Source of the DNA: Deltaproteobacteria bacterium
GTDB lineage: Bacteria > Desulfobacterota > Binatia > Binatales > Binataceae
Assembly (NCBI GenBank): GCA_021831785.1
Contig: JAKBMB010000012.1
Location: 1 to 56,272, forward strand
Direction of reading: 5' to 3'
DNA: 56,272 bases
Under the pieces are notes generated by a model. The model searched no databases and had not been told where the DNA came from. It was given only the letters and a program-made list of their open reading frames with translations. Position numbers and translations under genes: made by a program. Each line of letters starts with the position of its first letter. Positions within the stretch are counted from its first letter, which is position 1. Below, one piece after another: positions 1-56,272 of this stretch.

Positions 1-1745
1 GCTTCGGTCTCGGGGTCCGGATGCAGGTTGCGGATTTCGGGCTGGTCGCGATCGGGATGAGGCAGAACCAGGGCACTGGCGATCCGCTCGACGCCCTGAA
101 GCGTCAGTGATCGCTGGCGTTCCGACTCCTGGCGGCGCCGCTCTCGGCGCGCCATCAGCGCGGCGTGGCGGTCCTCGGCCTGCTTGAGATTTCCGGCCGC
201 GCCCTCGACGCCCCGTTCGACATCCTCGGCGAGGCGGCCGATGAGCTGGTCCTCTTTTTCCAGCAGGGCGGTCAGCGAAAGCTCGACGTGCCGCGCGATG
301 CGTTCGATTTCCGCGACGCGCTCGGCGCGGATTTCATTCAAGAAGGGTGTTAGGGCGTGATCGTTGAGCCATGCGCGTGGCTCTGGCGCCTGGGTGGCGG
401 CTGGCAGGTCTTGGGGCACGGGCGCGGCGGTCAGATTTCCGAGTGCGTTCTGATCGCGGAGTTGCGTGCTCCCGGAGTCGTCGATTTCGACCGCGAATAT
501 CCGCTCGTGAATGATGTCGCCGAGTCCATCGACGACGCGTGCGCGGTAGAAGTCGAGCCGGACGGGTTCCGTGATGTCCAGGGAATAGAAGCAGGCGCCA
601 TCGGCGAGCGATGGTCGAGCCTCGGCCAGTGTATGGCGGCGCAGCGCCTCGAAAAGCGGATGGCCCGGAGTAACCCATTCGAGGTTGTGTTTCTCGGCGG
701 TCTCGCGCTCCGTCGAGAAACGGGGGTAGCGGTTGGCCAGCGGTTGCAGCTTCCAGTCAGGTTCACTTTCGTAGCGATGAAGGACCGGCGGCGTCGCGGC
801 GGGATCGAAAGTGTGGGGGAGCGACGCGAGCGGCTTCAGACTAAGCGGCACAAATGGCGCGGTTTCGCGGACGAAACGGGCAATAGTTTCCGGGACGACG
901 CGGCGCTCCTGTGCAAGGGCGCGGCGTTCCACGAGCATTTGCAGGTTGAGCCGCTTGGACGCCAGCCCCTCCAGCGCATTCTCGCAGATGGCGCGGAAGT
1001 GACCCTCGCTCACGTCGCGAAGCAGGCGGTCTTCCAGATCGTCCGCCGTGAGATTGCCGGTGTAATATTCGCGCAGGACTCTCTCGATGTGAGCGGCGGG
1101 CAGGATTTCACCAACCACGTTGAAGACCGCATCGTTGTCGAGTACCTTGCGAATCTCATCGAGTTTTTCCAGCAGCTTGTCTAGGATGCGGCCTTCCACG
1201 GTGTTTGTCGCAACAAAGTTGAAGATCAAACAGTCAGAGGTCTGGCCGTAACGGTGGATTCGCCCCATCCGCTGCTCAAGACGATTGGGATTCCACGGAA
1301 TATCGTAATTGAAGAGGACGTGGCAGCACTGAAGGTTGATGCCTTCGCCGGCGGCCTCGGTGGCGACGAGTACCTGGATCGCGCCTTCGCGGAATTGCTG
1401 CTCGGTGTAAAGTCGCGTGCCCTTTTCGTCACGCATGCCGGGGCGCATCCCCCCGTGGATGAATCCAACCTTGAAACCCCACGTCGTGAGTTTTTCGACC
1501 AGATAGTCGAGCGTGTCCTTGAACTCGGTGAAGATGAGCAGCCGCTCGGCGGGATTGTCGAAGAAGCCCTGCTCGCGGAGCACGGTGCGAAGTTTCGTGA
1601 GCTTGGCCTCCGTCTCGGAGTCTTCGAGGGCCTGCGCCTGCTTCGCGAGCCGTTCAAGCTCGGCGACTTCCTCGCGTACCTGGCCGGGATTTTGCGCGAG
1701 GGTGATCGCTTCAAGGTTCGACTTCACGACGGCGCCGTATTCTAT
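1..1745 (-). pseudogene. SNF2-family helicase (DrmD-like), 5'-truncated, runs off left edge
   Basis: The minus strand is open in one frame from about 1812 to the window edge and encodes the C-terminal RecA lobe of an SNF2/DEAH helicase. Visible motifs are LLIFTEFKDTLDYL, a VLVATEAAGEGINLQ segment, YDIPWNPNRLEQR and motif VI MGRIHRYGQ (codons around 1242-1268). A long charged coiled-coil region follows, then an LPHPDRDQPEIRNL-type stretch that in DrmD-like helicases precedes a DUF3883 domain. The N-terminal lobe (Walker A, DEAH box) is absent: an in-frame stop lies at 1815-1817 and higA/higB occupy the upstream space. There is no ATG near the homology start; a GTG at 1727-1725 is the only plausible restart. 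I read it as a defence-type helicase decapitated by rearrangement. The DrmD assignment is moderate; the helicase assignment is strong. Confidence 0.75.
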
Positions 1746-1758
1746 AGCCCTCTCGGCG

Positions 1759-2094
1759 CTACGCGACCCTCGCCGTCCCGTGCGCGTTAACGAAGCGGAG
1801 TTCCACGCGCTTGTTCAGCGCGCTCGCGATGCGCCTGAGCATCGCCAGCGAGTGGCCTTCGTAATCGGCGTCCTCCAGCCTGCTAATCACAGAAGTGGTC
1901 GTACCGACCAGTTTTCCGAGCTGCTGCTGCGTGAGGCCCGCGCGCTTGCGGAGTTCATAGATCTTGCGCGCAACCGTATCGTTCGCTTCGGCCTCGGCCA
2001 GTTCGGCCATTCGTTGCGGCCGGCCCTCGTAGTAGCGGCGATGAATGATTTCGACCGCATCAGTCGTGGGCTTCTGCTTGCTTGTTTTTTTCAT
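1759..2094 (-). CDS. higA: HigA-type antitoxin (XRE helix-turn-helix)
   Basis: This protein of about 111 residues carries a HigA/XRE-type helix-turn-helix (RKRAGLTQQQLGKLVGTTTS, then a recognition-helix-like ISRLEDADYEGHSLAMLRRI), roughly residues 48-85. The family binds and neutralises a RelE-like HigB toxin and represses its own operon. An upstream ATG at 2136 would overlap higB. The ATG at 2094 is preferred because it follows a GAAGGA-like ribosome-binding site and begins MKKTSKQ as in relatives. It lies directly downstream of higB on the same strand, toxin first, as usual for Hig systems. Its stop codon abuts the truncated helicase, marking a rearrangement junction. Confidence 0.85.
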   Translation of the reverse strand: MKKTSKQKPTTDAVEIIHRRYYEGRPQRMAELAEAEANDTVARKIYELRKRAGLTQQQLGKLVGTTTSVISRLEDADYEGHSLAMLRRIASALNKRVELRFVNAHGTARVA

Positions 2095-2122
2095 CGTCCT
2101 TCGCTCCTCATCGGGACGCAGG

Positions 2123-2491
2123 TTACGATTCCTCAAAGGTGTGGAGCTTCGGGTCTTGCTCGAATCTTCGTTTTCGCAACGATGCCGTCTCGATAGCTGC
2201 GGCGGGAACTCTGTCCTGCTTCGTCAGGCCGTGGGCGAGGATCGTTGCGACCCGCCCGTGAAAGAAGTAGAGGATCCGGTAATTGACGTGCTGGAGTCCG
2301 ACCCGCAGTTCGTAGATGCCGTCGCGCAGAAGGTCGCCTTCCGGCCGGCGCAATTCGTGGCCCAGTTCCGCCAGTCTTTGAATTCTGACCCTGCACTTAT
2401 CCTGCGCCTTAGCCGCAAGCCCGTCGAACCACTCCAGAACCGGCACGCTGCCGTCGGCCTCCCGGTAGAAAACAACCTTGGTTCTCGGCAC
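2123..2491 (-). CDS. higB: HigB-type toxin (RelE/Gp49-like)
   Basis: This 122-residue protein matches the phage-derived Gp49-like/HigB family. It has an N-terminal WFDGLAAKAQDKCRVRIQRL helix, a central LLRDGIYELRVGLQHVNYRI strand-rich segment and YFFHGRVATILAHGLTKQ near the C-terminal third. Toxins of this family are ribosome-dependent mRNA endonucleases held inactive by HigA. The gene precedes higA with a gap of 28 nt when the preferred higA start is used. A TTTCGCAA/TTGCGAAA palindrome lies about 20 bp upstream of the start (2510-2527) and could be the operator, although a similar palindrome at 5507-5523 sits in an attachment-site-like context with no higB next to it. Confidence 0.85.
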   Translation of the reverse strand: MPRTKVVFYREADGSVPVLEWFDGLAAKAQDKCRVRIQRLAELGHELRRPEGDLLRDGIYELRVGLQHVNYRILYFFHGRVATILAHGLTKQDRVPAAAIETASLRKRRFEQDPKLHTFEES

Positions 2492-2509
2492 TCAGCTTCT
2501 TCTAGCAGG

Positions 2510-2580
2510 TTTCGCAAAATTGCGAAAGGCTGCTCGGCGAAAAGTGTCCAAGAGGATCTGAATTCAGATGATCTGGGACG
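2510..2580. other. attachment-site arm-like region, copy 1
   Basis: A palindrome with TTTCGCAA arms (2510-2527) is followed by a GTGTCCAA motif and a GATCTGAATTCAGATGATCT motif. The same three-part arrangement recurs at 5507-5584, and the last two parts recur at 3149-3186. Two of the copies sit just left of a tRNA-Ser 5' fragment. This is what recombinase or accessory-factor arm sites at the end of an integrative element would look like, but no integrase gene is visible in the window. Confidence 0.45.
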
Positions 2581-2657
2581 ATGTTTGAAAGCGAAAGGAG
2601 CTTGATTTTCCAATGTTTTATGACTTGAGATGACCTGGGAAAACCTGGCGTACCGAA

Positions 2658-2696
2658 TTACCAATCTGGTGCCTTCGACCGCTCGGCCACCTCTCC
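2658..2696 (-). pseudogene. tRNA-Ser 5' half, copy 1
   Basis: Read on the minus strand, the acceptor 5' strand GGAGAGG, the spacer TG, a class II D-arm (GCCGAGCGGTCGAAGGC) and the 5' anticodon stem CCAGA are intact. The sequence then changes: the loop region reads TTGGTAA and no matching 3' anticodon stem, variable arm or T arm follows. It is therefore a tRNA fragment. The break at the anticodon loop is typical of tyrosine-recombinase integration into tRNA genes. Confidence 0.7.
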
Positions 2697-2856
2697 GCAT
2701 TGCCAATTTTTCGGGCAATTCCGCGGACTTCCGCCCCATCATCATGCCTCGCCGGAGAGGCTGAATCCATCACTTTCCCGCAACTTTGCCGCCTTTTTGC
2801 GCCGACGGCGGATGTATCAGCACGCGATCTGTCGGCAGGTTGTCAAGCGGCCGATG
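2662..2856. repeat. 195-bp direct repeat, copy 1
   Basis: By eye this segment is identical to 5669-5863 over 195 bases (offset 3007). It contains the 5' half of a tRNA-Ser gene on the minus strand plus about 160 bp upstream of it, including a TTGACA box on the minus strand near the right end that may be the tRNA promoter -35. The left edge of identity falls at the tRNA anticodon loop. The right edge falls a few bases before the stop of the trbF-like pseudogene. Confidence 0.9.
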
Positions 2857-2860
2857 ATTT

Positions 2861-3137
2861 TTAGCCAACGCGCCGGCGGTAGTGCGGTTGTAAGCCCTCG
2901 CAAGCGTTGGGGATGAGAGTCGCCAGCTCGTAACGCATCATCCTGTCCGTGCTGATTTGTGCGGAGTTCTCGGTGAGCGCGCTCGGCGCGGCGAGCGCAT
3001 AACCGAGCTTGTCCGCCTCCACGACCTACGGAACGAATCTACTGCGCGTGCTGACCCAGACCATCCCGAAGGCCAGCACCAGGGTGATGGCCATCATGCC
3101 GGCGGCGGCGAGCGAGACTGCGAATGAACGTCCTGGG
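2861..3137 (-). pseudogene. trbF: TrbF/VirB8-like conjugal transfer protein remnant
   Basis: Minus-strand translation gives a hydrophobic segment (MMAITLVLAFGMVWVS) followed by TRSRFVP, an in-frame TAG, then VVEADKLGYAL and an RMMRYELATLI stretch before a TAA at 2863-2861. The family signature is a transmembrane helix followed by a PYVVEVDKLG-like motif; the stop replaces the tyrosine codon. The C-terminal domain is missing because the reading frame ends at the 195-bp repeat. TrbF/VirB8 is a periplasmic scaffold of type IV secretion. This fragment suggests that an integrative conjugative element once occupied the site. The identification rests on a short motif. Confidence 0.55.
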
Positions 3138-3148
3138 ATCGTTCGACC

Positions 3149-3186
3149 GTGTCCAAGTTTATCAGATCTGACGTGATCTCAGATGA
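3149..3186. other. attachment-site arm-like region, degenerate third copy
   Basis: GTGTCCAA is followed by GATCTGACGTGATCTCAGATGA, resembling the arm-like motifs at 2510-2580 and 5507-5584. Here no tRNA fragment follows. It may be a scar of a further integration or deletion. Confidence 0.3.
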
Positions 3187-3287
3187 CGCCTCAGCTGATT
3201 CCTTTAGCTGCAAGAGTATGGCAACGCCGAGTCTGCGAACTTGGACAGTTTGCGATCGCCAAGGGATCGCGGGGTATACTGGGCGGA

Positions 3288-4151
3288 ATGGAGATCCAAG
3301 CGCCAGTTCATTTCGTGCATGCAGGTGACCTTGATCCAAGGTCAGCAGCGGAAGATCCGCGGCGGACAGACTTTCCGGAACGCAACGTAGACATCGATTT
3401 GCGCGCTTGCGAATTTATTCAACCCGCGGCGGCACTTTGGTGCGTCGTGTACAGCCTTCTTGCCGCGAAAAGGAACGCAAGCTGCCGGCTTCTGGTTCCA
3501 GAGAACCTAGGCGTCGCGATTTATTTAAAGTCGATGGAGTTGTTCAGGATACTCCAAGCGAGCGGTGTGGAGGTGGACGATCGAGGCGTGGGCGGCGGGT
3601 CAACTGCGCGGCTCATTATACCGATCACGCAATTCACCACCGAGTCGGAAGTCGACAGGATAGCGAATCAAGCGAGCGCTCGCTTGACGGCGGCCGGGGT
3701 CGGCGCCGCCAATCTTTATTCGGTGGTGGCGGAGGTATTTGCGGAGCTCGCGATGAACGCGGTGCAGCATTCGCAATCTGAAATCGCTTGCCTGGGCCTG
3801 ATTCAATTTTACCAATTCGAGACCGGCGAGCGATTTGTCTGCGCGGTCGCCGACGGTGGAATTGGAATCAAGGCCTCTTTAGAATCAAACCCCGATCTCC
3901 GGCGCCGCGCGACTTATGACTGGACAGCAATCGAGATGGCCCTTGAGGAGGGTGTGTCAGGAACCGGCTCCAGCAGGCGTGGCATCGGGCTGTTTGGCGT
4001 AGCCGAGGACATGGCCAAACCGGGGCGTCAGCTTATAATTCATTCGGGAATCGGGCTCTTGCGAAGAACCGGGGGAGGGGCGACATCGGAAGCCACGCGG
4101 ACGCCTGTACGCTTCCCGGGCACACTCGTGTCCGCCTCAATTCCCACGTAA
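3288..4151 (+). CDS. ATP-binding protein with histidine-kinase-like ATPase domain
   Basis: This protein of about 287 residues has an N-terminal region (roughly 1-100) with an IDLRACEFIQPAAALW segment resembling a STAS-like fold. A C-terminal GHKL/HATPase_c domain follows: N box ELAMNAVQHS, G1 box VADGGIGI and G2-like RRGIGLFGV. No phospho-acceptor histidine (H-box) domain is visible, so it is not a classical sensor kinase and looks more like anti-sigma or GHKL partner-switch ATPases. I prefer the ATG at 3288 (MEIQAPVHF) over an upstream ATG at 3183, which would overlap the arm-like motif. The STAS-like gene 12 bp downstream is almost certainly co-transcribed. Function unknown; it lies in an integrated island between two toxin-antitoxin pairs. 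Confidence 0.75.
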   Translation: MEIQAPVHFVHAGDLDPRSAAEDPRRTDFPERNVDIDLRACEFIQPAAALWCVVYSLLAAKRNASCRLLVPENLGVAIYLKSMELFRILQASGVEVDDRGVGGGSTARLIIPITQFTTESEVDRIANQASARLTAAGVGAANLYSVVAEVFAELAMNAVQHSQSEIACLGLIQFYQFETGERFVCAVADGGIGIKASLESNPDLRRRATYDWTAIEMALEEGVSGTGSSRRGIGLFGVAEDMAKPGRQLIIHSGIGLLRRTGGGATSEATRTPVRFPGTLVSASIPT

Positions 4152-4163
4152 AATAAATCCGAT

Positions 4164-4514
4164 ATGCGTTCGGTCGAAGTATTTCAACGCTTGCGCCGGA
4201 AAATTCTCGTGACTCGCGAGTCCGCGTCGGCCCTGCGTCAAGAGATCGACTCCTCGATCAAGGCGGATGGAGAAGTCATCTTGGACTTCACCGGAATAGA
4301 CGCGGTGACTCCTTCCTTTGTGGATGAAGTTCTCGGAATGATCGATGACGCGCGAGCCGATTCATCTCGACGCGAGGTGCGCGTCATCTTCAGGCATACA
4401 CCGACGTCTCTTTCGGAAAAGTTTGTCGCCATTGGAAAGCGACACGGTGCGAGGATGTCTCAATCCGGCATCGATGCGTGGGAAATCACAAACGTTGGCG
4501 TCGGAGCGGCTTAG
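4164..4514 (+). CDS. STAS-like domain protein (DUF4325 type)
   Basis: This small protein of 116 residues has a STAS-like pattern: strand VILDFTGIDAVTPSFVDEVL, then a helix and a VRVIFRHT strand. The serine of TPSFVDEV sits where STAS antagonists are phosphorylated, although DUF4325 proteins are not generally shown to be phosphorylated. It starts 12 bp after the GHKL ATPase gene. Pairing of a GHKL ATPase with a DUF4325 protein recurs in accessory regions of many bacteria and suggests a partner-switch module. The precise role is unknown. Confidence 0.7.
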   Translation: MRSVEVFQRLRRKILVTRESASALRQEIDSSIKADGEVILDFTGIDAVTPSFVDEVLGMIDDARADSSRREVRVIFRHTPTSLSEKFVAIGKRHGARMSQSGIDAWEITNVGVGAA

Positions 4515-4534
4515 GTCAGGGTCGAGAGATCTTT

Positions 4535-4691
4535 GTGCTCTCGGGGTCATGTGCCAGCGCTTCCATTGCGAATTGCCGCGCGTGAAGAGCCAGTCCGCCG
4601 CTTCGCGGAAGATGGCAATCACCACGCCATAGTAGGCCGGGCCGGCTCGCACCACCGTCAGCAGTCCAGCTTCCATAACGAGACTCGTCAT
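4535..4691 (-). pseudogene. GNAT acetyltransferase N-terminal remnant
   Basis: A minus-strand reading beginning at 4691 gives LLTVVRAGPAYYGVVIAIF followed by REAADWLFTRGNSQW. This resembles the first 40 residues of GNAT acetyltransferases (R-x-A-x-x-x-D followed by a helix ending WLxxRGxxQW). Beyond about residue 50 the similarity stops and the frame continues only as antisense of the STAS-like gene, so the acetyl-CoA-binding half is absent. I call it a fragment with modest confidence. Confidence 0.35.
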
Positions 4692-4756
4692 GCTTGTCGC
4701 GTCGGCCCTCGATCGTGCTGCGAGGTATCCAAGGTTATGCGACCTTTGTTAATCGA

Positions 4757-5050
4757 CTATCCGCGAGACCGTGCCGCCTGACGTTGCGCGGCTGGGTTCT
4801 CGCTGCGCTGGAGCGCGAGTTCCAAAGCCTGGCGAATGTAGCGCTGGTATGGGATACCGCGGCGGCGGGCGGCGGCGCGAATGGCGCGCAGCAATTCGGC
4901 GGAGATTCGCAGGTTCACCGACTTCTGCTTCGGCCTGTATTCAAATGGAAACGGCTGAAGATTCTCGGCGCTGATGTACTCCGACAAATCCTTATCGAGA
5001 AGCTCCTCCGCTTGCTTGTCGCTCTTGAGCGCGGGCAATTTCTTGCTCAT
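4757..5050 (-). CDS. brnA: BrnA/CopG-type antitoxin
   Basis: This 97-residue protein has an acidic N-terminal toxin-binding half and a C-terminal ribbon-helix-helix: KQKSVNLRISAELLRAIRAA followed by a GIPYQRYIRQALELAL helix. This is typical of BrnA/CopG antitoxins, which bind DNA as dimers and repress the operon. It overlaps the upstream brnT gene by 59 bases, indicating translational coupling. Codon usage resembles the neighbours. Confidence 0.8.
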   Translation of the reverse strand: MSKKLPALKSDKQAEELLDKDLSEYISAENLQPFPFEYRPKQKSVNLRISAELLRAIRAAARRRGIPYQRYIRQALELALQRSENPAAQRQAARSRG

Positions 5051-5351
5051 ATTTCCTGATCTCCCTCTTGTGCATGTAGCGAGCGCTGATCGGCCGCAAC
5101 CGAGCGCCGGCCGCGCGCTGGCGAGGCGTGAAGACCACGAACGTATAACGTCCCTGCCGCGTGCGGCCGATGGCCAGAAACCGCGGCTCGCCAGCGGGAT
5201 TCTTTGGATCGGGCGTTATCAGGGTCTCGGCGTGCGTGAGTACGTGCTCGATTTCCTGAACTGAGACGCCGTGCTTCCGGCATTTTCCACGATTCTCCGC
5301 GTCCCACTCGAAGCCCAAGAAGGCGGTCTTTCGCGTCACCGACTCCAGCAT
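4992..5351 (-). CDS. brnT: BrnT-type ribonuclease toxin
   Basis: The FEWDAENRGKCRKHGVSVQE motif near the N terminus is the family hallmark. A VLTHAETLITPD segment follows, then RFLAIGRTRQGRYTFVVFTPR and a C-terminal RPISARYMHKREIRKYE, as in BrnT/DUF497 toxins. BrnT is a RelE-fold RNase that arrests translation. The chosen ATG at 5351 gives MLESVTRKTAFLGFEWD; an ATG six codons upstream is possible. brnA follows with an overlap, toxin first as usual. Confidence 0.85.
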   Translation of the reverse strand: MLESVTRKTAFLGFEWDAENRGKCRKHGVSVQEIEHVLTHAETLITPDPKNPAGEPRFLAIGRTRQGRYTFVVFTPRQRAAGARLRPISARYMHKREIRKYEQEIARAQERQASGGASR

Positions 5352-5506
5352 AGGCGAATGCCTATACAAACGTCAACCACAGGTTCCTGCGTCGCGCGGA
5401 TATCGCTCAGGGAACGTGTCAAGCAATCGCTTGGACGCGCTGACGGATCACTGCGGATATGAGGCGTGTTCCAAGCTCTGCGACATCCCTTTTTGGCTCA
5501 GCGGAC

Positions 5507-5584
5507 TTCGCAAAATTGCGGAAATATTTTTCGGCCCGAAGTGTCCAAAAGTGTCCAACACGATCTGAATTGAGATGATCTGGG
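5507..5584. other. attachment-site arm-like region, copy 2
   Basis: A CGCAA/TTGCG palindrome (5509-5520), two GTGTCCAA motifs (5541-5560 area) and a GATCTGAATTGAGATGATCT motif repeat the order seen at 2510-2580. About 80 bp further right lies the second tRNA-Ser fragment. A recombinase-site interpretation is inferred from the arrangement only. Confidence 0.45.
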
Positions 5585-5664
5585 CTGAGATCCCGCGACG
5601 AAAAATCCTTGATTTTTCTACGTTTCCTGATCTGGTATGGTCTGATAAGACCGTTTGTACTGAG

Positions 5665-5703
5665 TTAGCAATCTGGTGCCTTCGACCGCTCGGCCACCTC
5701 TCC
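5665..5703 (-). pseudogene. tRNA-Ser 5' half, copy 2
   Basis: The minus strand has the same acceptor and D-arm sequence as the copy at 2658-2696, then CCAGA and the loop TTGCTAA, which would contain a GCT anticodon. The bases that follow (CTCAG) do not pair with CCAGA, and no variable or T arm appears. The 3' half must lie elsewhere, probably beyond the left edge if insertions displaced it. Confidence 0.7.
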
Positions 5704-5863
5704 GCATTGCCAATTTTTCGGGCAATTCCGCGGACTTCCGCCCCATCATCATGCCTCGCCGGAGAGGCTGAATCCATCACTTTCCCGCAACTTTGCCGCC
5801 TTTTTGCGCCGACGGCGGATGTATCAGCACGCGATCTGTCGGCAGGTTGTCAAGCGGCCGATG
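5669..5863. repeat. 195-bp direct repeat, copy 2
   Basis: Identical by eye to 2662-2856. It includes the tRNA-Ser 5' half and its upstream flank. To its right the sequence is the apparent backbone leading to the fluoride-regulated operon. The 3 kb between the copies holds the trbF-like remnant, the ATPase/STAS pair, the GNAT remnant and brnTA. Confidence 0.9.
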
Positions 5864-6321
5864 CACAATATTTGACAGTCACTCAAACTAAGCTCAAGGC
5901 CGCCGCGCGCGCTTAGTCCGCGAAGGAGTGCCGCTTTATGCCGGCCGTGCGGATGAGTGTCCACGAGTGGGTAATTCAACACTTTCGCTTGGGACACGGC
6001 CGCCCGGTCAGCATTTTTTTAGCTTCATGCTCGTCGCTCGACCTTACCCGATACGCCCGCATCGGCTCAAATGAACAACCGCCGGCTGCATGAGCGGCCC
6101 CAGGTACGCGGGCGCAGGGTTAACGCCTGAACGCCCGCAAGCGATGCGGCTCAATTCGGCCGGCTGGCTGGGCTGAACGCCCAAGATACGGCCGGTCGCT
6201 TTTGCGCGTGCGCGGCGGCGAGAACCACGAGCTTGCGATCGTCGCGAAGCTTCTCGAGCGGATTGGTTCCGCGCAGCAATCGCGCGCGGTTGCGCAGCTT
6301 GAGCTTCGCGCATGGTCGCGG
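5864..6321. other. gene-free spacer
   Basis: I find no convincing coding frame here. A 111-codon minus-strand frame (6044-6379) crosses the riboswitch, is rich in Arg/Ala/Ser and resembles no protein I know. I see no complete tRNA gene. The spacer separates the tRNA-Ser locus from the promoter of the hyf-like operon. Confidence 0.5.
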
Positions 6322-6349
6322 TTGACTGACCGAGCGAACCTGCTAAGCT
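6322..6349 (+). promoter_or_regulatory. probable sigma-70 promoter of riboswitch and hyf-like operon
   Basis: TTGACT (6322-6327) and an extended -10, TGCTAAGCT (-10 hexamer TAAGCT at 6344-6349), are separated by 16 bp. Transcription would begin around 6356, just before the first paired bases of the fluoride aptamer. The fit to both riboswitch and consensus makes this likely. Confidence 0.6.
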
Positions 6350-6360
6350 ACATAACAAAC

Positions 6361-6419
6361 CGATGGTGATGGGGTTCACCGCAACCGCCCTTCCAGACTA
6401 GGGCTGACGACCCCTACCG
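6361..6419 (+). promoter_or_regulatory. fluoride riboswitch (crcB motif)
   Basis: The layout matches the fluoride aptamer. A first stem is formed by GGTG (6365-6368) and CACC (6377-6380), enclosing ATGGGGTT. A joining GCAACC follows, then a second stem GCCCT/AGGGC (about 6386-6404), and finally the conserved TGACGACCCCTACC (6405-6418), where known aptamers have TGATGRCCTCTAC. The GGGG of the first loop can pair with the 3' CCCC to form the pseudoknot that encloses the fluoride-Mg site. The 3' strand is shared with the terminator stem, so fluoride binding would favour read-through. Fluoride riboswitches upstream of formate-hydrogenlyase-like genes are known from the original crcB-motif survey. 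Confidence 0.9.
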
Positions 6420-6450
6420 AGGTGCAAACCGGTAGGGGTCTTTTCGTTTT
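6409..6450 (+). terminator. riboswitch-controlled intrinsic terminator
   Basis: GACCCCTACCG (6409-6419) and CGGTAGGGGTC (6430-6440) form a perfect 11-bp stem with a 10-nt loop, followed by TTTTCGTTTT. The 5' arm overlaps the 3' end of the fluoride aptamer, giving a classical on-switch: ligand-bound aptamer and terminator are mutually exclusive. The first gene starts about 100 bp downstream. Confidence 0.92.
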
Positions 6451-6551
6451 ATTTCCCTAGCCGGTCAGAACAAAGAAGCTTCCGCCCAAGCGCGGCCGCG
6501 GTCGGCTGCGCGGTGGGAAGAGAACGGCCCGCGTGACGGAGGCCGCCGATC

Positions 6552-7502
6552 ATGGCGCGTTCTATAGGGTACAACCTTTTGCAGGTGCTTTTCGTGATAG
6601 GGCTCGCTCCGTTGGTATCGGGCGTCTTGTCGCGGCTTAAGGAGATTGTCCAATCTCGGCGCGGCCCGAGCGTTCTTCAGCCGTACCGAGACTTGCGAAA
6701 GCTGTTCAACAAGGACGAGGCCGTCTCGGAGCACGCGTCATGGATTTTTCGCGTAACGCCGCTGGTCGTTTTCGTCGCGCCGGTCTTTGTCGCCATGCTG
6801 ATTCCGGTACTGACGAGTTATCCGCTGTTCTTCGCTTTTATGGGCGACATGCTCGGCGGCGGCTTCGTGCTCGCGCTCGGAGGGTTCTTCGCCGCGCTGG
6901 CGGCCGTCGATACCGCCAATCCATACGGCCCGATGGGCGCCAGCCGCACCCGCATGGTCGGCTTTTTGGCCGAACCGGTCTTTATGATTGTCTTCTTCAT
7001 GGTTTCGTTCGTCGCCGGCTCGACGATCCCGTATATCGTGCAGCAGCATTGGGTTACGCCGCTGGCAAATTTCTTTGCGCCCTCGCACGTGCTGCTGGTC
7101 ATCGCCTTTATCATGTTGATTATCGCCGAGGCCGGACGGATTCCGGTGGACAACCCGACCGGCCATTTCGAGCTCGCCATGATCGACGAGTCGAAAAGCC
7201 TCGAATATTCGGGCACCGGCATGGCGCTGATGAAATGGGGCGGGCAGATGAAGCTGCTGGTGCTGATGTGCATCTTGCTCAACGTGTTGGTCACTCCTTG
7301 GGGCCTAGCGGCAGATCAGCGGTTGTCGCACGTGCTGTTGGCCGCGGTGCTGGTGCTATTCAAGATCGGCCTTTTCCTGTTCGTGCTGGTCGCCGTCGAA
7401 TCGTCGCTCGCCAAGCTCCGGCTGTTTCGGGTCACCGAGTTTCTTGGCGCGGCGTTCGTCACTTCAGTGGTGGCGATGATCGGCGGCTTGCTGGGTTTCT
7501 AG
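6552..7502 (+). CDS. hyfC: HyfC/HycD-like (NuoH-family) membrane subunit of Ehr complex
   Basis: This 316-residue multi-span membrane protein belongs to the HycD/HyfC/NuoH family, the subunit that connects the hydrophilic arm to the antiporter-like subunits and forms part of the quinone/proton entry path in complex I. Diagnostic stretches are QSRRGPSVLQPYRDLRKLFN near residues 30-55, a DTANPYGPMGASRTRMVGFLAEP loop, and AEAGRIPVDNPTGHFELAMI around residues 190-215, which keeps the acidic residues typical of NuoH. GGAGG lies just upstream of the ATG. It is the first gene behind the fluoride riboswitch and is followed after 10 bp by hyfE. Confidence 0.9.
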   Translation: MARSIGYNLLQVLFVIGLAPLVSGVLSRLKEIVQSRRGPSVLQPYRDLRKLFNKDEAVSEHASWIFRVTPLVVFVAPVFVAMLIPVLTSYPLFFAFMGDMLGGGFVLALGGFFAALAAVDTANPYGPMGASRTRMVGFLAEPVFMIVFFMVSFVAGSTIPYIVQQHWVTPLANFFAPSHVLLVIAFIMLIIAEAGRIPVDNPTGHFELAMIDESKSLEYSGTGMALMKWGGQMKLLVLMCILLNVLVTPWGLAADQRLSHVLLAAVLVLFKIGLFLFVLVAVESSLAKLRLFRVTEFLGAAFVTSVVAMIGGLLGF

Positions 7503-7512
7503 GAGCGTTGCG

Positions 7513-8190
7513 ATGACGGATTTCTCCGCACTGCTGGCATCGCTCAACGGGCTCGCGGCCGGCCTATTCCTGTTGAGTTCATTCGCGCTGGTCGCGACCC
7601 GCCAGGTGCAGGGATGTCTGCGCTTTTATATCGCGCAGTCCGTGTTCCTTGTGGTCTCGGCGCTAATTCTGGCCTTCGGTCTGCGCGCGCCGGACTTGCT
7701 AGCCGTCGCGGCCCTGGATTTGGCGATTAAGCCCATCGTTATTCCTTGGCTGCTGCGGCGGATGGTGCGCGAGGAAATCTTCCGCAGACGCGAGATCGAC
7801 CAAGTCCTAAATATCCCCAGTTCGCTTTTGATCGCGCTTGGGCTGACATTGACGGCGTACTTCTTGAGCGAACAGTTGCCTGCGCCGGCCGGCGCGTTGG
7901 CCCGAATCAATCTGCCGGTAGGCCTGGCGGCGCTGCTGATCGGCACTTACACGCTAGCGGTGCGCCGCGAGGCGGTGCCGCAGCTAATTGGCATCTTCGG
8001 CATCGAGAACGGCGCGCTCTTTGTAGGGATAGCTATCGCTCCGACACTGCCGCTGGTGGCCGAGATGGCTTTCCCGTTCGACATGTTGATCATCGCGCTG
8101 GTCATCGGCATCTTGACTCGCATGACTCAAGAACGGATTGGAACAACCGAAGTCGGCGGACTGGCGAGTCTTAAGGAGGGCGGCGGCTGA
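7513..8190 (+). CDS. hyfE: HyfE-like membrane subunit (NuoK-related)
   Basis: This 225-residue hydrophobic protein with about seven predicted membrane helices matches HyfE of hydrogenase-4 (E. coli HyfE is about 216 residues). Its C-terminal half, IGIFGIENGALFVGIAIAPT, carries the membrane-embedded glutamate typical of NuoK/MrpC relatives. AGGAG precedes the ATG. It overlaps hyfF by one base (TGATG junction), which indicates translational coupling. HyfE is found in Hyf and Ehr complexes but not in the smaller Hyc complex. Confidence 0.85.
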   Translation: MTDFSALLASLNGLAAGLFLLSSFALVATRQVQGCLRFYIAQSVFLVVSALILAFGLRAPDLLAVAALDLAIKPIVIPWLLRRMVREEIFRRREIDQVLNIPSSLLIALGLTLTAYFLSEQLPAPAGALARINLPVGLAALLIGTYTLAVRREAVPQLIGIFGIENGALFVGIAIAPTLPLVAEMAFPFDMLIIALVIGILTRMTQERIGTTEVGGLASLKEGGG

Positions 8191-9635
8191 TGATTTTGTT
8201 TCCGATCGTCGGGCTGCCGCTGGTCGCGGCGCTGATTTCGGCGCTGCCGTTGGGCCGCAGAGTGGCGCCGGCGGCGACGCTGGCGGCGTGTGCGGCGGCG
8301 CTGGCGCTGAGCATCGTGGCGGCGATGCGCGTGGTCGCGGGAGAGCCGGTGGTCGCGGTTGCCAACTGGGCTGCGCTCGACGGGTTAGGCGCCCTCATAC
8401 TGCTGCTGGTGGCGGCGCTGGCGAGCACCGCGGCCCTTTTTTCCTGGAGCTACATCGCCCGCGAGAAGAGCGCGCGCCATCTGCGGCGCTACTACGCAAA
8501 CTACAATCTTTTTGTCTTCGCGATGCTGCTGGTGCCGGCGCTGATCGAGCCTAACCTGGTATGGACCGCCGTCGAGCTCACCACGGTGCTGTCGGTTTAC
8601 CTGGTCGCTTTCGAGAACACTCGAGAAGCGCTGGAAGCAGGCTGGAAGTATTCCGTGCTGACGATCATGGGCGGCGCGATTGCGCTGCTTGGCTTTCTGG
8701 CGATGTTCGCCGCGACGCGATTCGGCGGCAGCGGGCCGTACACCTGGCAGCGGTTGATTTTGCTCGCGCCCGCCGCGCCGCACGGCGTGCTGGAAATCGC
8801 CTTCGTCCTTATTCTGGTAGGCTTCGGGGCCAAAGCCGGATTGGTTCCGCTGCATACCTGGCTGCCGGACGCTCACAGTCAGGCGCCGACTCCGATATGC
8901 GCCTTGCTCTCGGGCATCAAGACCACGCTCGTGCTGTACGTTATTCTGCGGTTCGCCGCAGTGCTTAACGCGTCCGCGAGGGGCAGCGCCGACGGCTGGG
9001 CGACGGTCGTCGGCCTAAGCTCCGTCGGCATCGCGGCGTTTCTGATCATCCAGGTTACCGATTACAAGCGCCTGTTCGCGTTCTCGACGGTCGAGCATAT
9101 GGGGATAATTCTCACCGCCGCCGGACTGGGCGGCGCCGCGGCGCATTACGGCGCCGTCTACCAGATCCTCAATCATGCTCTGACCAAGTCGTTTTGCTTC
9201 TTCGCCGCCGGCGCCGCACTGCTCGCGGTTGACACGCGGCAAATAGCGGACGTGCGCGGCCTTATACGGACCTCGCCGGCGGCGGGAGCGGCGCTTCTAT
9301 TGGGGGGACTCGCCATCGCGGGCGCACCGCCGCTCGCGGTCTTTTTGAGCGAATTCTCGATCCTGCGCGCAGCCATCGCGCGCCAACATTACGTCGCAGC
9401 CGCTTTGCTCGCCGCGTTTGTCATCATTGCCTTCTTCGGCATCCTCTATCACCTCAACCGAATGGTGTTCGGCCGGCCGGAGACGGCCGGCATATCTGTC
9501 ACACCGGTCCAGCTGCCGACAAGCTGCGTGCTGACCTTGGTACTGGCCGCGCTGCCCGTGATCATACTGGGGTTCTACATGCCCGAGCCGCTTCATGTCC
9601 TGCTTCGCATGGCAGCGGATGGTCTTTCGAGGTAA
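8190..9635 (+). CDS. hyfF: HyfF-like antiporter subunit (NuoL/M/N family)
   Basis: This 481-residue proton-translocating-type subunit has around 14 membrane helices. Family marks are EPNLVWTAVELTTVLSVYLV (TM5 glutamate), GFGAKAGLVPLHTWLPDAHS (TM7 lysine and loop), TDYKRLFAFSTVEHMGIIL and a later ALTKSFCFFAAGA segment with the TM12-type lysine. The charged channel residues are preserved, so ion translocation looks possible. It sits between hyfE and hyfG with 3 bp to the next start. Confidence 0.9.
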   Translation: MILFPIVGLPLVAALISALPLGRRVAPAATLAACAAALALSIVAAMRVVAGEPVVAVANWAALDGLGALILLLVAALASTAALFSWSYIAREKSARHLRRYYANYNLFVFAMLLVPALIEPNLVWTAVELTTVLSVYLVAFENTREALEAGWKYSVLTIMGGAIALLGFLAMFAATRFGGSGPYTWQRLILLAPAAPHGVLEIAFVLILVGFGAKAGLVPLHTWLPDAHSQAPTPICALLSGIKTTLVLYVILRFAAVLNASARGSADGWATVVGLSSVGIAAFLIIQVTDYKRLFAFSTVEHMGIILTAAGLGGAAAHYGAVYQILNHALTKSFCFFAAGAALLAVDTRQIADVRGLIRTSPAAGAALLLGGLAIAGAPPLAVFLSEFSILRAAIARQHYVAAALLAAFVIIAFFGILYHLNRMVFGRPETAGISVTPVQLPTSCVLTLVLAALPVIILGFYMPEPLHVLLRMAADGLSR

Positions 9636-9638
9636 GCG

Positions 9639-11228
9639 ATGGCGATCGAACTGGGGCAGATGGCGGCGCAGGCGCAGACACGCTGGCCGGGCAGGGTGCG
9701 CGCGGACACCGAGCAAGACGCGGACTGTGCCTACCGAATTGAATGCGAACCGCAGGCGCTGCCGGAAGTCTGCAACTGGCTTTTCTCCGACCTGGGCTAC
9801 AGCTTCGGCGGCCTGGTCGTGGAGGAGGCAGCGCGATGGGAGCTGCGCTACCTGTTCTATGGCGACCGCGAGCAGGGTTGGGTGCATGTGATCGCTCGTC
9901 TGTCCGCGGACCAGACTCGCGTCCCCAGCGTCAGCACGCTGATTCACGCCGCCGACTGGCACGAGCGTGAGGCCGAAGACCTTTTCGGGTTGGTCTTCGA
10001 GGGCCATCCGCGGCTGGGCGACTTCGTGCTTCACAACGACACCTGGCAAGAGAACCTCACTCCGATGCGTCGCAGTTTCGATGACCGCAAGCCCGCGGCG
10101 TGGCGCACGCCTGACTCTGACTGGAAGCCTCGCCAGATCGTCGAGGAAGCCGGCGCGTTTCTGATGCCGATCGGACCGATATATTCCACAGCGACCGGGC
10201 CGGCGCATTTCGTGCTGGAGACGATCGGCGAAGACGTTATTCGGGCCCAGCCGCGTCTTTTCTATGCCTACCGCGGACTTGAGAAAATAGCGCAGGGCCG
10301 CGCGGCGGAGGACCTTTTGCTGATCGCGGAACGGATTAGCGGGACGTCCGCCTTCGCCCATTCGCTCGGCGCCTGCCAGGCGGTTGAGCGCATCTGCCGA
10401 ATCGAGGTGCCGCCTCGGGCACGCGTGCTGCGCGTGTGGGCCGCCGAATTGGAGCGTCTGCGCCATCATGTCGGCGCCATCGAGGGTATTTGCGAGTCAA
10501 CGGGTCTTGTGGTGGCCGCGGCGCAGGCCGCCATTATCGAAGAGGACCTGCTGCGGATTTCCGGCGCGCTTACCGGCCATCGTTACTTCTTTGGGCTCAA
10601 CGCTTTGGGCGGCCTGACCATAGACCTCGACGATTGCGCCTTGCTCCATGCCGCGTGGCAGGTCAAGGCGGCGGTATCGCGGCTCTCCGAGCTGGAGCGG
10701 ATGTTGAGCATGTCGAGCAGCTTCCTCGACCGTCTGGAAGAGGTCGGCAACGTCGGCGCGAGCGACGCCCGTGAATTCGGCCTTGTGGGGCCGGTAGCCC
10801 GGGCATCGGGGGTCTCGCGGGATTTGCGCCGGGCGCACCCCTATTTGGGGTACGAACGGGTCGACTTCGACGTGCCCTGCGAGACCGAGGGAGACGGCTA
10901 CGCCCGGCTCCGGGTGTTCTTTGGCGAAGCGGCACAATCAGCGCGGATCATTTCGGCCGTGAGCTCGTCGATTCCGCAAGGGGCGTTTCGCGCTCCCCAG
11001 GTTAGTCTCGGGGCCGGCGCGGCCCTGGGCTGGGTCGAGGCGCCGCGGGGCGCTGCTCTGCATTGGATCCGCCTTGCTGATGACGGCGTCGTGGATCGCT
11101 ACCGCATCATCACACCGTCGTTCGCGAATTGGCACGGGTTCAGGCTCGGCGCCGAACGTTTCGCCTTCCAGGATTTTCCGATCATCCTCGCCACGTTTGC
11201 TCTTTCGGTGCATGAAAACGATCGCTAG
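9639..11228 (+). CDS. hyfG: HyfG/HycE-like large subunit (NuoCD type) lacking the Ni-Fe cysteines
   Basis: This 529-residue protein joins a NuoC-like N-terminal domain (about 1-160; HAADWHEREAEDLFGL motif) to a NuoD/hydrogenase large-subunit domain. In HycE the N-terminal metal motif reads ERVCGICGFAH; here it is ERISGTSAFAH (231-241), with Ser234 and Ser237 in place of both cysteines. The C-terminal DPCxxC motif is replaced by ALSVHE (Ser523, Glu526), and the protein ends NDR with no sequence beyond. All four Ni-Fe ligands are therefore lost and hydrogenase activity is not expected. The surrounding fold is otherwise well kept. This is the hallmark of Ehr complexes. No hyp maturation genes or formate dehydrogenase lie in the window. 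Confidence 0.9.
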   Translation: MAIELGQMAAQAQTRWPGRVRADTEQDADCAYRIECEPQALPEVCNWLFSDLGYSFGGLVVEEAARWELRYLFYGDREQGWVHVIARLSADQTRVPSVSTLIHAADWHEREAEDLFGLVFEGHPRLGDFVLHNDTWQENLTPMRRSFDDRKPAAWRTPDSDWKPRQIVEEAGAFLMPIGPIYSTATGPAHFVLETIGEDVIRAQPRLFYAYRGLEKIAQGRAAEDLLLIAERISGTSAFAHSLGACQAVERICRIEVPPRARVLRVWAAELERLRHHVGAIEGICESTGLVVAAAQAAIIEEDLLRISGALTGHRYFFGLNALGGLTIDLDDCALLHAAWQVKAAVSRLSELERMLSMSSSFLDRLEEVGNVGASDAREFGLVGPVARASGVSRDLRRAHPYLGYERVDFDVPCETEGDGYARLRVFFGEAAQSARIISAVSSSIPQGAFRAPQVSLGAGAALGWVEAPRGAALHWIRLADDGVVDRYRIITPSFANWHGFRLGAERFAFQDFPIILATFALSVHENDR

Positions 11229-11341
11229 CGCTCCGGACTTCAAGCCGGATGAGCAGTTTGCGCGAGGGCAGCCTGGAATGACGCGGTTTGTCGATTCGCC
11301 GAAATTTTGACGTAGGAAGCTGACGAACAGGCGTAATCCCC

Positions 11342-12079
11342 ATGAGTCAATGGGTCATCAAGGGCCTTCGAACCGGCATCAAAAGCACGCGGTATCCGAA
11401 CGTTGCGGAGACCGCCGCGGGGGTCTCGCCCGGGTTTCCCGCGGAAACAAACCTGGGCGGAGCGCTGGCCGAATCCCTGGTGGCAGGCTGCCCGACGCGC
11501 GCTCTCGGCCTTGGGCCGCAAGGCGTCGAAGTTGACCGGCGCCGGTGCGTCCATTGCTTTCGCTGCATACGGGGCGCGAAGCGGCCGCTGGACTGGGAAT
11601 CCGGTTACGAATGGGCCCGTATCGGCGCGGACGGCGCTCACCGAGACCATCGTCTCGGCCGGCCCTTTGGCCGCTCGGTGCATATTCTCGTAGTCGATGC
11701 GGGCGATTGCGGCGCGTGTCTCAACGAGGTCAAGCAGTTGAACAATCCCTACTACAACATGCATCGGCTCGGCTTTTTTCTCACGCCGACGCCGCGGCAC
11801 GCGGACGTGATGCTGGTGGTCGGCGCGGTCACTGAACACATGCGGCACGCGCTGCGCAAGGCGTATGATGCGATGCCCACGCCTAAACGTGTAGTGGCGG
11901 CCGGCGCCTGCGCGCTTTGCGGCGGCGTTTTCGGTCCGAGCTTTATCTGCGGTTCGGGTGCGGCAGAGGTGGTTCCGGTCGATGTGGAGGTGCCGGGTAA
12001 TCCGCCGCCGCCGTTGGCCATCCTGCACGGATTGCTCGTCGCTGTGGGTCGGCGCCCGCCGGCGAACGGTGCCGGATGA
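11342..12079 (+). CDS. hyfI: HyfI/HycG-like (NuoB-family) subunit fused to one-cluster ferredoxin domain
   Basis: This 245-residue protein has a half-ferredoxin at its N terminus: C50-P plus C69-x2-C72-x2-C75, enough for one 4Fe-4S cluster and reminiscent of a shrunken HycF/HyfH. A NuoB/HycG domain follows, with DCGACLNEV (C123, C126), NPYYNMHRLGFFLTPTPRHA and GACALCGG (C190, C193). In relatives the fourth N2-type ligand is the Cys of PGCPP. Here the motif is PGNPP (Asn220), so cluster ligation must be altered, perhaps by C193 or C203, or the cluster may be lost. About 110 bp separates it from hyfG, and it overlaps hyfB by 4 bp (ATGA). Confidence 0.88.
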   Translation: MSQWVIKGLRTGIKSTRYPNVAETAAGVSPGFPAETNLGGALAESLVAGCPTRALGLGPQGVEVDRRRCVHCFRCIRGAKRPLDWESGYEWARIGADGAHRDHRLGRPFGRSVHILVVDAGDCGACLNEVKQLNNPYYNMHRLGFFLTPTPRHADVMLVVGAVTEHMRHALRKAYDAMPTPKRVVAAGACALCGGVFGPSFICGSGAAEVVPVDVEVPGNPPPPLAILHGLLVAVGRRPPANGAG

Positions 12080-14223
12080 TCGCGATGGCAGCGCTTCTAA
12101 TCGTCATTCTCGCGCTGTGCCTGGCCGGCGTGCTCTTGCCGCTGGCCGTTGGCGAGCATCGGATTGCCGCGATAGTGGGCTGGCTGGGCGCCTTCGCGTC
12201 GAGCGGGCTTTTGTGGTTTGGCGGCGCCTCGCTTTTCGCCGGCGCGTCGTTTCATTCGGAGCTGTGGACGATTCCTTCGCTGGTCACTTTGACGCTGTCG
12301 CTTGATCGGCTCTCCGCCTTGTTCCTATTCATCGCCGGGCTGGTTCTGCTTCCCGGCTCGCTCTTCGCCGCGGGCAATCTGCGGGGCTATCTCGGCAGGT
12401 ACAGCCTCAGGGGATTCAGCGCGGCCTACTTCGCGTTGTTCGCGGCCATCGTGTTAATCCCTCTGTCGGCGGACGCCGTTTCCTTCCTGATGCTATGGGA
12501 GTCGATGTCCATACTCACCTATCTGCTGGTGAACTTCGAGCACGAGACGCAGGACCACACGCGCGCGGGGTATCTGATGCTCGGAGTCGGCGAGGCAGGG
12601 ACGCTGCTTGTCGCGCTCGGCTTCCTGGTGCTCTCCGGCAACGGAGCGCTTGAGTTCGCTGCGATGAAGACAACCGCTATGAGCGCGAGCGCGCACGCGC
12701 GATGGGCGGTGTTCTTGCTCACCTTCTTCGGCTTTGGCGTGAAAGCGGGGTTGATACCGGTGAATTTCTGGCTGCCGCAGGCGTACACGGCCGCGCCGGC
12801 GGCGTTCGTGCCGGTGCTCGCCGGCGCGACGCTGAACCTAGGGCTCTACGGAATCATCCGGGTCAACGGCGTTTTGCTGCCGGCGGCCACCGTCGGGCCG
12901 GGCCTGGTCGCGCTCACGATCGGCAGCGTTACGGCGCTGCTGGGCATCCTGTACGCGACGACGCAGAGCGATCTGAAAACCCTGCTCGCGCATAGCTCGA
13001 TCGAGAACGCGGGGATTATCACGGCTGCTCTCGGCGCGGCGTTGGTCTTCGTCGCGTCCGGCCATCGCGCTGCCGCGGCCATAGCGTTTGCCGCGGCTCT
13101 GTATCACATGATCAACCACTCGGTTTACAAAACACTGCTGTTTTTCGGCGCCGGTTCGATCGAGTCGAGCGCCGGTACGCGCGATATTGACAAGCTCGGC
13201 GGTTTGATCAGGAACCTGCCCTTAACCGCGCTATTTTTTTTAGTTGGAGCGTTGTCGATTTCCGCCCTACCGCCGTTCAACGGCTTTGTCAGCGAATGGC
13301 TCGCTTTGCAAACGCTGCTGCAGAGCGCCGCACTTAAGTCCGTCGGCGTGAAGGTCGCCTTCGCTCTTTGCGGCGCGATTCTGGCGCTTACGGCCGCGCT
13401 TGCAGTGACCTGCTTCGTCAAGGCGTTCGCGATGGGGTTTCTCGGCATGTCGAGATCGGAACCGGCGGCGCCCGCCGGCGAACGCCAAGCATCGGCGACC
13501 GCTGCGATGGCGATGCTCGCCGTGCTGTGCATCGTGCTTGGAGTGGCTCCGACCTATGTGATTCCGGTGCTTGACCGAGCGCTAACGCCGATGGGGGTCG
13601 AAGCGCGGGTGGCTGACGCCCTGGTGCCTCCGTTTTTTGCCGCCGACGCTCATCATCATGAGTTGCCCGCGGATTTCGTCGCCGACTTCCGCGCGCTTGG
13701 AGCGCAGCTCGGCCAGAGCGTCTTGCCCGGCCGGGGACTCGTCGTGCTGCGCCGTGGGGGAAAAGCCAATCCGGTAATTTTCGCCATGTCCACGTCGTAC
13801 ATGGCGATAGTCCTGATGCTGATGCTGCTCGTCGCGGCGGCGGTGTTCCGCGGCGTCGTCGCGCGCCGGCGTTGCGTGGTAAGACGGCCCGTGTGGGCCG
13901 GCGGCATCCGCCGCTTGCTGCCTGGAATGACGTACAGCGCCACGGGTTTCTCGAATCCGGTGCGCGTGATTTTCGAGGCCGTCTTCATGCCCACGACGGT
14001 CGAGGATACGCGCCGGACGATCGGCCGACACTTCCGCGCCGTGATTCGGCGCACTCGGCAGGAGAATCATGTGCTGGATCGTCTGGTTCTGGACCCGGCG
14101 GCCGACGCCGCGCGCTGGGTTGCCAACGGATTCGCCCGCATGCATCACGGCTTTCTGAACGCTTATGTTGCGTACGGGCTCCTGGCTTTGACGGTCGGAC
14201 TGCTAATCGCCAGGTTCTCCTGA
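12076..14223 (+). CDS. hyfB: HyfB/HycC-like antiporter subunit (NuoL family)
   Basis: This 715-residue, strongly hydrophobic NuoL-type protein carries a long C-terminal extension, as in HyfB/HycC. Conserved sites are LMLWESMSILTYLLVNFEHE (TM5 glutamate), GFGVKAGLIPVNFWLPQAYT (TM7 lysine), LLAHSSIENAGII, YHMINHSVYKTLLFFGAG (TM12-region lysine) and PPFNGFVSEW. The C-terminal part (about 615-715) holds the TYSATGFSNPVRVIFEAVF segment and a final membrane helix. Its start overlaps the hyfI stop. It is the last clear gene of the six-gene complex. Confidence 0.9.
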   Translation: MIAMAALLIVILALCLAGVLLPLAVGEHRIAAIVGWLGAFASSGLLWFGGASLFAGASFHSELWTIPSLVTLTLSLDRLSALFLFIAGLVLLPGSLFAAGNLRGYLGRYSLRGFSAAYFALFAAIVLIPLSADAVSFLMLWESMSILTYLLVNFEHETQDHTRAGYLMLGVGEAGTLLVALGFLVLSGNGALEFAAMKTTAMSASAHARWAVFLLTFFGFGVKAGLIPVNFWLPQAYTAAPAAFVPVLAGATLNLGLYGIIRVNGVLLPAATVGPGLVALTIGSVTALLGILYATTQSDLKTLLAHSSIENAGIITAALGAALVFVASGHRAAAAIAFAAALYHMINHSVYKTLLFFGAGSIESSAGTRDIDKLGGLIRNLPLTALFFLVGALSISALPPFNGFVSEWLALQTLLQSAALKSVGVKVAFALCGAILALTAALAVTCFVKAFAMGFLGMSRSEPAAPAGERQASATAAMAMLAVLCIVLGVAPTYVIPVLDRALTPMGVEARVADALVPPFFAADAHHHELPADFVADFRALGAQLGQSVLPGRGLVVLRRGGKANPVIFAMSTSYMAIVLMLMLLVAAAVFRGVVARRRCVVRRPVWAGGIRRLLPGMTYSATGFSNPVRVIFEAVFMPTTVEDTRRTIGRHFRAVIRRTRQENHVLDRLVLDPAADAARWVANGFARMHHGFLNAYVAYGLLALTVGLLIARFS

Positions 14224-14308
14224 CGCGGCTTGACCTGGGACATGCGGGCGACTTAAGCTAAAGCCAGCGGCGGTGGAGTCCGCCGATAACCGCCGACCAG
14301 GCCAATGA

Positions 14309-14340
14309 CTCCTACAGCGGGCAAGGACCCGAGGTAGGAG
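14309..14340 (+). other. strong hairpin between hyfB and the next gene
   Basis: CTCCTAC (14309-14315) pairs with GTAGGAG (14334-14340). After a symmetric AG/AG internal loop, CGGG pairs with CCCG around a CAAGGA apex. No T-tract follows, so it is not a standard terminator. It could be an mRNA processing or stabilising structure, or an attenuator with its 3' arm just upstream of the TTG-started gene at 14395. Confidence 0.45.
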
Positions 14341-14394
14341 CGCGCGATCCCCAACGGTCTTCGGCCCACTCCCAGTGGCGACCGGAGGCCTGAC

Positions 14395-15216
14395 TTGTTG
14401 GAACGTCTGACCCACAATTTCCGCCTGCTGCTCAGAGCTTTCGGCGGCGCCGTTTGCCCGCTGTGCGCCGCGCGAGAGGCGCTGGAGCGCGACGAAATTG
14501 CCCGCATAAGGGCGCAAGCCGGGACCAGCGCGGCGTTGTGCGGCAAACATCTGGAAGCGTATCTGGCCGAGGCTGGCGACCGGGTGTCCCAGGCATGGCG
14601 GACGTGCAAGGCGCTCGAAGCGGTGTGGAGCGCCGGCGCGCCGGGATGCCGTATCTGTGCGCGCCTTGGCGCGGCCGAGACCGGGCTTGTGCACTCGATA
14701 CGCCGGGTCGACGCCGGGATGCGCTTTCGCAAGGCGCTGGAGACGGCGCCACTTTTCTGCCGCGAACATGAGTGTCTTATCGTGGCCGGCGAAATACCCG
14801 AAAACTTCGCTGAGGTGCAGCGCGCCAAGCTTCGGAGTTTGCGCGACGCTCGCGCGCAGGCGGCGCTGTGCAACAGCGATGAGGTCAAGCCGCTGATCTC
14901 GTCCGCGCTCGCTTACCTCGGTCAACCCGCTCCAGGGCGAGCGCTGCCTGACTATCACGATAATCCGGTGGAATCAGCGAACGCGGAGTGTCACATATTC
15001 GAAGCCTGGGATAACGAACAGCAACTCCAACACCTCGGTGACCTGGAGGCCGAGGCCGCGAGCCTACGCTATAGGAATGCCGTCTTGTCCGAGGAAAACC
15101 GGCGCCTTAAGCTCGCGCATGCCGCGTCGGAAGCGACGCGCCGCGACCTTGAGAAAGACCGCGCTGAACTTCTTGCTGCGAAAGACGAGATCGATGCGGG
15201 CAGCATAAAGCGTTGA
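14395..15216 (+). CDS. putative zinc-binding Cys/His protein with C-terminal coiled coil
   Basis: A TTG start with a CGGAGG ribosome-binding site 5-6 bp upstream gives 273 residues. Two similar halves each hold a CxxC and a CxxH: CPLC (about 21-24) with CGKH (about 49-52), and CRIC (about 84-87) with CREH (about 122-125). This implies two zinc-type sites in a duplicated fold resembling DUF6062-like proteins. The last 60 residues (GDLEAEAASLRYRNAVLSEE onward) form a charged coiled coil. It follows hyfB by about 170 bp on the same strand. The function is unknown; a regulator or assembly factor is possible but unproven. Confidence 0.7.
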   Translation: MLERLTHNFRLLLRAFGGAVCPLCAAREALERDEIARIRAQAGTSAALCGKHLEAYLAEAGDRVSQAWRTCKALEAVWSAGAPGCRICARLGAAETGLVHSIRRVDAGMRFRKALETAPLFCREHECLIVAGEIPENFAEVQRAKLRSLRDARAQAALCNSDEVKPLISSALAYLGQPAPGRALPDYHDNPVESANAECHIFEAWDNEQQLQHLGDLEAEAASLRYRNAVLSEENRRLKLAHAASEATRRDLEKDRAELLAAKDEIDAGSIKR

Positions 15217-15234
15217 CTAGGGAAGCGCTGAGCG

Positions 15235-15930
15235 ATGCGAATTCTCATCATCTCGGATCTGCACGCGAATTTCGAGGCGCTTTGCGCGCTGCCGCGCGGC
15301 TATGACGAGCTTTGGGTGCTCGGCGATCTGGTGAATTACGGTCCCGACCCCGCGGCTACGATCGACTTCGTAAGGTCTCACGCCTCGCTCGTCGTTCGCG
15401 GCAACCATGATCATTCGGTGGCGTTCGGCGCCGACTGCGGATGTTCGCCGCGTTTCGCCGCGATGGCTGCGGCGACGCGTGACTACACGATGTCGGTGCT
15501 TTCGGCCGAAGACCGGCGGTTCCTGCGCAATCTACCGATCTCCGAACGCCGACAGGTCGGCGATTACACGTTCTTCTTGTGCCACGCGACGCCATCCAAT
15601 CCGCTATACGAATATCGCCCGCCGGACTCGCCGGCATGGCAACGCGAGGAAGAGGTTAGTCGAGGAGCGAACTACATTCTGGTCGGTCACACCCATGTGC
15701 CGTTTTCGCGCGCGTTCGGAGAGCACACGGTGGTCAACCCTGGAAGCCTCGGTCAGTCGAATGCGGGCGACCCGCAGGCACGCTATGCGGTCTGGGAGGA
15801 TGGCCGGATCGAACTGAGGGCCGTTGCATATCCGGTCGAAACCACGGTCATGAAGATTCTCTCGCTTGCGTTTCCTGACGAAATAAAGCGCGACCTGGCC
15901 GGCGTCCTGCGCGCCGGGAGAACGCCGTGA
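15235..15930 (+). CDS. metallophosphoesterase (calcineurin-like)
   Basis: This 231-residue protein has the dimetal phosphoesterase motifs in order: SDLHANFEAL (D-x-H, about 8-10), GDLVNYGPDP (GD, about 31-32), RGNHD (GNHD), a histidine in LCHATPSN and GHTH (GHxH). It resembles the YfcE/bacterial protein-phosphatase-like group, but the substrate cannot be read from the sequence. Its start lies 18 bp after the Cys/His gene, and its stop overlaps the next start by 4 bp, so these genes form an operon. Confidence 0.88.
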   Translation: MRILIISDLHANFEALCALPRGYDELWVLGDLVNYGPDPAATIDFVRSHASLVVRGNHDHSVAFGADCGCSPRFAAMAAATRDYTMSVLSAEDRRFLRNLPISERRQVGDYTFFLCHATPSNPLYEYRPPDSPAWQREEEVSRGANYILVGHTHVPFSRAFGEHTVVNPGSLGQSNAGDPQARYAVWEDGRIELRAVAYPVETTVMKILSLAFPDEIKRDLAGVLRAGRTP

Positions 15931-16970
15931 GTTTCCCCACGTCGAGCTTGGGTTCGATACCCCGCGTGGGTGGCGCCAAGGACGAGCGCGAGCTTGCCGA
16001 TCTGGCTCGCAAGCTCAGGTCGCTGCGCGACGGGGACTTGGCCGTCGTCGAGGCGGTTGCGGTCGGCGCCCCGGCGGCCGCGGTCTTGCGGGAAGTCCTG
16101 TTCGAGAGGGATACGGCCGGGATATTCGAGCCGCGCCGGCGCGCCGTCCAGGCGCTGGCCGCCCTCGGTGCTTACGACGTGCTGCGGGAGTTTGTCGCAT
16201 CCTGGGAAGCCGTCGCCGACCCGGTCCAACGGATGGGCGACGAAGCGGTGCTCGGCGTGGCGGCACGGGCGCTGGGCGCCGCGCGTGACGAAGAAGCTTT
16301 TCAGGTGCTTTTTGACGCCGTGCGAAGACATGCCGTGGCCGGCGTGATCGAAGCGCTCGGCGAGTATCGGCGCGTCGAGGTGATTCCGATTCTGGCCGAC
16401 GCTCTGGAGGACGACCTCAACCGCGCGGCGGCGCAGGACGGGCTGCGAAAGCTGGGTCAAGACGCCTTGCCCGCGGTGGTCGAGATCGCGTTGCGCGCCG
16501 TAATCGGCCCGGCGGGACGCGAAGCTTTCTCCGGGGTGCGACGTCGTCGAAGCGCCCTGGCGCTGCTGCTCGAGCTGGGCGTCAACGCCGATGCTTGGGA
16601 GAGGCTGCGCGGGTTGGTTGACGACGCGGACGACGAAGTGGCAGCCCTGGCATGCAGGATCGGCATGGCCGCGGCCGACGACGCCGGAAAACGCGTGTGC
16701 GCGCAAAGGCTGGTGAGGCTGCTGTCGCGCGCCGCCTGGTTCTCCTATTCGGAAATAGAGGACTGCTTGAGCGCAAATTTTACGTTTGCAAACGAAGCCG
16801 TCGACCGGGCGCTGCGCGACTCGCCTGACGACGGCGGCGATGATGCCGCACGATCGAGGTTAAAGCGATCGCTGCAAAAAATTAAGGTGAAGGTCTCGGC
16901 CACACGCGCGCAGGAACTCGCTCCCGATGCCTGGGGCGGCGCGGCGGGTGGCCGGAGACCGCCGACATAG
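15927..16970 (+). CDS. HEAT-repeat-like protein
   Basis: This 347-residue protein is rich in Ala, Leu and Arg, with repeated helical pairs such as RRRAVQALAALGAYDVLREF, VIEALGEYRRVEVIPILADA and DDEVAALACRIGMAAADDAG. These suit HEAT/ARM-type protein-binding scaffolds. I see no enzyme motif. The start overlaps the metallophosphoesterase stop (GTGAG context at 15927), indicating coupling. It is probably a partner of the adjacent phosphoesterase; this is inferred from context. Confidence 0.65.
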   Translation: MSFPTSSLGSIPRVGGAKDERELADLARKLRSLRDGDLAVVEAVAVGAPAAAVLREVLFERDTAGIFEPRRRAVQALAALGAYDVLREFVASWEAVADPVQRMGDEAVLGVAARALGAARDEEAFQVLFDAVRRHAVAGVIEALGEYRRVEVIPILADALEDDLNRAAAQDGLRKLGQDALPAVVEIALRAVIGPAGREAFSGVRRRRSALALLLELGVNADAWERLRGLVDDADDEVAALACRIGMAAADDAGKRVCAQRLVRLLSRAAWFSYSEIEDCLSANFTFANEAVDRALRDSPDDGGDDAARSRLKRSLQKIKVKVSATRAQELAPDAWGGAAGGRRPPT

Positions 16971-17038
16971 TCTCGACACAAGGTCTCGCCGGCGTGCCGT
17001 CATCGAAGACTTTTCGCGCTGCACGCGGGCGTGGTTCT

Positions 17039-17518
17039 ATGAAGTCATTCTGCGCAAATTGCTTTGCGATCATCGAGTACGGCGCTCCGGTCTGTCCATG
17101 CTGCCATGCGCCGCAGAACAGGGCGCCTGGCAACCTGCGAGATAAGCTAATTCGCGCGCTGAAACATCCGTTGGGCGAGGTCCGAAAGCGCGTCAGCTTG
17201 GTGCTCGGAGAAAAGCGCGTGACAGAGGCAACAAACGCGCTCGCCGAGGTCATCGAGCGCGACCCCGATCCCTACGTCACCGGCGAGGCGGTCGTAGCGC
17301 TGAGCAAGATGCTCAGCCCGGCGGCCTTGGCCGCGATCGAGCGCGCCGCCCTGCACGAGTCATTTCTCGTAAGAAAGCTTGCCGTCAGGGCGCTGATTGC
17401 TGCCGGCGGCGAATGGCGTCGCAAGGCAAATCAAATCGCGCGCGGCGGCAGGAACCTTGCCGTTCGGACTACCGCGAAAGACGGCCGACGCGACGGCTCG
17501 TCGTCACGCCGATCGTGA
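17039..17518 (+). CDS. zinc-ribbon plus HEAT-repeat protein
   Basis: The ATG at 17039 gives MKSFCANCFAII, followed by a CPCC pair: a four-cysteine zinc ribbon in the first 25 residues. Two or three HEAT-like helical pairs follow (KHPLGEVRKRVSLVLGEKRV, RDPDPYVTGEAVVALSKML). An ATG 45 bp upstream is possible but would add an Arg-rich stretch. It lies about 70 bp after the larger HEAT gene, and its stop overlaps the next GTG start (GTGA). Function unknown; probably a protein-interaction module of the same operon. Confidence 0.65.
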   Translation: MKSFCANCFAIIEYGAPVCPCCHAPQNRAPGNLRDKLIRALKHPLGEVRKRVSLVLGEKRVTEATNALAEVIERDPDPYVTGEAVVALSKMLSPAALAAIERAALHESFLVRKLAVRALIAAGGEWRRKANQIARGGRNLAVRTTAKDGRRDGSSSRRS

Positions 17519-17934
17519 ACTCCTCCCATATCAGAAGGCTATCCACGGTGATGCGCTCGCTCGAGGATGCGGTCCTCGAAATCGAGCACGCGCTTGAGCC
17601 TGCTCCTAAAGCCGCGCCGCGCCTGATGGCCGAATACGTCGACGACGTTCCCGCCGCGGCAAGATGCGCCATTCGGGCAAAGCTCGGGGAGATCCGCGAA
17701 GGCATTGGATGGGTTAACGATCGCTTTGGTCTGCGCAGGGAATCGATTTCAACGCGCAGGCGTCTATCCGCGCGTCTGTCGCTTCTCGCGGTTGAGCTGG
17801 CCGAATGCTCGGCACGGCGCTTGCGGGGCTTTGGCGAGGTGGCGAGCGATGAGCGCAATGCCCTCGACCAGATAATCTCGCGCTTGGAAGAAATGGTGAA
17901 CGATCTGAACCGACTCGTGCGCGGCGACGATTAG
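17515..17934 (+). CDS. small helical protein, function unknown
   Basis: I choose the GTG at 17515, whose bases overlap the preceding stop in a GTGA junction; an ATG at 17551 (MRSLEDAVLEIEH) is an alternative. The protein has about 139 residues and is largely helical, with heptad-like segments AIRAKLGEIREGIGWVNDRF and NALDQIISRLEEMVNDLNRL suggesting a coiled-coil oligomer. I recognise no family. It is the last gene of the same-strand run; the next gene (18128-18646) is convergent. Confidence 0.55.
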   Translation: MNSSHIRRLSTVMRSLEDAVLEIEHALEPAPKAAPRLMAEYVDDVPAAARCAIRAKLGEIREGIGWVNDRFGLRRESISTRRRLSARLSLLAVELAECSARRLRGFGEVASDERNALDQIISRLEEMVNDLNRLVRGDD

Positions 17935-18127
17935 GCCCGCCGGCAGCCGAGGACCCACTGCGCTCGAAGTCGGCGCAGAGGGTGTCGCTGCCTGCTCATC
18001 AATCGCGACGTTCGCAAATTCTCCGCGATTACCGACGGCGGGATAAGGTTGGCGCGCTATCCGCGCGCCGGCGTCGCGTTCTTATTACCGACACGGGAGA
18101 TCAGGCGCTCGCGCTAAGGCCGCAAGC

Positions 18128-18646
18128 TTAGGGCTTTTTCTCGTCGGTAAGCTTGACCCGGCCGATTTCTCTGACGCGGTTTTCCAGGGCGAAGCGATCC
18201 AGAACGTCAACCCGCAGGCTGGCGAAGATTTTGATCCGGTTCTCCAGCTCCCGGTAGATGCGAAGAAAAAACCTGCGCGTGGCTTCGTCGCTTCCGACAA
18301 AGGCAGCCGGGTCGGCCACGCCCCAATGCGCAGTGATCGGCTGCCCCGGCCATACCGGGCACACTTCACGCGCGGCCCGGTCGCAGACCGTTAAGACGAA
18401 ATCCAGCTTGGGACCGTCGGGACCGGCGAATTCCTCCCAGCTCTTGCTCCGCAAGCCCGAGGTCTCATAGCCGAGCTCCTTGAGCACCGACAACGCTATG
18501 AGATGAACCTCGCCCTTCGGATGGCTTCCGGCGCTGAAGCTCTTGAATTTTCCTTTTCCCCAGCGGCTGAGCGCGCACTCGGCCATGATGCTGCGAGCGG
18601 AGTTGCCGGTGCATAAAAAGAGAACATTGAATTCGCGATTCGCCAT
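18128..18646 (-). CDS. arsC: arsenate reductase / low-molecular-weight phosphatase family (ArsC-like)
   Basis: This 172-residue protein starts NVLFLCTGNSARSIMAE, the CX5R phosphatase loop of the thioredoxin-type ArsC/LMW-PTP family. LDFVLTVCDRAAREVCPVWP follows, carrying two cysteines typical of thioredoxin-coupled arsenate reductases, then HWGVADPAAF. A C-terminal region of about 40 residues beyond the usual domain is charged. No arsR, arsB or acr3 gene is nearby, so a role in arsenic resistance is likely from the family but unsupported by context. Confidence 0.85.
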   Translation of the reverse strand: MANREFNVLFLCTGNSARSIMAECALSRWGKGKFKSFSAGSHPKGEVHLIALSVLKELGYETSGLRSKSWEEFAGPDGPKLDFVLTVCDRAAREVCPVWPGQPITAHWGVADPAAFVGSDEATRRFFLRIYRELENRIKIFASLRVDVLDRFALENRVREIGRVKLTDEKKP

Positions 18647-19094
18647 CGCGCGTCTCCCTATTTTTTGACCGCCTCGGCGGCCGCTCGGTCTGCCGTCGCC
18701 GAAGCCGCGAGCGATTCGGCGGGCGCGCGGGCGCCCGGCTCGTGGAGCTCCAAGCCGGCGCGCGCCGCGCGGCTTTTACGCAAGCAGGTGAAAGAAGACA
18801 TCAGAGCGCGCCGGTCAGGCCGTCGATAGCAGCGGCCGATTCGCTCGCAACTTCTTTATAATTCCAGATTTATAGAACTATCATCAGGGCAGGCCCCGGT
18901 AAAGCGCCTCGAAGCCGGCCGCGCGCCGCGTTGCTTGACCTACCCCACGGGCTCGCCCGCTGAACCCGCGGCGGGGGAGCGCCGCGGCTGCGGCGCAGGC
19001 GAATCAGCGGCGCGCCATTTTGCACAAGGGCGTCGGGGCCCGCGTATGGGTCCTTCGGCATGGCGCCCGCGCCGGGTTTGCCGGTGGAACCGAG
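18647..19094. other. intergenic region, weak small ORF only
   Basis: A 47-codon minus-strand frame starting MSSFTCLRK at about 18801 and ending at the TAG near 18660 lies just upstream of the arsC-like gene. A 63-codon frame lies at 18870-19061. Neither resembles a known protein, and both have Ala/Arg-rich composition expected of random high-GC DNA. An AT-rich patch (18850-18895) could hold the promoter for the arsC-like gene. I call no gene here. Confidence 0.4.
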
Positions 19095-20420
19095 CTAATT
19101 GTTTTGCAGCGCGGGTTTGGCCAGGTCTCCCAGTTGCTCGGGGCTGGGCGTGTACGTGACCATCAAGCGCGCCGGTCCTTCGAGAGGAATAACCGCATAG
19201 TTCGCGACCGGTCCCGTGCGCACCGTTACGGTGGTCATTTCACCGGCCGTCTCAACGTCGCAGTCCTTGAAGATCGAGCGGTTAAAGACGATATGGCTTT
19301 GCAGCTTGGGGTCCGGCTGCGCCTTGCGCAAGCGCACGGTGAGCTCCGAGGAGTCGGGGCTCTTTTCGAACCTCTTGTCGTACTCGACCGGGCCGGTCAG
19401 GTCGAACACCACCGAGAGCGGGGGGTTAGAAGACGCCAGGCGTATGCCGCGTAAAGTGACAGGCCCTGGGGGCACGGCGGCCGGCTTTTGCGCGGCGGGC
19501 TGCGCGGTGTTTGCCTTCGCCATCGCGCTTGTCGCGGCCGCGGCCTGAGAAGCGCCGGCTGTCTGAGCCGCTCGGCCGCTAGCGCCGGCGAGGATTTGCG
19601 GCTCGGGGTCCGGCGCCATAGCCGGGAACCCGGTTTCGGTCAGCACCAAGGCCAGTGAGTCCTCGTCGTTGTCGATCGGCTGTCTAAGGCTTTTGACTTC
19701 GCTCGCGGCGCGCTTGGCGTAAAAACTATTCGGATAGTGCCATTTGAAGGCGGCGAAGGCTTGTGCGGCCGAGTACTTCTTGCCCTCGCGTTCGAGGGTC
19801 TCGCCGAGCTCGAACAGGGTTTCAGGCGCTACCGGGGTATCGGGAAATTTCTGCAAAAGCTCGGCGTACCTCGATTCGGCAGCGCGGAAGTTACCCCGCC
19901 GGTAATAGTACTCGCCGATATATTTAATGTTGCGCGCAAAAACCTCACGCAGCACCTGGATCCGCTCGTGAGCCAACTCGGCGAAGGGGCTCTCGGGAAA
20001 ACGCCTCTCCAGCATCTCGAACTGGACCAAGGCGTTCGCGGTGGCGCGCTGGTCCTGATCCGGGCGGCCAACCTGATCCTCGTAGCACATCGCCAGATAA
20101 TACTGGGCCAGCGCGACCTCCGAGCTGGTCGGGTGCATCCGCTCGAAATCCTCCAGCTCCGTGCCGGCCTCGACGTAGTCCTTAAGCTGGTAGTTGGCGA
20201 GCGCGATTTTCAGTTCAGCCTCCTCCGTGTACCGGCTAAACGGGTACTCCTCGAGCAGATGTTGATAGGCCTTTTTGGCCTCGTCGTAATCCCCGGTTTC
20301 GTAAAAATAGTTGCCTTGCGCGTAATATTCCTGACTCTCGAGCAGCTCGCGTTTCTTCGTGCCGCAGCCGTACGCTGCCAGCCAGAGGCAGATTAATGTG
20401 AGAAACAGCGCGCGTTTCAT
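19095..20420 (-). CDS. BamD-like TPR lipoprotein with C-terminal AMIN-type domain
   Basis: The ATG at 20420 gives MKRALFLTLICLWLAAYGC, a lipoprotein signal with the lipobox cysteine at about 19. Residues 25-240 match BamD/ComL: TPR pairs such as AQGNYFYETGDYDEAKKAYQ, EEYPFSRYTEEAELKIALAN and ALAQYYLAMCYEDQVGRPDQ. An Ala/Gln/Pro-rich linker (about 270-330) leads to a beta-rich AMIN-like domain (GIRLASSNPPLSVVFDLTGP near 330-350). BamD belongs to the outer-membrane beta-barrel assembly machine; AMIN domains bind periplasmic or cell-wall partners. The fusion is unusual. The upstream ATG at 20474 would add residues ahead of the signal peptide and is rejected. Confidence 0.8.
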   Translation of the reverse strand: MKRALFLTLICLWLAAYGCGTKKRELLESQEYYAQGNYFYETGDYDEAKKAYQHLLEEYPFSRYTEEAELKIALANYQLKDYVEAGTELEDFERMHPTSSEVALAQYYLAMCYEDQVGRPDQDQRATANALVQFEMLERRFPESPFAELAHERIQVLREVFARNIKYIGEYYYRRGNFRAAESRYAELLQKFPDTPVAPETLFELGETLEREGKKYSAAQAFAAFKWHYPNSFYAKRAASEVKSLRQPIDNDEDSLALVLTETGFPAMAPDPEPQILAGASGRAAQTAGASQAAAATSAMAKANTAQPAAQKPAAVPPGPVTLRGIRLASSNPPLSVVFDLTGPVEYDKRFEKSPDSSELTVRLRKAQPDPKLQSHIVFNRSIFKDCDVETAGEMTTVTVRTGPVANYAVIPLEGPARLMVTYTPSPEQLGDLAKPALQNN

Positions 20421-20703
20421 GGGGTCGTTAGCGGCCGTCGCAGTGGGATAAGAGTTTCCATAAGTTATAAACATATCGCGCTTCGATGCAAGTCATAATG
20501 TCGTCAGCTACCTCGGCGCGAGTACCTTAATTCATCTCTCGGACCTTCTCGACGGAGTCCTTATCACGTCCGCCGTGCGTGGCTTGCGGCCCGCCACGGC
20601 CTTGCTCTACCGGCGGCCGACTGCGCGCGCATCAGCAGCCGGCGCTCAAGCAGTTTCAAGACCGGTGTCTTGCTGCGCGCGCCTGGCGACGGCAAGCCGG
20701 CAC

Positions 20704-21387
20704 CTAGGGCCCATGCGACGGTCGGCGCGCCGCCGACGGCCTGCGAAAAGCGCGGGCGAACAGCGGGCGGCCCTGGGCCGCGTACTTGCGCCCAAACCCG
20801 GCAGCTACAATCCCGGGCACCTGTTCCGATTCGGCGACGAAGCCGCCCAGCTCGAGCGCGCTGAATATGTGCTCGGCCCACGGCTTTACGTCGCTTGCCA
20901 CATAGACCACACCGCGCTCAACCAAGGTCCGGGCCAGCCCGGCCACAAAGTGGGGTGAAAACAGCCGATGTTTGGCATGGCGGGCTTTCGGCCACGGATC
21001 GGGATAGTAAACGTGGTACACGCTAACCGTGCTCTCGGGCAAAAGAAATCCCACCAAGCTCCTCGCATCGGCTTGCAGCACCCGGATATTGGGCAAGCCG
21101 CTGCGGCCGGCGCGCGCCGCCAGCACTCTGACTACCGAAAGAGGCAGCTCCACGGCGAGAAAATCGCGCGTGGCAAAAGACCGCGCGCGCTCGAGGATAA
21201 ACGCTCCCTTGCCGGCGCCGATTTCGACCTCGAGCGGCGCGTATCGCCCGAACCATTCCCGCGGCGCAGCGCGAAAGACGCCGCGGCTGTCCTCCTGGCC
21301 CACCATCACGTGGCGCGCCGCGATTCGGCTCTCGGGGTCGCTCCAAAGTCGAGTCGCCTTGCGCATCCGCCCCATGATCGGGCCCAT
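20704..21387 (-). CDS. trmB: tRNA (guanine-N7-)-methyltransferase
   Basis: This 227-residue SAM-dependent methyltransferase has the SAM loop LEVEIGAGKGAFILERA, DFLAVELPLS and the TrmB signature YYPDPWPKARHAKHRLFSPH. TrmB makes m7G46 in the tRNA variable loop. C-terminal residues (GRKYAAQGRPLFARAF) fit the family. The start at 21387 gives MGPIMGRMRK; an internal Met at the fifth or eighth codon is possible. It is divergent from the LON-domain gene and about 280 bp from the BamD-like gene on the same strand. Confidence 0.9.
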   Translation of the reverse strand: MGPIMGRMRKATRLWSDPESRIAARHVMVGQEDSRGVFRAAPREWFGRYAPLEVEIGAGKGAFILERARSFATRDFLAVELPLSVVRVLAARAGRSGLPNIRVLQADARSLVGFLLPESTVSVYHVYYPDPWPKARHAKHRLFSPHFVAGLARTLVERGVVYVASDVKPWAEHIFSALELGGFVAESEQVPGIVAAGFGRKYAAQGRPLFARAFRRPSAARRPSHGP

Positions 21388-21554
21388 TCGCGCCGGTTTT
21401 TCGCCGGCCGCAGTCGGTCCTCACGCGACCTCGCCGGCGCCGTCGGCGCGAAACTCTTCGCGCGAGGCCGCGGCTTGGTCTACGATGAAGTCACACTTTG
21501 TTCTAGGATAAGGTTCTGGGCTACGCAGTCCAGTAGCTCCGCTTAACCAAGGCG

Positions 21555-22205
21555 ATGATTAGTCTGCCGTCGGTCATACCGCTGTTCCCGCTGCCCAACT
21601 TGGTTTTGTTTCCCGGTGTAGTCGTACCGCTTCACATTTTCGAGCAGCGTTACCGGGCGATGATCGCTGATGTTCGTCGTACCGATAGCATAATCGGGAT
21701 GACTTTGCTCAAGGGCAACTGGCAGGCGGACTATTACGCCTATCCGGAGATTTATTCAATCGGGTGCGCGGGCCGCATCGTTAAGCTCGACGAACTGTCC
21801 GACGGGCGCTTCAACTTGCTCCTGCAAGGCATCGCCGAGTTCCGCGTTGCGCAGGAGATTCGCGAGCGCGCCTACCGCCGGGCGCGGGTAGAGTGGTGCG
21901 CGTCGGCCCGCCAGGGTGCTGACTCCGGCGAGGTCGAGAGCGCCGAAATCCGCCGGCTGCTGGTCGAGCTGATGGGCGATGAGGGGGAGCAAATCCTTAA
22001 CGGCGTGCTTGAGCTTAAGCTCTCGAGCTGGCAAATCGTGAATTTTTTGTGTTTCCATCTGGAGTTCGATCCGCTCGAGAAACAGGCCTTGCTCGAAGCC
22101 CTGGATCAGCGGGCGCCTTATCTTGAAGACCTGCTCATCTTTAAGCTTCAAGAACGCAAGAGCGGCACCGGTGGACAAAACGGCGGCTCGACTCTCGCGC
22201 AATGA
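21555..22205 (+). CDS. LON substrate-binding-domain protein
   Basis: This 216-residue stand-alone LON N-terminal (PUA-like) domain starts IPLFPLPNLVLFPGVVVPLH, with IFEQRYRAMI after it and the later IGCAGRIVKLDELSDGRFNL typical of the family. A helical part from about 120 onward ends before the AAA+ and protease domains of true Lon, which are absent. Such proteins are common and poorly understood, with proposed roles in protein quality control. It stands alone, followed by a 600-bp spacer. Confidence 0.88.
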   Translation: MISLPSVIPLFPLPNLVLFPGVVVPLHIFEQRYRAMIADVRRTDSIIGMTLLKGNWQADYYAYPEIYSIGCAGRIVKLDELSDGRFNLLLQGIAEFRVAQEIRERAYRRARVEWCASARQGADSGEVESAEIRRLLVELMGDEGEQILNGVLELKLSSWQIVNFLCFHLEFDPLEKQALLEALDQRAPYLEDLLIFKLQERKSGTGGQNGGSTLAQ

Positions 22206-22815
22206 CTCTTAACCCGGATTTCCGTTTTCTAGGTGAACTACCAATTTGATACAACGCCAGAAAAGCCCTGATGGATGCTGGTTTGGATGCGAATGCGGCG
22301 GTGCGGAGGAGAGCAGGCGGTGGGTGAGTCGCAAGAATGGCCCTTTCAGCTCTCGTTCAACAGCTCCCTGCGGGTCGAGTTCCAGGGCGCGCGAGCTGGG
22401 TGAGCGTGATCCTCTATAATCTCGGCGACCCTTCGGCTCCCCTTGGGGGCGCCGCTTGGTGCGGCGGCTCTTCGGTAGCATACTGCGCAGGATCGCGATG
22501 CTGCCGTCGCCAGCCGGGCAGGACGAGCGCAGAGCGGGGCAAGGTTTCGATGACGACGCTGGGGCGGCAGGAGAAGTGTCTGGGGAAGCGCTCGGAAAAA
22601 GGGTCATTTCCGGGCGGCGCGTGCCCGCCGGATGCGAAACCGCCCCCTCCCGGCGCCGCTGAAAACACCGCAGACCAAAATCGGCTAAACCCCTCGCCGA
22701 GGACGACCGCTTGTCCTATACGCTCGGTTGGAATCGGAGAACCAAAACAGGAATCCCGGATACATATGACGAGGTCGGGTGCGCGCGGCGCAGGACGCGA
22801 GCGTGAAAGTTGAAG
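22206..22815. other. gene-free spacer with GC-rich inverted repeats
   Basis: Frames on both strands are Arg/Pro/Ser-rich and match nothing I recognise. A GC-rich stretch (GACCCTTCGGCTCCCCTTGG near 22428 with facing GCCGCTTGGTGCGGCGGC) can fold into hairpins and resembles dispersed intergenic repeat elements. I see no gene. Confidence 0.4.
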
Positions 22816-23520
22816 ATGAAAAAATTTTCAATTGTTACTTTGTTGATCGGCGGTGGGTTCGCCTTGACGGTGGCGGCTGGCGGCCCGGCATACGCCCAGA
22901 CGGCCGCGACCGATTCAACCTCGTCCAAGTTTATAATCTGCTCCGGTCAAACTTACGCGCTTTGCGCCGTCGCCAGTTGTTTCGTGATGGACGGCCTCGC
23001 ATACTGCGAGTGCGATGTGAAGTCAGGCGATAGCATCAGCTTGTCCGACTCGTTCGACAAGGGCGACAATGTCTGCTCGGTAAATGCCGAAGGTGCGGAC
23101 AACGGGTTCATGGTGAGCACCTTCAGCGTACCCGACTCGGTCGTCGCGCCGACCGGAAACCAGGCCCTCTACACCTGTCCGGCCAGGACTTCCAACGGCG
23201 CTTACGCGCAGTGCGACGGCGGTTTGTGCTTCACCAGCACCGAGGGAAAATCGTTTCCAGGTTTCAGCGCGCCCCTGAATGACGGCCAGATCATCTGCTC
23301 TTGTCCGATTGCCGTGGCCGACCCGGCCACGGCGCGGATTGGCTACCAAATCGCCGGTCCCTACCCCTGCCAAAAGTCTTTCTTCAAAAACTGCAACCGC
23401 GCCACCGCTAACAAGAAGACCGGCTCGCAGATCTATGTCGGCGCGCCGACGGGCACGGCGCGCCTCCTGACACGCTTGCTATACGGAAGCGTTCCGACGT
23501 TGAACCAGTGTTTTCCGTAG
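22816..23520 (+). CDS. cysteine-rich exported protein, function unknown
   Basis: The ATG at 22816 follows a TTG two codons earlier. The first 26 residues (MKKFSIVTLLIGGGFALTVA, then AGGPAYA) form a signal peptide with cleavage likely after AYA-Q. The mature protein of about 208 residues contains 14 cysteines, an even number compatible with seven disulfides in the periplasm or outside the cell. Segments such as FIICSGQTYALCAVASC and GQIICSCPIAVADP look internally related. I recognise no family. An isolated gene with low-GC start and a long upstream spacer. Confidence 0.65.
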   Translation: MKKFSIVTLLIGGGFALTVAAGGPAYAQTAATDSTSSKFIICSGQTYALCAVASCFVMDGLAYCECDVKSGDSISLSDSFDKGDNVCSVNAEGADNGFMVSTFSVPDSVVAPTGNQALYTCPARTSNGAYAQCDGGLCFTSTEGKSFPGFSAPLNDGQIICSCPIAVADPATARIGYQIAGPYPCQKSFFKNCNRATANKKTGSQIYVGAPTGTARLLTRLLYGSVPTLNQCFP

Positions 23521-23632
23521 CATCGCAGGCGCCAATGCTCGGGCGCGGGGCGCTTGAGCCGGGGCCAAAGCTCGCGCCGGCGGGCCGCTCTTGGTTGCCG
23601 CGGCTTGCCCTGGTGGGCTAATTTGCGGGTGT

Positions 23633-25477
23633 ATGGAAGAGCATCACAGTCTGCGCCGGATCGCGGTATGCCTCAAACAGATCCCGCTGGTTGAGGACGC
23701 GAACTTTGATCCGGTCACCAAGACCATCAGACGGGACGGACCGGCAGTGATCAGCGCCTTCGACCTGCGCGCGATCGCGCTGGCGGTAAGCCTTAAAGCG
23801 CGTTTTGGCGCCGAGGTTACGGTGGTCACGATGGGCCCGCCGCAGGCGCGCCGCGCGCTCCAAGACGCGCTGGGGATGGGCGCCGACCGCGCGGTGCATC
23901 TGGAAGACCGCGCCTTTGCCGGCTCGGATACGCTGGCGACAGCGCGGGCGCTAGCGCTGTTTCTTGGGCGGGAGACCTTCGACTTGATTCTACTCGGCAA
24001 ACACTCGCTTGACGCCGAGACCGGCCAGGTCGGCCCCGAGATCGCCGAGTTGCTGGATATCGCCCAGATTACCGGGGTGCGCAAACTCGAAATTTCCGGC
24101 CGCCGGCTTAAAGCAGAGCGCGAGAGCGACGAGGGCTTCGACGAGGTTGAATTCGAGATGCCGGCCCTACTGACCTGCGCCGAGCGCGTGGCGCAGCCGC
24201 TGCGCGTCACCCCCGAGGCGCTTAAGGCGGCCCAGCTCAAGCCCTTTGCGGTGCTGCGCGCGCGCGACCTGGACGGTGCCGGCGCGGCGTTCGGCTTCGC
24301 CGGCTCACCCACTTGGGTGCAGGAGGTCCAGGCGGTTGAATTGAAGCCGGTTGCCGGACGCGAGATCGACACCGGCGACGCGGCGCGCGCGGCCGCGGAG
24401 GCCGTGGCGGCACTGGACGAGCTTGGCGCCTTTGCGCCGCGAGCGGAGACCGCTAACGCCATCCCTGCTGCCGTTCGCGCGCCGGTGCCGGGCAGGGACA
24501 TATGGGTGGCATGCGAAAGCCATCTAAGCGGCGAGACCACCCGCGCTACGCTGGAGCTACTCAGCGCCGGCGTTGAGCTTGCCGAGCGAAGCGGCGGCGC
24601 GGTGGCAGCGCTATGCTTCGGCGGGCAGGCAAATGATCACGGCGCGATGCTCGGCGCTCACGGCGCCGACCTGATTCTTAGCCTCGAAGAGCTGACGCCG
24701 GACCGTTACTCGCCGGATACGACGTGCGCCGCAGTTGCCGAATTAGTGCGGGAACATCGGCCGTGGGCGCTGCTGGTCGCGGCGAGTGAGCGCGGGCGGG
24801 ATTGGACGCCGCGACTGGCCGCGCGGCTCGGGCTCGGGCTTACCGGCGACGCGATCGGCCTCAGCGTCGACGCTGACGGCCGGATGGTGGCGCTCAAGCC
24901 CGCCTTCGGCGGTAATATCGTCGCGCCGATTCTGTCTAAGACGCTGCCGCAGATGGCCACGGTCAGGCCCGGCGTGCTCGAGCTGCGCCGGCCCAATCCC
25001 GCGCGCACCGTGCCGGTAATTCGCGCGCGTCCGGGCGCGCTGAGACCGCCACTAACGCGCTTGACAGGCCGCCACCGCCTGCTCGACGAATCGATCGCCG
25101 AGTTGGACGAAGCACAGATAGTGGTCGGGGTCGGAATGGGCGTGGGCTCTGTCGAAGGCGTGGAGGAGGTAAAGAAGCTGGCGCGGGTGATGAACGCGGC
25201 GCTATGCGCCACGCGAAAGGTCACCGACGCGGGATGGCTCGCGCGCCAGCTTCAGGTGGGATTGACCGGCAAAGCGATCGCGCCGAGACTTTACTTCGCC
25301 GTCGGTATCCGGGGCGCGCCCAATCATATGGTTGGAATCAAGCGCGCGCAGACGGTGGTTGCAATCAATAACGATCCGGAGGCGCCAATCTTTGAGCGCG
25401 CCGCGCTGCGCTTGGCCGGGGATTGGTCGGTACTGGTGCCGGCGCTGACGGCCGCGCTCGCCCGCCGCTTGGGTTAG
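23633..25477 (+). CDS. electron transfer flavoprotein, fused beta-alpha subunits
   Basis: About 614 residues combine EtfB (1-250; CLKQIPLVEDANFDPVTKTI, GKHSLDAETGQVGPEIAELL) with EtfA (about 280-614; central DIWVACESHLSGETT, then FAD-domain VGVGMGVGSVEGVEEVKKLA, QVGLTGKAIAPRLYFAVGIR and AINNDPEAPIFERA). ETF carries electrons from acyl-CoA and other dehydrogenases to the quinone pool. The two subunits are normally separate genes; a single uninterrupted frame with a short linker is seen here. The start at 23633 (MEEHHSL) is preferred to 23591 because ETF homology begins immediately after. No ETF-quinone oxidoreductase or acyl-CoA dehydrogenase gene is adjacent. Confidence 0.88.
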   Translation: MEEHHSLRRIAVCLKQIPLVEDANFDPVTKTIRRDGPAVISAFDLRAIALAVSLKARFGAEVTVVTMGPPQARRALQDALGMGADRAVHLEDRAFAGSDTLATARALALFLGRETFDLILLGKHSLDAETGQVGPEIAELLDIAQITGVRKLEISGRRLKAERESDEGFDEVEFEMPALLTCAERVAQPLRVTPEALKAAQLKPFAVLRARDLDGAGAAFGFAGSPTWVQEVQAVELKPVAGREIDTGDAARAAAEAVAALDELGAFAPRAETANAIPAAVRAPVPGRDIWVACESHLSGETTRATLELLSAGVELAERSGGAVAALCFGGQANDHGAMLGAHGADLILSLEELTPDRYSPDTTCAAVAELVREHRPWALLVAASERGRDWTPRLAARLGLGLTGDAIGLSVDADGRMVALKPAFGGNIVAPILSKTLPQMATVRPGVLELRRPNPARTVPVIRARPGALRPPLTRLTGRHRLLDESIAELDEAQIVVGVGMGVGSVEGVEEVKKLARVMNAALCATRKVTDAGWLARQLQVGLTGKAIAPRLYFAVGIRGAPNHMVGIKRAQTVVAINNDPEAPIFERAALRLAGDWSVLVPALTAALARRLG

Positions 25478-25627
25478 CGCGAAGCGCGCGCCCGTTTCGG
25501 CGGGACCAACTGCGTCGGCCGGTGCGGCGGCGCCATCCGCCGCGGCCGGAGACGCTTGCGCCGGTTCACGCCGGGGCCGTCTTTGGCGCCAGGCCGGCGC
25601 AAGGGACGGCGGCGCTTCTTGCCTACG

Positions 25628-27916
25628 CTATGGTTCGTGCTCGCCGAAAAACTCTTCCTGCGCCGGCTCGGTTTGTTCCGCCGAGGCCTCGGCTGCGAAC
25701 AGACCCGGCCGTTCGATATAGGGCTTGAACCTCGCGTAAAGCTCGTTGAGCTTGCCAAGGTAATATACGACGTTTTCATCGGGATGAGCCGGGTCATAAT
25801 CGGCAAGCAGGCGAGCGGCGCTGCTCACTTTGGGTTTTGCCGCGCTGCCCGCTACGTAGTAGGAAACCTGGTCGCCGGCGCTGTAGGAACGACCCGATCT
25901 AAGCGCAAGCTCGTAAGCGGCGGACGCGTTGCGCCGCTTGCCGCCGACTTTGTCGCGGTAAACTGCAGGCGAATCGCCCAGGGTTTCGGTCTTGGCAAGC
26001 TCGCGGATCTCCAACTCGTGGCGCACGAGCTTTTGCCGGAAAGACTCGAACAACGGCTCGATTTCGTGGCGCCGCTCCGTCAGCAACATGCGAAACAGTT
26101 GCGCCATAACCGCGCGTTGGAAGCGCTCAAGACCGCGCGAGCGCAAGCTTGACCCGCGCACGGTTATTTCGCCCGCTTCGTCGAGTAGGACGTAGTTTTT
26201 CATTTTGTAGCTAAACATGGCCGTGTAATGGCCGTCGATCTCAAGCCTCACGCCGGCGGGCATCAGGGCCGACAGCGCCTGCAAAAGCTCGGCCTCGGCG
26301 CGTTGGTCTTCGGGTGCAAAAGGGGCGACAAAGTAGATGCCGTCGGTGTCGACCTCGATTACCTCGGCCCTGTGCGCCTCCAATTCGGCTACGAGGCGGC
26401 GGACGAGCTCGCGCCCGCGCGCCGTAACCTGGTTGGCCTGCGCGAAGTCGTTGAAATGGCCCAACGAAAAGCCGAGGTAGCCGTAAAACGAGTTGATTAG
26501 GATCTTGAAGGTCTGCTGCAGTACCTGGACGTAATGACGTCGTTGACCGCTGAGCTCGCGAACCATGTTCTTGGCCTTGACGCGCAACTCGGTCAGGTCC
26601 TCGAGCAGCCTCAGAAACACGCCCAGCGGGTCATTGGCCGGGCCGTGCCGGTAGTGCAGCATCAGCGAGGGATAGAGCGAGGTCACGTCGCAATGGATTA
26701 CGGCGCGCGCCACTCCTAGCCGGCGAATCTCCGTATATCCGCCCGCAACCGGCGCCGACGGCGCCGGTTGCGGGATCGAATGGCCCGCGCGCAGATAGCT
26801 GCGCAGCAACAAGGCGTCAACCTTGGTCGCGTTGCCGCGCACGATTACGTTCTGGTACGAGTAGGGAAAAATTTGGGCTTGGGCGAAGTAGCTGCCGGAA
26901 AGCAACTCGGCCAGGGCGCCGGTCTCGCGCACGTCATCGAGCGCGTAGCGAAATAAAATTTCCGGTTCCCGGTCAAAGTAATAGCTGACCTTGGCCGCGT
27001 CTAGGTACACGCGATCGGCGGCGGCGAGGTTGAAATGACGGGCGAGCTCCTTTAGCCCAAAGCCCTCCAGCTCGCGACTTGACAGGTCGTAGAGTTGGCT
27101 CAGCACCCAGGTATCGACGATATTGCGCCCGTAAATGTTGTAGCGGCGGTACGCGATCGCCCGCTCGCCGACTTGCAGGCGCGATGGACGAGCCTGCAGC
27201 AGCCGCCCGTCCCGTCCCAACGCCAGCTTGACTCCGTATCGGCGCGCCCGATGTTCGATGTACTCCAGATCGAAGCGGAACAAATTATGGCCTTCGACAA
27301 CGTCGGGGTCGCGCTCGACTATTAGCCGCACCATCTTTTCCAGCATCAATTTTTCGTCCGCCTCGCAGCCTGAGATCACCCGTTCAAAGCCGGTCGAGTC
27401 GCGTATTGCGATGGCGATGATGCGATCGCCGGCCCGCTCGGGGTTGGGAAATTCAAAGCCCGGGCTGACGTAGGTTTCAATGTCGAGCTGGAGGCGGCGA
27501 AGCAGGCTGAAGTCCATGCCGATGAAATTCGTGATTCCGGTCAGCATCAGGTACTGCTCGACCGGGTCGCTAAGCACGAAATAGGGCGCCGCGGACGCGT
27601 TGGGCGCTTGGCCGCTGACTTTGCGCAGATGACGCTTGGCCTTTTCGAGCGCCGCCAGGCCGGCGAAGCTCACCAAGTAGCGCAAAGGGAAATCGCCGGC
27701 TAGTTGCCTGACTTCGTGCGCTACGGATAAACCCTCGAGCAGGGCGCGATCGGCCAACAACGCGAAAAGCTTAAGCGGACGGCGCTCGCGGCTGAGCTTG
27801 CCGTCCAGCCGGCGGAAAATTTCGACCACGGTGTCGGAGGCCACCTCAACCGCCACAACCGCCGGCTCCTCGGGATCCCCGAACAGCATCCGATTTCTCT
27901 GGAACTGTTGGAACAT
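25628..27916 (-). CDS. family-B DNA polymerase with 3'-5' exonuclease motifs
   Basis: About 762 residues. Exonuclease motifs are visible: Exo I LQLDIETY (near 145), Exo II EGHNLFRFDLEYI and Exo III YALDDVRETGAL. Polymerase motifs follow: A, IHCDVTSLYPSLML; B, KILINSFYGYLG; C, EVDTDGIYF. All key acidic residues are kept, so both activities look intact. It is of the bacterial archaeal-like/Pol II-like type rather than the replicative C family. The frame extends to an ATG at 28003; I prefer 27916 (MFQQFQRNRMLFGDP) because homologues start near there, but this is uncertain. It ends about 150 bp from the ETF gene, which converges on it. Confidence 0.88.
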   Translation of the reverse strand: MFQQFQRNRMLFGDPEEPAVVAVEVASDTVVEIFRRLDGKLSRERRPLKLFALLADRALLEGLSVAHEVRQLAGDFPLRYLVSFAGLAALEKAKRHLRKVSGQAPNASAAPYFVLSDPVEQYLMLTGITNFIGMDFSLLRRLQLDIETYVSPGFEFPNPERAGDRIIAIAIRDSTGFERVISGCEADEKLMLEKMVRLIVERDPDVVEGHNLFRFDLEYIEHRARRYGVKLALGRDGRLLQARPSRLQVGERAIAYRRYNIYGRNIVDTWVLSQLYDLSSRELEGFGLKELARHFNLAAADRVYLDAAKVSYYFDREPEILFRYALDDVRETGALAELLSGSYFAQAQIFPYSYQNVIVRGNATKVDALLLRSYLRAGHSIPQPAPSAPVAGGYTEIRRLGVARAVIHCDVTSLYPSLMLHYRHGPANDPLGVFLRLLEDLTELRVKAKNMVRELSGQRRHYVQVLQQTFKILINSFYGYLGFSLGHFNDFAQANQVTARGRELVRRLVAELEAHRAEVIEVDTDGIYFVAPFAPEDQRAEAELLQALSALMPAGVRLEIDGHYTAMFSYKMKNYVLLDEAGEITVRGSSLRSRGLERFQRAVMAQLFRMLLTERRHEIEPLFESFRQKLVRHELEIRELAKTETLGDSPAVYRDKVGGKRRNASAAYELALRSGRSYSAGDQVSYYVAGSAAKPKVSSAARLLADYDPAHPDENVVYYLGKLNELYARFKPYIERPGLFAAEASAEQTEPAQEEFFGEHEP

Positions 27917-28818
27917 AACCTCGCCGAATTCCGTTGAGAAACGCGCCCGCAAACTCAAACGATAGAGCCTTTGCGTAAAGCGCGCCAGAGCGGTCAAGCG
28001 CAATCCGATAGGCGATCAACGCGGACGCAGGCCGACACCGATGCAACAAAACCGCGCAGACCCTGTGCAAAGCCGCGACTTTTGGAGACCTCGACATCCG
28101 TCGCACAGGCCACTTGCAAGGGAACGAGCCCGAGCGTTATGCAGCGCAGTTCAGACTCCCATTTGCGGCACGATTCTAGCTACCGTCTCTTGTTTGTAGG
28201 GCGTGCGACCCGGCCCCGGGTGGCGTGCAAGGCGAAATGGAATACGCCGGGTTGGTTCAATAGGCAGAAATCGCGGCGCATTAGGCTAGAGATGAGGTAA
28301 GGGCGGCGCCTGAATTGAACGTCCCGGGCCGGCGTTGAGCCCGCCTTGCAATTGTTTATCGTTGGCCGCGCTTGGCACATCGACCGCGCATGATTACAAT
28401 AACATACGGGTTTGAGCACGTACGAACCGGGTGCTATTGCGAGCAAACGAAGTTGTCAGGCCGCAAAATCTTTGCCGCCGGGTGACTTTTTCGCGACCGG
28501 TGCCAGTGGACCGGCGACGCTATTGAGTCTTCCCAAGGGAGCTTAGACGAAGGTAGGCCGCTTTGTATCCCGCCCGGCGCAAGGTGAGCAGGGACATGCG
28601 CGCCTTGATTGACACCAAGCCTAAAGGGTATGTAGCGTGCTTGGTTCGGCGACACTGATCCTTTCGGCCCGTTCGGTCGTCAGACTAACAAGAAGGCAAC
28701 ATACCTAGCTAGGCCGCCGGACGATATAGCCGGGATCAGCATCTTTATTACCGCATTACTGCACGAAGCGTCAACCCGGCTTTCGGCGGTCGGCTCGAAG
28801 GAAAAGGCTAAGCCGAGA
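27917..28818. other. spacer upstream of rpoD without a supportable gene
   Basis: Short frames on both strands show no recognisable protein or tRNA. A CCCGGGCCGGCGTTGAGCCCGCC stretch near 28320 resembles the hairpin unit repeated at the right edge of the window. A TTGACA hexamer at about 28606 could belong to an rpoD promoter, but no well-spaced -10 box is obvious. Part of 27917-28003 may still code for the N terminus of the polymerase. Confidence 0.4.
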
Positions 28819-30567
<1,749 letters not shown>

Positions 30568-30681
30568 AGCGCCGCCCGCCCGGCCCTCCCCACCCCGTGA
30601 CGTGCGGCGGCGCAGGCATCGGCGCGGCTCTTCGCTCTTCGCGCATAATTAGATAAAAGACTAATCACAAGGATACGGTGG

Positions 30682-30700
30682 CTCAGGCTTGAAGCCTGAG
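30682..30700. promoter_or_regulatory. perfect palindrome upstream of AAA/DUF4276 pair
   Basis: CTCAGGCTT and AAGCCTGAG are perfect 9-bp arms around a single G, 34 bp before the ATPase start. It could be an operator for the pair. It could equally be an unrelated REP-like palindrome, since CAGGCTGAAGCCTG-like sequences are dispersed in many genomes. Confidence 0.35.
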
Positions 30701-30733
30701 ATGACTGGCTAGAGGCCTGTCCCACGAGTCGCG

Positions 30734-31915
30734 ATGAGCATTCAGAGGGTCCAAATTAAGGGGTTCCGCTCGCTCAAGGACGTGACCTGGACGCCTGGCA
30801 AGCTGAACGTCCTCATCGGGCCGAACGCGTCGGGCAAGTCCAACTTGCTGCGCGCGCTGGAACTGCTGCAACAAGCCGCGAAAAGCGAGGCGCTGCGGGA
30901 ATCCGTCATACGCCAAGGCGGGATGGCGCCGCTGTTGTGGGACGGACGCGCGCCGGCGATAGAGTGGAAGGTCGACAGCTCTGTACTCGCTGATGAGTCA
31001 ACGTCCTACGCCTTCGGCTACGAGCTGAGCTTGAGCCGCGTCGGTGCGTCTGCATTCCCTTTGTTCGTCATAGACCGTGAAGCACTTATTGAACCGAGCA
31101 CTGGCGGAATGACGCGCATGCTTCTTAAGCGCGATTCCCACGGCGGGAGCGCTTGGGACGATACGTCAGGCCGCTTGCTGCCCTTCCCTCTGGAGACCAT
31201 GCCCGAGGACGAGACCTTGCTCTCGCAAATCGATCCTCGAAAAATCCTTGCCCACCTTTGGCGTTCTCGCTTAGGTTTATGGCCAATCTACCACGACCTC
31301 CAGGTCCACCAGGCTGCGGCCTGCCGGCAAGCTGCCGTCATGCGCTATGAAAAGCGCCTCGACGCTAACGGCGACAACTTGGTCCCCGTGCTCCACACGC
31401 TTTACAGCGAAGACAGCGAATTCGAAAAGTCGGTTGACCAGGCGATGCGCGCGGCCTTTAGCGACCAATTTGAAAAGCTGCTCTTCACTCCGGCTGCAGA
31501 CGGGCGCATCCAGCTTCGCGTTCGCTGGAAGCATCTTGAGGTTGCGCAGTCGGCAGCCAACCTGTCGGACGGCACGCTACGATTCCTGATGCTGCTCGCG
31601 ATTCTAGCCAACCCGAGTCCCGGCGAGTTGATCGCGATCGACGAGCCCGAGACCGGGCTTCATCCGGGCATGTTCCCCATCATCGCCGAGTTCGCCGCCG
31701 CGGCGTCCGAAAAGGCTACGGTGATTCTGACCACCCATTCGCCCCAGTTCCTTGATGCTTTTCCGGAGCATGCCGTCCCCACCACCACCGTCGCGCAATG
31801 GATTGACGGCGAAACGCAGCTCTCGGTGCTGGACGGAGATGAGCTGCGCCGCTGGCTCAAGAGTTACAGCCTCGGTTCCCTCTTCCGCTCGGGCGAGCTC
31901 GAGGGCCTGGCTTGA
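30734..31915 (+). CDS. AAA family (ABC-type) ATPase
   Basis: This 393-residue RecF/SMC-like ATPase has Walker A GPNASGKSNLL (about 32-42), an ABC-signature-like LSDGTLRFLMLLAIL, Walker B LIAIDEPETGLHP and an H-loop TTHSPQFLDAF. No nuclease domain is fused. The next gene overlaps its stop by 4 bases (TTGA), so the two proteins are made together. ATPases of this class paired with TOPRIM-like proteins are found in OLD/Gabija/PARIS-type phage defence. A defence role is inferred, not shown. Confidence 0.85.
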   Translation: MSIQRVQIKGFRSLKDVTWTPGKLNVLIGPNASGKSNLLRALELLQQAAKSEALRESVIRQGGMAPLLWDGRAPAIEWKVDSSVLADESTSYAFGYELSLSRVGASAFPLFVIDREALIEPSTGGMTRMLLKRDSHGGSAWDDTSGRLLPFPLETMPEDETLLSQIDPRKILAHLWRSRLGLWPIYHDLQVHQAAACRQAAVMRYEKRLDANGDNLVPVLHTLYSEDSEFEKSVDQAMRAAFSDQFEKLLFTPAADGRIQLRVRWKHLEVAQSAANLSDGTLRFLMLLAILANPSPGELIAIDEPETGLHPGMFPIIAEFAAAASEKATVILTTHSPQFLDAFPEHAVPTTTVAQWIDGETQLSVLDGDELRRWLKSYSLGSLFRSGELEGLA

Positions 31916-32535
31916 AGTTCGTCCTGTTCGTGGAGGGCGAGCTTGAATCTAAAGCCGTGCCGGCGTTTCTTAAGCGCTGGCTCGACCCGAAGCTCAAAAG
32001 CCCGGTGAGAATAACGCCAATTAACCTGCGCGGCAGTGGCAACTACCTCAAGGAAATCCAAAACAAAGTTGCGCTCAACCTGTCCGGAGCCTCCGGCGCC
32101 GAGGTGATAGCGGCCATCGGGCTGCTCGATCTGTACGGCCTGGAGCACCCTCCCGATAGGCAAAGTGCCGCCGATCGATATACGAGGTGGAAAACCCAAA
32201 TCGAGCGATCCGTTAACAATCCAAGGTTCCGGCAGTTCTTTGCCGTGCATGAGACGGAAGCGTGGCTTTTGGCGGACAAGAAAAGACTGCCGCGCGAAGT
32301 CGGGTCTGCGTTGCCGAAAACATGTGTCAATCCGGAGAGCGTTGATTTCGGTGAACCCCCAGCAAAACTCTTACGGCGCCTTTACCGGGAGAAGCTACGC
32401 ACGGAGTACCAGAAAGTAGTTGACAGCACCAACCTTCTTGGCGACGCTAATTCGAACGTAGTAGCCAAAAAATGCCCGTACTTGCAGCAGGTGCTGGACG
32501 AGATGCGGAAACTGGCGCAGAAGGCAGGACTGTAG
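31912..32535 (+). CDS. DUF4276-type protein, possible TOPRIM-like nuclease
   Basis: A TTG start overlapping the ATPase stop gives 207 residues. FVEGELESKAVPAFLKRWL at the N terminus has the VEGxxE pattern, followed by VIAAIGLLDLYGL and later RFRQFFAVHETEAWLLADKK, matching DUF4276. The early glutamate and the D in LLDLYG are where TOPRIM enzymes place catalytic acids; this equivalence is my inference. The tight coupling to an AAA ATPase supports a two-protein effector system. It ends about 115 bp before the CoA-transferase. Confidence 0.7.
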   Translation: MKFVLFVEGELESKAVPAFLKRWLDPKLKSPVRITPINLRGSGNYLKEIQNKVALNLSGASGAEVIAAIGLLDLYGLEHPPDRQSAADRYTRWKTQIERSVNNPRFRQFFAVHETEAWLLADKKRLPREVGSALPKTCVNPESVDFGEPPAKLLRRLYREKLRTEYQKVVDSTNLLGDANSNVVAKKCPYLQQVLDEMRKLAQKAGL

Positions 32536-32649
32536 CAGACCGGCGCGCCGGCCGAGACGCAGGTGGGGCGCGGTGGCAACGGGGAGGACTCGCCGGGCGG
32601 ATACTGCGCGACGGTTTGCAGCCGGGCAGGTTTCACGAGGAGGGGAGCG

Positions 32650-34101
32650 GTGAACTGGGAGGAACACTACAAGGCGCGACAGATTTCACCGGAGCAGGCG
32701 GCCGAACTGGTGAAGCCGGGGATGCGCGTGCATTTTCCACCGATGCACGGGCCGTTGGTCCCGCGCGCGCTTGCTGCGCGGGTGCAAAAGCTCGAAGGTC
32801 CGATCGATCTTAGACTTGCCTCGCCGCTTCTCGACCCGGGATGGGGCAGCGGCAGCCTCAGCGCCGACTTGAGCATCGAGTTCGAGATTTTCATCGGCAA
32901 CGTAGGGCGTCCGCTTCACGACCGCAAGCTGGCGGCCTACCTGCCCAATCTTTTCTCGACCAGTTTCAAGGTTCACGACGAAAGGCCGGCCGAGGACAAG
33001 CCGGTCGATATTGTGTTCGTCACCACCAGCCCGCCCAATGCTCAGGGCTTCGTATGCTTCGGCGCGCATCAATGGAACAAGCGGATGTACGCCCGCCGGG
33101 CGCGCTGCGCGGTGGCCGAGATCGATCGCAGCACGCTGCGCACGCACGGGGACGTCTATATGCACGTGAGCGAGTTCGAGTACTTCGTGGACCTGCCGCC
33201 GAACTTGGAGACGATCGAGGACGTCCTGGCCCGGATGGAGCCCCAGAAACGGGAGGCCGTGCGCGAGATAATCGCACAGGCCGGGCTCGCACGCGTCGGG
33301 CGCATCACGGCGTATCTCGAACGAAGCTCGCCGCACGACGTAAGACTGATGCTCGGTCTCGCCGAACCGCCCCAAGAGTTTAAGGCCATCGCCGGCTATC
33401 TTTCGGAAACGGTGGAGGATGGCGCAACGATTCAGATCGGCATAGGAGACCCGAGCGCGCAAATGGCGCGGCTCGGCGCTTTCGACGCTAAGCACGACCT
33501 GGGCCTCCATACCGAGATGGTCGCGCCGAAAATCGCCAAGCTGGTGGACGCGGGTGTGATCAACGGGCGAAAAAAGACCATCCATTGCGGCAAGGCGATC
33601 GCCGTGGCCTGGTCGGGAAGCGACCCGGAGGACTATAAGATAATCGACGATAACCCGCGGTTTGAGCTTTACGACCCCGACTACGTGCTAGACCTTGGCA
33701 CGGTGCGCGCCAACCACAAGCAGACCGCGATCAACAGCGCGATTAGCCTCGACCTGACCGGGCAGATCACCGCCGAAAGCGTGGGCGGAGTGCGACTGAT
33801 AAACGGCACGGGCGGGCTGCCCGAGCTGCATATCGGCGCCTTTCTCAGCCGCGGCGGGCGCGCCATAACCTTGCTTCCCTCCACCGCGCTGGACGGGCGC
33901 GTGTCCCGAATCGTGGCGCGGCTCGAAGCCGGCGCCCTGGTTACGATTCCGCGTTTTTTTGCGGACACCGTGATTACCGAGTACGGCATCGCCCGTCTTT
34001 TAGGCAAGAACCATCGCGAGCGCGCCGCGGAGCTGATCGCCGTGGCCCATCCGGACTTCCGCCTCGAGCTGCGCCGCGCCGCTCAAGAAATGTTCGGCTG
34101 A
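32650..34101 (+). CDS. acetyl-CoA hydrolase/CoA-transferase family protein (4-hydroxybutyrate CoA-transferase-like)
   Basis: About 483 residues from a GTG at 32650 with a strong GAGGAGGGGAG site upstream; an ATG at 32563 is in frame but adds a non-homologous Gly/Arg-rich stretch. N- and C-domains of class I CoA-transferases are visible: VHFPPMHGPLVPRALAARVQ, VDIVFVTTSPPNAQGFVCFG and the catalytic-glutamate region DLGLHTEMVAPKIAKLVDAG. GVINGRKKTIHCGKAIA follows, then a C-terminal GRAITLLPSTALDGRVSRIV. It would move CoA between acetate or a hydroxy-acid and an acyl-CoA. The substrate cannot be fixed from sequence. Confidence 0.85.
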   Translation: MNWEEHYKARQISPEQAAELVKPGMRVHFPPMHGPLVPRALAARVQKLEGPIDLRLASPLLDPGWGSGSLSADLSIEFEIFIGNVGRPLHDRKLAAYLPNLFSTSFKVHDERPAEDKPVDIVFVTTSPPNAQGFVCFGAHQWNKRMYARRARCAVAEIDRSTLRTHGDVYMHVSEFEYFVDLPPNLETIEDVLARMEPQKREAVREIIAQAGLARVGRITAYLERSSPHDVRLMLGLAEPPQEFKAIAGYLSETVEDGATIQIGIGDPSAQMARLGAFDAKHDLGLHTEMVAPKIAKLVDAGVINGRKKTIHCGKAIAVAWSGSDPEDYKIIDDNPRFELYDPDYVLDLGTVRANHKQTAINSAISLDLTGQITAESVGGVRLINGTGGLPELHIGAFLSRGGRAITLLPSTALDGRVSRIVARLEAGALVTIPRFFADTVITEYGIARLLGKNHRERAAELIAVAHPDFRLELRRAAQEMFG

Positions 34102-34140
34102 CGGACTCGCCGCCGGCCGAAAAGCTATCGTGCGGAAGAA

Positions 34141-34187
34141 TCCCCATCGGGCAGCGGCCGGCGCCGCCGACGCGGCTTTGATGGGGA
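34141..34187. terminator. stem-loop between convergent genes
   Basis: TCCCCATC (34141-34148) and GATGGGGA (34180-34187) form an 8-bp stem. The 31-nt interior is very GC-rich and can itself fold. It lies between the converging CoA-transferase and glmS stop codons and could end transcription from both sides, although no T-tract is present. Confidence 0.4.
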
Positions 34188-34194
34188 GAGCGGC

Positions 34195-36030
34195 CTACTC
34201 GACGGTCACCGACTTGGCCAGGTTTCTCGGCTGGTCAACGTCGGTGCCGCGATACACCGCGATATGATAGGCGAGAAGCTGGAGCGGAATCGTCATTAAA
34301 ACGGGCGTCAACAGGCGCGAGACCTGGGGCGTCTCGATGACCTCTTCGGCGATCGCCTTGAGCTCCTCGCTGCTCCGGTCGGTGAGGGCGATGATGCGTC
34401 CGTTGCGCGACTCGACCTCGCGCAAGTTGGAGAGCGTTTTCTCGAACACCGGGTCGCGCGGAATAATCACGACCACCGGCATGTGCTCGTCGATAAGCGC
34501 AATCGGCCCGTGCTTCATCTCGCCGGCCGAGTATCCTTCGGCATGGATATAGGAAATCTCCTTGAGCTTCAGCGCGCCCTCCAGCGCGACCGGGTAATTG
34601 ATTCCGCGGCCTAGGTAGAGAAAATCGGTCGCAGAGGCGAATTTTTTCGCGATTCGCTCGATCTCGCGTTCGGCGTTCAGGATGGCCTCGATCCGGGACG
34701 GAATCGCGAAGGCCGGCGCCAAAAGCTCGGCCGCGCGCGCTTCGCTGAGCGAGCCGCGCAGCAATCCCAGGTGAATCGCGAACAGATAGAACGCTTCAAT
34801 CTGCGTGGTGAAGCACTTGGTCGTGGTCACGCTGATTTCCGGACCGCAGCGTGTGTAAAGCCGCGCGTCGGCCTTGCGCGCGATCGACGAATCGATAGTG
34901 TTGGTTAGGGCCAGCGTCCAAGCGCCCCTGACCTTGCCCTCCTCCATCGCGGCCATGGTGTCGGCCGTCTCGCCCGATTGGGACACCGCGACCAGCATCG
35001 TGTGCCGGTCGATTACTGGCAAGCGGTAGCGAAACTCGGCCGAGTAATCGACCTCGACCGCTACTCCGCATAGCTCCTCGATCAAGAATTTTCCGATAAG
35101 CGAGGCGATGTAGGAGGCACCGGCGCTGACCATTACCATGCGGCTGAGCGCGCGGGCCCCGTCCGGCGGCAAAAGCCGCTCCTCGAAGCTTACGGCCCCC
35201 GAGCCCAAACCGGCGCGCCCGCTCAGCGTGTCGATCCAGGCCTGGGGCTGCTCGGCGATCTCCTTGCGCAAATAGTGGCGGTAGGCGCCTTTGCCGACGC
35301 GCGCGGCGTCCCAGTCAATCCGTCGCGGCGCGCGCGCCACCGGCTTCCCGTCAAAGGTCGTGACGCGCACGCCGTGCGGCGTAAGCTCGGCAACCTCGCC
35401 GTCCTCGAGCACCAGGATACGCCGCGTATGCTCGAGCAGCGCCGGAATATCCGAGGCCACGAAGTTCTCGCCCTCGCCAAAACCGATCACCAGGGGCGTG
35501 GCGGTCTTGGCCGCAACCAGCGTCTCGGGCTCGGTCTGCGACAGCGCGACCAGCGAGAAGGAACCTTTAAGCCGGGCGACAACCTCACGCATCGCCTCGG
35601 CCAAGGTAAGCCCGCTCTTAAGCCGCTCCTCGATCAGATGGGAGACAACCTCGGTGTCGGTGTCGGAAGAAAATTTATGCCCGCGCTCGCGCAAACCTTC
35701 TGTCAGCTCGGCGTGATTCTCGATAATCCCGTTGTGGACCACGGCGACCGGTCCGGCTCGATGGGGATGGGCGTTGCGCTCGGACGGAACGCCGTGCGTG
35801 GCCCATCGCGTGTGGCCAATCCCCACGCATCCGCGAAGCGGCCTTTCGGCGAGCAATTTCGCCAATTTGTCGAGCTTGCCGGCGGCGCGCCGCAGGTCGA
35901 GGCCGCCGTCGCCCGCGGGCAAGGTCGCGATTCCGGCCGAATCATAACCGCGGTACTCAAGGCGCCTTAGGCCCTCGAGCAGAATCGGCGCCGCCTCGCG
36001 CGATCCCGTATAACCAACTATGCCGCACAT
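34195..36030 (-). CDS. glmS: glutamine--fructose-6-phosphate aminotransferase (isomerizing)
   Basis: This 611-residue protein starts MCGIVGYTGS, with the N-terminal nucleophile Cys after Met removal. The amidotransferase domain (GIGHTRWATHGVPSERNAHP) and two SIS domains (SQSGETADTMAAMEEGKV; YLGRGINYPVALEGALKLKE) follow, ending LAKSVTVE as in the family. It makes glucosamine-6-phosphate, the first step to UDP-GlcNAc for peptidoglycan and lipid A. It lies 125 bp downstream of glmU on the same strand, so the pathway's first and last enzymes are co-encoded. Confidence 0.97.
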   Translation of the reverse strand: MCGIVGYTGSREAAPILLEGLRRLEYRGYDSAGIATLPAGDGGLDLRRAAGKLDKLAKLLAERPLRGCVGIGHTRWATHGVPSERNAHPHRAGPVAVVHNGIIENHAELTEGLRERGHKFSSDTDTEVVSHLIEERLKSGLTLAEAMREVVARLKGSFSLVALSQTEPETLVAAKTATPLVIGFGEGENFVASDIPALLEHTRRILVLEDGEVAELTPHGVRVTTFDGKPVARAPRRIDWDAARVGKGAYRHYLRKEIAEQPQAWIDTLSGRAGLGSGAVSFEERLLPPDGARALSRMVMVSAGASYIASLIGKFLIEELCGVAVEVDYSAEFRYRLPVIDRHTMLVAVSQSGETADTMAAMEEGKVRGAWTLALTNTIDSSIARKADARLYTRCGPEISVTTTKCFTTQIEAFYLFAIHLGLLRGSLSEARAAELLAPAFAIPSRIEAILNAEREIERIAKKFASATDFLYLGRGINYPVALEGALKLKEISYIHAEGYSAGEMKHGPIALIDEHMPVVVIIPRDPVFEKTLSNLREVESRNGRIIALTDRSSEELKAIAEEVIETPQVSRLLTPVLMTIPLQLLAYHIAVYRGTDVDQPRNLAKSVTVE

Positions 36031-36155
36031 GTGCGAATGCTAACTCGCTCGGTTATCGAGTAGCTGCGGCGGCGTCATTGGGCCCGCTCGGCCGTCCCGC
36101 CAACTATATTCTCGATTCGTTCGACAGCCAGCCAAAAGTTCAACCAGGCCGCAGC

Positions 36156-37577
36156 CTAATCGTCGTGCGGCGCGCGCCCCGCATGGCGCTTGCGCCACTC
36201 GGCGGTCCAGCGCGGCTTTTCCCGCTGCGAATGGTCGCAGAATGCGAGTGCCCCGTCGCCGACGTCGCGGCGCACCGTGGTCCCGCTCGCGACGTAGGCG
36301 TCGTTGCCGATTCTGACCGGCGCTATGAGCTGACTGTCGCATCCGACCATGCAGCGGTCGCCGATCTGCGTTAGATGCTTATCGTAGCCGTCGTAGTTGA
36401 CGGTTATCACGCCACATCCGATGTTGGTCTCGCGGCCGATTACCGCGTCCCCCAGATAGCTCAGATGGCTTGCCTTTGAGCCGCGGCCGAGCCGCGCCTT
36501 TTTAGTTTCGACGAAATTGCCGACGCGATTGGCGCCCTCCAGTTCGGTGCCGGGCCGTAAATTGGCAAAAGGGCCGATCTCGCAAGCTTCGCCGATGAGG
36601 CACTGCTCGGCGCGCACGCCGAGCTTGAGATGGCAGTCGTCGCCGATTATCACGTCGCGAAGGAAAGCGCAGCCCTCGATCTTGACCCGCGCGCCGATCC
36701 TTGAACGGCCAAAAATTTGCACGCTCGGGCCGACCGTCGAATCGGGGCCGATCTCGACCTCTTCGCCGACGTAGACGCTGGCCGGGTCGATTAAAGTGAC
36801 GCCGGATTCCATCAGGCGCTGGTTAACGGCGCGGCGAATTTCCGCTTCCTGCTCGGCCAAATCCTGGCGCGAGTTCACGCCCGCGAACTCCCAGGGTTGG
36901 TCCCACGGCCAGGCGTGGACCGAAAAGCCGCGTCGGCGCGCGATCGCGACGATGTCGGTGAGATAGTACTCGTGCCGCGCATTGTCAGCCTTGAGCTCTC
37001 CGAGCACCGCGCGCAGCATCCGTACGTCGGCCACATAAACGCCGGCATTGATTTCCTGGATCGAAAGCTCCTCGCGTCCGGCGTCGGCCGCTTCGACCAC
37101 GGCGGCGACCGCGCCGTGCCGGTCGCGCAGGACGCGGCCGTACGAGCCCGGGCTTTTCACTGTCAACGTAACCAGCGACAACGCCGCGCCGGCCTGACGA
37201 TGGGCCGCGACAAAGGCGCGCAGCGTGTCGGCGCGCATCGCGGGCATGTCCGCGTAAGTGATTAGCACGTCGCCGGCGAACTCTTCGGGCAGCGCGGCAA
37301 GTCCGCGCCGCGTCGAGTCTCCGGTGCCGAGCGGTTCGGGTTGAAGCGCGAAGCTCAGCTGTGCGCTCTCCAGCGCGCTTGAGGCGGCGGCCTTAACCGC
37401 GTCCGCTTGATAGCCGATGACGATCACCAAAGGCTTCGCGCCGACTGCGGCGACGGCACTCAGGGCTCGCGCGATAAGCGTGATACCGCCAAGCTCATGC
37501 AGAACCTTGGCCTTGCTCGACTTCATCCGCACGCCCTGTCCCGCCGCCAACAAAATTGCCGCTGTCGGCCCTCGCAT
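36156..37577 (-). CDS. glmU: bifunctional UDP-GlcNAc pyrophosphorylase / GlcN-1-P acetyltransferase
   Basis: About 473 residues from the ATG at 37577, which has AGGAGG upstream; a longer frame to 37712 is non-homologous. The N-terminal domain carries LLAAGQGVRMKSSKAKVLHE (uridylyltransferase loop) and a VLITYADMPAM metal site. From about residue 255 a left-handed beta-helix begins (hexapeptide repeats around DPASVYVGEEVEIGPDSTVG), with NFVETKKARLGRGSKASHLS and YLGDAVIGRETNIGCGVITV at the acetyltransferase active site. It forms UDP-GlcNAc from GlcN-1-P. A first gene of the glmU-glmS pair. Confidence 0.96.
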   Translation of the reverse strand: MRGPTAAILLAAGQGVRMKSSKAKVLHELGGITLIARALSAVAAVGAKPLVIVIGYQADAVKAAASSALESAQLSFALQPEPLGTGDSTRRGLAALPEEFAGDVLITYADMPAMRADTLRAFVAAHRQAGAALSLVTLTVKSPGSYGRVLRDRHGAVAAVVEAADAGREELSIQEINAGVYVADVRMLRAVLGELKADNARHEYYLTDIVAIARRRGFSVHAWPWDQPWEFAGVNSRQDLAEQEAEIRRAVNQRLMESGVTLIDPASVYVGEEVEIGPDSTVGPSVQIFGRSRIGARVKIEGCAFLRDVIIGDDCHLKLGVRAEQCLIGEACEIGPFANLRPGTELEGANRVGNFVETKKARLGRGSKASHLSYLGDAVIGRETNIGCGVITVNYDGYDKHLTQIGDRCMVGCDSQLIAPVRIGNDAYVASGTTVRRDVGDGALAFCDHSQREKPRWTAEWRKRHAGRAPHDD

Positions 37578-37915
37578 ACACGCCTCCTCGCCTTCAGGCC
37601 ATTGCCGGCAATCGCGCGGCCCAAAAGCCGCTCGCGCGTTCACCGCGTTCGCACGGTTGCTCTTCGTTACCAATGGCCGCCGGCCGTTACCGCCGCGGCT
37701 CCGCCACAGCACAGCAGCAGCAATTTCTGCGCCCGAAGGCCGGCTGTAGCGGTAAAACCCGCATCCATCCCTTTATACCGCATTTGTGCGCGTCCCGAAG
37801 CACTCGGTCGACACCCCAAAGCTAGGGCTGAACATCTGGCGAGCGCGGGCGCGCAACTTAGGAGGAAGCGCAGAAGTTGTACAACGAATTTGCCCGCTCG
37901 AGGAGAAATCGCGGC

Positions 37916-38206
37916 TCAGGGCCGCTTTTTCTTAAACAGCGCCTCGAGCTTTTCACGCGCGGCCGGCGCGGCCGGCGGTCGCGCCGGCGTGCGCTCACCG
38001 CTCGGCGCGAAGTACTCGCAGAAGTTGGCGCGCTCTTTGTCGACGACCAAATCCGCCATCGGCTCCCGGCACTGGTGGTGATAGGTCCGGTCGTAAAATT
38101 TGCAGTTGCGACAGCAGTGCAGCGCGCTGGCGCAGCGCGGACATTCGTCGCGAAAGCCGACCCGTTCCACACTAGCCACAGAGAATCCGCACGACCAGCA
38201 GTCCAT
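37916..38206 (-). CDS. small cysteine-rich (zinc-type) protein
   Basis: A 96-residue minus-strand protein with WSCG, CPRC, CCRNCKFYD, HHQCREP and ANFCEYF. At least ten cysteines and two histidines suggest two or three zinc sites. The C-terminal third is a basic/Ala-Pro tail ending LEALFKKKRP. I have the impression of a conserved hypothetical family in Deltaproteobacteria-type genomes but cannot name it. The plus-strand frame overlapping it is Arg-rich and is treated as a shadow. It stands alone between glmU and xerC. Confidence 0.65.
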   Translation of the reverse strand: MDCWSCGFSVASVERVGFRDECPRCASALHCCRNCKFYDRTYHHQCREPMADLVVDKERANFCEYFAPSGERTPARPPAAPAAREKLEALFKKKRP

Positions 38207-38426
38207 CGCACGCGGCTTGCGGCCTTGCTCCTCTTATCGCTGCGCTATCATGACCGGCAATGATGGCCGCCTCGCGGTTGAGAGCCGCGCTGGCCGCCGA
38301 GCTCGCCGTTCGACATGCAAAAAGCGCCGGCAGGGCTAGCGTACAGCTTCGCCCGCCGAGCCATCAAGAGTCCAATCAACGCCGCTTGAGAAGCGGCCGT
38401 TTGCCGAAGGCCATCCGGCTGATAGC

Positions 38427-39359
38427 ATGAAGCTTGTTAGCCTGGTCTTAGTCCGGATGCTTAGGCATATCGACGCGTTCGCCAATTACTTAGCCGGCGC
38501 GGCTGGCGCGGCGGCCAACACGGTGAAGAGCTACCGCGCGGACCTTGCGGGTTTTCGCGGCTTCATGTCGCAGCGCAAGCTTGCGCCCGGCGCCGACGCG
38601 GGTGAGCTGTCAGTGGAAGCGATCGAGACCGACCATATAAGGGCCTACCTGGCCCATCTGGTCAGACATGGCGCAAGCCGCGCGACGGTGCAGCGCCGGT
38701 TGGCGGCGCTCAAGGCCTTTTTTCGCTACCATGAGACGTTCGCCGGTATCCGCGATCCGGCGCGCGGGCTGCGTGCCGGACGGCGCGAGGCCCGTTTGCC
38801 CACGGTGATGCGGGAGCAGGAAGTGGGCAAGCTTATCGAGGGCGCCGACAGCACCGGGGCCAAGGCGGCGCTGCGCGACCGCGCGCTTTTCGAGACGCTG
38901 TACGCCTGCGGACTGCGGGTGAGCGAGCTTACGGGCCTTGACTGGCGCGATGTGGACGAAGATGCCGGCATGGTAATGGTGCGCAGCGGAAAGGGCCGCA
39001 AGGACCGGCTGGTTCCGATCGGCGAGCCCGCGCTGGCGGCGCTGGGGCGCTGGCGCCAGGCGCAGCAGCCGGTCTCTTACGACCATCCGGTCTTCACCAA
39101 TCTGCGCGGCCGGCGGCTCAGCGCGCGCAGCGTGCAGCGGATGATGGCGCGCCGTTTGCGGCGGGCCGGCCTTGAGAGCACCGCCACGCCGCACGGCTTG
39201 CGCCATTCCTTCGCGACCCATCTGCTGGATCGCGGCGCCGATCTGCGAACGATTCAAGATATGCTCGGCCATGCCAGCCTGGCCACCACCCAGCGCTATA
39301 CTCAGGTCAGCATCGGCCGCCTTAAGGAGGTGCATCGCCGTGCCCATCCCCGCGCCTGA
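38427..39359 (+). CDS. xerC: tyrosine recombinase XerC
   Basis: About 310 residues with an N-terminal SAM-like core-binding domain ([32 protein letters not shown]) and a catalytic domain. It carries all catalytic residues: R in [11 protein letters not shown] in [21 protein letters not shown] in MLGHAS and the nucleophile Tyr in TTQRYTQVS. With XerD it resolves chromosome dimers at dif. It is the first gene of xerC-hslV-hslU, an arrangement known from several phyla. An internal ATG at 38457 is an alternative start. Length and context favour a housekeeping XerC over a mobile-element integrase. Confidence 0.92.
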
Positions 39360-39900
39360 GATGAGCGGCGTCGCTCACGGCACTACGATTGTGGCCGTCC
39401 GCCACGCCGGCGCGGTGGTGATAGCCGGCGACGGCCAAGTGAGCATCGGCAACACCGTGATTAAGCACTCGGCGCGCAAGGTGCGCCGGCTGCACAACGA
39501 GAGCGTGTTGGCCGGCTTCGCGGGCTCGACCGCCGACGCCTTCACCCTGTTCGACCGGTTCGAGAGCAAGCTGCAGGAGTTCAACGGCAGCCTACGGCGC
39601 GCCGCAGTGGAGCTCGCGCGCGACTGGCGGACCGACCGTATCTTGCGCAGGCTGGAAGCGATGATGGTGGTGGCCGACCGCGAAAACACGCTGCTGCTTT
39701 CGGGCCTGGGCGACGTTATCGAGCCCGACGACGGCGTGATCGCGATCGGCTCGGGCGGCAACTTCGCGCTGGCCGCGGCGCGCGCGCTCTTGCGCTACAG
39801 TCCGCAGATGGGCGCGCGCCAGGTGGCGGAGGCCGCGATGACGATCGCCGCGGAGATTTGCGTCTTTACCAACCGCCAGTTCACGATTGAAGAACTCTAA
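39340..39900 (+). CDS. hslV: ATP-dependent protease subunit HslV (ClpQ)
   Basis: Proteasome-like threonine peptidase of HslUV. The mature N terminus should be [20 protein letters not shown], with the nucleophile Thr exposed after cleavage of a short propeptide. Two starts are possible. The GTG at 39340 lies 8-9 bp after AAGGAGG and gives propeptide [14 protein letters not shown]; the ATG at 39361 lacks a clear ribosome-binding site. I choose the GTG, which overlaps the end of xerC by 20 bp. The remaining motifs ([35 protein letters not shown]) fit the family. hslU follows about 37 bp downstream. Confidence 0.92.
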
Positions 39901-39937
39901 GACTATCGTGGCATCGGCAATAACAGGGCCGCAAATC

Positions 39938-41287
39938 ATGACTCCCAGGGAAATCGTCTCGGAGCTCGACCGGTACATCGTGGGGCAAAAGGACGCCAAA
40001 CGCGCGGTGGCGATCGCGCTGCGCAATCGCTGGCGGCGCCAGCAGGTGCCCCCCGAGCTGCGCGATGAAATCGCGCCGAAGAACATCCTGATGATTGGCC
40101 CTACCGGCGTGGGCAAGACCGAGATTTCGCGCCGGCTGGCCAGGCTCGCCCAGGCGCCTTTCCTTAAGGTCGAAGCGTCGCGCTATACCGAGGTCGGCTA
40201 CGTCGGACGCGACGTCGAGTCGATCATCCGCGACCTGGTCGAGATCGCGGTCAAGATGGAGCGCGAGCAGGCGCAGGCGCGCGTCGCCATCAAGGCGCGC
40301 GAGAGCGCCGAGGAGCGCCTGCTCGACATTCTCTATCCTCCGCCGTCGCGCGAGCGGCGCTCGTCAGGCGCCGGCGCCGGCGCGGAGGCGGCGAACAACA
40401 GCTCGTATCATGAGACGCGCGAGAAGCTGCGCAAGATGCTGCGCGCGGGCCAGATGGATGACCGGGAGGTCGAGGTCGAGGTCACCGCTCAGGCGATGTC
40501 GACGGTGGAAGTGCTCGCGCCGCAAGGCATGGAGGAGATGGGGCTCAACATGAAGGAGCTGTTGAGCCAGTTCATGCCCAAAAGATCCAAGCAGCGGCGG
40601 GTCAGGATACCCGAAGCACTGGAGCTGCTCACGCAGGAGGAAGCGGCGCGGCTGGTCGATATGGAGCAGGTGGCGCGCGATGCGATCCATCGCGCCGAGC
40701 AAAGCGGCATCGTGTTCGTCGACGAAATCGACAAGATCGCGAGCCGCGACGCGGCGCGCGGACCGGACGTCTCGCGCGAAGGCGTTCAGCGCGACCTGCT
40801 GCCGATTGTCGAGGGGACCACGGTCAACACCAAATACGGGCCGGTGCGCACCGACCACGTCCTGTTCATCGCCTCGGGCGCCTTCCACACCTCCAAGCCT
40901 TCGGACCTGATCCCGGAGTTTCAGGGGCGTTTTCCGATCCGCGTCGAGCTCAGCGCGCTCACCCGCGACGATTTCGTGCGCATCCTGACCGAGCCCGACA
41001 ACGCGCTGACCAAGCAGTACACGGCCTTGATGGAGACCGAGAGCGTGGGGCTGACGTTCACCGAGGACGGCATCGCTGCCCTGGCCGAAATCAGCGCCCA
41101 GGTCAACGCCCGCACCGAAAATATCGGCGCCCGCCGGCTGCATACCGTGCTGGAGCGGCTGCTCGACGAGGTCTCCTTCAGCGCTCCAGAGATGAACGGC
41201 CAGAAGATAACCATCGACGCTCCGTACGTTCATCAGCGGCTCGACCCGATCGTTCAGGACGAAGACCTTTCGCGCTATATCCTTTGA
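39938..41287 (+). CDS. hslU: ATP-dependent protease ATPase subunit HslU (ClpY)
   Basis: About 449 residues, beginning [20 protein letters not shown] at 39938; a GTG at 39908 would add ten residues. Walker A is GPTGVGKTE, Walker B is [11 protein letters not shown], and the family-specific I domain (about 110-245) lies between them. The C-terminal end EDLSRYIL is the tail that inserts into HslV. HslU unfolds proteins and feeds them to HslV. It is co-transcribed with xerC and hslV. Confidence 0.94.
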
Positions 41288-41429
41288 GACGGGAGTCGGT
41301 TCGGGTCTTCAGCGCTGCGGGAGCGACGGCAGGCTTTCGCGGCCGCCGGTTCCCGCCGGACCAGCGCTCCGGAAACGCGCAGCGGGTTGAGCTTTTATCC
41401 TGTTTGTGGAAAGGTAGTTCGCCTCCAGG

Positions 41430-42452
41430 ATGACGAGCAACGTGCAGAACCTGGTAAATAGAGCAGAGGTGCTGATGGAGGCGCTGCCCTATATCCGGCG
41501 CTTCCACGGCGCGACGTTCGTGATTAAATACGGCGGCCACGCAATGGAGTCGGCCGAGCTAAAGGCAAGCTTCGCGCGCGACGTCGTCATGCTCAACCTG
41601 GTCGGAATAAAGCCGGTGGTGGTGCACGGCGGCGGGCCGCAGATCTCCGAACTGCTGGAGCGCATGGGCGTGAAGTCGCGATTCGTGCGCGGGATGCGCG
41701 TGACCGACGAAAAGAGCATCGGGCTGGTTGAGATGGCTCTGCAGCGCATCAACCAGGAGATCGTCGCGCTTGTCGCCCGCCAGGGCGCCAAAGCGGTAGG
41801 CCTGTCGGGCAAGGATGGCGGCCTGATGCGCGCGCGCAAGCTGCGGCTTGCGCCGGCGGCTAAGGACGGCGAGTCGCGCTCGGTCGATGTGGGGCTCGTG
41901 GGCGAAGTGGTCGAGGTGGACCCGAGCGTGATTCACACGCTTCATCAGGCCAACTTCATCCCCGTGGTCGCTCCCGTAGGTTACGGCCGCGACGGCTTGA
42001 CCTATAACATCAATGCCGACTCTGCCGCCGGCAAACTAGCGGCGGCGCTTAAGGCGGAGAAGCTTATCCTGATGACGGACGTCGAAGGCATCAGGGACCA
42101 AAGCGGCGCGCTGATCTCGACTCTGGCTAGCGCGCGCGCGCGAAAACTTATCGCCCGCGGCGTAATTTCCGCGGGGATGATTCCCAAGGTCGAATGCTGC
42201 ATCGACGCGCTGCACGCCGGCGTGCAAAAAACTCATATCATCGACGGACGCCAGCGCCACGCCGCTCTGCTGGAGATTCTGACGCGCTGCGGGGTGGGCA
42301 CTGAAGTAGTTGGGGAGCAGCCGCGAGTTTCGCGCCGCCTGCGCACAAGCGCGCGGCGAGCCGGAGCGCCGAGCCGGCGGGCTGCGCTCGGGTCGCCGGC
42401 CGGCGAAGGCCGGGCCTCGGACGGCCAGGCGCCGGAGGCCGGCGATGACTAA
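41430..42452 (+). CDS. argB: acetylglutamate kinase
   Basis: About 340 residues of the amino-acid-kinase family. FVIKYGGHAM binds phosphate, VVVHGGGPQISELLERMGVK follows, then NADSAAGKLAAALKAEKLIL and GMIPKVECCIDALHAG, as in ArgB. It phosphorylates N-acetylglutamate, the second step of arginine synthesis. The last 50 residues (after about 290) are an Arg/Ala/Pro-rich tail beyond the usual C terminus. They overlap the start of argD by 8 bp and may be non-homologous read-on sequence. First gene of argB-argD-argF-argG. Confidence 0.95.
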   Translation: MTSNVQNLVNRAEVLMEALPYIRRFHGATFVIKYGGHAMESAELKASFARDVVMLNLVGIKPVVVHGGGPQISELLERMGVKSRFVRGMRVTDEKSIGLVEMALQRINQEIVALVARQGAKAVGLSGKDGGLMRARKLRLAPAAKDGESRSVDVGLVGEVVEVDPSVIHTLHQANFIPVVAPVGYGRDGLTYNINADSAAGKLAAALKAEKLILMTDVEGIRDQSGALISTLASARARKLIARGVISAGMIPKVECCIDALHAGVQKTHIIDGRQRHAALLEILTRCGVGTEVVGEQPRVSRRLRTSARRAGAPSRRAALGSPAGEGRASDGQAPEAGDD

Positions 42453-43632
42453 CCGCGAAGTGGTGGCGCTCGCTCACGGCGCCCTGATGGACGTTTACGC
42501 GTGCGCGCCGATCGCTCTGGAGCGCGGCGAGGGCGCCTATTTATATGACGTCGAGGGCAAGCATTACCTGGACTTTTTCTGCGGGCTGGCGGTAACCAGC
42601 CTCGGCCACGCTCATCCGGGTGTAACCCGGGCGATCGTGGAGCAGGCCGAAAAGCTCACGCACGTCTCCAACGTGTTCCATACCGAAGCTTCGGCGCGGC
42701 TAGCGGCCGAGCTTTCACGCAGGTTCGGCGACGGCCGGGTCTTTCTTTGCAATTCGGGGGCCGAGGCCAACGAAGCCGCGATCAAGCTTGCGCGCCGATG
42801 GGGGGCGAGCCGCGGCAGCCGGTACGAGATCGTCACCGCGCTCAATTCCTTTCACGGCCGCACGCTGGCGACTCTAGCCGCTACCGGCCAGGAAAAATAT
42901 CACGTCGGGTTTCAGCCGCTGCCTCAGGGCTTTCGCATGGTTCCCTTCGACGACCTCGCGGCCGTCCGCGCGGCGCTGCGAGACCATACTGTAGCCGTAA
43001 TGATCGAGCCCATTCAGGGCGAGGGCGGCGTCGTTTTACCGCGCGATGAGCGGTACTTGGATGGCCTGCGCGAGCTGTGCGACAAGCGCGGTCTGCTGCT
43101 AATCTTCGACGAGGTGCAAACCGGGGTCGGCCGCACCGGGAAGTTTTTCGCTTACGAGCACTGGGGCGTGCGGCCAGACGTAGCCACGCTGGCCAAGGCG
43201 CTCGCCAACGGTCTGCCGATCGGCGCCGCCGTGGCCACGCCGCAGGCGGCCGCGGCCATGACCACCGGCGCTCACGGCAGCACTTTCGGCGGGAATCCGG
43301 TGTCATGCGCCAGCGCGCTCGCCGTGTTAAGCGCGCTGGACTCCGACGGTGTGCTCGAAAACTGCGCCGCGATCGGCGGCTATCTGGCCGAGCGGTTGCG
43401 GGCGATCGCCAAGCGCATCGACAAGGTGGTGGAAGTTCGCGGAAAGGGTATGTTAATCGGCATCGAGCTCCGGCACGAGGCGCGTTCGACAGCGCAGGCT
43501 TGTCTTGAGCAAGGGCTGATCGTCAACGCAACCGCGGGCAACGTGCTGCGCCTTTTGCCGCCGCTCAATCTGACGCGCGCGCAGGCTGACGAAGGGCTCG
43601 CAATTATCCGCCGCGCCTTGGGCGCGGCCTGA
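42445..43632 (+). CDS. argD: acetylornithine aminotransferase
   Basis: About 395 residues, PLP-dependent class III aminotransferase. The start at 42445 (MTNREVVAL) has GGAGG upstream and overlaps argB; the longer frame from 42310 is antisense-like filler. Conserved: YLDFFCGLAVTSLGHAHPGV, CNSGAEANEAAIKLARRWGA, the LIFDEVQTGVGRTGKFFAYE aspartate and PLP-lysine region LAKALANGLPIGAAV, then STFGGNPVSCA. It converts N-acetylglutamate semialdehyde to N-acetylornithine and may also act in the diaminopimelate pathway. argF follows after 28 bp. Confidence 0.95.
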   Translation: MTNREVVALAHGALMDVYACAPIALERGEGAYLYDVEGKHYLDFFCGLAVTSLGHAHPGVTRAIVEQAEKLTHVSNVFHTEASARLAAELSRRFGDGRVFLCNSGAEANEAAIKLARRWGASRGSRYEIVTALNSFHGRTLATLAATGQEKYHVGFQPLPQGFRMVPFDDLAAVRAALRDHTVAVMIEPIQGEGGVVLPRDERYLDGLRELCDKRGLLLIFDEVQTGVGRTGKFFAYEHWGVRPDVATLAKALANGLPIGAAVATPQAAAAMTTGAHGSTFGGNPVSCASALAVLSALDSDGVLENCAAIGGYLAERLRAIAKRIDKVVEVRGKGMLIGIELRHEARSTAQACLEQGLIVNATAGNVLRLLPPLNLTRAQADEGLAIIRRALGAA

Positions 43633-43660
43633 GCTAACGCGCGAAAGCTGGTAAGAGACG

Positions 43661-44695
43661 ATGAAAGGCCGTGCCGGCCAGGCGCCGGCCGTCGCGCCGC
43701 TGATGAAACGCGATTTCGTCGAGCTGAGCGCGCTCGTCACCGAGGAGCTCTACGGGCTGCTTGCGTTGGCCGCGCGCCTTAAGGGCGAGCTCAAGCACGG
43801 CTTGGAGCATCCCTATCTGCGCGGCAAGACGCTGGCGATGATCTTCCAGAAGCCGTCGCTGCGCACCCGCATCAGCTTCGAGACCGGCATGGCGCAGCTC
43901 GGCGGACACGCGATTTACCTCGGCCCCAGCGAGATTGGGCTTGGCGAGCGCGAAGCGGTCAAGGATGTGGCGCACAATCTTTCGCGCTGGGTGGACGTGA
44001 TCATGATCCGCACCTTCGCCCATGCCACCTGCGCGGACTTGGCGCGCGAGGCCGCGGTGCCGGTGATCAACGGGCTCACCGACCTGGTTCATCCATGCCA
44101 ACTGCTGGCCGATCTGTTTACTTTGTACGAGCGGTTTCCCGATTTGGCCGCGCTGAAGATTGCGTTTGTCGGCGACGGCTTCAACCTGGCGAACACTTGG
44201 ATCGAGGCCGCCGAGCTCGCGGGCTTCGAGCTTCGCGTTGCCTGCCCCTCCGGCTACGAGCCCGAGCCGAAGTTTCTCGGCCGGCTGCGCCGCAATCCGC
44301 GCGCGCGTTTGACCCACGACCCGGCGGTCGCGCTCAGGGACGCCGACGTAGTTTACACCGACGCGTGGGTGTCGATGGGACAAGAGGAGCAGGCGCAAAT
44401 CCGCCGGCGTGATTTTCGTAGCTTCCAGGTGAGCCGCAAGTTGCTTAAGCACGCCAAGCACGGGGCATTAGTGATGCACTGCCTGCCGGCTCATCGCGGA
44501 GAGGAGATTACCGACGAGGTGATCGACGGGCCCAGCTCGGTCGTGCTCGATCAAGCGGAAAATCGTCTGCACGCGCAAAAGGCGCTGCTGCTCTGGCTGC
44601 TCAAGCCGCAGATGTTAGGGCGGCCGGACACGGCGCGAAATACTCTTGGACAATCCAAACCGCCCCATGAGCTGGAGACCCGAGGCCGGCGATAA
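43661..44695 (+). CDS. argF: ornithine carbamoyltransferase
   Basis: 344 residues. The carbamoyl-phosphate site PSLRTRISFETGMAQLGGHA, DLVHPCQLLADLFTLYERF and the ornithine-binding HCLPAHRGEEITDEV are all present, distinguishing it from aspartate and acetylornithine carbamoyltransferases. It makes citrulline. About 15 residues precede the usual N terminus, so a start at the Met of LMKRDFVEL is also possible. argG follows after 14 bp. The C-terminal 20 residues (RNTLGQSKPPHE onward) extend beyond the normal end. Confidence 0.94.
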   Translation: MKGRAGQAPAVAPLMKRDFVELSALVTEELYGLLALAARLKGELKHGLEHPYLRGKTLAMIFQKPSLRTRISFETGMAQLGGHAIYLGPSEIGLGEREAVKDVAHNLSRWVDVIMIRTFAHATCADLAREAAVPVINGLTDLVHPCQLLADLFTLYERFPDLAALKIAFVGDGFNLANTWIEAAELAGFELRVACPSGYEPEPKFLGRLRRNPRARLTHDPAVALRDADVVYTDAWVSMGQEEQAQIRRRDFRSFQVSRKLLKHAKHGALVMHCLPAHRGEEITDEVIDGPSSVVLDQAENRLHAQKALLLWLLKPQMLGRPDTARNTLGQSKPPHELETRGRR

Positions 44696-44709
44696 TTTAA
44701 TGATTCAGC

Positions 44710-45927
44710 ATGGCTAAGGAGCCGATAAGGAAACTCGTGCTCGCTTACTCCGGCGGCCTTGACACCTCGGTGATCCTGCGCTGGGCGAAGGAGTACTACG
44801 AATGCGAGGTGATCGCTTTTTGCGCGGATATTGGGCAAGCCGATGAGACCCAGGGGCTCGAGCGCAAGGCCCTGGCCAGCGGAGCGAGTCGGTTTTACCT
44901 CGAGGACCTGCGCGAGGAGTTCGCGCGGGACTTTGTCTTTCCCATGATGCGCGCCGGCGCGGTATACGAGGGTTACTACCTGCTCGGCACCTCCATCGCG
45001 CGTCCCGCGATCGCCAAGCGCCAGGTCGAGGTCGCCCGCCGCGAGGGCGCCGACGCCGTGGGTCATGGCGCCACCGGCAAGGGCAACGATCAGGCGCGTT
45101 TTGAGTTGTGTTTTGCGCGCTTGGCGCCGGAGCTCAAGGTAGTTGCGCCGTGGCGCAACCCCGACTGGAAATTCGAAAGCCGCAAGGCCCTCATCGCTTA
45201 CGCGCATCAAAAGCAGATACCGGTTGCGGCCACCGTGGAACGGCCATACTCGACCGACCGCAATCTGCTGCACGTCAGCTACGAGGGCGGCATCCTGGAA
45301 GACCCGTGGCGCGAACCCGACGAGGACATGTTTCAGATGACGGTTGCGCCGCATAAGGCGCCCGACGCGGCGGAGTTCGTCGAGGTTGAGTACCTAGCCG
45401 GCGATCCGGTGGCGATCAACGGCGAGCGCCTTTCGCCGGCCGCGCTCATCGAGCGCGCCAATCAAATTGGCGGCCGTCACGGAGTCGGCAGAGTCGACCT
45501 GGTAGAAAACCGCTTCGTGGGAATCAAGTCGCGCGGGGTTTACGAAAGCCCCGGTGCCACGCTGCTTTTGCATGCGCACCGCGCGGTAGAACAGCTCACG
45601 TTGGACCGCGAACAGGCACATCTGCGCGACTCGCTTCTTACGCGGTACGCGGAGCTAATTTACTACGGGTTCTGGTTTGCGCCCGAGCGCGAGGCGCTGC
45701 AAGCGCTTATCGACCATACGCAGCGCAACGTCACCGGGCGAGCGCGGCTTAAGCTTTTCAAGGGCGGCGTATGGATCGTCGGGCGCCAATCGCCACGCTC
45801 GCTCTACAATCCCGCGCTGGCAAGCTTTGACGAAGCAGGCGGCTACCGCCAAGGCGACGCCGAGGGCTTCATTCGGCTGAACGCCCTTAGACTGCGCGCA
45901 CTAGGACGCTTGCCGGGTTCGAGCTAA
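44710..45927 (+). CDS. argG: argininosuccinate synthase
   Basis: 405 residues of usual length. The N-terminal P-loop-type motif [14 protein letters not shown] binds [22 protein letters not shown] and [20 protein letters not shown] are typical. It joins citrulline and aspartate to argininosuccinate. It is the last gene of the argBDFG run, with argH about 1.9 kb away behind a spacer and a protease gene. Confidence 0.96.
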
Positions 45928-46455
45928 GCGCCGCTGCTCGCCGCCGCGTGATACTCCATAATGAGGAATTAGAGCCTATCTCATAAACGCTTTCGCTTTG
46001 TCCGCCATGAACGCTCTTGCTTTCTCTGTCATTCCGAGCCCTTTGCCTGTCATTCCGAGCGCAGCGAGGAATCTCAGCGCACGGCGGCTCAGGGTGAATT
46101 CCGCGAAGCATCTACGCGCAGCGATTTGGCTGAAAGGCGAAGGTATAAGGGCATAGAATCGCTGCGCGCAGATGCTTCGCTGCGCGCAGAGCCGGTGAAT
46201 TTTTGGCAAGCTACCGCATGCCGCCGCAGACTGCGCCCGATATGTCTCTAGTAGGTCGGGCCGCCGTGCTATTCAAAAATTCACAAACTCTCAGGATGAC
46301 CGAGCAGGGACGCTCGGCATGAGAGAAGGGCGCGCTCGGAGTGACATCCATGCCCTACGCTCATTTATGCAACTACTTCTAGCCTTTTCGTGAGCGGTGG
46401 CTGGCCGGCGCCGGGCGAGTCAGCCTCAAAATGAATTATCCGGCCAAGAAAACAC
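45928..46455. repeat. intergenic region with dispersed repeat elements
   Basis: Two copies of CTGTCATTCCGAGC (about 46027 and 46048) belong to a common dispersed genomic element (TCATTCCGAGCGCAGCGAGG). Around 46168-46195 two GCTGCGCGCAG units face each other, and a GTCGGGCCGCCGTGC fragment near 46255 matches the hairpin unit at the right edge. There is no convincing gene. Confidence 0.6.
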
Positions 46456-46632
46456 GTGGCAAAGGTCGTCCCACTCAGACCCAAGCAATCGCGGTCGCGC
46501 AAGCGGTTCGGCCCGGCGAAAGAGGCATGTCCCAAATGCGGCCATCAACGCAACGTGCACATCACGCACCCCAGTGGAGTGGTGAGTTGCGTAGCGCGGG
46601 GCTGCGGATGCGAGAGTCGGCCGCCGCGGTAA
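46456..46632 (+). CDS. small zinc-ribbon protein, unrecognised
   Basis: A 58-codon frame with GTG start gives a basic N-terminal half (MAKVVPLRPKQSRSRKRFGP) and a cysteine cluster: CPKCGHQRNVH with two Cys and a nearby His, then CVARGCGC. This layout is a plausible zinc ribbon. Third codon positions are about 70% G/C, consistent with real coding in this genome. No strong ribosome-binding site is seen and the annotated frames crossing it (46397-46585 and 46431-46892) are less protein-like. I consider it probable but unproven. Confidence 0.4.
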   Translation: MAKVVPLRPKQSRSRKRFGPAKEACPKCGHQRNVHITHPSGVVSCVARGCGCESRPPR

Positions 46633-46954
46633 AACCCGCCTGGCGACAGCTCAGGTTCGCTGACCGTTCAGGGCGTCGCGCGCGCCGATTCCCGTCTGTG
46701 AGAGATACGGTCACATTCGGGCAGACTGTCGCGTCGATGAGACTGCGCGCAGCAGAGCAGCGTTCGCTCGTGCAAGCGCGTCAATCGCCGGTCGAAAATC
46801 CGCGCGACAGAAAGTCACAACGCACTGGTTTGCCCATCGGCGTGGCCGGCCTGGATATTGCTTTATGCTCTCATCGAGCCGCTAGCCACTGAAAGCGTGG
46901 CGTTGATGGGCGGGGTTTGTTTAGCGTCCGGCTTGAGGGCAACGGTTGGCGCCG

Positions 46955-47707
46955 ATGGCAGGCAAATCGCCTCAGACATCGCTGGAGCGTGCGCGCGCCT
47001 CGCGGTTCGGCGCGGCCTTTTTCCTGGCGGCGTTCGCGGCATATCCGCTGCCGCTTTACGGGCAGAGCAACTGGCAGTTTCTGGGCAGCGAAATTGAACG
47101 CTCGGACGGCTCGGACAGCGCTGCCCCAAGCCTCCAAACCGCGCGGCCCACGGCGCCGCAGGCGGCGCTAACGGCCTGTGGCGAGTCTGCGCGGCCCGCG
47201 GGTGAGCCGTTTCGCTCGATCGTGGCGCGGCTGGCCGAGGTCTCTGGCGTGAGTGCGCAGCTCTACGAATCGGTGGCGCAGACCAGCCCGCACGCGCGGG
47301 CGGGCGGATGCATCTTCTACAACCGCGAGGAGCTAGGCGGTCTTTTTCAGCGTTGGTTGGGGCTCACCCAACCGGGCCTTGCCGAGCCGATGCTCTACGC
47401 CGTCTTCGCTCACGAGCTCGGCCATCTGGCCCATCACGACTTCTCGGAGGAGCGCGCTCAAGTGGCGCCGATGACGCGCGAGCTTGAGGCCGACCGGTTC
47501 GCCGGCTACATGCTCTCCCGGTTGAGCATCAGGGTGGACGACCTGACGGATTATTACCGGCTCACCGGCGACGACTTCACGGGTATCCGCCACGACCATG
47601 GGGAAAGCGGCCAGCGCGCGGAGGCCTTCACCCAGGGCTGGCAGCGGGCCGAGCTGGGGCTCGTCGAGCAATCGACGATCGGCGTCGGCTCAACCGACCA
47701 TCCGTAA
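46955..47707 (+). CDS. exported M48-like metallopeptidase (HELGH)
   Basis: About 250 residues from ATG 46955; a TTG three codons earlier is possible. An N-terminal hydrophobic stretch (FGAAFFLAAFAAYPLPLYGQ) is a signal peptide or anchor. The zinc site HELGH (about 153-157) is followed by ELEADRFAGYML, in which the Glu is the third ligand of gluzincins such as M48 or M56-like peptidases. Probably periplasmic. The C-terminal tail is short, with no clear repeats. The substrate is unknown. It lies about 80 bp upstream of argH, probably unrelated in function. Confidence 0.75.
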   Translation: MAGKSPQTSLERARASRFGAAFFLAAFAAYPLPLYGQSNWQFLGSEIERSDGSDSAAPSLQTARPTAPQAALTACGESARPAGEPFRSIVARLAEVSGVSAQLYESVAQTSPHARAGGCIFYNREELGGLFQRWLGLTQPGLAEPMLYAVFAHELGHLAHHDFSEERAQVAPMTRELEADRFAGYMLSRLSIRVDDLTDYYRLTGDDFTGIRHDHGESGQRAEAFTQGWQRAELGLVEQSTIGVGSTDHP

Positions 47708-47804
47708 CCTCCCTTGCGCGCTGAGACGACCGTTGGTTTGGCCGCTCTTGCGCTTCTGGGATAAGATTCCTTCGCGGAGATATTTTGTGCCTGGGGCTAA
47801 GACC

Positions 47805-49196
47805 ATGTCGGCGGCGGCGCAGGAGGCCAAGGCTAATCTTTTGCGGGGCCGGTTCGCGCGCGCGCGTCTTCCGGAAGTCGAGGCGTTCACCGCCTCTTTG
47901 CCGTTTGACCGCAGGCTCTATCGCCACGATATACACGGCTCGGTCGCGCACGTCCGAATGTTGGCCAAGGTGCGGCTGATCAGCAGCGCCGAGGCGGCGC
48001 GGCTGGAAAAAGGGCTGCGCGCGGTGGAGCGGGAAATGGAAACCGGCTGCTTTCGTTTCAGCGTAGCCGACGAGGACATTCACATGGCGGTCGAGCGGCG
48101 GCTGGGCGAGCTCGTGGGCGCGGCCGCCGGCAAGCTGCACACCGCGCGTTCGCGCAACGACCAGGCGGTCCTGGACCTGCGCTTGTTCCTCGGCGAAGAG
48201 CTGGAGGGGGTTATCTCGGCGACGCGCCGGCTGCGCCGCAGCATGCTTAAGGTGGCCGAGCGGCATGTCGACACGGTTATGCCCGGCTACACCCATCTGC
48301 AGCGCGCGCAACCGGTCTCCCTGGCTCATCATATTCTCGCCTATGTCGAGATGTTCGGCCGTGACCAGGAGCGCTTTGCGCGGGCGCGTTCGGCCGCGCG
48401 CGTGATGCCGCTGGGCGCGGGCGCCCTGGCGGCGACCACGCTGCCGATTGACCGCCAAGCGGTGGCGCGCGAGCTGGGCTTCAGCGCCGTTACCGCGAAT
48501 AGCCTCGACGCGGTGTCCGACCGCGACTTCGCGATCGAATTCCTGGCCGCCGGCGCGCTGTGCATGGTCCATCTCTCGCGCCTAAGTGAGGAGCTTATCC
48601 TGTGGTCGAGCACGGAGTTCGGCTTCGTCGTGCTTCCCGACGAGTTCTCGAGCGGCAGCTCGATGATGCCGCAGAAAAAAAACCCCGACCTGCTCGAGCT
48701 TGTCCGGGCCAAAACCGGTCGCGCGCTGGGGAACCTGCAGGCTGTCCTGGTGGTTTTGAAGGGCCTCCCACTGGCCTACAACTCCGACCTCCAGGAAGAC
48801 AAAGAAAGAGTGTTTGACACGCTGGATACGCTTAAGCCTGCGCTCGAACTTACGGCCAAGCTATGGCCAAGGCTGCGTTTTGAGCGAGAGGTGATGCGCA
48901 AGGCAGCCGGCGGCTGGGCGCTTGCCACCGACTTGGCTGAATATTTGGTGCGCCGCGGCGTGCCCTTTCGCGCGGCCCATGAAACCGTGGCTCGACTAGC
49001 ACGCGAGGCAATCGCGGAGGGCAGGGAGCCGGACAAAATGACGCTCGCGCAGTTGAAGCGCTATTCGCCGCGCTTCGGAAGCGAGGCGCTCGCGAGACTT
49101 TCGCCCGGCACTTCAATCCGCGCGCGCAAAGTGATCGGCGGGCCGGCCCCCGCCGCGGTCAAACGCCGTCTGGCGCAATTAAAGAAGGCGATATGA
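47805..49196 (+). CDS. argH: argininosuccinate lyase
   Basis: About 463 residues from the ATG at 47805; a GTG at 47787 with a GGAG site upstream is an alternative, and the longer frame from 47598 is spurious because it overlaps the protease gene. Motifs include DEDIHMAVERRLGELVG, TARSRNDQAVLDLRLFL, PGYTHLQRAQPVSLAHH and the fumarase/lyase signature GSSMMPQKKNP. It releases arginine and fumarate. The stop overlaps the next start by 4 bp, so it is coupled to the lipoprotein gene. Confidence 0.95.
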   Translation: MSAAAQEAKANLLRGRFARARLPEVEAFTASLPFDRRLYRHDIHGSVAHVRMLAKVRLISSAEAARLEKGLRAVEREMETGCFRFSVADEDIHMAVERRLGELVGAAAGKLHTARSRNDQAVLDLRLFLGEELEGVISATRRLRRSMLKVAERHVDTVMPGYTHLQRAQPVSLAHHILAYVEMFGRDQERFARARSAARVMPLGAGALAATTLPIDRQAVARELGFSAVTANSLDAVSDRDFAIEFLAAGALCMVHLSRLSEELILWSSTEFGFVVLPDEFSSGSSMMPQKKNPDLLELVRAKTGRALGNLQAVLVVLKGLPLAYNSDLQEDKERVFDTLDTLKPALELTAKLWPRLRFEREVMRKAAGGWALATDLAEYLVRRGVPFRAAHETVARLAREAIAEGREPDKMTLAQLKRYSPRFGSEALARLSPGTSIRARKVIGGPAPAAVKRRLAQLKKAI

Positions 49197-49717
49197 GCTT
49201 TGGCCCCGCGCGGCCGATGTCCGTGGCCTTCGCCGCGCTGGTCATGGCCGGCGGGATGCTCGGATGCGGGATGAAGACGCGGCCGGTCCCGCCCGCTCAG
49301 GCGCTTCCTGCCCCGATCGCCAACTTGCGCGCCAAATCGGAGCAAAAAGGGATAAGGCTTACCTTTTCACGCCCCGACAAGTACCTGAGCGGCAACCCGA
49401 TGCGTGACCTGAATCATTTTGTGATCATGCGGGCAGAGGACGGCGGTCCGCTTAAGCCTCTGGTCGAAGCGCCGGTCCCAGACCGCGAGCGTTTGCAGCA
49501 AGCGAAGACGCTTTCGTACCTCGACCAAGACACCTTGCTGAACCGTCGATATCGCTACGTGATTATCTCGGTCACCGACGACGGCGATCAAAGCCGTCCC
49601 TCTAATGAAGCGCGGGCGACCCGGCTAGCACTCCCGCCGCCGGGGCAGAGCGCAGCCGCGCGCAACTCCGGCAACAAGCAGCCCGCCGGCGCGCCGACCC
49701 TCGCGCCCGTCCGCTAA
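49193..49717 (+). CDS. LptM-like lipoprotein with fibronectin-type region
   Basis: 174 residues. MSFGPARPMSVAFAALVMAG is followed by GMLGCGMKTRPVPP, a lipobox Cys at about 25 then a basic-proline stretch like the GCGLKGPLYFPP of LptM (YifL). Residues 45-145 form a beta-rich module (GIRLTFSRPDKYLSGNPMRD, YRYVIISVTDDGDQSRPSNE) resembling an FN3 domain. LptM helps mature the LptDE translocon and in other Proteobacteria is encoded next to lysA/dapF, as here (argH-this gene-lysA-dapF). E. coli LptM is only about 67 residues, so this is an enlarged version or a distinct lipoprotein. Confidence 0.7.
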   Translation: MSFGPARPMSVAFAALVMAGGMLGCGMKTRPVPPAQALPAPIANLRAKSEQKGIRLTFSRPDKYLSGNPMRDLNHFVIMRAEDGGPLKPLVEAPVPDRERLQQAKTLSYLDQDTLLNRRYRYVIISVTDDGDQSRPSNEARATRLALPPPGQSAAARNSGNKQPAGAPTLAPVR

Positions 49718-49888
49718 GCCTCGCGCGCGCCACACCGCTGCGCCTGGGTCGGCTTCGCGCAAACGGTGCGTCGTCCGATACGTTGTCCTGGGGCGCTCAA
49801 GAGGCAGTGGCGGTTATGATCAACGCGCCAAAGGCGCTAAGATGGGCCGTGGGCCGGCCGAAGCATCTCCACGCAGGGTCAATTACGT

Positions 49889-51157
49889 ATGCACTATTTC
49901 GTTTACCGCGGCGAAGAGCTTTTCGTCGAGGAGGTCTCGGTCAAAGCGCTCGCGGCCGAAGTCGGCGTTCCCGCCTACGTGTACAGCGCGCGCACCTTGC
50001 GCCGTCATCTGAAGGTTTTTGAACAGGCGCTGGCCGGCACCGACCATCTGATCTGCTTCGCCGCCAAAGCGCTCTCCAACCTAAGCGTGCTCAAGCTTTT
50101 GGCCGCGATGGGTTCGGGTTTCGATATCGTGTCGCAAGGCGAGTTGATGCGCTGTCTTCGCGCCGGGGCCGACGCGCGCAAGATCGTCTTCTCCGGCGTG
50201 GGCAAGAGCGCCGAGGAGATCGCGGCCGCGCTGAAGGCCGGAATACTCATGTTCAATGTCGAGTCGCGTCCCGAGCTTTACCAAATCGCCGCGATCGCCC
50301 GCCGGCTTAAGACGCGCGCGCCGATAAGCCTGCGCGTTAACCCGGACCTCGACCCCGGCACCCATCCCCATATTTCGACCGGTCATCGAACCAGCAAATT
50401 CGGCGTGCCGCTCAAGCAGCTAGCGGAGTACTACGACGAGGCGCAGGCGCTCAAAGAGCTCGAAGTTGTGGGCCTCAGCACGCACATCGGCTCCCAGATC
50501 ACCGAGCCCGAGCCGTTTCGCGAGGCGGGTGAGAAGCTGGCCGGGGCCATGCGCGACCTCTTAGCCAAGGGGATCGAGCTTAGGTACCTGGACTTGGGCG
50601 GCGGCGTGGGCGTGCCCTATCAGGACGAGTCGATCGAGCTTGAGGACTACGCGTCAGCGATCTTAAAGCCGCTGCGCGCGCTCAAGGTCAAGCTGATCGC
50701 GGAGCCCGGCCGCGTGATCGCCGGCAACGCCGGCGTGCTGCTAACGCGCGTGTTGTACATCAAAGAGACCGACGTCAAGCGCTTTATCGTGATCGACGGC
50801 GCGATGAACGACCTTATTCGGCCGGCGCTATACGACGCCTACCACGCGATCTGGCCGGTCGACAAGCGCGAGCATGCCGAGCTTGCGGTCGCCGACGTCG
50901 TCGGGCCGGTGTGCGAAAGTGGCGACTTTTTCGCCCGCGACCGGCTTTTGCCCCTGCCGCGCCCCGGCGATCTGCTCGCGGTGATGGGCGCGGGCGCCTA
51001 CGGTTTCGTGATGGCCTCGAACTACAACAGCCGCCCGCGCCCGCCCGAGGTGCTGGTGGACGGCCAACGCTGGCACGTGGTGCGGGAGCGCGAGACCTTT
51101 GACGACCTTATCCGGGGTGAAAAGTTGGTCGAGCTGGGCCCCGAGCGCGAACCGTGA
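49889..51157 (+). CDS. lysA: diaminopimelate decarboxylase
   Basis: 422 residues, PLP-dependent alanine-racemase fold. The PLP lysine lies in FAAKALSNLSVLKLL (about 58); GSGFDIVSQGELMRCL, GSQITEPEPFREAGEKLAGA, LDLGGGVGVPY, EPGRVIAGNAGVLLTRVLYI and GPVCESGDFFARDR follow. It converts meso-DAP to lysine. A short gap precedes it and dapF follows after about 40 bp. Confidence 0.96.
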   Translation: MHYFVYRGEELFVEEVSVKALAAEVGVPAYVYSARTLRRHLKVFEQALAGTDHLICFAAKALSNLSVLKLLAAMGSGFDIVSQGELMRCLRAGADARKIVFSGVGKSAEEIAAALKAGILMFNVESRPELYQIAAIARRLKTRAPISLRVNPDLDPGTHPHISTGHRTSKFGVPLKQLAEYYDEAQALKELEVVGLSTHIGSQITEPEPFREAGEKLAGAMRDLLAKGIELRYLDLGGGVGVPYQDESIELEDYASAILKPLRALKVKLIAEPGRVIAGNAGVLLTRVLYIKETDVKRFIVIDGAMNDLIRPALYDAYHAIWPVDKREHAELAVADVVGPVCESGDFFARDRLLPLPRPGDLLAVMGAGAYGFVMASNYNSRPRPPEVLVDGQRWHVVRERETFDDLIRGEKLVELGPEREP

Positions 51158-51196
51158 AAAAGTGAGAGTCAAGAAGCTCGACGGACACTCGTTCCC

Positions 51197-52090
51197 ATGC
51201 CCACGTTAGAATTCACCAAGATGCACGGGTGCGGTAACGATTACATCTACGTTATCGGCGAACAATCGCGCCCGGCCGCCCCTGCCTCGCTCGCTCGCCG
51301 GCTGTCGGACCGGCGGCTCGGGATTGGCGCCGACGGACTGATCCTGCTTCTGGGGTCAAACGCGGGTGACGTGCGCATGGAGATGTACAATGCCGACGGC
51401 AGCCGCGCGGAGATGTGCGGCAATGGCATACGCTGCACGGCGCGGTTGGCGTTCGAACGAGGTTTTGCCCGCAAAAATCCGCTTGTGGTCGAAACCGACG
51501 CCGGGCTCAAGACGGTGAGCCTCAAGCTCGACCGCGACGGCCGCGCAACGGCGGCTACCGTAGATATGGGAGCGCCGATCCTCAACGGCCCCGATATCCC
51601 GGTCATGGCCAGCGGCAGAGTCGTAGATTATCCCCTTGACATCGACGGAACGCGGACGAAGATAACCGCGGTGTCGATGGGCAACCCTCACGCCGTGGTT
51701 TTCGTCGAGGACGAGCAGGTTTTTGCCCTACCCGACGGCGAATTTGCCGCTCTCGGCCGCAAGTTCGAGCATCATCCGTTTTTTCCCCGCGCAGTGAATA
51801 CGGAGTTCGTTCTTCCGGTTGGCCCGCAGCGCCTCAAAATGCGGGTCTGGGAGCGCGGCTCGGGCGAGACTTTGGCGTGCGGCACCGGGGCATGCGCGGC
51901 GTTGGTGGCCGCGGTGATGACGGGACGGGCGCAACGGCGCGCAATTGTCGTCGTGAGGGGCGGAGAGCTGGAGATCGAATGGCGCGAGAACGGGGAGCTT
52001 GCGGGACACGTCTTTATGACGGGCGAGGCGGTCGAAGTGTTCCGCGGCCGGATTGAGCTGGACGAACAGGAGCTGACCCCAGCCGGGTAG
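51197..52090 (+). CDS. dapF: diaminopimelate epimerase
   Basis: 297 residues. Both catalytic cysteines are present: MCGNGIRC (first half) and LACGTGACAALVAAV (second half). The N terminus MPTLEFTKMHGCGNDYIYV is typical. It interconverts LL- and meso-diaminopimelate for peptidoglycan and lysine. Clustered with lysA and dapA. Confidence 0.96.
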   Translation: MPTLEFTKMHGCGNDYIYVIGEQSRPAAPASLARRLSDRRLGIGADGLILLLGSNAGDVRMEMYNADGSRAEMCGNGIRCTARLAFERGFARKNPLVVETDAGLKTVSLKLDRDGRATAATVDMGAPILNGPDIPVMASGRVVDYPLDIDGTRTKITAVSMGNPHAVVFVEDEQVFALPDGEFAALGRKFEHHPFFPRAVNTEFVLPVGPQRLKMRVWERGSGETLACGTGACAALVAAVMTGRAQRRAIVVVRGGELEIEWRENGELAGHVFMTGEAVEVFRGRIELDEQELTPAG

Positions 52091-52144
52091 TTTCCCCTCG
52101 GCGGCTTCGAGCACCTCGGGCACGAACCGGCGCAGTCCCGCCGG

Positions 52145-52178
52145 GCGACCCCGCCTCGCTGCCGCGAGCCGGGGTCGC
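52145..52178. other. long hairpin between dapF and dapA
   Basis: GCGACCCCG (52145-52153) pairs with CGGGGTCGC (52170-52178). Inside, CTCGC pairs with GCGAG around TGCC, giving about 14 bp of nearly perfect stem. No T-tract follows. It may stabilise or process the mRNA between dapF and dapA or be a dispersed palindromic element. Confidence 0.4.
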
Positions 52179-52285
52179 GAGCCGAGGAAGGAGCGACGCG
52201 CGGCGCCGCGACTTAAGCTCGACTTCGTTGTACACTAGTTCGATAAGCTTGCGGACGCGCGCGCCGCGTCGAGGAGGAAGCCTTG

Positions 52286-53158
52286 ATGTTTAGGGGAACT
52301 TTTTCCGCGCTCATCACGCCGTTTAAGGACGGGGCGCTTGACGAACGCGCCTTGCGCGAGCTTATCGAATGGCAGATCCAGCACGGCGTCAACGGAATCG
52401 TTCCGTGCGGCTCGACCGGCGAGGCGGCCACGCTCAGTCACGCCGAGCACGAGCGCGCGATCAAGATTGCGGTTGCTCAGGCGCGCGGGCGGGTCCAGGT
52501 TTTGGCCGGTACGGGCTCCAATTCGACTGCCGAAGCGATTCGCCTGACTGCCTTCGCGCGCGAAGCCGGCGCCGACGCAGCGCTGCTTATCTCGCCCTAT
52601 TACAACAAGCCTACGCAGGAGGGTATCTTCCGGCATTACACGGCGATCGCCGCCAGCGTCGAGCTGCCGCTCGTGATCTATAACATCCCTGGAAGAACCG
52701 GGTCGAATATAATGCCCGAAACGCTTGCCCGGCTCGCTAAGGTCAGCCATATCGTCGGCGTGAAGGAATCGTCGGGATCGATGGAGCAAGCGTCCGAGAT
52801 TGTGCGGCTATGCGGGGACCAATTCACGCTGCTGTCCGGCGACGATTCGTTGACTCTGCCGCTGATAGCCTTGGGCGCTCAAGGGGTGATCTCGGTAATC
52901 ACCAATGTCATACCGCGTCAGATGTGCGAGCTGGTCGAGCGGGCGATGGCGGGTGATTTCGCGCATGCCCGCGAGCTTCACTACCGGCTGCTGCCCGTGA
53001 TGCGCGCGATGTTTGTCGAGACCAACCCTATCCCGGTGAAATACGCCGCCTCTCTTTTGGGCAAGTGCGCGGCTGAGGTACGCCTACCCTTGACGCCGTT
53101 GTCCGCCGAGCCGGCCGAACGAGTGCGCGCGGTGATGGGCGAAGCGGGGCTGCTCTGA
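52286..53158 (+). CDS. dapA: 4-hydroxy-tetrahydrodipicolinate synthase
   Basis: About 290 residues from ATG 52286, with GAGGAGGAAG ribosome-binding site. Pyruvate aldolase fold: GSTGEAATLSHAEH, the Tyr motif ISPYYNKPTQEG and Schiff-base lysine VGVKESSGSM. It starts the diaminopimelate branch. No dapB is in the window. Confidence 0.96.
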   Translation: MFRGTFSALITPFKDGALDERALRELIEWQIQHGVNGIVPCGSTGEAATLSHAEHERAIKIAVAQARGRVQVLAGTGSNSTAEAIRLTAFAREAGADAALLISPYYNKPTQEGIFRHYTAIAASVELPLVIYNIPGRTGSNIMPETLARLAKVSHIVGVKESSGSMEQASEIVRLCGDQFTLLSGDDSLTLPLIALGAQGVISVITNVIPRQMCELVERAMAGDFAHARELHYRLLPVMRAMFVETNPIPVKYAASLLGKCAAEVRLPLTPLSAEPAERVRAVMGEAGLL

Positions 53159-53278
53159 TTGTTCGGCTCTGTGCGGCCCTACTGCGCGCATCCGCGCCCA
53201 AGGCCGTCCGGCGTCTTGGAGCAGAGCATGTTTAGCCTAGGGCGCTGCCGCCGGCCTAGGCCTTAAGGAGGCGCGCTG

Positions 53279-54376
53279 ATGAGCGCGGGCAAAATGCAGG
53301 TCGAGCAGCCGGCCACAGCAAGCCAGCTCGAACATTTCGCCGCATTCCCGTTCGAAATTTACTCCCACCGGCAAGCCTGGTGGCCGCCCGACACGCGCAG
53401 CGACGTCGAACTCTTGTTGGGGCGCACGCCGATAGCCGCGGACCTGGAGATAACCCCCATGTGGGCGCGGCGCAACGGCAAAACGCTGGCGCGCCTAAGC
53501 GTGGTGATAAATCGGCGCTACCTCGACCATCATCAAGAAAAGCTCGGGCATCTGATCCACTTCGAGGCCCTGCCCAACGAGACCGCAGCCGCCGTTGCGC
53601 TGCTTGAGGAAGCTTGCGCGCGGCTAGAGCAACGGGGCCTTGAGTCGGCACGAAGCGGCTTTGCGACCTTTCTCGACTACCCATACGCCATCGACAACTA
53701 CGAGGCTTTTCCTTCCTTTTTGCTGCGCGCAAACCCGGACTACTACCACGCGTATTTCAAAAACGCCGGCTTTTTCAGCGAAAAGGGCATGGCGGATTAC
53801 ACCATGGCGTTGACCTCGCAGGCGCTGCAGGGCTTTTCCGCGGCGGTAGACGCGGCGCATACCCGCGGCTTTTTAGTGCAAAGCTGGCGCGAATACGGCT
53901 TTATACGGGCCGTGGACGCCTGGGCCGACACGATCAACGCTGCCTTCGCGCGCCATTGGGGATGGAGTCCGGCCAGCCGCGCGCAAGTGCGTCCGACGCT
54001 GGCCTTGCTCGAAGCGACGGCCGCGGCCGACCTTTCGATGGTGGCCGTGACGCGCGGCACGGTGGTGGGGATGGTTTTTTCGGTGCCCGACTTGAGCCCG
54101 CTGCTGGCCCGAGTCAAGCCGGGCGTCAGGCTCGCTCCCGAGCGCGGCGGCGGGAGCCGCGGGGCGCTAATCAACATCGGCGTGCTGGAGGCCTGGCGCG
54201 GCCAGGGCGTCAATCTCGCGTTGGCCGCCAGCTCGTTTCTGGCCATGGCGCAGCGCGGGATGAGCTATGCCGGCTATACCTTGGTCCTCGACGACAATTG
54301 GCCGTCGCGCAAAACTGCCGAAAAGCTGGGCGGCCGCGTTACCGCCAACTTTGTAGTTTATCGGCGCGATTTCTGA
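53279..54376 (+). CDS. GNAT-like acetyltransferase family protein
   Basis: 365 residues with AAGGAGG just upstream of the ATG. The C-terminal third has GNAT features: GALINIGVLEAWRGQGVNLA (beta4 and the R/Q-x-x-G-x-G/A acetyl-CoA loop) and LVLDDNWPSRKTAEKLGGRV. The first 200 residues (HRQAWWPPDTRSDVELLLGR onward) may hold a second, degenerate GNAT fold. Substrate unknown. It is the gene after dapA, possibly in the same operon. Confidence 0.7.
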   Translation: MSAGKMQVEQPATASQLEHFAAFPFEIYSHRQAWWPPDTRSDVELLLGRTPIAADLEITPMWARRNGKTLARLSVVINRRYLDHHQEKLGHLIHFEALPNETAAAVALLEEACARLEQRGLESARSGFATFLDYPYAIDNYEAFPSFLLRANPDYYHAYFKNAGFFSEKGMADYTMALTSQALQGFSAAVDAAHTRGFLVQSWREYGFIRAVDAWADTINAAFARHWGWSPASRAQVRPTLALLEATAAADLSMVAVTRGTVVGMVFSVPDLSPLLARVKPGVRLAPERGGGSRGALINIGVLEAWRGQGVNLALAASSFLAMAQRGMSYAGYTLVLDDNWPSRKTAEKLGGRVTANFVVYRRDF

Positions 54377-54611
54377 TGCCACCGCAGCAGGCGCATCGGA
54401 GCAGGGCCGCGATGCCCTCGGCTCGGACAAGCGCGCGAATTGGAGTTAAGCGCGCCCGGACACCTCGGACATGCGCAGCAGAGTTGGTAGCGAGTCTCGG
54501 GCTTTCTTTGCGCAACCCGAGCGGATATTTTCGCGATACGGGCCTTGATAAAGCAGGGCGTCGGGTTGAACGCCCGCGCCACCAATGAAACAGCAAAAGG
54601 TAGAGTGAAGC

Positions 54612-55541
54612 ATGTCGCTGCAGTTCATCGCGCCCAACCTTGACCTTGACTTCGTCGGCAAGCGCAAGTTTTTCGTCGCCTTGTCTTCGGTGGTTAATCT
54701 AGTTGCGCTGTTTTTGCTGATCTTCGTGGGGCTGAACTACGGGGTCGATTTCGCCGGCGGCAGCGTGGTGCAGGCGCGCTTTAAGGGCCAGGTCGCGCCC
54801 AACGCGATTCGCGACGCGCTGGCGCCCCTTAACCTCAAGGACGTCACGGTTCAGGACCTCGGCCACAGCGGGCGCGAGTACCTGCTGCGCTTTGAGAAAG
54901 TGGAGAACATGGGCAGCATCGGCGCGCAGGTCGGGCAGGCGCTCGACCGCAAGCTCGGCGCCGGGGCCGCCGATATCGTGCGCGTGGAGAGCGTTGGCGC
55001 CAAGGTCGGCAAAAGCTTGCGGCGCGACGCCTTCGGCGCGGTAATCGTCGCCACGCTATTCATGGGGGTGTTCATCGCCATGCGCTTCCGGCGGGTGAGC
55101 TGGAGCTTCGGCGCCGGCGCGGTAATCGCCCTGGTTCATGACGTCTTGGTAGTGGTCGGCGCGCTGGTGGTCTCGCACCTCCAGTTCGACCTCACTACGC
55201 TGGCCGCCCTGCTCACGGTAATCGGCTACTCGGTTCACGACACGATTATCGTCTCGGACCGCATCCGCGAGGACGCGATGGCGCGCCGGCGCGACACGCT
55301 GGCCTCGATCATGAACCGCGCGATTAACGAGACGCTCTCGCGCACGATCCTAACCTCCGGCACCGCGATCGCGGTGCTGGTCGCGCTGCTGGCGCTCGGC
55401 GGGCCGATTCTCCGCCCCTCCGCGTTTACCCTGCTGGTGGGCTTCATCACCGGCACCTACTCGTCGATCTATATCGCCAGTCCCGTGGTCTTGTTCTGGG
55501 AGCAGCGGGTGCGCACCAGCGCGCTTTCGCGGGCAGCGTAA
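54612..55541 (+). CDS. secF: protein translocase subunit SecF
   Basis: 309 residues. The N-terminal helix is followed by NYGVDFAGGSVVQARF (SecD/F periplasmic motif), and the membrane domain has ALVHDVLVVVGALVV, LLTVIGYSVHDTIIVSDRIR and NRAINETLSRTILTSGTAIA. With SecD it uses the proton-motive force to drive late steps of export. secD is not directly upstream; the preceding genes are a GNAT protein and dapA. Another SecDF component must be elsewhere. Confidence 0.94.
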   Translation: MSLQFIAPNLDLDFVGKRKFFVALSSVVNLVALFLLIFVGLNYGVDFAGGSVVQARFKGQVAPNAIRDALAPLNLKDVTVQDLGHSGREYLLRFEKVENMGSIGAQVGQALDRKLGAGAADIVRVESVGAKVGKSLRRDAFGAVIVATLFMGVFIAMRFRRVSWSFGAGAVIALVHDVLVVVGALVVSHLQFDLTTLAALLTVIGYSVHDTIIVSDRIREDAMARRRDTLASIMNRAINETLSRTILTSGTAIAVLVALLALGGPILRPSAFTLLVGFITGTYSSIYIASPVVLFWEQRVRTSALSRAA

Positions 55542-55563
55542 AGCCCGCTCGGCAGCCTCGCGC

Positions 55564-55905
55564 ATGGCCGATGAACCCGTGCTGAAAACCGGCCGCGGCG
55601 ACTATTTGCTGAAGCTCGCGGCCGCGCCGGAGCTAGCCGGCGAAGCGCTCGTCCTGCCGCTGGTGTTGGAGCATCGCGGAGGACTCGAGCGTGTCGGGCT
55701 TATCTGCCGCGTCCCGCGACGGCGCCCCGATGCGCTCGAAGGCAGCGATCCCGAGACCGAGCGCGAGCTTCTCGGGCGTATCGCTGCGCGCTTCGAGCGC
55801 GACTTCGAGCAGGTGCGCGAGGCCGCGCTTAAGTCGCTTCGCGCCGAGCGCAAGCCGCTGCTGATCAACGTTGAGGAGGTCGATCTAAAGGCGTGCAAGC
55901 CCTAG
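55564..55905 (+). CDS. small conserved-looking protein of unknown function
   Basis: 113 residues, 22 bp after secF. VLKTGRGDYLLKLAAAPELA at the N terminus and RFERDFEQVREAALKSLRAE at the C-terminal half give a beta-start and a long helix. I recognise no family. The spacing suggests co-transcription with secF. Codon composition matches the neighbours. Confidence 0.5.
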   Translation: MADEPVLKTGRGDYLLKLAAAPELAGEALVLPLVLEHRGGLERVGLICRVPRRRPDALEGSDPETERELLGRIAARFERDFEQVREAALKSLRAERKPLLINVEEVDLKACKP

Positions 55906-56120
55906 TGTGGCGCCCGGCAGATACCCTCACAAAGCGCTGATTGTCATTCTTGTATGTTGATTCAGGTTAAGGAAAGGAAAGCGAGGCGGGAGACCGTTGT
56001 CATTCGGGGTTGAACAAGACCGGCGCTCAGCAAGGCTCCCCGCTGAGCGCCGTGAGCCGGAGCCCCGAGGCTGCCGAAGGGATTGCGCCGGCGGCGAATT
56101 GCTCCTGCGACTTGCCTCCG
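55906..56120. other. intergenic region with an 11-bp perfect hairpin
   Basis: CGGCGCTCAGC (56021-56031) and GCTGAGCGCCG (56042-56052) pair perfectly around a 10-nt loop. A GTCATTC motif near 55999 recalls the dispersed element at 46027. No coding frame is convincing. Confidence 0.5.
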
Positions 56121-56272
56121 GTGGGGTGGGCCGCCGTACCCGCCTTCTCCTCTTTATTCAGTGGGGCGGGCCGCCGTGCCCGCCTTGCTTCTCTTTATTC
56201 AGTGGGGCGGGCCGCCGTGCCCGCCTTGCTTCTCTTTATTCAGTGGGGCGGGCCGCCAGGCCCGCCTTGCTT
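56121..56272. repeat. tandem array of about 41-bp hairpin units, continuing off right edge
   Basis: Four units start at 56121, 56161, 56202 and 56243; the first is 40 bp and diverged, the second and third are 41 bp and near identical, and the fourth is cut by the window end. Each has GGCGGGC and GCCCGCC arms around a CGCCGT loop, then CTTCTCTTTATTCA-like T-rich spacer. No protospacer-like variable spacers exist, so it is not CRISPR. It is a short palindromic repeat array, perhaps REP/BIME-like. Confidence 0.8.

Follow-up and report, generated by a model that had tools for sequence, protein, structure and literature searches.

Fluoride riboswitch regulons were reportedly described by Baker in 2012 as including genes for a 'formate hydrogen lyase'. 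Genes of that name also follow the crcB motif in the accessible text of Weinberg 2010 (PMC2864571), and a 2024 review, in its available portion, ties the riboswitch-linked 'formate hydrogen lyase' to formate fermentation (PMC11139923). A separate literature concerns complexes called Ehr (energy-converting hydrogenase-related): according to the accessible parts of the respective papers, the Ehr of comammox Nitrospira has no CxxC motifs and no known function (PMC10284858), that of Margulisbacteria likewise has no CxxC motifs and was suggested to partner with a formate dehydrogenase (PMC6349859), and that of Geobacter sulfurreducens was said never to have been investigated (PMC7894505). Our literature search, conducted mostly among papers outside subscription and hence no proof of novelty, found no published link between Ehr and fluoride or between a fluoride riboswitch and a hydrogenase. 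The operon described here brings these two bodies of work together.

The operon lies in a window of 56,272 nucleotides, by which we mean the whole stretch of DNA that was analysed (contig JAKBMB010000012.1 of assembly GCA_021831785.1, from a Deltaproteobacteria bacterium of the Binataceae). Its six genes are, in order, of the hyfC, hyfE, hyfF, hyfG, fused hyfH/hyfI and hyfB types (Table 1), and alignment indicates that the antiporter-type subunits keep the Glu and Lys that HyfF and HyfB have at transmembrane positions. Pfam searches revealed no electron-donor or dehydrogenase gene in the operon, and no formate dehydrogenase gene among its six genes, the three genes downstream and one upstream ORF. 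The Cys-rich protein behind the second riboswitch carries CPLC and CRIC motifs.

Table 1. The operon, its flanking riboswitches and the genes that follow (positions in the window).
Feature	Position	Strand	Evidence and remarks
Fluoride riboswitch aptamer RF01734	6356..6423	+	cmscan 48.5 bits against a gathering score of 34, E 1.9e-10; 5' of the operon
NuoH/HyfC-like membrane anchor subunit	6552..7502	+	Pfam NADHdh, E 9e-32; aligns with E. coli HyfC/HycD
HyfE-like membrane subunit	7513..8190	+	NCBIfam hydrogenase 4 membrane subunit, E 5e-18, under the curated cut-off; no Pfam match
HyfF-like antiporter-type subunit	8190..9635	+	Pfam Proton_antipo_M, E 5e-48; transmembrane Glu/Lys of HyfF kept (alignment)
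Large subunit of HyfG/HycE type lacking the four Ni-Fe cysteines	9639..11228	+	alignment, fold
Fused small subunit (ferredoxin part and HyfI/NuoB-like part)	11342..12079	+	Pfam, alignment, fold
HyfB-like antiporter-type subunit	12076..14223	+	NCBIfam hydrogenase 4 subunit B, E 2e-149, under the curated cut-off; alignment
Second fluoride riboswitch	14260..14321	+	cmscan 45.0 bits, E 2.8e-9; separates the operon from the genes that follow
Cys-rich protein behind the second riboswitch	14395..15216	+	no match in Pfam or NCBIfam; 6 other loci have a related gene downstream of the operon
Metallophosphoesterase	15235..15930	+	Pfam Metallophos_2, E 7e-21; related gene in 9 other loci
HEAT-repeat protein	15927..16970	+	Pfam HEAT_2, E 7e-7; related gene in 10 other loci

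The large subunit is encoded by a frame of 529 residues uninterrupted by stops, and its best solved relative by sequence is E. coli HycE (formate hydrogenlyase chain 7z0s_E, E 4e-65), with about 30% identity to E. coli HycE/HyfG. The preliminary description of this DNA had claimed that all four Ni-Fe cysteines are lost, and alignment with E. coli HycE and HyfG bears this out. The L1 motif, RVCGICGFAH in HycE/HyfG, reads RISGTSAFAH in the window, DPCYSCTDR at the L2 motif of HycE reads ALSVHENDR, and the four ligand positions are occupied by Ser234 (codon 10338-10340), Ser237 (10347-10349), Ser523 (11205-11207) and Glu526 (11214-11216). No substitute cysteine occurs at positions neighbouring the site in this alignment, and a frameshift is excluded because the flanks of both motifs align without gaps and the same region is open in nine relatives of the same family. 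Arg529 aligns with the R of DPCYSCTDR and is the last residue of the protein; the stop follows directly, and any C-terminal extension after the DPCxxCxx(R/H) position of HycE/HyfG is absent.

Scanning named genomes brought up 192 relatives, and the analysis covers the best 80 of them; several of these are near-copies of one another, and L014-L016, L018-L022, L153 and L155 were left out of the counts as likely repeats. Among these 80 and the window, position 234 is Ala in 42, Ser in 27, Asn in 10 and Cys in 2, and position 237 is Thr in 40, Ser in 32, Ala in 7 and Cys in 2. The C-terminal LSxxExDR is almost invariant in the same set (position 523, Ser in 80 and Cys in 1; 526, Glu in 81/81; 528, Asp in 80 and Tyr in 1; 529, Arg in 79, Lys in 1 and one unaligned), and in conservation residues 510-529 come 17th among 510 segments of twenty residues, though relatives were retrieved via the peptides EGDGYARL and QDFPII[LM]A, so that sampling favours a conserved C-terminus. 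A single cysteine at the ligand positions is found in L068, L073 and L106, two are found in L081, and all four in none of the 81 loci. The nine same-family relatives are 65-76% identical to the window's large subunit with the last ten residues identical, and S234, T236, S237, S523, H525, E526, N527, D528 and R529 are invariant in the ten same-family sequences, window included. Judged from the sequences, the loss of the Ni-Fe ligands is real, clade-wide and selected, and only the C-terminal pair is fixed; the earlier reading of a specific loss rather than decay holds. The set of three serines and one glutamate to which that reading drew attention is indeed present in the window, but the L1 serines are not a feature of the clade, in which Ala or Asn and Thr or Ala are as common at these positions, and the glutamate is complex I-like. 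Since complex I NuoD also closes with [E/D]-x-D-R (PEIDR in the NuoD of L052, SDVDR in E. coli NuoCD), Glu526 is not peculiar to the clade. A new metal site composed of these four residues was considered and rejected, as its first two positions vary and its glutamate falls within the E-x-D-R terminus.

These observations bear directly on the published name. An active formate hydrogenlyase aiding fermentation under fluoride stress is what the accessible statements in PMC11139923 and PMC2864571 suggest, and the HycE-like fold and the operon layout would fit, but we regard this as extremely improbable with every Ni-Fe ligand absent in the window, the full set in no locus of the clade, no formate dehydrogenase among the operon genes and a large subunit that ends without the C-terminal extension. 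For the riboswitch-linked clade a formate hydrogenlyase identity is ruled out by the ligand loss, and its large subunit, on the alignments, cannot be part of a [NiFe] hydrogenase. The assignment as Ehr-type, put forward in the preliminary description, stands: the subunits are group 4-like and have no Ni-Fe ligands. What the literature calls 'formate hydrogen lyase' genes under fluoride riboswitches probably corresponds to the genes of this clade, named earlier.

An AlphaFold2 model of the large subunit (60 sequences, pLDDT 90.2) matches HycE chain 7z0s_E best (Foldseek TM 0.93; VIA-align Z 48.4, rmsd 2.3 over 521 residues), followed by NuoD-type chains of complex I (VIA-align Z 44.5-46.8 over about 350-363 residues). 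The 50 VIA-align matches listed include no MBS chain, which proves nothing. The small-subunit model (AlphaFold2, 47 sequences, pLDDT 90.2) matches MbhJ, HycG and NuoB chains. Because the predicted folds are intact, the Ni-Fe pocket appears to be repurposed or emptied rather than destroyed. One possible new occupant is quinone, in a quinone-reducing, complex I-like enzyme; the close NuoD-type structural matches and the C-terminal E-x-D-R shared with NuoD speak for it. We nevertheless hold this to be very unlikely, as the NuoD loop GPxHPSxHG reads GPIYSTATG in the window, the adjacent cysteine pair of NuoB is a CxxC in the window's small subunit, and the position equivalent to Nqo4 Y87 is presumably Gly235 (the aligned sequences being E. 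coli NuoCD and L052). The quinone-site His and Tyr are H38 and Y87 of Nqo4, according to the accessible text of PMC7684303. At residue 187 the window has Gly in place of the loop Glu of HycE EPGHF, which is kept in 53 of 60 alignment rows; in the window's own family 7 of 8 rows have Gly or Ala there.

In the fused small subunit one of the two ferredoxin clusters of HyfH/HycF is lost by alignment, while the ferredoxin part holds one [4Fe-4S] set (C50, C69, C72 and C75) that is kept in 78-80 of the 81 loci. Three cysteines of the proximal cluster, C123, C126 and C190, are kept in all 80 readable loci; the fourth, in the motif PGC, is PGN in the window (residue 220) and is lost in 51 of the 80. 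The window also has an extra cysteine, C203, within the motif SFxC, and across the 80 loci 37 combine a PG motif without Cys with SFxC, 27 have PGC without SFxC, 2 have both and 14 neither. Many relatives thus show an apparent exchange of ligands, and in the window C203 could replace the PGC cysteine. Mapped on the tree, loss of the one and gain of the other give suggestive counts, but the independent pairs number no more than 3-4, which is not enough to test the link. Neighbouring genes, including these small subunits, were called as stop-to-stop frames, some small subunits being merged into longer ones. The preliminary description had missed both these altered proximal cysteines and the fluoride riboswitches that flank the operon.

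The upstream riboswitch ends 128 bases 5' of the first gene, and the two RF01734 matches that bracket the operon are the only ones above the cut-off in a genome that is 96% complete, with a third just below. No sigma-70 promoter was found around the riboswitch, and the search for an intrinsic terminator there gave a single terminator-like match, which lies on the opposite strand; the mean in shuffled sequence is 0.5. A custom model built from 11 riboswitches was scanned over the window and its 80 best relatives, 68 of these 81 loci reaching far enough upstream to be tested and 13 ending too early. With this model 60 of the 68 carry a riboswitch on the same strand as the large subunit, 3.0-5.3 kb ahead of it; Rfam adds six in the same range and L126, where it lies at 2.6 kb directly before the HyfE-like frame. 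An upstream riboswitch is thus present in 67 of the 68 testable loci (67 relatives and the window), and in the sole exception, L074, the one match lies 6.5 kb upstream and falls under the Rfam cut-off. In L079, L083 and L088 the riboswitch sits about 5 kb upstream with a dynamin-like gene between it and the operon, and L017, L154 and L156, outside the 80, have a riboswitch as well. Control loci, whose identities were verified by their motifs, have none in 30 (14 other Cys-less, 7 group 4 hydrogenases, 8 complex I and 1 [NiFe] locus of the window's own genome), with a 16.8-bit match at L145 (E 0.07) left uncounted and L150, which extends only about 1.5 kb upstream, testing little; Rfam likewise finds none in eight loci of the other Cys-less class (class II). 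Whole-genome searches, which covered 40 of the 80 loci in 39 genomes, found the riboswitch in 38 of these genomes (37 above the cut-off) as against 4 of 14 control genomes. Within the window's family, whose genomes partly overlap the 39, it is present in 10/10 genomes with the complex versus 9/25 without (Fisher p 0.0005). In all these comparisons the loci with a riboswitch are related MAG contigs and not independent samples.

Genes that recur beside the operon in the 81 loci fall into clusters identified by Pfam from one or two members each: dynamin-like (24 loci), enolase (11), HEAT (11), phosphoesterase (10), DUF190 (9), CrcB (7), DUF190-CBS (6) and MutS-like (6). Enolase is an enzyme inhibited by fluoride, and CrcB is a fluoride channel. 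In same-family genomes that lack the complex, nine riboswitch regions were compared: similarity shows DUF190-CBS in 7 and CrcB in 4, and adding a Pfam search raises CrcB to 8 of the 9. Together, the riboswitch linkage and the neighbour genes make a role of the operon in the fluoride response very likely.

Such tight linkage also invites the idea that the pocket binds fluoride or HF and that the complex is a fluoride exporter or a fluoride-gated pump. The near-complete riboswitch linkage accords with this, as does the distribution of CrcB, which has no match in the 96%-complete window genome; within the family, 4 of the 10 genomes with the complex lack it versus 1 of 25 without (Fisher p 0.017, in MAGs that are incomplete). 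Against it, CrcB accompanies the complex in 21 of the 39 named genomes, so the complex is not simply a substitute exporter, and a CLC-F-like gene, albeit split in two, is present in the window genome. We consider this reading quite unlikely. The CLC gene in question carries GREGT and GEVTP in two pieces (L184 and L185; contig C13, about 22387-23200) with an in-frame TAG in the assembly, and two further CLC proteins of the genome show none of the CLC-F signatures looked for, which were taken from the accessible text of PMC11139923.

In a tree of 54 rows the riboswitch-linked clade forms one side of a branch with SH-aLRT 100; its neighbour is the other Cys-less class (SH-aLRT 95), and hydrogenases and NuoD fall outside, though the deep order is uncertain owing to a quick search and long NuoD rows. 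The 35 named rows bear 11 NCBI phylum names, nearly all of them MAGs, and L065, a contig labelled as a Nitrospira japonica MAG, falls inside the clade. A tblastn search of PLSDB (E 1e-60) found no plasmid-borne relative. Ordinary versions of both relatives are also present in the organism: its genome (3.68 Mb) encodes a NuoD homologue (L164), and a contig other than the window has large-subunit frames in which both [NiFe] motifs occur (L165). The second Cys-less group 4-like class (L030, L032-L039, L042, L043, L045, L046, L049 and L051) has the motifs [RK][VI]SGD[ST] and, at the C-terminus, NKS[FV]N[QGL]SYSG[HN]DL, and may correspond to the Geobacter-type Ehr. Six further group 4-like large subunits (L040, L041, L044, L047, L048 and L050) keep DPCFSC and have an L1 of the form ERI-TGA-G-I-TGA-GYIHS, with TGA and then Cys in L048; a conserved 7-bp hairpin lies shortly 3' of the second TGA or Cys position in these genes, which resemble those of [NiFe] hydrogenases whose metal site carries one or two selenocysteines (UxxU).

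As to what the complex does, we lean slightly towards an Ehr-type ion pump that has no Ni-Fe site, is induced by fluoride and makes good the acidification and the drop in proton motive force (PMF) that HF causes. A rise in fluoride would switch the operon on through the upstream riboswitch, and the membrane arm would then move protons, or swap cations for protons, presumably in the direction that counters HF-driven acidification and PMF loss; the restored PMF would also power fluoride efflux. According to the accessible text of PMC11139923, fluoride exposure acidifies the cytoplasm, and Na+/H+ antiporters are, after exporters, the next commonest class of genes under fluoride riboswitches. Restoration of pH and PMF appears the most economical role, because the antiporter subunits are intact and the cell is acidified when HF enters. 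Electrons most likely still run through the soluble arm; a donor in the cytosol would pass them to the single [4Fe-4S] cluster in the ferredoxin part, from which they would go on to the proximal cluster and then to a small acceptor in the former Ni-Fe pocket. That seven cluster cysteines are kept argues for a working electron wire, whereas a fourth proximal ligand that changes argues that the end of the path is altered. By analogy with archaeal MBS, the proximal cluster itself probably performs the terminal chemistry; the accessible text of PMC7684303 proposes a catalytic three-cysteine proximal cluster for MBS, with evidence from mutants and cluster interconversion.

The soluble arm may instead be a structural or gating remnant on a redox-silent antiporter, a fluoride-induced, PMF-driven, Mrp-like cation/proton exchanger. 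The absence of the four Ni-Fe ligands, the missing PGC ligand in the majority of loci and the 14 loci with neither that cysteine nor SFxC, the operon without a dehydrogenase gene and the single remaining ferredoxin cluster are all as such an exchanger would have them. A dead arm would not need the seven remaining cluster cysteines, which are nearly invariant, nor the high conservation of the C-terminal segment of the large subunit, albeit in the region that the search peptides favour. We rate this exchanger as somewhat unlikely and, with modest confidence, favour a redox drive with chemistry at the proximal cluster, though we acknowledge that G187 and the missing proximal cysteine in the window count against our proposal and could also mean a weakened redox arm. 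A bolder suggestion, which we consider unlikely, is that this complex I relative is a dedicated fluoride-defence machine, in which the emptied pocket beside a cluster with an open or swapped ligand senses or moves fluoride or HF, or houses a stress-specific reduction that drives proton and fluoride export.

The present case joins the Ehr complexes of unknown function with the fluoride-controlled 'formate hydrogen lyase' of the riboswitch papers, and offers a testable physiological role for one widespread branch of the complex I superfamily. It also provides a natural example of a machine of the complex I type that works with neither Ni-Fe nor an evident quinone site, and natural cluster variants beside an energy-coupling pocket. 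Compared by published descriptions, Ehr complexes share with the operon in the window a set of group 4-like subunits (large, small, HyfE, NuoH and antiporter types) in which the Ni-Fe ligands are missing; the clade of the window is tied to fluoride riboswitches, whereas the other Cys-less class (SGD[ST]; SYSG) is not. E. coli formate hydrogenlyase and hydrogenase 4 share the fold, the C/D fusion and the gene order hyfC-E-F-G-(H)I without hyfD, but the window has neither the Ni-Fe ligands nor a formate dehydrogenase, and its one ferredoxin cluster, in place of two, is fused to the small subunit. For the redox chemistry the nearest precedent is the Pyrococcus MBS (Mbx) sulfane sulfur reductase, which, in the accessible text of PMC7684303, shares the loss of the Ni-Fe site, the absence of the quinone-site residues and a questionable fourth proximal ligand; MBS keeps two of the four Ni-Fe cysteines where the window keeps none, and loses its first proximal cysteine through a shortened loop, whereas the window keeps the CxxC spacing and changes the cysteine of PGC. 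With complex I NuoD and NuoB the window shares the fold and the C-terminal E-x-D-R, here ENDR, but not the quinone-site loop or the adjacent cysteines of cluster N2.
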